DNA of 33,119 nucleotides, taken from the IMG/VR virus record IMGVR_UViG_3300037584_000415, positions 1 to 33,119 of that record; one strand, written 5' to 3'. This document shows positions 1 through 33,119 of the stretch, in pieces. The position numbers were made by a program, and so were the translations under genes. Positions within the stretch are counted from its first letter, which is position 1. Every line of letters begins with the position of its first letter. The notes below the pieces were generated by a model. It saw nothing but the letters and a program-made list of their open reading frames with translations, did no database searches and was not told the DNA's origin. Source of the stretch: a virus.

Positions 1-2
1 AT

Positions 3-170
3 TTAGAGTCATCTCTTACAGATGTTTCAGATAAAACAGACAATCTTGAAACAATTATAGAAGATTATAAAGATGAATTATCGGGAGATATTCAATTAGC
101 AGTAGATGATTTTAATCAAATGAAAGAAGGCTATGTGCTTGATGTCAAATTAACAAGAGAGGTATACTAA
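3..170 (+). CDS. C-terminal fragment of an unidentified phage protein (5' truncated by window edge)
   Basis: The reading frame is open from base 3 to a TAA at 168-170, giving 55 residues that end in LTREVY. The fragment is acidic and polar, with a heptad-like helix rich in Asp, Glu and Leu, so a short coiled coil is plausible. No start codon with a ribosome binding site is visible, so the gene begins upstream of the window. The next gene starts one base after the stop, which fits an operon. I do not recognise the family. Confidence 0.6.
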   Translation, partial: LESSLTDVSDKTDNLETIIEDYKDELSGDIQLAVDDFNQMKEGYVLDVKLTREVY

Positions 171-171
171 A

Positions 172-378
172 ATGGCAGATGTAACATTTCATAATGTAAC
201 TAAAATAGAAGTTCTTGAAAGAAAAGACCATAAAGGTTTTTCAGTTAGGGATTTAGTCATTCATAATGATGAATATAATTATGAATTAGGTAGAAGAATT
301 GCTACCAAAACAGAAATTAATTTATTTCTTGATAGTAAAGAGGCAGGTAAATTAGTTTATAATAATAAATATAAATAG
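172..378 (+). CDS. Small hypothetical protein (68 aa)
   Basis: ATG at 172 follows the previous stop by one base, with a purine-rich stretch (agagagg) upstream as a likely ribosome binding site. The product is a soluble, mixed-charge protein with an N-terminal strand-like pattern (VTFHNVTKIEVLERKD) and no membrane segment or metal-binding motif. It sits in the left-arm cluster of small genes that precedes the replication genes. The function is unknown. Confidence 0.7.
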   Translation: MADVTFHNVTKIEVLERKDHKGFSVRDLVIHNDEYNYELGRRIATKTEINLFLDSKEAGKLVYNNKYK

Positions 379-387
379 GAGATAAAT

Positions 388-792
388 ATGAGTAAAATTG
401 TATATGGAAAAAGAGATACTGCAACTGTAGTATCAATAGAAAAAGCACCACATAGTATTCAAAGTCTTTGGACTAGAGCAAATACTTTAGGTGTTAATAT
501 AATGAGAGTGAGGGCTAATAAAAGAAGATATGATATACAAACAGGAGAAACCTTTTTAGGTTATCATGGTGGTAAAGTATCTATTTATAGTCAGAAAGAT
601 AATCCAAGCAGACCATTATACTTTGTAAGACCTACACCACTTGGTAAGGACAACAAAGGTATGCAGATACTTGAAGTAGCTGATAATATTGATGTGCAAG
701 ACACTTTCAATAAATTAGCAAGATACGAATATTTTATGACTAATAGTTTATTTGCAAGAATAACATTATTATTTAGAAGAGTATTTGGGTAA
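388..792 (+). CDS. Hypothetical protein (134 aa)
   Basis: The ATG at 388 has a clear ribosome binding site (taggagataaat). The 134-residue product is basic in its first half and ends with a hydrophobic/basic stretch (LFARITLLFRRVFG) that could be amphipathic or membrane-associated. No recognised domain is seen. The gene is followed by a 201-base non-coding gap that holds structured sequence. A 120-codon frame on the opposite strand (591-953) is taken as a shadow because it has no ribosome binding site and opposes the operon. Confidence 0.75.
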   Translation: MSKIVYGKRDTATVVSIEKAPHSIQSLWTRANTLGVNIMRVRANKRRYDIQTGETFLGYHGGKVSIYSQKDNPSRPLYFVRPTPLGKDNKGMQILEVADNIDVQDTFNKLARYEYFMTNSLFARITLLFRRVFG

Positions 793-837
793 TCTGAAAA
801 GACAGTAAAGCATAAAAGATTAAATTCTAAAATGTAG

Positions 838-964
838 TCTTGAAGATATTGGTGCTGGGCATCACCCACAAGAAGCAAAAAAACTGCCTTGTAATCCATG
901 TTATGTAAATCAACAGTCATGAGTTGTTTCAATACATGAACTCGTATTAACATGGATTATTTTT
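838..964 (+). ncRNA. Structured non-coding stretch between small genes (candidate RNA)
   Basis: The gap 793-993 has no convincing gene. It holds two visible foldable units. The first is tcttg (838-842) pairing with caaga (869-873), enclosing ggtg (851-854) with cacc (863-866). The second is a perfect 12-bp inverted repeat, taatccatgtta (892-903) with taacatggatta (948-959), whose 44-base interior contains gagtt (921-925) pairing with aactc (939-943). The stretch is richer in G+C than its flanks. Whether it is a separate RNA, a processed leader or only a terminator is inference. Confidence 0.35.
892..964 (+). terminator. Terminator-like inverted repeat with T-run
   Basis: A perfect 12-bp inverted repeat (892-903 with 948-959) is followed directly by TTTTT at 960-964. 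The stem is A+T-rich and the loop is long at 44 bases, with further internal pairing, so it is not a classical compact terminator. It lies between the 134-aa gene and the next gene at 994, whose ribosome binding site (aaggagatatatt) lies just downstream. Confidence 0.4.
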
Positions 965-993
965 ATTAACAGCTATTATAAAGGAGATATATT

Positions 994-1428
994 ATGGCAA
1001 AACAAATGAGAATATGCGACCAAGATTTAATTATAAATAAGGTCATGAAAGAAATACAACATCAGCGTAGTGAAGCTATTGAGAAAGACATTAAAAGTCA
1101 ACCTGAATGGAAAGCATTTACTAAAAGAAATGAAGCACATCAAAAGCTTTATGATAAAATAGATAATCTTAAAAAAGATTTAAGAGAGTTAAGAGACCAA
1201 TTAGATGCAGATGTAGATAATTTTAATAACTCACAAGGTTATGATAATTATCAACAAGGCATGAAATATGACAGTTATAGTTCAACGAGACCAGAATTAT
1301 CTGTTAAAACTGACGGAGCAGTTTATCAATTAAGAGATGAAATTACTACAGAAGTTAGATTTGCAGGTATGTCAGGAGACTTTAATCCTAAAGAAATGAT
1401 TGCAGAATTAGTTAGAAAATTTGCATAA
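994..1428 (+). CDS. Hypothetical coiled-coil protein (144 aa)
   Basis: ATG at 994 follows aaaggagatatatt, a strong ribosome binding site. Residues about 10-75 are highly charged and helical (QKLYDKIDNLKKDLRELRD), which predicts a coiled coil. A Tyr/Ser/Asn-rich linker follows (about 80-100), then a short C-terminal domain ending VRKFA. No enzymatic motif is seen. It is the first gene after the structured gap and starts a run of closely spaced genes to 2879. The function is unknown. Confidence 0.75.
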   Translation: MAKQMRICDQDLIINKVMKEIQHQRSEAIEKDIKSQPEWKAFTKRNEAHQKLYDKIDNLKKDLRELRDQLDADVDNFNNSQGYDNYQQGMKYDSYSSTRPELSVKTDGAVYQLRDEITTEVRFAGMSGDFNPKEMIAELVRKFA

Positions 1429-1437
1429 GGAGATATT

Positions 1438-1668
1438 ATGAGTAGAGAAAATATAAGACACGAAGGACTATGGAGAGTTAAAATAGTTAGACACTATGAA
1501 GCTATTGTAGAAGTAGACGCTGAAAGTAAATTTGAAGCTGAGAGATATGCAAGGCAAGATGAAAATCAAAATATTGCAAATCATAATGAAGATTACTTTT
1601 TTAGATTTGATGATATAGAACATAGTCATGAGGCTACATTACATGAAAGTTATGAGGGAGATGAATAA
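1438..1668 (+). CDS. Small hypothetical protein (76 aa)
   Basis: The start has the ribosome binding site aaggagatattATG. The stop overlaps the next start as TAATG, so translation is probably coupled. The N-terminal half alternates hydrophobic and charged residues (WRVKIVRHYEAIVEVDAES), like a small beta-sheet domain. The rest is acidic with several His residues. It resembles a recurrent class of tiny phage proteins of the type (x)YxVxVxVxAxSxxEAxxxA, also seen in the 66-aa product at 3041. The function is unknown. Confidence 0.7.
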   Translation: MSRENIRHEGLWRVKIVRHYEAIVEVDAESKFEAERYARQDENQNIANHNEDYFFRFDDIEHSHEATLHESYEGDE

Positions 1669-1946
1669 TGACACATAATGAATTAAGAAAAGGAATGAGG
1701 GTTCAGCTAACACCTATACCTACTATTTCAAATTTACCTAGATTTGCTACTGTTATGGACAACATGAAAGGTATAACTAGAATGGTGCATATAGAAGAAA
1801 AGAATGGGTATTTTGGAGATATGGGAAGCGTATATGTAAATGAAATAGAATATGTTTTATTTGATAATGATATGCCTGAACCTATAGAAGTATCGGAAGC
1901 ACACCAAAAGAAACTAGACGGCTTACTTAAAATACATTGGGGGTAA
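1668..1946 (+). CDS. Small hypothetical protein with SH3-like pattern (92 aa)
   Basis: The start overlaps the previous stop (TAATG). Residues 5-60 carry the pattern LRKGMRVQL, ATVMDNMKGITRMV and GDMGSVYVNEI, which I recall from short hypothetical proteins of marine phages; it looks like a small beta barrel. The C-terminal 30 residues are helical and charged. No catalytic residue can be assigned. It is co-translated with its neighbours in the left-arm small-gene operon. Confidence 0.7.
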   Translation: MTHNELRKGMRVQLTPIPTISNLPRFATVMDNMKGITRMVHIEEKNGYFGDMGSVYVNEIEYVLFDNDMPEPIEVSEAHQKKLDGLLKIHWG

Positions 1947-1948
1947 AT

Positions 1949-2170
1949 ATGTATATAGATATAAGTGAAGATTTAAAACGAGAGATTGATGATAGAGTAG
2001 AAAATGCTACAATATATAATGGAGATATATATAGACTTACTGAAACTAAAGAAGGTAAGTATGGTAATCATGGAGATATTATCAAGTATATTGATGAAGA
2101 AGTAAATACTTTAGACGATATAAAAGTTGTTTTAAAGGCTTTGATAAATGGTTTAAACAGGGTGGCATAA
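1949..2170 (+). CDS. Small hypothetical protein (73 aa)
   Basis: A longer frame begins at a TTG (1937), but the ATG at 1949 is preferred because gggggtaaat precedes it at proper spacing and it clears the upstream stop at 1946. The product is acidic and helical, with a C-terminal DDIKVVLKALINGLNRVA segment. No recognised motif is seen. The next gene begins two bases after the stop. Confidence 0.65.
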   Translation: MYIDISEDLKREIDDRVENATIYNGDIYRLTETKEGKYGNHGDIIKYIDEEVNTLDDIKVVLKALINGLNRVA

Positions 2171-2171
2171 T

Positions 2172-2879
2172 ATGTCATACAAACTATTAACAACAAACAA
2201 TCCAAAGACTATAAAAGGTTTCAAGAAGTATAACAATATACTTACAGCTATCATGCACTTGCGACCTATTAGTACAAAGATATGTCCGTATCAAGATATA
2301 GCATCTTGTAAGACTGCGTGTCTTAACACAGCAGGAAGAGGTGGTATTTTTAAGAAGGGAGAAAATACCAATAGAATACAAGATGCTAGACAGCGTAGGA
2401 CTGATATGTTTTTAGAAGACTATGATAACTTCATGGAATTATTACATACAGAAATGACAAGGTTTATAAACTATTGCAACAAAAAGAATATAACACCTGC
2501 ATTTAGATTGAATGGTACAAGTGATATACAATGGGAGAACAAACTATACAAAGGTAAGACTATGTTTGAACACTTCCCAGATATACAGTTTTATGACTAC
2601 ACCAAGATACCTACAAGAAAAGTATCACATATCAAGAACTATCATTTGACTTGGAGTTATTCAGAAGCTAATGACAAGTATGCTAAATGGTATGACAAGA
2701 TTGCATACAACATAGCAGTAGTATTCAATGGTGCTTTCCCTATCTATTTCAAGGGTAGGGAAGTGGTCAATGGAGATGAAACAGACTTAAGATTTCTAGA
2801 CAAAGACAATGTTATTGTCGGTCTGAAAGCAAAAGGTAAAGCTAGACATGATATGTCAGGCTTTGTAATACATGTATAA
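2172..2879 (+). CDS. Gp88-like cysteine-motif phage protein
   Basis: The 235-aa product has the signature of the mycobacteriophage gene product 88 family: an N-terminal ICPYQDIASCKTACLNTAGRG segment with Cys38, Cys46 and Cys50 (C-x7-C-x3-C), then an Arg-rich helix with RIQDARQRRT, and later FRLNGTSDIQWE and YDYTKIP motifs. The family is known to be conserved in phages and has no established function. The clustered cysteines and TIM-barrel-like strand/loop rhythm (RLNGTSD, FYDYTK, HLTWSYSE) suggest metal or iron-sulphur binding, which is inference. It is the largest protein in the left-arm cluster and is translated just after the 73-aa gene (two-base gap). The start is the only suitable ATG. 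Confidence 0.65.
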   Translation: MSYKLLTTNNPKTIKGFKKYNNILTAIMHLRPISTKICPYQDIASCKTACLNTAGRGGIFKKGENTNRIQDARQRRTDMFLEDYDNFMELLHTEMTRFINYCNKKNITPAFRLNGTSDIQWENKLYKGKTMFEHFPDIQFYDYTKIPTRKVSHIKNYHLTWSYSEANDKYAKWYDKIAYNIAVVFNGAFPIYFKGREVVNGDETDLRFLDKDNVIVGLKAKGKARHDMSGFVIHV

Positions 2880-2893
2880 TATAAGGAGATACT

Positions 2894-3031
2894 ATGAATA
2901 AAGAAATAAAAACATTACTAGAAGATTGTAAAGATACACTTGAACACATTGTAGCAAGTGAGGAATGGGAAAGTTTACAAGAGGGTTCTAGTGCTAAAGA
3001 ACTAATCAAAGAAATAGATAAGGTAATATAA
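2894..3031 (+). CDS. Very small hypothetical protein (45 aa)
   Basis: ATG at 2894 has a strong ribosome binding site (ataaggagatact), and the frame closes at TAA 3029-3031, nine bases before the next start. The product is acidic and helical (MNKEIKTLLEDCKDTLEHIV at its start). Position, ribosome binding site and spacing match neighbouring genes, which is why I call it despite its length. No function can be assigned. Confidence 0.6.
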   Translation: MNKEIKTLLEDCKDTLEHIVASEEWESLQEGSSAKELIKEIDKVI

Positions 3032-3040
3032 GGAGATAAT

Positions 3041-3241
3041 ATGAAAGTATTTAAAGTATATACAAAATGGAAAGGTTATTCTGAAATAGAAGTAGAAGCT
3101 AGTTCACTTAAAGAAGCAGGAGAAAAAGTTTTAACAGGTGGCTATGACCTAACTAAAGAAGCCTGTACAGGTGGAGACCTTGAATATGGTTTTGAAGATG
3201 AAGAAATTTTAGAAATAAAGGAGATAACAAATGAAACTTAA
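3041..3241 (+). CDS. Small hypothetical protein (66 aa)
   Basis: The ribosome binding site is taaggagataatATG. The pattern MKVFKVYTKWKGYSEIEVEA followed by SLKEAGEKVL resembles the common small phage fold of one beta hairpin and a helix. It is acidic at the C terminus and overlaps the next gene by 11 bases. The function is unknown. Confidence 0.7.
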   Translation: MKVFKVYTKWKGYSEIEVEASSLKEAGEKVLTGGYDLTKEACTGGDLEYGFEDEEILEIKEITNET

Positions 3242-3425
3242 ACAAGTATTAGAAATAGAAAAAGTATTAGGTAAAACAATACCTATTGACATGGCAGAGA
3301 AATGGGTGTATTATAGCAATAATCGTGAGATTGATATGGATATTATGGAAATAGATATAATCCATGCGATTAGAATTATAAGAAAATATTATGGAGAAAG
3401 GATTGATGAGCAACCAACACAATGA
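3231..3425 (+). CDS. Small hypothetical protein (64 aa)
   Basis: ATG at 3231 is preceded by aaaggagataacaa, which lies inside the end of the previous gene. The product has helical segments (KLKQVLEIEKVLGK and IIHAIRIIRKYYG). Its coding sequence contains a promoter-like TTGACA-N17-TATTAT at 3286-3314. No recognised family. Confidence 0.65.
   Translation: MKLKQVLEIEKVLGKTIPIDMAEKWVYYSNNREIDMDIMEIDIIHAIRIIRKYYGERIDEQPTQ
3286..3314 (+). promoter_or_regulatory. Candidate intragenic sigma70 promoter (TTGACA-17-TATTAT)
   Basis: An exact -35 hexamer TTGACA at 3286-3291 is separated by 17 bases from TATTAT at 3309-3314 (5/6 match to the consensus). It lies within the 64-aa gene at 3231 and would drive the small genes from 3406 on. 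One of five such pairs on the left arm. Activity is not demonstrated by the sequence. Confidence 0.4.
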
Positions 3426-3600
3426 AAAAGAATTTGAAAAGATAATGCAAGAGGTAAAACAGTTAGACGAAGAGGGTAAACTTGAATCATATATATATAC
3501 TGTGTGTAAAGTTTATGGATTGCATGAAGATGATGATAGAGATGATATACTATTTTTTATTGCAGAAGATTTATATGAACAAGGGAGGATAACAATATGA
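3406..3600 (+). CDS. Small acidic hypothetical protein (64 aa)
   Basis: The frame could start at ATG 3391, but ATG 3406 has a better site (ggagaaaggattg) and a smaller overlap with the upstream gene, so I choose it. The product is acidic and helical, with KIMQEVKQLDEEGKLESYIY and a DEDDDRDDI-like acidic patch. The stop overlaps the next start (ATGA at 3597). Function unknown. Confidence 0.65.
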   Translation: MSNQHNEKEFEKIMQEVKQLDEEGKLESYIYTVCKVYGLHEDDDRDDILFFIAEDLYEQGRITI

Positions 3601-3941
3601 AAGGAATATTAATAAATCCATTTGATGAAACAATCAAAGAGGTAAACATACTAGGAAATATAGAGGACATATATCTGTTGACAGAGTGTACTACATTTGA
3701 TATTGTAGCACTATCAGATAAAGATGATTTATATGTTGATGATGAAGGACTGTTAAAAGATAACAGATACTTTACTATCTATGGTAAACCTTTAGCAGGT
3801 AGAGGTCTTATCATGGGGCATGATGATGAAGGTAATAGTATATCTACAACTTTATCTTTACAAGAGATAGAAGATGTGGTACAATGGTTGCCAGAAGGAC
3901 ATAGAGAAACACCTTATATGGAATTTAAAGTATTAGAATGA
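3597..3941 (+). CDS. DUF3846-like protein (114 aa)
   Basis: The start overlaps the upstream stop as ATGA. The opening MKGILINPFDETIKEVNI, then LYVDDEGLLKDNRYF and a GRGLIMGHDDEGN segment, follow the layout I recall for DUF3846 proteins, a family found in phages and bacterial plasmids with no known function. The family assignment is from memory of its pattern and not a search. The stop again overlaps the next start (ATGA at 3938). A promoter-like element lies within it at 3678-3706. Confidence 0.6.
   Translation: MKGILINPFDETIKEVNILGNIEDIYLLTECTTFDIVALSDKDDLYVDDEGLLKDNRYFTIYGKPLAGRGLIMGHDDEGNSISTTLSLQEIEDVVQWLPEGHRETPYMEFKVLE
3678..3706 (+). promoter_or_regulatory. Candidate intragenic sigma70 promoter with extended -10
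   Basis: TTGACA (3678-3683), 17-base spacer, TATTGT (3701-3706, 4/6 match), with TG one base upstream of the -10 (tTGATATTGT), an extended -10 signature. It lies inside the DUF3846-like gene and would serve genes from 3938 on. It is the weakest -10 in the left-arm set. Confidence 0.3.
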
Positions 3942-4198
3942 ACACAAAAGAATTAAAAAAATTAAGAAAAAAAATAAAACCTATACAAGTTGAATGGTTG
4001 AGGGAACTATTACCTGAAGACCAAGCCAATACTATTACTGTTGATAATGTGGAGGGTTTATTACCTGAACAAACTCATATGTTTGGTGGAGGGCAGTTGC
4101 ATTTGTCATACATGACAGATAAATGGATAATGAAACAACTAAAAAAATATCCAAACATTAAAACTTATAAAGAACTAAAGGAGAAAACAGGTGGATGA
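3938..4198 (+). CDS. Hypothetical protein (86 aa)
   Basis: The start overlaps the previous stop (ATGA), implying coupled translation. The N terminus is very Lys-rich (MNTKELKKLRKKIKPIQ), followed by a central loop with GGGQLHLSYMT and a C-terminal helix (KTYKELKEKTGG). No known motif. It overlaps the next gene by eight bases. Confidence 0.7.
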   Translation: MNTKELKKLRKKIKPIQVEWLRELLPEDQANTITVDNVEGLLPEQTHMFGGGQLHLSYMTDKWIMKQLKKYPNIKTYKELKEKTGG

Positions 4199-4436
4199 AT
4201 ATAAAATAAAAGTAATTATTAATGGTAAAGAAGATATACTAAAAACATATTGTAATCATATAGTATCTGCTATTGATACTATGATAAACATAGATAGTAT
4301 TGAGGATATATTATACATAACTAGAACTAAAGATTCTAAAGAATGGAGTCTTTCAAATGTTAATATAAAAGAATTAAGAGATTTAAGAAATGAAATAGAT
4401 GAAACTCTTTTAGTTCAAACATTAAATACTTTATAA
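4191..4436 (+). CDS. Small hypothetical protein with GTG start (81 aa)
   Basis: The start is GTG at 4191, supported by aaggagaaaacag six bases upstream; the nearby ATG at 4195 is in another frame. The product begins with a strand-like YKIKVIINGKEDILKTY and continues with helices. No recognised domain. It is the last of the overlapping genes that begin at 3231; a gap with a new ribosome binding site follows. Confidence 0.65.
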   Translation: MDEYKIKVIINGKEDILKTYCNHIVSAIDTMINIDSIEDILYITRTKDSKEWSLSNVNIKELRDLRNEIDETLLVQTLNTL

Positions 4437-4461
4437 ACTATTTAACTAAGGAGATAAAAAA

Positions 4462-4629
4462 ATGAATAAATTAAAAAATATATTTTGTATAAAAGATTTT
4501 AATTATATAGGAATTATCATAGCATTATTAATTGCTTTAGTTTCTAACAACTTTTACTTAAAAAATAAACAAGATGAAAGATGTTGGAATATGGTAAAAG
4601 AAATAGCAAATAGTAGTACAGAGATATAA
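4462..4629 (+). CDS. Small membrane protein (55 aa)
   Basis: ATG at 4462 follows taaggagataaaaaa. The frame ends at TAA 4627-4629. Residues about 15-32 (IGIIIALLIALVSNNFY) form one transmembrane segment, with a charged C-terminal tail carrying a Cys. The layout suggests an inner-membrane anchored phage protein. Known small membrane proteins of lytic phages include superinfection or host-takeover factors, but no role can be assigned here. Confidence 0.6.
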   Translation: MNKLKNIFCIKDFNYIGIIIALLIALVSNNFYLKNKQDERCWNMVKEIANSSTEI

Positions 4630-4630
4630 T

Positions 4631-4789
4631 ATGGCATTAAGAACAAAAGTAATACAAAGTATAGAGCATATTAAAAAAGTTACATCACAAGGCACAGGAG
4701 GTCGTTCTAGAGGTGTTAAAATATCAACAGCTCATATGAACAAACATAAACGAAGAAGTTATAAAGCATATAGAGGACAAGGAAGATGA
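4631..4789 (+). CDS. Small basic protein (52 aa)
   Basis: ATG at 4631 is two bases after the previous stop; tagtacagagatata upstream holds a weak binding site. The product is strongly basic, with TSQGTGGRSRGVKISTAHM and a C-terminal KHKRRSYKAYRGQGR. I recall similar KRRSxKxYRGQG tails on small marine-phage proteins. A nucleic-acid-binding role would fit the charge but is inference. Its stop overlaps the next start (ATGA at 4786). Confidence 0.6.
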   Translation: MALRTKVIQSIEHIKKVTSQGTGGRSRGVKISTAHMNKHKRRSYKAYRGQGR

Positions 4790-5019
4790 AAGTAAAACAT
4801 TTAAAAACTAAAACAACAATAGAACTAACACCCGAAGAACTACATGATTGGATTATAAAAGTTAATCAAGTTGATAGTATGCTAGATAATATTTCAGAAA
4901 CAAAAGATTTATATTTATCTGATATACTTAATTTAGATGAACTTAAATGGAAAATGACTAGACTATTTAATTTAACTTGGAATAGTAATACACATAGATA
5001 TACTAAAGGAGATAGATAA
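4786..5019 (+). CDS. Small hypothetical protein (77 aa)
   Basis: The start overlaps the previous stop (ATGA) with aaggaag as binding site. The product opens with a basic strand (MKVKHLKTKTTIELTPEEL), then helices. No family recognised. Its stop overlaps the next mini-gene start as TAATG. Confidence 0.7.
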   Translation: MKVKHLKTKTTIELTPEELHDWIIKVNQVDSMLDNISETKDLYLSDILNLDELKWKMTRLFNLTWNSNTHRYTKGDR

Positions 5020-5096
5020 TGACACATGATTTATTAATGAAAATATCTATGTTAGGTATGTTAATTTGTATATGGTTTTTATACTTATTAAAGTAA
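5019..5096 (+). CDS. Membrane mini-protein (25 aa)
   Basis: ATG at 5019 overlaps the previous stop (TAATG) and has aaaggagataga upstream. The 25-residue product is almost entirely one hydrophobic helix (ISMLGMLICIWFLYLL). Ribosome binding site, coupling and a single transmembrane helix support a real gene, but the length makes chance possible. A reverse-strand frame at 5003-5188 covers the same bases and is rejected for lack of a binding site. Confidence 0.45.
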   Translation: MTHDLLMKISMLGMLICIWFLYLLK

Positions 5097-5105
5097 GGAA
5101 AAAAA

Positions 5106-5285
5106 ATGAAAGCAACAATGACTAAAGAAGAATACAGAGAATTTACTACAAGTGTAGATTGGTTACAACAAGAACATAATATAAACATTCCTTATATTGT
5201 TGAAGAAGTTAAAGGAAAATTTGTAATAGAATTATTAGAAAATATTGATGTAAGAAAATTAGATAATCTTTTAGAAAACACTTGA
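5106..5285 (+). CDS. Small hypothetical protein (59 aa)
   Basis: ATG at 5106 follows taaggaaaaaa. The frame closes at TGA 5283-5285, and this stop is embedded in the -35 hexamer of the following promoter. The product is acidic and helical (YREFTTSVDWLQQEHNINIP). No domain recognised. It is the last gene before the SSB transcription unit. Confidence 0.6.
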   Translation: MKATMTKEEYREFTTSVDWLQQEHNINIPYIVEEVKGKFVIELLENIDVRKLDNLLENT

Positions 5286-5310
5286 CAACAGAACAGAATG
5301 CTGATACAAT
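5282..5310 (+). promoter_or_regulatory. Sigma70-type promoter upstream of SSB
   Basis: TTGACA (5282-5287), 17-base spacer, TACAAT (5305-5310), with TG one base before the -10 (cTGATACAAT). This is an exact -35, 5/6 -10 and extended -10 at ideal spacing. It is followed by a non-coding leader of about 130 bases, as expected for a genuine promoter. Predicted transcription start is near 5317. Confidence 0.75.
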
Positions 5311-5316
5311 TTATGG

Positions 5317-5419
5317 ATGGCGAACAAACGAGCAACCGAACTAGCCCTCTATCTCCATGTATTAGTAGGTTTGGTTCTTACCACAACTCCGAGAGTAGTT
5401 GGCTCATAACTCTCTTTTT
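5317..5419 (+). ncRNA. Candidate short terminated RNA or attenuated leader
   Basis: From the predicted start near 5317 to the T-run at 5415-5419 is about 103 bases with no gene and higher G+C than its flanks. Pairings visible: atgga (5313-5317) with tccat (5354-5358); gaacaaac (5322-5329) with gtttggttc (5369-5377, one bulge); caact (5384-5388) with agttg (5397-5401). The last would place the 5' arm of the terminator in a loop, so it could compete with termination. The unit is either a small RNA or an attenuated leader of the SSB gene. Which one cannot be told from sequence. Confidence 0.4.
5391..5419 (+). terminator. Intrinsic terminator or attenuator upstream of SSB
   Basis: gagagt (5391-5396) pairs with actctc (5409-5414) around a 12-base loop, followed at once by TTTTT (5415-5419). 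It lies between the promoter at 5282 and the SSB start at 5448, so read-through is needed for SSB expression from this promoter. The stem is only six base pairs, so termination may be partial. Confidence 0.5.
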
Positions 5420-5447
5420 ATTAACTTAATATCATAAGGAGGAAAAT

Positions 5448-5861
5448 ATGATAGTAAATGGAACTGCGTATTGGGCAAGTATTAAGACACCTAATACGAC
5501 TTTTGAACCTATGTATACAGTTAACTTAGTTGTTGACCAAGCGACAGCAGATGACTTTGCAGGTCGTGGACATACAGTAAAGCAAATGGATGAAGGTCCT
5601 GCTTTGGTTATCAAGCGTAAGGTAAATGGTCCTAACGGAATGGTTAGGAATGCACCTAGATTGATTGACCAAAACAAGCAAGACATTAACCTTGCTGTAG
5701 GTAATGGCTCTCAAGTTAGAGTTCAATGTAGTGAATATGAATGGGAGTATGCAGGTAAGTCTGGTAAAAGTCTTGACCTTCAAGCTGTCCAAGTCATTGA
5801 GCTTATTGAATACAAAGCTGAAGACGGGTCAGAATTTTTTGATGATAACGAGGAGTTTTAA
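5448..5861 (+). CDS. Single-stranded DNA-binding protein, T7 gp2.5-like
   Basis: The 137-aa product binds single-stranded DNA at the replication fork. Its N-terminal beta-rich part (NGTAYWASIKTPNTTFEP, YTVNLVVDQ, KRKVNGPNG) resembles the OB-fold of phage gp2.5-type SSBs, and it ends in an acidic tail closed by phenylalanine (FFDDNEEF), as in T7 gp2.5 (known to contact the polymerase). At 137 aa it is much shorter than T7 gp2.5 (232). The ribosome binding site is strong (taaggaggaaaat). It is the first gene after the leader RNA and lies just upstream of primase-helicase. No gene symbol is given, because the assignment rests on pattern and position. Confidence 0.75.
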   Translation: MIVNGTAYWASIKTPNTTFEPMYTVNLVVDQATADDFAGRGHTVKQMDEGPALVIKRKVNGPNGMVRNAPRLIDQNKQDINLAVGNGSQVRVQCSEYEWEYAGKSGKSLDLQAVQVIELIEYKAEDGSEFFDDNEEF

Positions 5862-5863
5862 TT

Positions 5864-6136
5864 ATGATTATTACCATCAAGAATGATAGTGGCGAAACAG
5901 TTTATGATGTTTCAAAGATAGAAAATAGTGATTCCAGAATGAATGCTAGTGTTAGTATAAACAAAATGGGAACATTAAATACTTTAACTGAAGCATTAAA
6001 CTATGCCACACAAGGACATCAAGGTAATCTTGAAACATTACTATCTGATTGTCCTGAAGCTATAGTTGAAACACCAACAGAAGACGGTGGACCAACTATT
6101 AAGGAAGAGGAAGCTTCAACCGAAGAAGACTCTTAA
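5864..6136 (+). CDS. Small acidic hypothetical protein (90 aa)
   Basis: The ATG at 5864 is two bases after the SSB stop, with gaggag within the SSB coding end as binding site. The N terminus is strand-like (MIITIKNDSGETVYDVSKI) and the C terminus is a disordered Glu/Thr-rich tail (TIKEEEASTEEDS). Pairing with SSB suggests a role in replication, but this rests only on position. Confidence 0.7.
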   Translation: MIITIKNDSGETVYDVSKIENSDSRMNASVSINKMGTLNTLTEALNYATQGHQGNLETLLSDCPEAIVETPTEDGGPTIKEEEASTEEDS

Positions 6137-6143
6137 TTATAAC

Positions 6144-6205
6144 GAGGTGTCCTAAAACTATGGATGGGACTTAAAGGAACAATCCAAATACAACGCCTCA
6201 TTTTT
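6144..6205 (+). terminator. Leader hairpin with T-run before primase-helicase
   Basis: gaggtg (6144-6149) pairs with cgcctc (6194-6199), one G-T wobble, followed by aTTTTT (6200-6205). Inside, tggat (6161-6165) pairs with atcca (6182-6186). The element fills the 82-base gap between the 90-aa gene and the primase-helicase and ends three bases before its ribosome binding site. It could be a terminator that tunes read-through or a translational control structure. Confidence 0.45.
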
Positions 6206-6218
6206 ATAGGAGATAGAA

Positions 6219-7883
6219 TTGAATACACAATTTGTTAAACATAAATTACCATGTCCTAAGTGTGATAGTAGTGATGCTGTTTCACTTAATAGCAATGGCT
6301 CTGCAAAATGTTTTAGCTGTAATGCTTTTATTCCAGACTATGACAATGCAGATACTATGAGTACAAATACTAATACTATTGTACCCATGAAACAACCTGA
6401 AACTTCTTTTCTTAATTCATATACAGGAATATATGGAGCTTTAACTGATAGAAATATATCAGAAGCTACAGCTAAAAAGTATGGAGTTAAGATAGTTAAA
6501 GACCACAATAGTCAAGTTAAACAACATATCTATCCATTTTATAATGGTAGTGAAATAGTTGCAACCAAGACTAGATATGTAGATAATAAAAACTTTTCAT
6601 GTAATGGTACATTTCAAGGAACAGGATTGTTTGGAGAACAACTGTATCGTAATAAAGGTGGTAAGTATTTAACTATAACTGAAGGCGAGTGTGATGCTAT
6701 GGCAGTTTATGAATTGATGCAAGGTAAATCTAGTGTTGTATCAATCAAACGAGGTGCATCATCTGCTGTTAAAGATATACGAGAAAGCATTGAGTTTGTA
6801 GAAAGCTTTGATAATGTAGTCTTGTGTTTTGATAATGACAAAGCAGGTATAGAAGCTGCGAGGCAAGTAGCAAGAATACTTAAACCAAGTAAAGCTAAAA
6901 TAATAAACTTACCAAATGGATATAAAGATGCTAATGAAATGTTAGCTAAGAAAAAGTTCCAAGAGTTTTCAACAGCATGGTGGGAAGCTAAGACTTATAC
7001 ACCTTCTGGAATTATGGAATTATCTAGTAAGAAAAATGACTGGCTCAATCGAGAAGTAAAAGAAAGTATTGCATATCCTTGGGAAGGATTGAACAAGAAG
7101 TTATATGGTATGCGTAAAGGAGAACTTGTTACTCTTACAGGTGGTACAGGTCTTGGTAAGTCTAGTGTAACTAGAGAACTAGAACATCATCTTATTAAAA
7201 ATACAGATGATAATGTAGGTATCATAGCACTAGAAGAGAATTGGTTAAGAACTGCTGACGGAATTGTATCTATTGAAGCTAACGATAGAATATATTTATC
7301 AGAGAAACGAAGTAAATATACTGATGAAGAACTGCACACTTTATTTGATAATGCAATACAAGAAGGTAGAGTATTTATTCATGCACATTTAGGAGCAACC
7401 GACATAGATGAAATCTTTTCTAAATTAAGATATATCATTGTAGGATGTGAATGTGATTGGGTAGTAGTAGACCACTTACATATGCTTGTCAATGTATTAT
7501 CTGAAGGAGATGAACGCAGAGGTATTGATATGCTTATGAATAGATTGCGTAGTCTTGTAGAAGAAACAGGAGTAGGTATGATATTAGTATCACATTTAAG
7601 AAGAGCAGCAGGAGATAGAGGACACGAGAAAGGTATTGAAGTTTCACTATCACATCTTAAAGGCTCACAAGGTATTGCACAACTATCAGATTGTGTAATA
7701 GCATTAGAAAGAAATCAACAGGCAGAAAATCCTGATGAAGCTAATATAACTAAAGTCAGAGTCTTGAAGTCAAGATATACTGGAGATACAGGAATGGCTT
7801 GTCATTTAAAATATGATACTGAAACAGGTAGACTACACGAAGTATCAGAGGAGGACACATTTAATAATGAAGATGATTTTTGA
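6219..7883 (+). CDS. Bifunctional DNA primase-helicase, T7 gp4-like
   Basis: The 554-aa product unwinds DNA and makes primers at the fork. Domains in order: zinc ribbon (Cys12, Cys15, Cys31, Cys34); TOPRIM-type primase core with TEGECDA (Glu155/Glu157) and CFDNDKAG (Asp205, Asp207); DnaB/RecA-like helicase with Walker A GGTGLGKS (308-315), Walker B VVVDH (Asp418), VSHLRR (458-462) and a GSQGIAQLSD motif. Length is close to T7 gp4 (566). The start is TTG at 6219, six bases after aggag; no ATG is better placed before the zinc ribbon. The C terminus is acidic and ends in Phe (NNEDDF), as in T7 gp4. Its end overlaps the polymerase start. Confidence 0.93.
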   Translation: MNTQFVKHKLPCPKCDSSDAVSLNSNGSAKCFSCNAFIPDYDNADTMSTNTNTIVPMKQPETSFLNSYTGIYGALTDRNISEATAKKYGVKIVKDHNSQVKQHIYPFYNGSEIVATKTRYVDNKNFSCNGTFQGTGLFGEQLYRNKGGKYLTITEGECDAMAVYELMQGKSSVVSIKRGASSAVKDIRESIEFVESFDNVVLCFDNDKAGIEAARQVARILKPSKAKIINLPNGYKDANEMLAKKKFQEFSTAWWEAKTYTPSGIMELSSKKNDWLNREVKESIAYPWEGLNKKLYGMRKGELVTLTGGTGLGKSSVTRELEHHLIKNTDDNVGIIALEENWLRTADGIVSIEANDRIYLSEKRSKYTDEELHTLFDNAIQEGRVFIHAHLGATDIDEIFSKLRYIIVGCECDWVVVDHLHMLVNVLSEGDERRGIDMLMNRLRSLVEETGVGMILVSHLRRAAGDRGHEKGIEVSLSHLKGSQGIAQLSDCVIALERNQQAENPDEANITKVRVLKSRYTGDTGMACHLKYDTETGRLHEVSEEDTFNNEDDF

Positions 7884-9588
7884 TATAGAAACAGATGACT
7901 TACATGCAACTAAAGTATGGTGTATTGTAGTCAAAGAAATAGAAGGAGACTTTTATAAGTTTGGACCTGATGAACTTGATGATGCTCTTAAACTATTATC
8001 AAGTGCTGATACTTTAATAGGACATAATATAATAGGTTTTGATTTATCAGTATTAAAAAGATTATATGATTTTGAATACTCTGGTAATGTAATAGATACA
8101 TTAGTTATGTCTAGATTATACAATCCTGTTAGAGAGAATGGACATAGTCTTAAAACTTGGGGTTATAGATTAGGTGTTCCTAAACAAGAACAACCAGAGT
8201 TTGATAACTATACACCAGAGATGTTAGATTATTGTCAACAAGATGTTAAACTTAATGAAGCAGTTTATCATTATCTAATTAAAGAAGGTGCAGGATTTAG
8301 TAAACAATCTTTTGATTTAGAACAATTAACTGCTACTATTATGTCTGAACAAGAAAAGACTGGATTTTATTTTGATAGTAAACAGGCTATGACTTTGTTA
8401 GCAAAACTAAAACAAAACATGGCAGATGTAGAAGATGAAGTACAGAAAACATTTAAACCTAAATGGGTAGATGATAAGTTAGTTACACCTTATATAAAGA
8501 AAGACGGGACATTATCTAAGCGTGGACTTACTGATGAAGAGTATGAATCTATACAAAAGTCAGACCATACTCAATCGTTTATGAGACAGAAGTTAGTTGA
8601 ATTTAATCTTGGTAGTCGTAAACAAATAGGAGAATATCTTATTGACTTTGGTTGGAAACCTGAAAGGTTTACTCCTACAGGACAACCTATTGTAGATGAA
8701 GCTACACTTAAAAAGATAACACATATTAAAGAAGCTAAACTTATAGCTGACTTTTTATTATATCAAAAGCGTATAGCTCAAGTATCATCATGGATAGATG
8801 AACTAAAAGAAGATAGAGTTCATGGTAGTGTAATACCTAATGGAACTATTACAGGTAGAATGACACACAGAAATCCTAACATGGCTCAAGTTCCTAATAT
8901 ACATAGTCCTTTTGGTAAAGAATGTAGGGCTTGTTGGACAGTACCAGAGGGATATAAACTTGTAGGTATAGATGCTAGTGGTCTTGAACTTAGAATGTTA
9001 GCTCATTATATGAATGATGCTAATTATATTGAAGAAGTAATTAATGGAGATATACATTCTACTAATCAAGAACTTGCAGGTCTACAGACTAGAGACCAAG
9101 CCAAGACATTTATATATGCATTAGTTTATGGTGCAGGAGATGCAAAGATAGGTAGTATTATTAATGGAGATATAAAGAAAGGTAAAGCCTTAAAACAAAG
9201 GTTCTTTACTAACTTACCAGCTCTAAAGAAACTACGAGATAGAGTACAACAAGCTGCTAATAGAGGATTCTTAAAAGGTATTGACGGTAGAAAGATTTAT
9301 GTAAGAAGTCAACATGCTGCTCTTAATACTTTACTACAAGGTAGTGGTGCTATTGTTATGAAACAAGCTATGATAAACTTATATCAGTTAATAAAACTTA
9401 ATACACTTGATGCTATGTTTGTAGCTAACATACATGATGAATGGCAACTACAAGTTAAAGAATCTCAAGCAGATTCTGTAGGTAGGTTAGGTGTGGAGTG
9501 TATAGAAAAAGTAACACAACAATTTAGAATGAGATGTAATTTAACAGGAGAATATAAAATAGGAGGTAACTGGAGTGAAACGCACTAA
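7867..9588 (+). CDS. DNA polymerase, Pol I family (T7 gp5-like)
   Basis: Replicative polymerase with proofreading, 573 aa from ATG 7867. A longer frame starts at 7813 but lacks a binding site, and the protein then has residues ahead of the FDIET motif that T7-like enzymes begin with; gaggagg lies 12 bases before 7867. The 3'-5' exonuclease motifs are FDIET (Asp6, Glu8), HNIIGFD (Asp59) and YCQQD (Asp126). The polymerase motifs are A (GIDASGLELR, Asp369), B (RDQAKTFIYALVYG, Arg409, Lys413, Tyr417) and C (HDE, 523-525). Tyr417 matches the E. coli Phe762 position. It is 130 aa shorter than T7 gp5 (704), and the thioredoxin-binding insertion is not evident. It overlaps the primase-helicase end by 17 bases. 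Confidence 0.93.
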   Translation: MKMIFDIETDDLHATKVWCIVVKEIEGDFYKFGPDELDDALKLLSSADTLIGHNIIGFDLSVLKRLYDFEYSGNVIDTLVMSRLYNPVRENGHSLKTWGYRLGVPKQEQPEFDNYTPEMLDYCQQDVKLNEAVYHYLIKEGAGFSKQSFDLEQLTATIMSEQEKTGFYFDSKQAMTLLAKLKQNMADVEDEVQKTFKPKWVDDKLVTPYIKKDGTLSKRGLTDEEYESIQKSDHTQSFMRQKLVEFNLGSRKQIGEYLIDFGWKPERFTPTGQPIVDEATLKKITHIKEAKLIADFLLYQKRIAQVSSWIDELKEDRVHGSVIPNGTITGRMTHRNPNMAQVPNIHSPFGKECRACWTVPEGYKLVGIDASGLELRMLAHYMNDANYIEEVINGDIHSTNQELAGLQTRDQAKTFIYALVYGAGDAKIGSIINGDIKKGKALKQRFFTNLPALKKLRDRVQQAANRGFLKGIDGRKIYVRSQHAALNTLLQGSGAIVMKQAMINLYQLIKLNTLDAMFVANIHDEWQLQVKESQADSVGRLGVECIEKVTQQFRMRCNLTGEYKIGGNWSETH

Positions 9589-9892
9589 AGAACATTCAAC
9601 AAATAGAAAGGGAGACCTTGCAGAATTTTATGCTGTCACTTGGCTATGGGATAATGGCTATGAAGTATTTAAAAACTGTGGGTGTGACGGGTTTATTGAT
9701 TTAGTAACTCGGGACCCTAAAGGAAATATAAAATTAATAGATGTAAAAACTGCAAGAAGAGATTATAGAACTGAAGATTCTTATACATCAAGAACAACAA
9801 GAACTAAAAAACAAATAGAAGCTGATGTTCAGTATCTATTATTTCTTCCAGACACAAGAAAATTAAGGTGGGTAGAACATAATGACAAATAA
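9575..9892 (+). CDS. PD-(D/E)XK nuclease, Holliday-junction-resolvase-like (105 aa)
   Basis: The start is GTG at 9575 with a perfect aggagg eight bases upstream, inside the polymerase end. The product carries the small PD-(D/E)XK nuclease pattern: KGDLAE (Glu17) in the first helix, GFIDLV (Asp42), and IDVK (Asp56, Lys58). The layout resembles archaeal-type Holliday junction resolvases and related small nucleases. Its substrate is inferred, not shown. It lies between polymerase and two further nucleases, fitting a role in recombination or host DNA breakdown. Confidence 0.75.
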   Translation: MKRTKEHSTNRKGDLAEFYAVTWLWDNGYEVFKNCGCDGFIDLVTRDPKGNIKLIDVKTARRDYRTEDSYTSRTTRTKKQIEADVQYLLFLPDTRKLRWVEHNDK

Positions 9893-10685
9893 AATTAACG
9901 AAATCATTGACAAATCTAAATTAGACAACTATAATAAGTTTACATCTGAATCAGGACATTGGTATACCCAAGAGGGAGAACCTATGTATACTCTAATAGG
10001 TGCTAATGGTAAAGAAAGAAACACCACATTAAGAGATGCAAAAAGTTTAGGACTTGTTCCTTCTGTAACTACTATACTAAGTATGGTTGCTAAACCTGCA
10101 TTAGAAAATTGGAAACTTACACAAGCTATTACATCTGCTATTACTTTAAATAGAAAAGATAATGAATCATTAGATTCTTATATTTATAGATGTAAGTCTG
10201 ATGCTAAAAGTATAGGATTAAATGCAGCTAAAGAAGGAACTAAAATTCATGGTCAAATAGAAACAGGATTTTTGGGTGGTAAGAAAACTAAACCTTACAA
10301 AATTATTAAGAAGTGGTTAGATGAAAACTTTACTGACCACGATTGGATTGCAGAAGATTCTTTCTGTGCACCTCAAGGTTATGGTGGTAAAATAGATTTA
10401 TATTCTAATGATGTTTTCATAGACTTTAAAACTAAAGATAATCTTGAAGGCAAAGACCCTGCTAAATTAGTTTATGATGAACATGGTATGCAACTCTCGG
10501 CTTATGCTCAGGGTATGGGAATAGATTGTCCTACAAGAGTATCAATATTTATTGACAGAAAAGATACAAATATTATATTGTTTCACATATGGGATTTAGA
10601 ATCACACGATAGGCATATAAAAATGTTTAATAGTATATTAAAGTATTGGCAACTTGTAAAAAATTATGAGTGGGATAATGCCTAG
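9882..10685 (+). CDS. PD-(D/E)XK exonuclease, RecB/Cas4-like (267 aa)
   Basis: Probable DNA exonuclease, filling the role T7 gives to gp6. Motifs in order: GTKIH (His123), GKIDL (Asp172), IDFKTK (Asp181, Lys183) and QLSAY (Gln204-Tyr208). These are the RecB-type nuclease motifs. The N-terminal GLVPSVTTILSMVAKPAL is typical of phage members of this family. Start ATG 9882 overlaps the upstream gene by 11 bases. Two promoter-like elements lie inside it (9907-9935 and 10552-10579). Confidence 0.8.
   Translation: MTNKINEIIDKSKLDNYNKFTSESGHWYTQEGEPMYTLIGANGKERNTTLRDAKSLGLVPSVTTILSMVAKPALENWKLTQAITSAITLNRKDNESLDSYIYRCKSDAKSIGLNAAKEGTKIHGQIETGFLGGKKTKPYKIIKKWLDENFTDHDWIAEDSFCAPQGYGGKIDLYSNDVFIDFKTKDNLEGKDPAKLVYDEHGMQLSAYAQGMGIDCPTRVSIFIDRKDTNIILFHIWDLESHDRHIKMFNSILKYWQLVKNYEWDNA
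9907..9935 (+). promoter_or_regulatory. Perfect-consensus sigma70 promoter inside exonuclease gene
   Basis: TTGACA (9907-9912), exactly 17 bases, TATAAT (9930-9935): both hexamers match the E. coli consensus at optimal spacing. It lies in the first 54 bases of the exonuclease gene, so the transcript would start near 9942 and serve the endonuclease and nrd genes. Activity is predicted, not shown. Confidence 0.6.
10552..10579 (+). promoter_or_regulatory. Candidate sigma70 promoter upstream of endonuclease I
   Basis: TTGACA (10552-10557), 16-base spacer, TATATT (10574-10579, 5/6 match). It lies in the 3' part of the exonuclease gene, about 90 bases upstream of the endonuclease I start, a natural place for a promoter of the endonuclease-nrd unit. 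Confidence 0.45.
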
Positions 10686-11112
10686 AAGAATACCAAGAAA
10701 ACCTAGACCTAAAAAAGTTAATGTACCTAAAGGGTATGATAGTAAATGGGAATATGATATACATCAATCTGTTTTAAAAGATTGGAAACATCATAATGAA
10801 CATATAGATTATATTGTTAAACATAAATATGAACCAGACTTTATAAAAGTTATTAATGGTCAAACAATATTACTAGAAGCTAAAGGTAGGTTTTGGGATT
10901 ATGCTGAATATAGTAAATATGTTTGGATAAGAGAGGCTTTAACAGAAGAGGTAGGAGAATTTGAGTTAGTATTTTTATTTCAAAAACCTTATGCTCCAAT
11001 GCCACAGGCTAAGAAAAGAAAAGACGGAACTAAAAGAACTCATGCAGAATGGGCAGAAACAAATAACTTCACATGGTATAGTGAAGAAACATTACCGGAG
11101 GAATGGAAATGA
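10678..11112 (+). CDS. Endonuclease I, T7 gp3-like (Holliday junction resolvase)
   Basis: Cuts branched DNA such as four-way junctions. In the frame from ATG 10678, the catalytic set seen is Glu25 (KWEYD), Asp54 (YEPDF) and Glu67-x-Lys69 (LLEAKG), close to T7 endonuclease I Glu20, Asp55, Glu65, Lys67. Later, RFWDYAEYSKYVWIREA matches the conserved KGxW...LIRE helix, and the C-terminal THAEWAETNNFTW matches the T7 YGEW/F segment. An alternative ATG at 10666 adds four residues; neither start has a strong binding site, so the start is uncertain. It overlaps the exonuclease end. Confidence 0.85.
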   Translation: MPRRIPRKPRPKKVNVPKGYDSKWEYDIHQSVLKDWKHHNEHIDYIVKHKYEPDFIKVINGQTILLEAKGRFWDYAEYSKYVWIREALTEEVGEFELVFLFQKPYAPMPQAKKRKDGTKRTHAEWAETNNFTWYSEETLPEEWK

Positions 11113-11375
11113 AATATAAATTTAATGAAGATAATATCATACCACAAATACAAAGATATGTAGATAAAACTTATGAGAAACATTATGCTTATGGAGATTA
11201 CCAAGCAACAGATGTTATATTTGATAACGGACATGGAGAAGGATTTTGTATTGGTAATATTATAAAGTATGCTATGAGGTATGGAAAAAAGAACGGATAT
11301 AACCAAGCAGACTTGCTAAAAATAATTCATTATGCTATAATGGCTATACATTTACAGGACATTCAAGATGATTGA
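11109..11375 (+). CDS. DUF3310-like protein (88 aa)
   Basis: ATG 11109 is chosen over ATG 11103 because ccggagg lies seven bases upstream, and it overlaps the endonuclease stop as ATGA. The segment GFCIGNIIKYAMRYGKKNGYNQADLL then IHYAIMAIHL follows the DUF3310 pattern (F-x-x-GNVIKYxxRxGxK), a small helical phage family often named nucleotide-kinase-like, without shown activity. It sits just upstream of the ribonucleotide reductase genes. Confidence 0.65.
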   Translation: MKYKFNEDNIIPQIQRYVDKTYEKHYAYGDYQATDVIFDNGHGEGFCIGNIIKYAMRYGKKNGYNQADLLKIIHYAIMAIHLQDIQDD

Positions 11376-13263
11376 AGATAAGATAGGAACTAAGCCTTAC
11401 TTAGGAATTGAAATAGACTACAATAAAGAAAAAGAATTTGATAAATTTAGTCTAGATACTCTCAGAGATAGATATTTCTGGGAAGGAGAAACACATGCAC
11501 AAGAAGCATTCGCAAGAGCCTCCGTCTTCGGAGCAACCTTCAAAGGTGAGACAGATTTTGAACTGGCTCAAAGACTTTACAACTACAGTTCCTCTCGTTG
11601 GTTCATGTTTAGCACTCCTATACTTAGTAACGGGGGAACCAGTCGTGGGCTTCCTATCTCTTGTTTCCTTAATTATGTTCCTGACAGTCGCCACGGTTTA
11701 TCTAATCACTACGATGAGAACATATGGTTGGCAAGTTCAGGTGGAGGCATTGGTGGATATTGGGGCGATATTAGGAGCAACGGTATTTCTACTACTCATG
11801 GCAGTCGTTCTACTGGTTCAATTCCATTCATGCATGTGGTAGATTCTCAGATGTTAGCCTTTAATCAAGGTACAACTAGAAGAGGTTCTTATGCTGCATA
11901 TATGGATGTAAGCCATCCAGAGATAGAAGAGTTTATAAATATGCGTAAAGAATCTGGTGGAGATATTAATCGTAAATGTCTTAACTTACATAATGGTATT
12001 AATATAACTAATGCATTTTTAGATGCAGTAAAAGATGATGAAGACTGGAGATTGATTGACCCTAAAACTCAAGAGGCTGTTAAGATTATAAATGCTAGAG
12101 ATTTATGGTGGCAGATTATTCATGCAAGAGCAGAAACTGGAGAGCCTTACATGATAAACATAGATACTTGTAATAAAGCTTTACCTAAACAACAACAAGA
12201 TTTAGGCTTATCAATTAGACAAAGTAATTTATGTTCTGAAATAACTTTACCAACTAATGAAGAAAGAACTGCAGTATGTTGTTTGTCTTCTGTAAACTTA
12301 GAACACTTTGATGCTTGGTCAAAAGATGATAACTTTATATTAGATTTAATAACAATGCTAGATAATGTAATAGAACATTATATAGAAAACGCAATAGATA
12401 CATCACAACTAGGAGGATATAATGCAAATTTTAAACGCTTTCAAAACTATGTTAGAAAAGATAAAGAAGGATATACTAAGTCTGCCTATTCGGCATATAG
12501 AGAAAGGAGTCTCGGGTTGGGTGCAATGGGTTTTCATGCATATCTACAATCTAGGAACATACCTTTCGAGGGTATCTTTGCAACTGGTTTTAATCATAAA
12601 GCATTTACTTTTATTAAATCAAAAGCTATGGAAGCCAGTAAAGAATTGGCTAAAGAAAGGGGCGAAGCTCCTGATATCAATGGTTCAGGTAAGCGAAATG
12701 CTAATCTCCTTGCTGTTGCTCCTAATGCTAGTAGTGGTATTATATGTAGTGGCACTTCCCCTAGTATTGAGCCTTATAGGGCTAATTGCTACACTCATAA
12801 GACTTTATCAGGAAGCTATCAAGTTAAAAACAAATTTCTTGAAAAGATTTTAAAGTCTAAAGGTTTAAAAGTTAAAGAGCTAGAAAACATTTGGAAAGAT
12901 ATAGCAGGTAAAGATGGTTCAGTACAACACTTAGATATATTAACAGATAAAGAAAAAGAAATATTTAAAACAGCAAATGAAATAAATCAAATATGGGTAG
13001 TGGAACATGCATATCAAAGACAACAATTTATATGTCAAGCACAATCCGTAAACTTATTCTTTACTTTACCAAAAGCAACTGAAGACCAAGACAAGCATGA
13101 TGAATACATGCAGTATGTTAATGATGTTCATTGGTATGGTATGAATAAACTAAAATCACTCTACTACTTTAGGTCTAACGCAGCTAGAAATGTAGAGAAT
13201 GTAAACATTAAAGTTCCAAGAATCAAGTTAGATGATGTGGAATGTATAGCCTGTGAGGGATAA
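11368..13263 (+). CDS. nrdA: Ribonucleoside-diphosphate reductase, class I alpha subunit
   Basis: Makes deoxyribonucleotides with NrdB. The 631-aa chain has the key residues: Cys99 (PISCF, E. coli Cys225), Asn287-Cys289-Glu291 (NLCSE, the Asn437/Cys439/Glu441 triad), Cys304 (AVCCLSSVNL, Cys462), the radical-transfer pair Tyr599-Tyr600 (LKSLYYF) and a C-terminal CIAC redox pair (Cys626, Cys629). It is shorter than E. coli NrdA (761), and no N-terminal ATP-cone is seen, so dATP shut-off is probably absent, as in many phage enzymes. The start overlaps the DUF3310-like gene by eight bases. Class I is certain from the YY pair and adjacent NrdB. Confidence 0.95.
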   Translation: MIEDKIGTKPYLGIEIDYNKEKEFDKFSLDTLRDRYFWEGETHAQEAFARASVFGATFKGETDFELAQRLYNYSSSRWFMFSTPILSNGGTSRGLPISCFLNYVPDSRHGLSNHYDENIWLASSGGGIGGYWGDIRSNGISTTHGSRSTGSIPFMHVVDSQMLAFNQGTTRRGSYAAYMDVSHPEIEEFINMRKESGGDINRKCLNLHNGINITNAFLDAVKDDEDWRLIDPKTQEAVKIINARDLWWQIIHARAETGEPYMINIDTCNKALPKQQQDLGLSIRQSNLCSEITLPTNEERTAVCCLSSVNLEHFDAWSKDDNFILDLITMLDNVIEHYIENAIDTSQLGGYNANFKRFQNYVRKDKEGYTKSAYSAYRERSLGLGAMGFHAYLQSRNIPFEGIFATGFNHKAFTFIKSKAMEASKELAKERGEAPDINGSGKRNANLLAVAPNASSGIICSGTSPSIEPYRANCYTHKTLSGSYQVKNKFLEKILKSKGLKVKELENIWKDIAGKDGSVQHLDILTDKEKEIFKTANEINQIWVVEHAYQRQQFICQAQSVNLFFTLPKATEDQDKHDEYMQYVNDVHWYGMNKLKSLYYFRSNAARNVENVNIKVPRIKLDDVECIACEG

Positions 13264-13264
13264 C

Positions 13265-13483
13265 ATGATAAAAGAAAAACTATATGATGCTTTGTATGAT
13301 AAATACAAGGCTGAACAATCAGAAGCTTTATGCAATCTTCAAATGTATTTTAGAGAGGGTGTTGGTGTAGCTGACCATCCTAATACAGTAGAAACTGTAG
13401 CTAAATTATTTGAAGAATATGCAGAGGCAACAGAACACTTAGAAATATTAAAGGAGAATAGATATGAGTTTGTTGGGCAATAG
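13265..13483 (+). CDS. Small hypothetical protein between nrdA and nrdB (72 aa)
   Basis: ATG 13265, two bases after the nrdA stop with gaggga upstream, is preferred over GTG 13253. The product has a central YFREGVGVADHPNTVETVAKLF segment and a C-terminal helix (EYAEATEHLEILKE), a layout I recall from small marine phage proteins (GxGEHxDxVE...). Its end overlaps the nrdB start by 20 bases. Position suggests co-expression with the reductase, but a role there is not known. Confidence 0.7.
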   Translation: MIKEKLYDALYDKYKAEQSEALCNLQMYFREGVGVADHPNTVETVAKLFEEYAEATEHLEILKENRYEFVGQ

Positions 13484-14441
13484 AGATTATTATAAACCAT
13501 TTGAATATCCATGGATGTTTGATTACTATGTATTACAAAATCAAATGCATTGGATGCCAGAGTCTGTACCATTACATACAGATGTAAAAGACTGGCAAGA
13601 ACTTTCAGATAAAGAAAAGAATTTACTTACACAAATATTTAGATTGTTTACTCAATCAGATGTAGATGTAGCATCAGGATATATAGATAAGTATATGCCT
13701 ATATTTAAAAAGCCAGAAGCAAGAATGATGATGTCATCTTTTGCTAATATGGAATCAATACATCAACACGCCTACAGCTTACTACTTGATACAGTAGGTA
13801 TGCCTGAAATAGAATACAAAGCATTTGCTGACTATGAAGAAATGGCAGACAAGCATGACTATGTTGGTAACTTTAAACCTAGTAAAGCTAAGAAAGAAAC
13901 TATTGCTAAAACTTTAGCAGTTTACTCTGCTTTCACAGAAGGACTACAACTCTTTAGTAGTTTTGCAATCTTGTTAAACTTTCCTAGATTTGGAAAGATG
14001 AAAGGCATGGGTCAGATAGTTACTTATAGTATTAGAGATGAATCAATGCATGTCGAAGCTATGACTAAATTGTTTAGAGAGTTTATCAAAGAGAACATAG
14101 AAATATGGACAGATGATTTCAAAAAAGAGTTATATGAAATATGTAGACAAATGGTTAAGCTTGAAGATAAATTTTTAGATTTAGTATTTGAAATGGGAGA
14201 CTTACAAGGATTAACTAAAAAAGATATGTATGCTTATAATAGATATATAGCTGACAGAAGATTACTTCAACTTGGACTTAAAACTAATTATGACCAAAGA
14301 GAAAATCCTCTTGGTTGGATAGATGAAGTCATGGGTGTTGAGCATCAAAACTTCTTTGAAGGTAGAGCAACAACATATATGAAAGCAGGACTTAGAGGAA
14401 GACAAGACAACATAACCTTTAGTGATTTAAATGAAAACTAA
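13464..14441 (+). CDS. nrdB: Ribonucleoside-diphosphate reductase, class I beta subunit
   Basis: Holds the dimetal site that starts the radical for NrdA. All expected ligands are visible in the 325-aa chain: Asp66, Glu97 and His100 (ESIH), Glu159 (TEG), Glu193 and His196 (RDESMH). Tyr104, seven residues after Glu97, matches the E. coli Tyr122 radical site, so a tyrosyl radical enzyme is expected. The ribosome binding site aaggagaatagat lies in the preceding gene. The C-terminal tail after QDNITFS is short. It overlaps the next gene by 11 bases. Confidence 0.95.
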   Translation: MSLLGNRDYYKPFEYPWMFDYYVLQNQMHWMPESVPLHTDVKDWQELSDKEKNLLTQIFRLFTQSDVDVASGYIDKYMPIFKKPEARMMMSSFANMESIHQHAYSLLLDTVGMPEIEYKAFADYEEMADKHDYVGNFKPSKAKKETIAKTLAVYSAFTEGLQLFSSFAILLNFPRFGKMKGMGQIVTYSIRDESMHVEAMTKLFREFIKENIEIWTDDFKKELYEICRQMVKLEDKFLDLVFEMGDLQGLTKKDMYAYNRYIADRRLLQLGLKTNYDQRENPLGWIDEVMGVEHQNFFEGRATTYMKAGLRGRQDNITFSDLNEN

Positions 14442-14655
14442 AGAAGCAACTCTATTAGGATATAAAATCTTATATAATAGAGCAGGAAAATTAATTACGG
14501 AACGAACATCTACTGATATTAAAGAATTAAAACCTTATTTTACAACGGAAGAGTATGCAACATTACAAACTATAGTAAGAGAAGGTACAATGAAGTTAGA
14601 TGAAATACATAATTATATAGAAGCTAACTTAAATGCACGGATAATGTCAAATTAG
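14431..14655 (+). CDS. Small hypothetical protein, end of the left arm (74 aa)
   Basis: ATG 14431 overlaps the nrdB end by 11 bases. The product is mixed-charge, with an N-terminal strand segment (LLGYKILYNRAGKLITERT) and helices after it. No glutaredoxin or thioredoxin motif (CxxC) is present, so it is not an obvious reductant for the reductase. It is the last + strand gene before the convergence zone. Confidence 0.65.
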   Translation: MKTKEATLLGYKILYNRAGKLITERTSTDIKELKPYFTTEEYATLQTIVREGTMKLDEIHNYIEANLNARIMSN

Positions 14656-14674
14656 AAAAATTTGTCAACACCTA

Positions 14675-14748
14675 AAGCCCATGTTTAAACATTTGAAAGG
14701 TAGTTAATACCTTGTCTTCAAAAAGACCTATTATTTAACTACGGGCTT
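14675..14748 (+). other. Nested inverted repeats in the convergence zone
   Basis: Between the last + strand gene and hsp20, aagccc (14675-14680) pairs with gggctt (14743-14748). Inside are a 12-base palindrome atgtttaaacat (14681-14692) and gtagttaa (14700-14707) with ttaactac (14735-14742), which encloses gtctt (14714-14718) with aagac (14723-14727). An exclusive alternative is aaggta (14697-14702) with tacctt (14708-14713). The same stems form on both strands. A bidirectional terminator or structured RNA is likely; a tRNA is excluded. Confidence 0.55.
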
Positions 14749-14761
14749 CTCCGTGCCTCTG

Positions 14762-14780
14762 ATAGCATTTAGCTATTTTT
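14762..14780 (+). terminator. Terminator-like hairpin ending the + strand block
   Basis: atagc (14762-14766) pairs with gctat (14772-14776) around a five-base loop, followed by TTTT (14777-14780). It is at the 3' end of the nrd block and touches the stop codon of the convergent hsp20 gene. The stem is short, so it may act together with the nested repeats just upstream. Confidence 0.45.
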
Positions 14781-15192
14781 ACCTAGAAATCTTAATAATT
14801 TTTGGTTTATTCTCTTCTGGTATGTTTTTATGTAGCTCAATGAGTAAAATTCCATCAACCATCTTAGCTTTTTTAACTTCAACATACTCAGCCAAAGCAA
14901 ATGATTTATAAAATTCTCGTTCAGAAATTCCTTTATGAACAAATTCTATATCATCTTCTCTGTCTGCGTAAGTTGCAGAGATAGTTAAAGAATTATCTTC
15001 TACTTGAATGTTAATGTCAGACTGTTTAAACCCTGCCATTGCCATTTCAATATAGTATGTTTCACCTTTTTTAATTATATTGTAAGGTGGATAGTTTGAT
15101 TGAGGTATTGATGCTCTTTGTAATGTATTAAAGATTTCATCAAACCCAACTGAGAACGGGCTGAATTGCCCAAATGCTTTTATGTTTGTCAT
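14779..15192 (-). CDS. hsp20: Small heat shock protein Hsp20 (IbpA-like)
   Basis: ATP-independent holdase chaperone. The 137-aa product has an N-terminal arm (FSVGFDEIFNTLQRA), an alpha-crystallin domain (YYIEMAMAGFKQSDINIQVE through VDGILLIELHKNIPE) and a C-terminal IxI-type motif (KIIKISR), the IbpA layout. The ribosome binding site is taaggagttaat. It has its own sigma70 promoter at 15251-15278 and a 5' hairpin in the leader, and is the last gene of the right arm. Phage Hsp20 genes are known from marine myoviruses. A role in folding or assembly of virion proteins is inference. Confidence 0.9.
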   Translation of the reverse strand: MTNIKAFGQFSPFSVGFDEIFNTLQRASIPQSNYPPYNIIKKGETYYIEMAMAGFKQSDINIQVEDNSLTISATYADREDDIEFVHKGISEREFYKSFALAEYVEVKKAKMVDGILLIELHKNIPEENKPKIIKISR

Positions 15193-15250
15193 ATTAACTC
15201 CTTATATAAAGCAAGTTTATGAGTGCCGACCTTTCGCACACTCTTCTTAT

Positions 15251-15278
15251 ATTATAGTACCTATTTCAAAATTGTCAA
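15251..15278 (-). promoter_or_regulatory. Near-perfect sigma70 promoter of hsp20
   Basis: On the - strand TTGACA (15278-15273), 16-base spacer, TATAAT (15256-15251). The predicted start near 15244 is followed at once by a hairpin, gagtg with cactc (15243-15239 and 15225-15221), then the hsp20 ribosome binding site. The -35 hexamer lies inside the last codons of the upstream 61-aa gene. Both hexamers match consensus; spacing is one base short of ideal. Confidence 0.75.
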
Positions 15279-15446
15279 GTCTATTATGTAAAAAGATAGT
15301 AACATAAACATAAATACACTAACTTGTACAACAGACATAATAGTTATTTGTTTCATTGGGTGTACTTCTACAATTTTTTCTATCCAATCTTCACTTGGAG
15401 AAAGATTAGCTGCTTGAAGTATTTTCTTTTCTATTTCTTTTTTCAT
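15261..15446 (-). CDS. Small membrane protein (61 aa)
   Basis: The start is adjacent to the stop of the preceding gene (TAAATG), with no strong binding site, so translation is probably coupled. Residues about 33-58 (TIMSVVQVSVFMFMLLSFYII) form one transmembrane helix behind a charged N-terminal helix. A role in lysis (antiholin or holin-like) is possible from location after the holin-endolysin group, but is inference. Its 3' end contains the hsp20 -35 element. Confidence 0.6.
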   Translation of the reverse strand: MKKEIEKKILQAANLSPSEDWIEKIVEVHPMKQITIMSVVQVSVFMFMLLSFYIIDLTILK

Positions 15447-15788
15447 TTAACCAGCTAAAGGATTACCACTTTCTAGTCTAGATATATCTTTAGTTAAAGT
15501 TTCAATGTCTGCTTTAATTGTAGCAATGTCGGTTTTAATTTCAGTTACATCAGGAATAGATATATTGTCTATTTCTTTTTCTAGAAATTGAACTGATGTT
15601 TCTATCTTGCCAAACCTTTCTTCAATTATTTTTTGAGCATCTTCAGTATCTGCAATACCACCAACAGCAGCTTCAAGATTTTCTAATCTATTAATATACT
15701 CTGCTCCTTGATATCCAAACCCTGCAAGAGTTCCAATAATACCTATTAATGCAATAAACTGTGTTGTTTTATTTTGTAACCAATCCAT
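15447..15788 (-). CDS. Membrane-anchored coiled-coil protein (113 aa)
   Basis: ATG 15788 follows ataggagaacatt. One N-terminal transmembrane segment (QFIALIGIIGTLAGFGY, about 11-28) is followed by a long coiled coil (NRLENLEAAVGG through DIETLTKDISRLE). The layout of inner-membrane anchor plus helical rod would fit a spanin-like or holin-associated role near the lysis genes, but the sequence has no lipobox partner and no family is recognised. Confidence 0.65.
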   Translation of the reverse strand: MDWLQNKTTQFIALIGIIGTLAGFGYQGAEYINRLENLEAAVGGIADTEDAQKIIEERFGKIETSVQFLEKEIDNISIPDVTEIKTDIATIKADIETLTKDISRLESGNPLAG

Positions 15789-15797
15789 AATGTTCTC

Positions 15798-17798
15798 CTA
15801 TAATTTTGGTTGTAGTTCTTTTATTTTAATCAAAGTTTCTAAACTCTGACCTGCCATTTGGTAAAAGCCTTCAATGTTATCTGACAACATATTGTTAGCA
15901 TAGATATCTGTAGACTCATACCATATATCTTGGTCCGGTAATGTAACTAATCTATATTTATTAAAGTTAGGTACAAATCCCATGTAAGCTATAATAGTAT
16001 TCTCTGACCCATACTCACCTGTCTCTTCTTGTTTAGCTTCAACATCATCTTGAGCATCTTGTAAGTTCTGAGCTATAACATTAGCTACAGTTTGTTCTGT
16101 CTCTGTAGCTGATGCATCTGTAGAAACTGATACATCTATTTGACTTTGTAAAGTTTGAGTAGATGTTGTATCAACTACAACACTTGTTGTCTCAACTGTC
16201 TCAACTTCTGTACTTGTAGAGCTTGTAATATTAGAACTCATATCTAATACTTGATTGTTTTGTGCAGTAGAAGATGCAAATTGTTCTGATATACTAGGCG
16301 AATTACTAATACTTACACCACCAGAATTAGATGATGATACGCTAGAAGCTCCTGTCGTGCCACCTGTAGAGTGTATAGAGTTTCCTGATGTAGTTCCACT
16401 AACACTAGACTGAGCTGTGCTTAGAGTAGAAGAGATAATGTTTAATGCCATTTCTCTACTTATTGAACTCTTACCTTCAGATGTTTCTTCAGCAATAACT
16501 AGTTCTTCATCTTCTTGTATTTCTTCTTCTATAACTTCTTCTTCTTCTTCAATAAGTTCCTCAATAAGTTCTTCCTCCGACTCCTCTGCATACGCAAGTT
16601 CTTCTTCAATAATTGCCTCTTCCTCAAACCAATCCTCCACTTCTTCAATAAATGTTTCTTGAAATACAAACTCCTCAATCATTAAATCTTCAATAGGTAA
16701 AAAGATTTCTTCTTCTCGTATAAATGGAAGAGGCTCTATAAATTCATCAAGTGGTTGTAGTTGTTCAAAGATTATTTCTTCTGTAAATATTAACTCAGGC
16801 TCTTCAAAAAAATCATACTCAAATTCAAATACATACTCTTCAAAGATTTCTGGTTCTTCAAAAGTGTCATACATGTCATACTCTTCTTGATAACCATAAT
16901 CAAATTCTTCTTCAAAATAAGCTACTGAATTTTCTTGTGTATAACCTTGACAGAATGGAGCATATTGTGGGTCTAAATCACATTGGAGGTCATCATAAGC
17001 CTCCCAATAATAAGGACATGACTCAGAGTACAACTGGTCTATATCACATTGTTGTGTTTGATAAGCTGCTGCATAACCAGAACAACTTGAATTGTTTAAA
17101 GGATTACTACAATCAATATTATTACCACTACCAGAACCATATAACGAACCACCATTCTCTAACATATCATTAAATGATGTGTCGTTCCAGTTAGTATTTA
17201 CACAACTACTAGAGTTAGTAGAGCCTGTATTACATTCATCGTGAAATAAATATTGATATATTTCAGAGCTGCCACTACCTACTTCACCAATTAAAACATC
17301 GTGATTAATTATATCTAATGCACCATATCTATACTCAAAAGTATTGTTAGTCCAAAGTATAACTTCAAAACTGTTATCAGATGCACGATTATACTCACGC
17401 ATATTATACCAACCAAAGACTGTCATATCATTAAAATTTTTAGCTAACATCTTTGAACCATTGTCTCGTATTAAATCAGTCCAAAAAGGTAGCATAGTAT
17501 AAGTATACTGATTTGCTAAAGGGTCTGGTGTGTAGTCGTTACAATAAGCTCCAGAGATTTTAAAATGTAGACAACCATTGGTAGCCATTCTAGCAGAGCT
17601 AAAGGTTTGATTATAAAAATCAAAGTTAAACCCTAAATTAAAAGCATTAGAAACTTGGTCGTCTCCAGAGTTTAAATTGGTTGTACCTGATTGATTGGTA
17701 AGGTCTATTAAAGACTGATTGCCTTCGTAGATATATTGACTAAAGACATTAAGACTTAAGAGACACGCTATTGCGTAGCATAAAATTCTTTTTTGCAT
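15798..17798 (-). CDS. Secreted NIDO-like, Cys-repeat and Glu-rich protein (666 aa)
   Basis: An unusual modular protein. Residues 1-20 form a signal peptide (RILCYAIACLLSLNVFS, probable cleavage before Gln21). Residues about 45-190 resemble a NIDO (nidogen-like) domain: FNLGFNFDFYNQTF, MATNGCLHF, LPFWTDLI, FEVILWTNNTFEYRYG. Residues 230-290 hold three Cys repeats of 21-22 residues (Cys230/239, 251/261, 273/283). Residues about 295-440 are extremely Glu-rich, 445-600 Ser/Thr-rich. The C-terminal 70 residues (YRLVTLPDQDIWYESTDIY) form a conserved-looking module. It starts inside the preceding gene's end with no strong binding site. Function unknown; an extracytoplasmic or virion surface role is inferred. 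NIDO assignment is by eye. Confidence 0.6.
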   Translation of the reverse strand: MQKRILCYAIACLLSLNVFSQYIYEGNQSLIDLTNQSGTTNLNSGDDQVSNAFNLGFNFDFYNQTFSSARMATNGCLHFKISGAYCNDYTPDPLANQYTYTMLPFWTDLIRDNGSKMLAKNFNDMTVFGWYNMREYNRASDNSFEVILWTNNTFEYRYGALDIINHDVLIGEVGSGSSEIYQYLFHDECNTGSTNSSSCVNTNWNDTSFNDMLENGGSLYGSGSGNNIDCSNPLNNSSCSGYAAAYQTQQCDIDQLYSESCPYYWEAYDDLQCDLDPQYAPFCQGYTQENSVAYFEEEFDYGYQEEYDMYDTFEEPEIFEEYVFEFEYDFFEEPELIFTEEIIFEQLQPLDEFIEPLPFIREEEIFLPIEDLMIEEFVFQETFIEEVEDWFEEEAIIEEELAYAEESEEELIEELIEEEEEVIEEEIQEDEELVIAEETSEGKSSISREMALNIISSTLSTAQSSVSGTTSGNSIHSTGGTTGASSVSSSNSGGVSISNSPSISEQFASSTAQNNQVLDMSSNITSSTSTEVETVETTSVVVDTTSTQTLQSQIDVSVSTDASATETEQTVANVIAQNLQDAQDDVEAKQEETGEYGSENTIIAYMGFVPNFNKYRLVTLPDQDIWYESTDIYANNMLSDNIEGFYQMAGQSLETLIKIKELQPKL
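16917..17111 (-). repeat. Tandem Cys repeats within the 666-aa gene
   Basis: Codons 230 to about 294 encode three copies of a C-x(8-9)-C-x2-Y module with a period of 21-22 residues (starting CSNPLNN, CDIDQLY, CDLDPQY). The copies differ at nucleotide level, so the repeat is an old protein-level duplication. Confidence 0.6.
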
Positions 17799-18847
17799 TG
17801 TCTTTTAGTTTTAGTTTTAGCTGTATAAGTTTTCTTTACTAACCCAACTACATCTTTATTTATATTATCTCTGTTAGGATTTTTATCGTAAGTACATTCT
17901 TCTATAAAAAGTTTTAATTGTTCTTTAGCATCAGGTCTTTTAGATTTATTTTCTGACCAAGCTTTAGCAGCTTCTTTACCTATTTTACCTTGATAAGGGC
18001 AAGGAGTACCAGCCATTTCCATAGCTTTAAATACTCTAGGGTCTTGACATAATATTGAAACTGAAGCTACTTTCATACCGGTATCGTAAAGATACTTAGA
18101 AAGTTTTAATCGTTCACAGTTAGTATCAGTAACTGTTCGTCCTGTAGAGATACCAAATACTTGTCCTTGATAAGCACCAGAACGACCAACAGTACAAAGG
18201 TCTTGTGAATAAGACATAATACTAGGTGCTATAGCAGAAGCAGGAGGTGCTTTACTTTTTATTTCTTGTCTTATTGTTTGTGTTGAGTTAGACTCGTTAA
18301 TATTTCTATTAGTATTATCAGACTTTGTATTGTTATTATTAGTATTTGTGTTATCAGTAGTAACATTAGAATCTGAAGTAGATTGATTAACATTAGTATT
18401 ATTATTAGTATTTGTATTATTACTAGTAGAATTACTATTATTGTTTACATTTTGATTTACTGTAGAGTTTACAGTAGAGTTAGATGTAGATGTAGATGTG
18501 TTATTATTATTGTTAGTATTGGTATTATTACTGGTAGATGTGGAATTATTAGTATTGTTATTTGTATTAGTTGATGTATTAACATTAGTATTATTATTAG
18601 TGTTAGTATTTGTATTCGTATTAGTATTCGTATTAGTATTTGTATTAGTATTTGTATTATTATTAGTATTATTATTGGTATTACTATTTGTAGTAGTTGT
18701 ATTATTAGTAGTAGTTAAATTATTATCTTCACAATACTGTGTACCAGCATCACAATCATCTGCACTTGCAGCAAAAGATAGTACCATTAAACCTAATATA
18801 AGTAATGGTCCAAAAAATTTTCTATTTATCTCTCCTTTTGATAACAT
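17768..18847 (-). CDS. Secreted Asn/Thr-repeat protein with conserved Cys domain (359 aa)
   Basis: ATG 18847 has a good site (aaaggagatgaa). Residues about 11-29 are a signal peptide (FFGPLLILGLMVLSFAASA, probable cleavage after Ala29). Residues 43-190 are nearly only Asn and Thr/Ser, in TN or NNT repeats. Residues 200-359 are a normal-complexity domain beginning PPASAIAPSIMSYSQDLC, with Cys residues (218, 239, 262 and later) and the segment CERLKLSKYLYDTGMKVASV. I recall this C-terminal domain from marine phage proteins of unknown function, often behind a low-complexity linker. Its end overlaps the 666-aa gene by 31 bases; the two are probably co-expressed and both exported. Confidence 0.7.
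   Translation of the reverse strand: MLSKGEINRKFFGPLLILGLMVLSFAASADDCDAGTQYCEDNNLTTTNNTTTTNSNTNNNTNNNTNTNTNTNTNTNTNTNTNTNNNTNVNTSTNTNNNTNNSTSTSNNTNTNNNNNTSTSTSNSTVNSTVNQNVNNNSNSTSNNTNTNNNTNVNQSTSDSNVTTDNTNTNNNNTKSDNTNRNINESNSTQTIRQEIKSKAPPASAIAPSIMSYSQDLCTVGRSGAYQGQVFGISTGRTVTDTNCERLKLSKYLYDTGMKVASVSILCQDPRVFKAMEMAGTPCPYQGKIGKEAAKAWSENKSKRPDAKEQLKLFIEECTYDKNPNRDNINKDVVGLVKKTYTAKTKTKRQCKKEFYATQ
18278..18721 (-). repeat. Asn/Thr low-complexity coding repeat
   Basis: Codons 43-190 of the 359-aa gene are almost only AAT/AAC, ACT/ACA and AGT. The core (about 18570-18700) alternates aatac and taatac triplet pairs, a quasi-tandem six-base repeat that could expand or contract by slippage. Confidence 0.8.
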
Positions 18848-18858
18848 TTCATCTCCTT

Positions 18859-19332
18859 TTATTTATCATTTGTATTGGAAGCTCCAAAGTAAAAACTAAT
18901 AACAGCACTAGCTAAACCACCAAGATAACCTAATACTAAATTAATTAGTGCCTCGCTGTTTTGTTCTGGTGGTTGTAAAGTAACAAGAAAAATATATCCC
19001 ATAAATCCACCTACTACAGATATACCCATGATACGAGCTGTCCAGTCTTTACTAAATTTACTTCTAGCATCTTGACCGTCAGCTACTTCTAATTTAAATA
19101 CATCAACATCAAGCTCTTTCATCTGAACTTCAAAAGCTTGTTCAGCTTTTTTAAGCTCTAACATTTGTTCAGGTGTAGCTTCTGCTATTCCTTTCTCTAT
19201 TGCTTTAGGTGTATTAGGTACTCCCAATACATCAGCAATCATATTAGCTGCCATTCCTCCCATTGGTCCACCTAATGCAGTTCCTAATGTAGGTGCAACA
19301 GCTCCAACTATATTTTTTAATATTGCTTTCAT
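18859..19332 (-). CDS. Holin, 3TM (GTA-type) family
   Basis: Forms membrane lesions that release endolysin. The 157-aa chain has a Gly/Ala-rich hydrophobic N terminus (LKNIVGAVAPTLGTALGGPMGGMAANMIADVLG), a charged helical middle (ELKKAEQAFEVQMKEL), then two transmembrane segments (IMGISVVGGFMGYIFLVTL, about 101-119; LVLGYLGGLASAVISFYFG, about 132-150). This matches the 3TM holin family of gene transfer agents and marine phages. It sits directly downstream of the endolysin gene, one base apart, which supports the role. The ribosome binding site is aggagtatgaa. Confidence 0.8.
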   Translation of the reverse strand: MKAILKNIVGAVAPTLGTALGGPMGGMAANMIADVLGVPNTPKAIEKGIAEATPEQMLELKKAEQAFEVQMKELDVDVFKLEVADGQDARSKFSKDWTARIMGISVVGGFMGYIFLVTLQPPEQNSEALINLVLGYLGGLASAVISFYFGASNTNDK

Positions 19333-19333
19333 T

Positions 19334-19783
19334 TCATACTCCTAATACTATATCTTGTAATTCTTTACTTCTTCTACCTACTTGCCAATACCAACGACTT
19401 TCTTGCATTTGTTGTGCCATTTCTTTCCAGTCATGTGACCTACAAGCTGCTAACATATTTTTAAATTTAGATAATCTAGTACCACCTAAATTAAAACACA
19501 TATTAACTAACACTCTTTGTATAGGTTCTGGTAAGTTTTCAAAGTCTTCCTCGCTACCAAAGACATGTATAGTTTCTTGATAATGTTTTTCAAAATCTTG
19601 TTCATAATACATATCAACAACTTCTTGAGATACTTTAGTTCCTACTTCCCAAGAATACTCAGGGTCTTCAGGTTGGCAAAGATGCCCAATCCCTAAAGTT
19701 TTATAGCCTAAACTATCTTCATATATTTTTAACACTTCGCCTTCGTGTCTTTTTATTTCAGCTTTACATAGTTCTATGTTCAT
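19334..19783 (-). CDS. Endolysin, GH24 lysozyme (T4 lysozyme-like)
   Basis: Cleaves peptidoglycan at lysis. The 149-aa chain has the GH24 catalytic set at T4 spacing: Glu14 (KRHEG), Asp23 (YEDSLGY), Thr29 (KTLGIGH). Later RVLVNMCFNLGGTRLSKFKNML and ESRWYWQVGRRSKEL match the C-terminal half of the family. There is no signal peptide, so it depends on the neighbouring holin. Its start overlaps the stop of the 1325-aa virion gene (ATGA). Confidence 0.92.
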   Translation of the reverse strand: MNIELCKAEIKRHEGEVLKIYEDSLGYKTLGIGHLCQPEDPEYSWEVGTKVSQEVVDMYYEQDFEKHYQETIHVFGSEEDFENLPEPIQRVLVNMCFNLGGTRLSKFKNMLAACRSHDWKEMAQQMQESRWYWQVGRRSKELQDIVLGV

Positions 19784-22700
19784 AATCCTAGTCCTTTCAT
19801 TTGTCCTTTTAATGCTCTATCTTCTTCATCTTGTACAAACTCTGCTGTACTATTAAATGGTCTACCTGTTACTCTGCTTTGCATTTCATCAGGTTCATTT
19901 TTTACATTAGGTACATTATAAACTAATCCACCTTTTGAAAATAAAGGTTTAAAATCATCTTTCTTTCTTCTACCTGTAATTGGTCCAGAAGCAAATAAAT
20001 TTGTCATAGGTGTTTCATCAACAAGTAAAGACTTACCTTGGTCTATTTTTCTAGCTGCAGTTCTAATATTTTTTCTAGTTCCTTCGCCAAAAATTATGTC
20101 ATAAAAAGATTGATAAGGTAAATTTGTTGCAAATAATTCAATTAATCCTCTTCTATATGCAATACTATCTATTAAGTCTTGTCCTAAAGGACCACTAAAT
20201 GCTTTTCCAAAAGAAGTTATTAATCCAGATTTTCTAGCATCACTAGCTTCTGCAAATCTGTTTACATAATCAATAGGTCCATAACCTCCCCATCTTCTAA
20301 AAGCATCTCCAATAATTCTACCAGTTGGTAAATCTTCACCAGTTTGATAATCTTGTGTTGATTTACCCTGACTTCTAATTAAATTACCTACATGAGCAAC
20401 TCCAGTCATTAACATAACAGTTGGTAATACTTTAGGTAATCCTGCTTGTAACGGATATGTTTTCATTTCTCTTATAAATCTTTTTAAAATAGTATTATTA
20501 AAAACAGTAGGATAACCAGCAAATTGTGTTAATAAAGAACCAGCAGGACTTGAAAACCATAAAGGTCTGTTAGCTTCAGCAGCACTTGGATTTAATATTA
20601 CTTCTTTAGTAAATCTATTAGCTCCACCTAAAATATTATTTTGATAAAAATTTTGTTGAAATTTTTGAAGTTCTCTTTGTGCATTATTTACTGGATTAAA
20701 TAATCCTTTAGAAGCATTAGGATTAAATTCTCCTCTAGAATCTAAAGAATTTTTATACCATTGTAATCCTATGTTTTTATCTATACCAAGTTCTTCTAAT
20801 TGACCTTCATAATATTTAAGTAATTTTTTATTTTTTATTACAGCTTGACCAGTAGAATGATTATATAAATCTCTAATTCTATTTCTAATCATCATTTTAC
20901 CAGTAGTAAATGATGCTAACTGTACAGCTTTAGTCCATTGTGTTAATAAATTAGATTTAAAAAAAGCATTCTGTGCTTCTTTAACTGTAAAGACTCCAAA
21001 AAATTCACTACCATGTAAAGCTTCACCGGCTAATCCAGCTATTCTTTCTTGTACAGATTGTTCTAAAGCTAATCCAGTTTGATATAATTCTTGCCATTGT
21101 AAATCATCTAAATCTTTAAAACCTTTTTGAAGACCAGCAGCTTTAGCATCTTTAACAGTTTTAATATCTCCAGTACCAATTCTATTAATAGCTTTAATAC
21201 TTCTATCTACTATATTATTTCCTTCTTTAACTAAACTATTACCAATAAAACTTAAAGTTTCTGGTACTTCGTGAGTTCCTACACGACTTAAAAGAATAAA
21301 AGGTTCAGTAATACTAGATAAAGTAGCAAAAGGTAAATGAGCCATTTGTTGTGAAAGTTTACCCCAATCAGATAATTTCCTAGCAAATTTACTTTTACCT
21401 ATTAATGTATCTTGATATTGTTCTATACCAGTAACTTGTTTAAAAATAGTTCTAATTTTATCTCCAACTTGATTAGCTTCATCTCCTCCACCTAATTCAT
21501 CAATAATTTTAGATACTTCTTTTTCATCAAATTCTCTTAAAGTATTTCCAAAATATTTTTTACGAGCCATAGATTGTGCAATATCTGTAGTATATTGTTC
21601 TAATATATCTTGTACATCTCCTTCTAAAAATTCATCTAAATCATTATCTTTTATATTTCTAAATCTTCTAGCTTGAAAATATCCATGAGAATCGCCAACA
21701 CCTTTTTGTCTTAAATCAAAAGGAGTATATCTATATTGTAACATGTCTTGAATAATAGCATCAGCTTTTAATTCTTTTGCTTTAGCTAACTCTGTATCTG
21801 TTAAATCAGATACTTCAGTTATTCTTACACTCTTATTGTTTTTACGAATTTTTCTATTTCCAGCAGCTTCAGTAGCAAAGTTTCTACCAAAAGTAGTAAA
21901 ATCTGTTCCTAAATCATCATTTCTACTAACTTGAATAGGTTTACCAGCATCGTCTAATATTTCATTTCCTTCAGCATCTCTTGCTTTAAACATTTCTCGT
22001 TCATTAGTAGGGTCAGCATGTCCAGATTTAATTAATATACTTTTAAATTTACTATCTTGACCTAATCCAAAATCTTTTTCTATAGCAGAATAATTAAAAA
22101 ATCTAGGTAAATATGAACCTTTATTTATTGTATCAGGTCTAAATAAACCTAACTCACTAGCTTCATCAAAAATATCATTTAAAATTTGTCTTACACCTAC
22201 ATAAGCATTTGCTATATCTTCATCTATAAGTATTTCTTTATATTGTTTTCCAATTAAACTTTTTATTGCAGTATCTCCTTCTCTAAGAAATCTTGTTCCT
22301 ATTTCTTCATCTCTTAATAAAAATTTTAATGAATTATTTTGTTCTTGAAGTAGTTTACCTTTAAAACCAGTTGTATATAAATGATTAAATGCTTTAGCAA
22401 GACCATAATGGAACTTACCAAATAATCTTCCAAGATATTCTCCGTATGTCCATTGTGATTCTAATTCAGTACCATTTGTAAGAATAGCATTTTTTTTACT
22501 TCTTTTTCCTTCTGTAACTACTCCAACATCATAATCATATCTAAGTTTTCTTAAAAAGTTTTCTAAAGTTGGAGACTGTTCTACTAATTCTAAAAACTCT
22601 GTAGTTGGTTTACCTATAGTTTTAGCTAACAAGAAATTTAAATCATGAATTTTTTTATCTTTAAATTTTTCTAATCTTTTACCTACATCTGCAAAAGGTT

Positions 22701-23757
22701 TTCCTGTTTCAGGATTTAACGGAACTCCATCTTTATCAAAAGAAACTAAATCTTCATTAATATTAAAGAAAATATCTTCAGTTTGTTCATCATCAAATTT
22801 ATTAATTACTGCATCTGTTTCATATTTAGCTAATTCTAATTCTCTACTATTAGGACCAACAAAATCAATGTTATCTTCATTTACAAATTTAAATTCTTTA
22901 TCTACAAATTTAGAATGATATTTACCACTAGCAGCACCAACAGCTCCACCAACACCAGCACCAAAACCTGCACCTACTCCTGCCATTGCAAGTACTTGAC
23001 CATAATCTATATCTTGACCTAAACCTAAATCAATATCCATATCTTGCATAAAATAATTATGCAGTCCACCCCAAGCCATTCCTTCAGCAGCTCCGTATAA
23101 TGCATAAGATTTTGCAGTCTCTTTAGTTATAGCATCTTGTAATTTAGCTTTAGTTAATCTTTTTACACCTTGTCTAGCAGCTTCACCTATAGCAGCTCTA
23201 CCACTTACTGTAGCTCCACCAGAAGGTATGGCAAAAATAGCTGTTAAAACATTAAGAGGGTCTAATAAAATATCTCCTGTTAAGTCTTTAATCATTCCAA
23301 ATTTTTCTTTAAATCCTCTAAGTTCAGAATTATTAAAAGCATCTCTTAAATATACATAATCTTCTTTTTGGTCTTCTGTCCACTTACCAGTTTGAAAAGA
23401 ACGAACAATAGAACTACTTAAACTATAATCAGTATCTCTTAAATATTCAAATATATTTTCGTTACTTCCAATACCATCTAAAAATCTATCAGCTCTTAAA
23501 GCAAACTCAGGGTCATTTGCTAGTTGAGTTAAACTTTTTTTATTCGTAAATGTTTGAGTAGGAGTAATAGATGATTCAATTTTATTATTTAATTCTGCTA
23601 TTTGTTGATATCCAGCAGGAGTTTCTTCTACAGAAGGTTTATTTATTTGACTATAAAAAGAAGATAAAGAATCTTGTCTCTTTTTTTCAGGGTCTTCTAA
23701 ATTTTTATTACGCATCAATTCTTGATACGCTTGTAATGTATATCTATTTACCGACAT
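19780..23757 (-). CDS. Large internal virion / DNA-ejection protein (1325 aa)
   Basis: Length and place (third of 197-790-1325 aa) parallel T7 gp14-gp15-gp16 (196-747-1318 aa), the ejection proteins that form a channel through the cell envelope. The N-terminal 30 residues are polar, and a Gly/Ala-rich hydrophobic stretch (MAGVGAGFGAGVGGAVGAASG, about 260-280) could insert in membrane. The rest is long, helical and charged. No lytic transglycosylase motif is recognised here, unlike T7 gp16; lytic activity is instead on the 790-aa protein. It overlaps the upstream gene by 14 bases. Role by size and order, not by visible homology. Confidence 0.65.
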   Translation of the reverse strand: MSVNRYTLQAYQELMRNKNLEDPEKKRQDSLSSFYSQINKPSVEETPAGYQQIAELNNKIESSITPTQTFTNKKSLTQLANDPEFALRADRFLDGIGSNENIFEYLRDTDYSLSSSIVRSFQTGKWTEDQKEDYVYLRDAFNNSELRGFKEKFGMIKDLTGDILLDPLNVLTAIFAIPSGGATVSGRAAIGEAARQGVKRLTKAKLQDAITKETAKSYALYGAAEGMAWGGLHNYFMQDMDIDLGLGQDIDYGQVLAMAGVGAGFGAGVGGAVGAASGKYHSKFVDKEFKFVNEDNIDFVGPNSRELELAKYETDAVINKFDDEQTEDIFFNINEDLVSFDKDGVPLNPETGKPFADVGKRLEKFKDKKIHDLNFLLAKTIGKPTTEFLELVEQSPTLENFLRKLRYDYDVGVVTEGKRSKKNAILTNGTELESQWTYGEYLGRLFGKFHYGLAKAFNHLYTTGFKGKLLQEQNNSLKFLLRDEEIGTRFLREGDTAIKSLIGKQYKEILIDEDIANAYVGVRQILNDIFDEASELGLFRPDTINKGSYLPRFFNYSAIEKDFGLGQDSKFKSILIKSGHADPTNEREMFKARDAEGNEILDDAGKPIQVSRNDDLGTDFTTFGRNFATEAAGNRKIRKNNKSVRITEVSDLTDTELAKAKELKADAIIQDMLQYRYTPFDLRQKGVGDSHGYFQARRFRNIKDNDLDEFLEGDVQDILEQYTTDIAQSMARKKYFGNTLREFDEKEVSKIIDELGGGDEANQVGDKIRTIFKQVTGIEQYQDTLIGKSKFARKLSDWGKLSQQMAHLPFATLSSITEPFILLSRVGTHEVPETLSFIGNSLVKEGNNIVDRSIKAINRIGTGDIKTVKDAKAAGLQKGFKDLDDLQWQELYQTGLALEQSVQERIAGLAGEALHGSEFFGVFTVKEAQNAFFKSNLLTQWTKAVQLASFTTGKMMIRNRIRDLYNHSTGQAVIKNKKLLKYYEGQLEELGIDKNIGLQWYKNSLDSRGEFNPNASKGLFNPVNNAQRELQKFQQNFYQNNILGGANRFTKEVILNPSAAEANRPLWFSSPAGSLLTQFAGYPTVFNNTILKRFIREMKTYPLQAGLPKVLPTVMLMTGVAHVGNLIRSQGKSTQDYQTGEDLPTGRIIGDAFRRWGGYGPIDYVNRFAEASDARKSGLITSFGKAFSGPLGQDLIDSIAYRRGLIELFATNLPYQSFYDIIFGEGTRKNIRTAARKIDQGKSLLVDETPMTNLFASGPITGRRKKDDFKPLFSKGGLVYNVPNVKNEPDEMQSRVTGRPFNSTAEFVQDEEDRALKGQMKGLGL

Positions 23758-26116
23758 TTTCTAATAACATTTTTGCAAATCGTTTAGCTCTTCTAGGAGT
23801 TTGTTTAGCCCATAAAGAATCTAAAGCTGCATTATGTGCAGCTTGTGCATCTCCTCTATCAATAGCATCCCACATATCATTAAAAGCTAATCCACCTGCT
23901 TCACCTAGTTGATAAAAGAAAGATACAAACATATCTTCATTTTCTTTATATAATTTAGAATTTAATAAACCTTTATCTTCCATTGTTTTATTAGTAATAT
24001 TAATAAATTTATTAATATCATTATTAGTCCATTCTTTAATTATATCTGTAGGAACATAGTCTCCTTTTTTATAAATTTCTTTTTCTTGTTCAGTTAATTT
24101 ATGTCCTATACCTACAGTTAAAAATCCTTCACTATCTTCATATACATTAGTTCTATAACCTTCGTCACTTAATAGTTGTTGAACTACTTCATTATCAGAA
24201 TTATTAATTTGATATTTAAATAATTTTTCTTTTTCTTTTTCAATAGTTTCTGCCGGAGCATTCTCTTCTTCTAATTCTCCTATTTTTGTTTTAATATTAG
24301 TTTCTTTTCTATTTACTGTAGGACTAGTTATAAGTTCTTTAATAACTGTACCTGCTATAGGAGCAGTCGTAGGTCTATTTAAAGTTAAAGTAGCAGCAGC
24401 TAATCCAGTTTTAAATTTTTCAAAAGATGTCATTCCTTTCATAGCTTTATAATCTTCAACAGTTAAATTGTCCGGATGAGGTACACTTGAAAATAAATTT
24501 TCTATTAAAGTTTCTTTTTGTGTAGTAGAAAGTTTAGAGTTATCTATATTTTCATAATGAGTATCAAAAACAAATAATTTATTTTTTCTATTTAATTTTT
24601 CCCAATTTTCATCTATTTCAAAACTACCACTTTTAGATTCACTAGGAGTATTAATACCATCATGAAATATACTAGGTATTAATCCAGAAAATCTATCGTA
24701 ACTATATGCTTTACCAATATCACCTACAATACCAAGTCCATCATATCTTTCTTTACCTCTTTCATACCAAGCTTTTTCAATTTTAAAACCTTCAGTTCCC
24801 ATTACCATAGTAACAAAATTTTTCTTATACACATCACCAGTAATTAAATTTTTAAATTTTTGCATATCAGATTCAGTAGGTTTAGTACCATAAAGCATTT
24901 CAAATTTACTTTCATAAATAGATTCAGCTAGTTTAGGTTTCATATCTATTAACTTTTCAAGTGCTAATGTGTCTCTAATAAAAGCAGGACCTTCTATAGG
25001 ATTAACACTAACATCTTCCCAAAAATCTTCAAACCTTCCTTTCTTACCTGCCATTTGAAGTAATTCTGCTAGTTCTGGATTAGAGGTACTGTTATAAACA
25101 GAACGAGTATTTTGATTAGCACTAAAACTATTAATAAATATACCCATAGATTCCAAACCTCGTTCATCTTCATTAGCTTGACCAATTACATCTCTTTCAC
25201 TACCTTTTATTTCTTTCATGTATTCTTGTATAGAAAGAGTCATATTTGCACTTATATCTAATTCAGCAATAACAGAATCTAAATCTCCATAAAGGTCTTC
25301 ATGTTTAATTTCTTTAAACATATTCATGCCACCATTTTCTTCTTGCTTTATACCAACTTTTTGAAATGCATGTTTTATACCTTCAAAAATTCCTATATCT
25401 CTATAATTTCTTTTTTCTCTATCAAATAAAGCTTGTTCATATCTTGTTAATTCATGAGGTTTTAAATTCATTGCTCTTTCTAATGCTTCAGCTTCAGATA
25501 AAAATTCTCCTGAAGGAGTTCTTACTAAATTTTTAATTGAATTATGAAATTTTTGATATTTGTTACCTTCTAAATATTCTTTAACAATACCTTTTAATGC
25601 AATTTCTTTTGCTCCATTATATAATTTTTTATCATTTTTAAAAGTTTCTAAGTTGTCAAAAATATTTCCTTGTTCAAGTACGGTATCTAAAGGAATTTTT
25701 AATTTTTGTTCTAATATATCTCTATATGAACTATTCATATAAGCTTCTGTTTTTTCATCTAAAGACATAGTAGCCCATTCTTGATTAGGACCTGCTAAAT
25801 TTTTTAAATCTTCCTCATTAAATCCTGCACCTATAATATTAGCCATTCCATTAACTCTTTGAGTTTGTTGTTCATTATTAGATAATTCAAAAATTTTTAA
25901 ATCGTCTATTTCTTTAGCTCTTTTATCATAAGCATTTTTAAATATTTTTTGACCAACACCCATTACAGCAAGAAGAGCTCCTATTTTTTGAGATTTTTTA
26001 TCTTCTTTAGCTTGTTTTCTATTTATTTCATCTTGTCTAGATAATAAAGAAGAACCAAGCTCTTCTAAACTTTTATCTCCAAAATTTTGAAATAAATTAT
26101 TTAAATTATCTGCCAT
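23744..26116 (-). CDS. Internal virion protein with C-terminal GH24 lysozyme domain (790 aa)
   Basis: Residues 1 to about 630 are helical with no recognised domain and start with a Lys-rich segment (KQAKEDKKSQKIGALLAVMG). Residues 638-790 are a GH24-type lysozyme domain with Glu652 (SDEGY), Asp661 (YEDSEG) and Thr667 (LTVGIGH), again at the T4 spacing of +9 and +15, and QLGEAGGLAFNDMWDAIDRG later. A virion lysozyme would open peptidoglycan on entry. It is the T7 gp15-sized member of the ejection set. The start has ataggagaatata. The same active-site layout occurs in the free endolysin downstream. Confidence 0.8.
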   Translation of the reverse strand: MADNLNNLFQNFGDKSLEELGSSLLSRQDEINRKQAKEDKKSQKIGALLAVMGVGQKIFKNAYDKRAKEIDDLKIFELSNNEQQTQRVNGMANIIGAGFNEEDLKNLAGPNQEWATMSLDEKTEAYMNSSYRDILEQKLKIPLDTVLEQGNIFDNLETFKNDKKLYNGAKEIALKGIVKEYLEGNKYQKFHNSIKNLVRTPSGEFLSEAEALERAMNLKPHELTRYEQALFDREKRNYRDIGIFEGIKHAFQKVGIKQEENGGMNMFKEIKHEDLYGDLDSVIAELDISANMTLSIQEYMKEIKGSERDVIGQANEDERGLESMGIFINSFSANQNTRSVYNSTSNPELAELLQMAGKKGRFEDFWEDVSVNPIEGPAFIRDTLALEKLIDMKPKLAESIYESKFEMLYGTKPTESDMQKFKNLITGDVYKKNFVTMVMGTEGFKIEKAWYERGKERYDGLGIVGDIGKAYSYDRFSGLIPSIFHDGINTPSESKSGSFEIDENWEKLNRKNKLFVFDTHYENIDNSKLSTTQKETLIENLFSSVPHPDNLTVEDYKAMKGMTSFEKFKTGLAAATLTLNRPTTAPIAGTVIKELITSPTVNRKETNIKTKIGELEEENAPAETIEKEKEKLFKYQINNSDNEVVQQLLSDEGYRTNVYEDSEGFLTVGIGHKLTEQEKEIYKKGDYVPTDIIKEWTNNDINKFINITNKTMEDKGLLNSKLYKENEDMFVSFFYQLGEAGGLAFNDMWDAIDRGDAQAAHNAALDSLWAKQTPRRAKRFAKMLLENVGK

Positions 26117-26125
26117 TATATTCTC

Positions 26126-26719
26126 CTATTGTGCTAGTAAACTTGTTCTTTCTTTTGGATTTCTTTTTTCTAATAAACTTGCTTTTAGTTTTGCACCGTC
26201 TAAAGTATCTAATTGTTCTTTTATATTTTTACCTACAGACATAGGTTGTATGTTTTTTACTCTTGCATCTTCAAATCTACCACCTTCTCTTATAAAAGGT
26301 TTAGATTCATTCATTGCTTTGTTAGCTATGTCTTCATCTACATCTTCATCTATAGAATCTTCTGAATCTATAGTAGGCTCTATACCTGCTTTTTCTGCTA
26401 TAGCCATAAGCATATACATTGTAGGCTCTAATAAATTTAACATCATATCAGGATTAAATTTACCTTTATTAAATCCTTCTCTTAAAGCAACTTGAGCAAT
26501 AGTATTAATAGGAACTCCTGTAGACATTAATTCTATTACACTTCTTAATTTATTAGGTTCTAATAAATTTAAAAATATTTTTTCTCTAGCTTGTTTAACA
26601 GATGTTATTTCAGGTGGTTGTTCCCAAGGATATTTTTGGTCAACTGAATTAGTTAATGCTTGTCCGGGAGTAGACCTTTCAAATAAAACTTCTGATAATT
26701 CTTGTGGTATTTCTGCCAT
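26126..26719 (-). CDS. Conserved phage structural-region protein (197 aa)
   Basis: The N terminus has TPGQALTNSVDQKYPWEQPPE, a motif I recall from tail-region proteins of marine phages, followed by a helical region (LSTGVPINTIAQVALREGF) and an acidic linker (DSEDSIDEDVDEDI). No transmembrane segment is certain. It precedes the 790-aa gene by 9 bases and has the length of T7 gp14, but the acidic sequence does not resemble a membrane-inserting protein. Start after ggataaggaaaaatt. Confidence 0.65.
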   Translation of the reverse strand: MAEIPQELSEVLFERSTPGQALTNSVDQKYPWEQPPEITSVKQAREKIFLNLLEPNKLRSVIELMSTGVPINTIAQVALREGFNKGKFNPDMMLNLLEPTMYMLMAIAEKAGIEPTIDSEDSIDEDVDEDIANKAMNESKPFIREGGRFEDARVKNIQPMSVGKNIKEQLDTLDGAKLKASLLEKRNPKERTSLLAQ

Positions 26720-26728
26720 AATTTTTCC

Positions 26729-27502
26729 TTATCCTAATATTCCTGTATATGAATTTTGTAATGTATATAAATCTTTTTGAGAAGGATTAGGATTATTAAA
26801 ATCTATATATCCTATATTAGGGTCAGTACTTCTCATTAAATTACTTTGTGCAACATCTGAAAAATATTCTGCTTGATTTTTTTTAGCTTGTAAAGCTGCA
26901 TATTTTTCAGCATCTTCTCCAGATTTTATAGTAGAACCAAATTTAGAAACAGGTGCTATTTTTTTATAAGCACTAGCTTCTCTACTATCTTTTATTTTAC
27001 CTTCTCCAATTCTTTTTCCTGTATCTTCAAAAATACTAGGTTTAGGTTCATCAAATAAAGTATTACTATCTGTTAGTTCTAAAAATTCAGTAGTTTCTTT
27101 ATCTCCAAATTTAGCTGGTTCTATAAAACCTTTTGTTGTTTCACTAGCCCAGTTTCTAAATCTACTACCAAAATCTCCAGCTCCTTTACCTATTCCACTA
27201 ACTTTATTCATGCTATATTCAATAGCATCAGTAACTTTATTAAAAACTGTACCTACACCATCTTTTACAAAATTACCAACATTAACTAATCCTTGAGCAA
27301 TAGGTTGTAAAAAACTTCCACCTTGGGCTAAACTTCCTATCCAAGAACCAATACCCGGAAGCATAAAAGATAATGCAATACTTCCAAGTGGTCCAAATTT
27401 ACCAAAAGCTTTAGCAATATTACCTAAACCTTTTTTAAGTTTACGACCTACTTTTTTTATTCCTTTTCCTATTTTTTTACCTATCTTTCTTAATTTTCCC
27501 AT
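26729..27502 (-). CDS. Lys-rich virion protein with hydrophobic segment (257 aa)
   Basis: The first 35 residues are highly basic, in a GK/IGKK pattern (MGKLRKIGKKIGKGIKKVGR), followed by hydrophobic Gly/Ala stretches (FGPLGSIALSFMLPGIGSWIGSLAQ, about 38-62). The layout of a cationic amphipathic start plus membrane-active helix recurs in the small proteins ahead of the ejection set in marine podoviruses, and suggests contact with DNA or membrane. This is a better functional match to T7 gp14 than the 197-aa protein. Start after taggaatatatt. Confidence 0.6.
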   Translation of the reverse strand: MGKLRKIGKKIGKGIKKVGRKLKKGLGNIAKAFGKFGPLGSIALSFMLPGIGSWIGSLAQGGSFLQPIAQGLVNVGNFVKDGVGTVFNKVTDAIEYSMNKVSGIGKGAGDFGSRFRNWASETTKGFIEPAKFGDKETTEFLELTDSNTLFDEPKPSIFEDTGKRIGEGKIKDSREASAYKKIAPVSKFGSTIKSGEDAEKYAALQAKKNQAEYFSDVAQSNLMRSTDPNIGYIDFNNPNPSQKDLYTLQNSYTGILG

Positions 27503-27514
27503 AATATATTCCTA

Positions 27515-29650
27515 TTAATCTAACCATCCTTCTAATAAAGTACCAATAGAATTTAAATTATCAGTCCAATGGTCTTTTCTATTTACACCTTGTTCATTGC
27601 CTAAAGCAGCAATAAGTAAAGATGCTTTTCTTTGTTGGTCATTATCCCATCTTTTAAAATCAAAATCAGCTTCATCTCTTAATTCTTGCCATAAAAAATT
27701 ATTAGCTGCTGCTGTTAATTGAAATGCATTTTGTGCATTTTGTTGATTAATTGCATTAAAAGCAGCAGTATCAGCAGTATTGGCTTTACGCCTCCACTCA
27801 ACATTAGATTGTGCAATAACCATTTCTTGTTGTGAATTAAATTGTTCTCTTGCAAAGTCTTGTTGATTATTAAACTTAGCAGCATCTAAAGCTAACTGAG
27901 CTTCTAAACTTTCTGCCTGTAATTCATTACCTACTCTTCTAGCTTCTGCAGCATTTTGTTGTTGTGCATTAAATTGCTCCATTGCATTTGTTTGTGATGA
28001 ATTAAACTGTTCCATATTAGCTTGTAAGTTTAACATAAATTGATTAGTTTGATTTTCACTTGTAGCATTAAATTGTGCAGCAGCATTTTGTGCAGACTGA
28101 TTAGATAATAATCTTTGTTGTGTTTGTTGTGCTCTTAACATATTAGACTGTTGTTCAGAACTTAAATTAGCTATATCCATTTGTAAAAAGTTTTTAGCAT
28201 TTTGTATTTGAGCTTGTTGTTGTAAATTAGCTTCGGTTAAATTAGCTTGAGACATTAAAACTGCAGACTGTATAATACTTTGTTGTTCTGCACTAGCTTC
28301 AGTTAAAGTTACAGTTTGTAAAAATTTACTATTACTTAATTCTGTTTGTTGGTCAGCACTAAACTGAGCCATATTTAATTTAAATACATTAGAAGAATTA
28401 GTTAAAGCAGTTTGTTGCATTCTTTGTGCATTTGCTTCAGCAGTTTGAGCTTCTATAGTTTTTTGTTGACTGACACTTTGTTGTATAGCTTGTGCATTAC
28501 TTTGAGCAATAGGCATAGCACTTTGTACAATAGCATTAAATAAACTATCTCTACCAACACTAGAAGCACTTAAACCTCTTCTTGCTAACATAGCTTCTAC
28601 ACTAGCAACAGCAGGTTGTGCCCATATAGGTATTTCACCATTTTCCATACCTTCTAATAAACCATTTAACTGTGTAGATACTAATGCTTCTTCAGGTAGT
28701 CCTGCAATAATACCTCTTTCTTGTTCACTAAAATCAGCTAGTCTATCTTCTAAAGCTTCAGGGTCATTACCTATAGTTGCAATATCATCTTCTGATAATC
28801 CTGCTCTGCTTAATTGTTTTTTAGCTCTAGTAATTCTAGATAAACTTGTACCTGCATTTACTGCTGCAGTAGCTTTTGCTTCTGGACTTAATACACCAAC
28901 AACTCTATTTGCTACTGCTCCGGGTTCTATTTGAACTTGTGTACTATCTAAATCTCCAATTCTATTAACATCTACACCTGTTGTTTCTTTAGATACTTGT
29001 CCTGTTGCTGTATCAACTTGAGCTTGTTCTGGAACTAATGTTAATTCATCTTGTGTTATTTGTGCAGCTTGTCTTTCTTGTGGAGTTGTAGCAGTATCAA
29101 CTTCTCCAGTAGAAACTTGTTCTGTTCCTACTTCAATGTCTTGAGAACTAACATCTTTTATTTTGTCGTCCATTTGACCAGTACCTTTAACAATAGCAGT
29201 TCCTGCTCTACCTATAGTTTTAGGTTCAGGTATTAATGGAATTTCCATTTCACCTCTTGCTATTTCTTCAGCTCTAGTTCCAGTATCTACAACTCTTTGA
29301 TTTCTATTTGGGTCTGCAGTTCCTTGAGTATCTACAGGGTCAGTAATAGTTGTAGTACTTCCTTTTCCTTTTTTAGGAGTAAATCCTACATCTAATGGGT
29401 CTCCCATAACAGGTAGATTAGCAGGATTTCCTAATAACCCATCATCTTTTAAAGTTATATTTTTTTCTTCAAGAGGTCTGTTAGGTCTATTATCTACAGG
29501 AATACGAACAGGCATATTTTTTGTATCAATAATTTTTTCTTCATTATGAAGACCACCATGTTTTAAAGACACTCTTCCACCTTTAGACATATCTACTCTA
29601 CCACCAGTATAATACTTTTGTTGATATTTTTTCTTTTTCTTTTTAGCCAT
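27515..29650 (-). CDS. Virion structural protein, Gln/Asn/Ala-rich (711 aa)
   Basis: The N terminus is KKKKKKYQQKYYTGGRVDMS, with a second GGRVSL; Lys-rich starts with a GGRV motif recur on marine phage tail proteins in my memory. Residues about 60-260 are Pro/Thr/Asp-rich; about 260-350 a helical domain (LSRAGLSEDDIATIGNDPEAL). Residues about 385-660 form a long run of QFN-, NQQ- and AAN-type repeats predicted as a helical bundle or fibrous segment. A rod, tail or ejection component is likely, but no catalytic motif is seen. Start after aggaaaagat. Confidence 0.6.
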   Translation of the reverse strand: MAKKKKKKYQQKYYTGGRVDMSKGGRVSLKHGGLHNEEKIIDTKNMPVRIPVDNRPNRPLEEKNITLKDDGLLGNPANLPVMGDPLDVGFTPKKGKGSTTTITDPVDTQGTADPNRNQRVVDTGTRAEEIARGEMEIPLIPEPKTIGRAGTAIVKGTGQMDDKIKDVSSQDIEVGTEQVSTGEVDTATTPQERQAAQITQDELTLVPEQAQVDTATGQVSKETTGVDVNRIGDLDSTQVQIEPGAVANRVVGVLSPEAKATAAVNAGTSLSRITRAKKQLSRAGLSEDDIATIGNDPEALEDRLADFSEQERGIIAGLPEEALVSTQLNGLLEGMENGEIPIWAQPAVASVEAMLARRGLSASSVGRDSLFNAIVQSAMPIAQSNAQAIQQSVSQQKTIEAQTAEANAQRMQQTALTNSSNVFKLNMAQFSADQQTELSNSKFLQTVTLTEASAEQQSIIQSAVLMSQANLTEANLQQQAQIQNAKNFLQMDIANLSSEQQSNMLRAQQTQQRLLSNQSAQNAAAQFNATSENQTNQFMLNLQANMEQFNSSQTNAMEQFNAQQQNAAEARRVGNELQAESLEAQLALDAAKFNNQQDFAREQFNSQQEMVIAQSNVEWRRKANTADTAAFNAINQQNAQNAFQLTAAANNFLWQELRDEADFDFKRWDNDQQRKASLLIAALGNEQGVNRKDHWTDNLNSIGTLLEGWLD

Positions 29651-29660
29651 ATCTTTTCCT

Positions 29661-29689
29661 ATTTTACTTTACTTCAAAGAGTTTGTCAA
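29661..29689 (-). promoter_or_regulatory. Possible sigma70 promoter at the end of the 80-aa gene
   Basis: On the - strand TTGACA (29689-29684), 17-base spacer, TAAAAT (29666-29661, 5/6). However the predicted start is about five bases before the ATG of the 711-aa gene (29650) and downstream of most of its ribosome binding site, so the transcript would be nearly leaderless. Kept at low confidence. Confidence 0.25.
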
Positions 29690-29906
29690 CCTTTTCATGT
29701 AATTTTTCTACTCTATCCATTAGAATATTCATGTCATCTTTTAATTCTTGTTTAGTTACATAGTCTTTTGCAATCTCTTCACGAGTTTTGTTTAAGAGTA
29801 TGTCAATTCTTTTAGCCTCTGCAGTATTACCACGAATACCATAGAGTATGGGAGCTAACACCAAAGTTATAAAGATGTTCCAAAATAAATAAGGTGTTAG
29901 TTCCAT
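29664..29906 (-). CDS. Membrane-anchored coiled-coil protein (80 aa)
   Basis: One N-terminal transmembrane segment (YLFWNIFITLVLAPILYGIRG, about 6-26) is followed by a coiled coil (LLNKTREEIAKDYVTKQEL through VEKLHEKVDKLFE). The DYVTKxEL and RVEKL pattern recurs on small marine phage proteins, sometimes named holin-like; no lytic role is visible here. It starts right after the preceding stop (TAA then T, ATG), so translation is coupled. It sits between tail-fibre and virion genes rather than in the lysis group. Confidence 0.65.
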   Translation of the reverse strand: MELTPYLFWNIFITLVLAPILYGIRGNTAEAKRIDILLNKTREEIAKDYVTKQELKDDMNILMDRVEKLHEKVDKLFEVK

Positions 29907-29907
29907 A

Positions 29908-30252
29908 TTAACCGATAGTTTTTGTTACGCTTGTAGGTGTAATCTTTTCAGCTATTTGTGCATCTAATCCTGTTTTCATAGATGTAACTGTATCAGAAGT
30001 AAGAGCTGCTTCAACCCATCCTTGTACTTTAGCAGCATCTAAACTACCAAAGGCTGTAAAGCTTGAAAGGTCTGAAGTATCTAAAGTCTGTGAACCATAA
30101 GTAGTAGCAGTCCAGTTATTACCATCGCTATCCTTATTAGTATCATCAGTTGCTGTAAGTCTCCAATGTACATTATAGACTACATCACTTTTACTATCTT
30201 TTGTAGGGTATGTATCAACTGTTGAAACATCCCAAGTATATCCTATTGCCAT
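29908..30252 (-). CDS. Small structural-region protein (114 aa)
   Basis: The frame extends to 30276, but ATG 30252 is preferred because ataggagaataaat precedes it and it avoids an overlap with the tail fibre. The product starts MAIGYTWDVSTVDTYPTKDS and continues with a beta-rich pattern (VVYNVHWRLTATDDTN), then a C-terminal helix. I recall MAITYTWxVxxVxxYP proteins near tail genes of marine phages; a virion role is inferred. It is next to the tail fibre and may be a tail accessory. Confidence 0.7.
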   Translation of the reverse strand: MAIGYTWDVSTVDTYPTKDSKSDVVYNVHWRLTATDDTNKDSDGNNWTATTYGSQTLDTSDLSSFTAFGSLDAAKVQGWVEAALTSDTVTSMKTGLDAQIAEKITPTSVTKTIG

Positions 30253-30262
30253 ATTTATTCTC

Positions 30263-33119
30263 CTATATTCCTGCAATTATAAAAGCTAAGAGTTCGGAAT
30301 ATCTAACACCTAACCTAGTTTGTTCGTTACCATCATCATCAGTCCAAGTATCACTACACCACATAGCGTAATCACTTGCATCTAAACCCTCAGCAGTAAA
30401 AGCATCTTTTAAATCTTGTGCCACAATACCAAAATGTATTCTTGCATCAGAGCCTTTTTCTGTAACAGCAGACTTAAATTTAAACTTTTTAAGCAATCCT
30501 TTAGCTGCAATAGCAACTTTTTTTTCTGCATCTGATATAGCTGCTTCATCTTGTTTTTGATTTCTGTCTGAAGTATTTATTGTGCTATTTGTTGCATAGA
30601 TATTATCAAATCTTGCAAAACTAGCACCTAAATTTATTCCATCATCATTAACAGCTTCAGATGCAATATTCCAAGGATACCAATGATTTGTACTACCATC
30701 TTCAAATGCTATACCACAATCACTATCACCCATTGCTAATAATCCACTTTTTGTAGCAATTCTTCCAACAGCACTACCATCTTTTCTAAATTCTGCAATA
30801 TAACCATCATTTGAATATCTGTTTAAATAAAGACAAGCATTACTAGTACGAGATGCCTCAATAGCTCCATACTGCCCAAGTATATTAATGCCTTGTGCTG
30901 TGCCTCCTGCAATACCAGAAGTAGTAGTACCCACTAACAAGTTTCCTGAACTATCAATACGCATTCTTTCTGTATCGTTGGTATTAAATCTCAAAGAACC
31001 AGTTGACCTTCCATCACCATCAATACTTGTATATGCTGCTGTTGCAGAATCTTGTTGTAAAAATCCTAATCTTGATAAATTATTTGTGCTATTGTTTCTT
31101 AAAGCTATAGCATGGTTACTACCAGCAGTTCCTGATTGCACAGTCAATGGATAGCTTGAAGTAACTCCAATTCCAACATTGCCTGAAGTATCAATACGCA
31201 TTCTTTCTGCATCATTAACTTCAAAAACCATGACTTGTGAGCCACCACTTGCTTTTATTTGTGTTTGACCTGATAAAGCTAAAAATGAACCACTAAGAGT
31301 TCCACCATACTCTAAATCTACTCTACCCTGATTAGTTCCATTTATTGTAAGAGTAGTTACATTGCTGTATGCGTTTGGTGAGTCTGTACCAATACCAATA
31401 TTATCACCACTAATAACCATTCTTTGACTTCCACCAGTATCAAATCTGATTTTATCTTCATCACTTGATTCTTCTACTTGTATCTTAGTATCGTTGTCAG
31501 CATCTTGAACTATTGTAACATTTGTAAGTGTTGTAGTTGTAAATGTTGTACATTCTACTTTAGTTCCTGTTGGAGGAGCAGCACTAAATGTTAGTGTGCT
31601 ACCAGAAACTGAATAAGTATCTTTATGCTGGAATACACCATCTATAGTTACAAAGGTTGCATTCTCATGTGAAGGTGTAACACTTAAAGCTAGTGTAGTA
31701 TCTGAACCATCACCAGTCATTGTATCTATTGTTGGGTCTGCACCAACAACTCCAACTTCCATAATGTAAGCAACAACTTTGTTACCATTAGCAGGAGCTG
31801 TATCAAATGTTAGTGTAGTACCTGATAAAGTGTAAGAGTCTTGTCTTTGGAATACACCTTCGTTAAATATTATTAATCTGTCTTCGTTGTTTGCAGAAAT
31901 AGATTTAGATAATGTAAAGGCTGTTGTACTACCATCGCCTGTAAACTCATCTCTTACAAAAGAAGATGAACTTCCACCACTACCACCTGAACCAGCTAAA
32001 GCACCCCATTCACTTGTATAACCTTCAAACTGTCCTGTAGTTGTATTATATCTAAACTGTCCTGCTTCTGCACTTGGTCTTTGTGCTGTTGTACCTTTAG
32101 GTACTAATATAGCATCTGTATTAGAACCTGCATCTATAGAAACTGTTGGGGTTGTTTCATTAATACCAATTCTATTTGTACTTACATCTGCAAATAAAAC
32201 ACCACTATCAACATTTAGGTCTCCAGAGAATGTAGCTGTTGTACCGGAAACAGCACCTGAGAATGTACCTGTAGTTGCTGTAATACCTCCAGTTATTAAA
32301 TCAGCAGCAGCATATCCTGTTGCTCCTGTATTAACTGTAACAGCAGGTTCTGTTTGTGTATCTGCAAATAATCTAAATGTATTATCAGTAGAAGCATCAA
32401 AGAATAAACCTGCAAATTTAGTTGTACTGGACTCTACATACTTACCAAAGAATCCAAAGTCTGTACTATTAGCTGAGTTAGCATTTGTAAGACCTGTAAA
32501 GTTATCGTCTGATACTATTGCACCTGTTTGTGTAGTTGTACCAGTAACTGATAAATTACCTGCAACAGTTAAGTCATTTGCTATTGTAATATCATTAGCT
32601 AACTTATCACCTGTAACTTGGTCATTAGCAATATGTACTGTGTCGATAGCTCCGTCTGCAATCTGAGCAGAATCAATAGCATCATCTGCCATCATAGAGT
32701 TTACTATAACATCATTACCTATAACTAAATCAATAGTACCATCACCATCTTCATATGTAGCTGCAATACCTGTTTCAGTATTACTTGAGAACATAGCACC
32801 GACTGTATCTTGTACTACTTCTGATAAATCTATATTAGCTGTACCATCAAAAGATACTCCGTGTATTGTTCTAGCTGTTGCTAAAGCTGTAGCTGTATCT
32901 GCTAAAGCAACTGAAATATTAGCAGAGCCATCAAAACTTGTACCACCAATAGTTCTAGGAGTTGTTAAAGTAGCTGCTGAGCCTGTAATGTTACTTGATG
33001 TTAAAGCTATTGTACCTGTTGTATTTGGTAAAGTTACTGTAGGATTACCACTAAATGCTGAATGAGCAGGTGCTTGAAGTCTTAAATAATGTGCGTTGTT
33101 AGACTCACAATAAAAATCT
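30263..33119 (-). CDS. Tail fibre with C-terminal S74 chaperone domain (N terminus beyond window)
   Basis: Host-recognition fibre. The frame is open to base 33119, so about 951 residues are visible and the true start is outside; an internal Met at 32794 is not the start. Contents: repeats such as TIxGxSFDGxANI near the N-terminal side, two tandem beta modules (GDGSTTAFTLS...EGVFQRQDSYTLSG and GDGSDTTLALS...DGVFQHKDTYSVSG), repeated E/QRMxIxxSGNxGIG motifs, and a last 102 residues of the peptidase S74 chaperone type: SDRNQK (Ser-Lys dyad five apart), FGIVAQDL and VRYSELLAFII. S74 domains assist trimer folding and then cut themselves off, so the mature fibre should end before this dyad. Confidence 0.85.
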   Translation of the reverse strand, partial: DFYCESNNAHYLRLQAPAHSAFSGNPTVTLPNTTGTIALTSSNITGSAATLTTPRTIGGTSFDGSANISVALADTATALATARTIHGVSFDGTANIDLSEVVQDTVGAMFSSNTETGIAATYEDGDGTIDLVIGNDVIVNSMMADDAIDSAQIADGAIDTVHIANDQVTGDKLANDITIANDLTVAGNLSVTGTTTQTGAIVSDDNFTGLTNANSANSTDFGFFGKYVESSTTKFAGLFFDASTDNTFRLFADTQTEPAVTVNTGATGYAAADLITGGITATTGTFSGAVSGTTATFSGDLNVDSGVLFADVSTNRIGINETTPTVSIDAGSNTDAILVPKGTTAQRPSAEAGQFRYNTTTGQFEGYTSEWGALAGSGGSGGSSSSFVRDEFTGDGSTTAFTLSKSISANNEDRLIIFNEGVFQRQDSYTLSGTTLTFDTAPANGNKVVAYIMEVGVVGADPTIDTMTGDGSDTTLALSVTPSHENATFVTIDGVFQHKDTYSVSGSTLTFSAAPPTGTKVECTTFTTTTLTNVTIVQDADNDTKIQVEESSDEDKIRFDTGGSQRMVISGDNIGIGTDSPNAYSNVTTLTINGTNQGRVDLEYGGTLSGSFLALSGQTQIKASGGSQVMVFEVNDAERMRIDTSGNVGIGVTSSYPLTVQSGTAGSNHAIALRNNSTNNLSRLGFLQQDSATAAYTSIDGDGRSTGSLRFNTNDTERMRIDSSGNLLVGTTTSGIAGGTAQGINILGQYGAIEASRTSNACLYLNRYSNDGYIAEFRKDGSAVGRIATKSGLLAMGDSDCGIAFEDGSTNHWYPWNIASEAVNDDGINLGASFARFDNIYATNSTINTSDRNQKQDEAAISDAEKKVAIAAKGLLKKFKFKSAVTEKGSDARIHFGIVAQDLKDAFTAEGLDASDYAMWCSDTWTDDDGNEQTRLGVRYSELLAFIIAGI

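Follow-up and report, generated by a model that had tools for sequence, protein, structure and literature searches.

A four-way junction with a pseudoknot in the leader of single-stranded DNA-binding protein genes of marine phages

Comparative sequence analysis predicts that the leader of a phage single-stranded DNA-binding protein (SSB) gene carries a four-way junction of helices P1 to P4, with zero unpaired bases at the junction, plus a pseudoknot in which the P4 loop pairs with the strand just 3' of P1. The fold is common to dozens of marine phages, in which it lies just ahead of the SSB gene, and by the database comparisons given below it is new and not in Rfam. It is likely to be a translational leader. 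The window in which it was found is a 33-kb virus record of 33,119 nt.

In the window the SSB gene occupies positions 5448-5861 of the plus strand with the ATG at 5448 and encodes a T7 gp2.5-like protein (PHROG 112) of 137 amino acids, which is 54% identical to the ssDNA-binding protein of HTVC115P. Genes for a T7-type primase-helicase, a family A DNA polymerase, an endonuclease I-like protein and a ribonucleotide reductase follow 3' of SSB, and the leader RNA precedes the first gene of this SSB-primase-polymerase block. By SSB and DNA polymerase the nearest cultured relatives are the Pelagibacter phages HTVC103P, HTVC104P and HTVC115P. A 90-amino-acid frame of a family that was not recognised lies between SSB and the primase-helicase (5864-6136). 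The endonuclease I-like protein (10666-11109), of a Holliday-junction resolvase family, shares the window with a leader RNA that is itself a four-way junction; this is probably a coincidence.

The promoter placed ahead of SSB by the preliminary description was confirmed: TTGACA/TACAAT at 5282-5310 has 11 of 12 matches and is the top-scoring site of the region. Promoter-like matches as a class were not in excess, with 16 in the region vs 16.9 in shuffles. Among the 80 leaders described below 71 had a -10-like hexamer within 60 nt upstream. A short frame upstream runs up to this near-consensus promoter, its stop codon overlapping the -35 box, which makes for a compact 5' leader. Use of this promoter would start transcription at about 5317 and give a leader of about 130 nt up to SSB; the RNA begins near this expected start. 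The elements of the leader are, in order:

5282-5310, plus strand: sigma70-type promoter with -35 box TTGACA (5282-5287), 17-nt spacer, -10 box TACAAT (5305-5310) and extended TG
5330-5333, plus strand: P1 5' arm, GAGC, pairs with 5402-5405
5334-5337, plus strand: P2 5' arm, AACC, pairs with 5368-5371; found by RNAalifold unprompted
5345-5357, plus strand: P2 loop, pyrimidine, near-invariant across leaders, CCCUCUAUCUCCA
5368-5371, plus strand: P2 3' arm, GGTT, pairs with 5334-5337; RNAalifold
5372-5374, plus strand: P3 5' arm, TGG, pairs with 5381-5383
5381-5383, plus strand: P3 3' arm, CCA, pairs with 5372-5374; RNAalifold
5384-5388, plus strand: P4 5' arm, CAACT, pairs with 5397-5401
5391-5396, plus strand: pseudoknot 5' arm in the P4 loop, GAGAGT, pairs with 5409-5414
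5397-5401, plus strand: P4 3' arm, AGTTG, pairs with 5384-5388
5402-5405, plus strand: P1 3' arm, GCTC, pairs with 5330-5333
5409-5414, plus strand: pseudoknot 3' arm, ACTCTC, pairs with 5391-5396
5415-5419, plus strand: TTTTT run directly after the pseudoknot 3' arm, not conserved
5426-5457, plus strand: hairpin at the ribosome-binding site (RBS hairpin), arms 5426-5436 and 5447-5457; the loop contains the Shine-Dalgarno (SD) sequence GGAGG (5438-5442) and the stem contains the AUG

Folding of the window leader as a single sequence was unremarkable (z = -0.44) and did not prove a structure, so relatives were compared. More than 100 leaders were collected from SSB homologues in viral contigs and by pattern scans, and 80 distinct ones remained after alignment to a covariance model, which has no pseudoknot. 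RNAalifold, run on the first 37 leaders with no structure supplied, returned P1 (GAGY/GCUC), P2 (AACC/GGUU), P3 (UGG/CCA) and P4 (CAACU/AGUUG), with successive helices directly adjoining. P1, P2, P3 and the RBS hairpin were absent from the preliminary description. An initial P2 pairing of 5334-5341 with 5369-5376 (model R1) was dropped, the AACC/GGTT pairing of RNAalifold being kept in far more leaders.

In the alignment of 80 leaders 98.5% of the cells were paired, and double changes occurred in 12 of the 16 pairs; the double-change cells numbered 148 vs a shuffle mean of 28. When pairing partners were slid by one column the paired cells fell to 42-48%. Since this alignment had been fitted to the model, events were also counted on an SSB gene tree, made without the RNA. 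One parsimony reconstruction on this tree gave, for the junction helices, 68 independent double changes from one canonical pair to another, with 7 breaks or regains, while 600 unrelated column pairs used as a control had a mean of 0.35 double changes per pair and a maximum of 3. The changes were distributed over P2 (19 over 4 pairs), P3 (18 over 3 pairs) and P4 (31 over 5 pairs). The 4 base pairs of P1 were kept in all distinct leaders, with one gap cell, and its fourth pair was U-G, C-G or U-A. G-U pairs (86) far outnumbered A-C cells (2), which argues that the sense RNA folds and not the opposite strand.

By the same reconstruction the pseudoknot helix, alignable in 79 of the 80 leaders, acquired 17 independent double changes over its 6 pairs, with arms such as GACAGT/ACTGTC, GTAAGGGT/ACCCTTAC and TGGGGC/GCCCCA (in the RNA GACAGU/ACUGUC, GUAAGGGU/ACCCUUAC and UGGGGC/GCCCCA). 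Thus the compensatory changes in homologous leaders that the preliminary description had named as a check were found, in the junction as well as in the pseudoknot. Its GAGAGT/ACTCTC stem, followed by TTTTT and then SSB, is present as it had said, and the hairpin 5384-5388/5397-5401, which it took to compete with this stem, is real and conserved, being P4. The competition did not hold up, however: both helices are kept and can coexist. Its remark that the hairpin would hold the 5' arm of the stem in its loop was borne out, as this is precisely the pseudoknot arm in the P4 loop. With P4 and the GAGAGU/ACUCUC helix both under selection, they most simply coexist as a pseudoknot. A different pseudoknot which had been suggested, with 5313-5317/5354-5358 crossing 5322-5329/5369-5377, has its letters in the window, but its first helix recurred in 13 of the 80 leaders and the 5' strand of its second helix in 1, so we abandoned it.

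One continuous strand runs through P4 and P1. To judge from these lengths, the linker of 2-5 nt from P1 to the pseudoknot arm is too short to cross nine stacked pairs, or to reach the P4 loop if P1 stacked end-on on P4, so that P1 is probably kept beside P4 by the pseudoknot. The P2 loop, which we also refer to as the CCCUCUAUCUCC loop, includes a near-invariant stretch of 12 nt, CCCTCTATCTCC, that was exact in 71 of the 80 leaders. It contains UAUCUCC, which is complementary to a GGAGGUA Shine-Dalgarno sequence.

An inverted repeat of the window gave the first sign of the RBS hairpin. The distance from the pseudoknot to the AUG is 30-58 nt with a median of 38, and this segment has 27% G+C, includes TTAA before the AUG in 63 leaders and holds the conserved RBS hairpin. 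A hairpin of at least 5 bp was present in 66 of 78 RNA-bearing leaders vs 7 of 30 SSB leaders that lack the RNA. Its upstream arm covaries with codons 2-3 across relatives: genes starting AUGAUA have the arms AUCAUA/UAUGAU, those starting AUGGCA have UACUGUUA/UGGCAGUA and UGCUAUG/UAUGGCA, and those starting AUGGCU have AGCUA/UGGCU. Swapping of the start regions lowered the score of the RBS helix from 12.1 to 9.5 in a test that ignores relatedness, and for this reason we regard the hairpin, as a comparative prediction, as well supported, yet less firmly than the junction. A 7-nt match between UAUCUCC and the SD occurred in 27 of 58 SSB leaders with the RNA, in 4 of 19 without it and in 28 of 95 other genes. 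Because this complementarity is weakly enriched, pairing of the P2 loop with the SD stays an idea: the loop may pair.

The RNA is tied to SSB. Pattern hits with the fold all precede SSB, at least 69 of them with an SSB gene in the 15-mer scan and one being cut at the record edge, and among the matches listed hits without the fold resembled chance matches, mostly in coding DNA. Eight records searched whole, of which four were phage contigs of 52-55 kb and one a metagenome-assembled genome (MAG), had one copy each. SSB relatives at least 65% identical to the L099 protein usually carry the RNA, whereas those at most 51% identical, of the HTVC115P type, are without it. In this sister SSB clade a TTGACA/TATAAT promoter is retained, and the SD follows it immediately with no RNA between. 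In L247, L248 and L249 the leader has no copy, and an SSB that shares 77% identity with an RNA-bearing one stands directly behind other sequence. In bacteria the RNA was present once, on a 10-kb contig of a Pelagibacter MAG; of the 297 genomes from the order of this MAG the other 296 had no copy. That contig has the gene order of the window and is therefore most likely a phage contig. The carriers are uncultured marine phages that most likely infect SAR11-type hosts, and the fold is a marker for this phage group.

Some further observations concern other loci. L309, L315, L321 and L323 (around 1200-1470) and L189 (2280-2410) have HTVC115P-type SSB genes without this RNA. Upstream of the promoter some HTVC115P-type loci have a long GC-richer stretch with conserved blocks, e.g. 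CTGGCTGAACAACAATAAGCTAGTTGTAAGGCA, possibly a different structured RNA; L309, L321 and L189 gave no Rfam match. In HTVC104P (L190, 2998-3040) a GGACTGTCGGC...GTCGGCAGTCC hairpin with TTTTTT lies just after SSB and is terminator-like.

At gathering thresholds none of the 4227 families of Rfam 15 matched the window or the divergent members of the group. With the leader alone and E values up to 10 nothing convincing appeared: cow-rumen-4 was the only match with 18.8 bits vs 48.5 required, and on the other strand Gl_U6 reached 10.8 bits vs 100 required. A blastn search of the leader against cultured phages gave chance matches only. No prior description of the fold was found in the open-access literature searched; one may exist elsewhere.

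Because the RNA is tied to one gene and the fold lies 5' of the RBS hairpin, it is most simply a translational operator. The AUG, 30-58 nt downstream inside its own conserved hairpin, points to translation, and the structure covaries in the sense strand and among the matches listed lies 5' of the same gene, as a cis-acting leader RNA generally does. By analogy we propose a cis-acting, protein-responsive translational operator of SSB, probably autogenous, and consider this reading about evenly balanced, as is autogenous control itself. Free gp2.5-like SSB would recognise the folded element once its ssDNA sites were saturated, and would then spread over the AU-rich linker and the RBS or stabilise the closed RBS hairpin, with the outcome that SSB represses its own translation; the invariant P2 loop may additionally pair with the SD. 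Some points weigh against the operator: SSBs of this family do without the RNA in L247-L249 and in the HTVC115P group, the RBS is a hairpin here but unstructured beside the small pseudoknot of the T4 operator, a larger element with an invariant loop might just as well serve a ligand that is a small molecule or a host protein, and T7 gp2.5 is not known as an autogenous repressor. A more speculative and rather doubtful version is a switch built of junction and pseudoknot, in which the invariant loop would touch the loop of the RBS hairpin and so mask the SSB SD, with SSB, ssDNA or a nucleotide as the ligand that lifts or reinforces the block. If true, it would be a new regulatory RNA class coupling SSB supply to replication in ocean phages.

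The reader of the fold need not be SSB. Another protein of host or phage, such as a ribosomal protein, an RNA chaperone or a nuclease, might bind it, or the fold might only stabilise or insulate the 5' end of the mRNA; its place near the expected transcription start and ahead of the first gene of the replication block would suit either. Plain insulation would have no need of an invariant loop or of an RBS hairpin that covaries with the start codon region, though, and we hold this group of explanations to be unlikely. Nor do we think it probable that the RNA is a riboswitch whose junction and invariant loop bind a replication-linked small molecule, e.g. a nucleotide, and so alter the RBS hairpin or access to the SD. 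The compact fold, the pseudoknot and the 12-nt near-invariant loop would fit such a sensor, and the RBS hairpin is a plausible expression platform, but among the matches listed the RNA stands only before SSB and in no case ahead of a metabolic gene, the 296 remaining genomes of the order to which the Pelagibacter MAG belongs have no copy, and no Rfam riboswitch matched.

A short regulatory RNA or a transcription attenuator with an intrinsic terminator at 5391-5419, as the preliminary description had it, now seems very improbable. In the window the 6-bp stem (-6.4 kcal/mol alone) is indeed directly followed by TTTTT. Yet in 50 of the 80 leaders no such run (5 of the first 8 nt) is found within 8 nt of the stem and in only 12 does it follow immediately; compensatory changes maintain the stem with or without following Ts, and P4, which would have to open, is kept as well. 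Since the U-run is not conserved, the stem is not a terminator and a free small RNA ended by it is unsupported. Of the proposed attenuator that sets the SSB level one half survives, in that the structured leader probably does set this level, while transcription attenuation falls with the U-run. We also considered a conserved leader peptide in place of an RNA because local frames look open, e.g. MANKRATELALYLH..., and an ATG frame is open through the core in 70 of the 80 leaders. It was rejected, with hardly any probability left to it, because reading frames are not kept across leaders: the core is crossed in all three frames (26, 34 and 10 leaders), spacing between invariant blocks varies by non-multiples of three, and the changes are base-pair compensations.

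Other structured leader RNAs of marine phages are the manA and wcaG motifs of cyanophages, which are mostly marine and precede metabolic genes, with the effector unproven there (PMC2864571). The present RNA differs in standing before SSB and has no sequence or model match to them. In the STAXI motif pseudoknots with UUCG loops stand in tandem near a variety of DNA genes, often near SSB (Weinberg et al. 2010, PMC2864571). It is likewise a pseudoknot-based element near SSB, whereas ours is a single element per record in the eight searched, lies only before SSB among the matches listed and has no model match, STAXI giving no Rfam hit in the leader even at E values up to 10. HTVC103P, HTVC104P and HTVC115P have a homologous SSB, and leaders of the HTVC115P type share this kind of promoter, but the RNA is missing from the SSB leaders of these three phages.

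For a phage SSB that controls its own synthesis through a structured leader, T4 offers a textbook case, and the gene 32 operator of T4 and RB69 is among the closest known systems. In T4 gene 32 a pseudoknot nucleates SSB binding, which spreads over the RBS; the T4 operator consists of a pseudoknot of about 28 nt and an RBS segment that is AU-rich, less structured and contains UUAAA repeats (PMC535899). The RNA described here likewise lies in the mRNA leader of a phage SSB and has its pseudoknot 5' of some 40 nt of AU-rich sequence that include the RBS. By sequence comparison it differs by its four-way junction with pseudoknot, its invariant loop, its RBS hairpin and its gp2.5-like SSB, and we regard it as analogous to, not homologous with, the gene 32 operator. 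Here an unrelated, T7 gp2.5-like SSB family carries an elaborate RNA fold of its own, and because the alignment gives the exact base pairs to break and restore, a matching of SSB supply to replication is directly testable.
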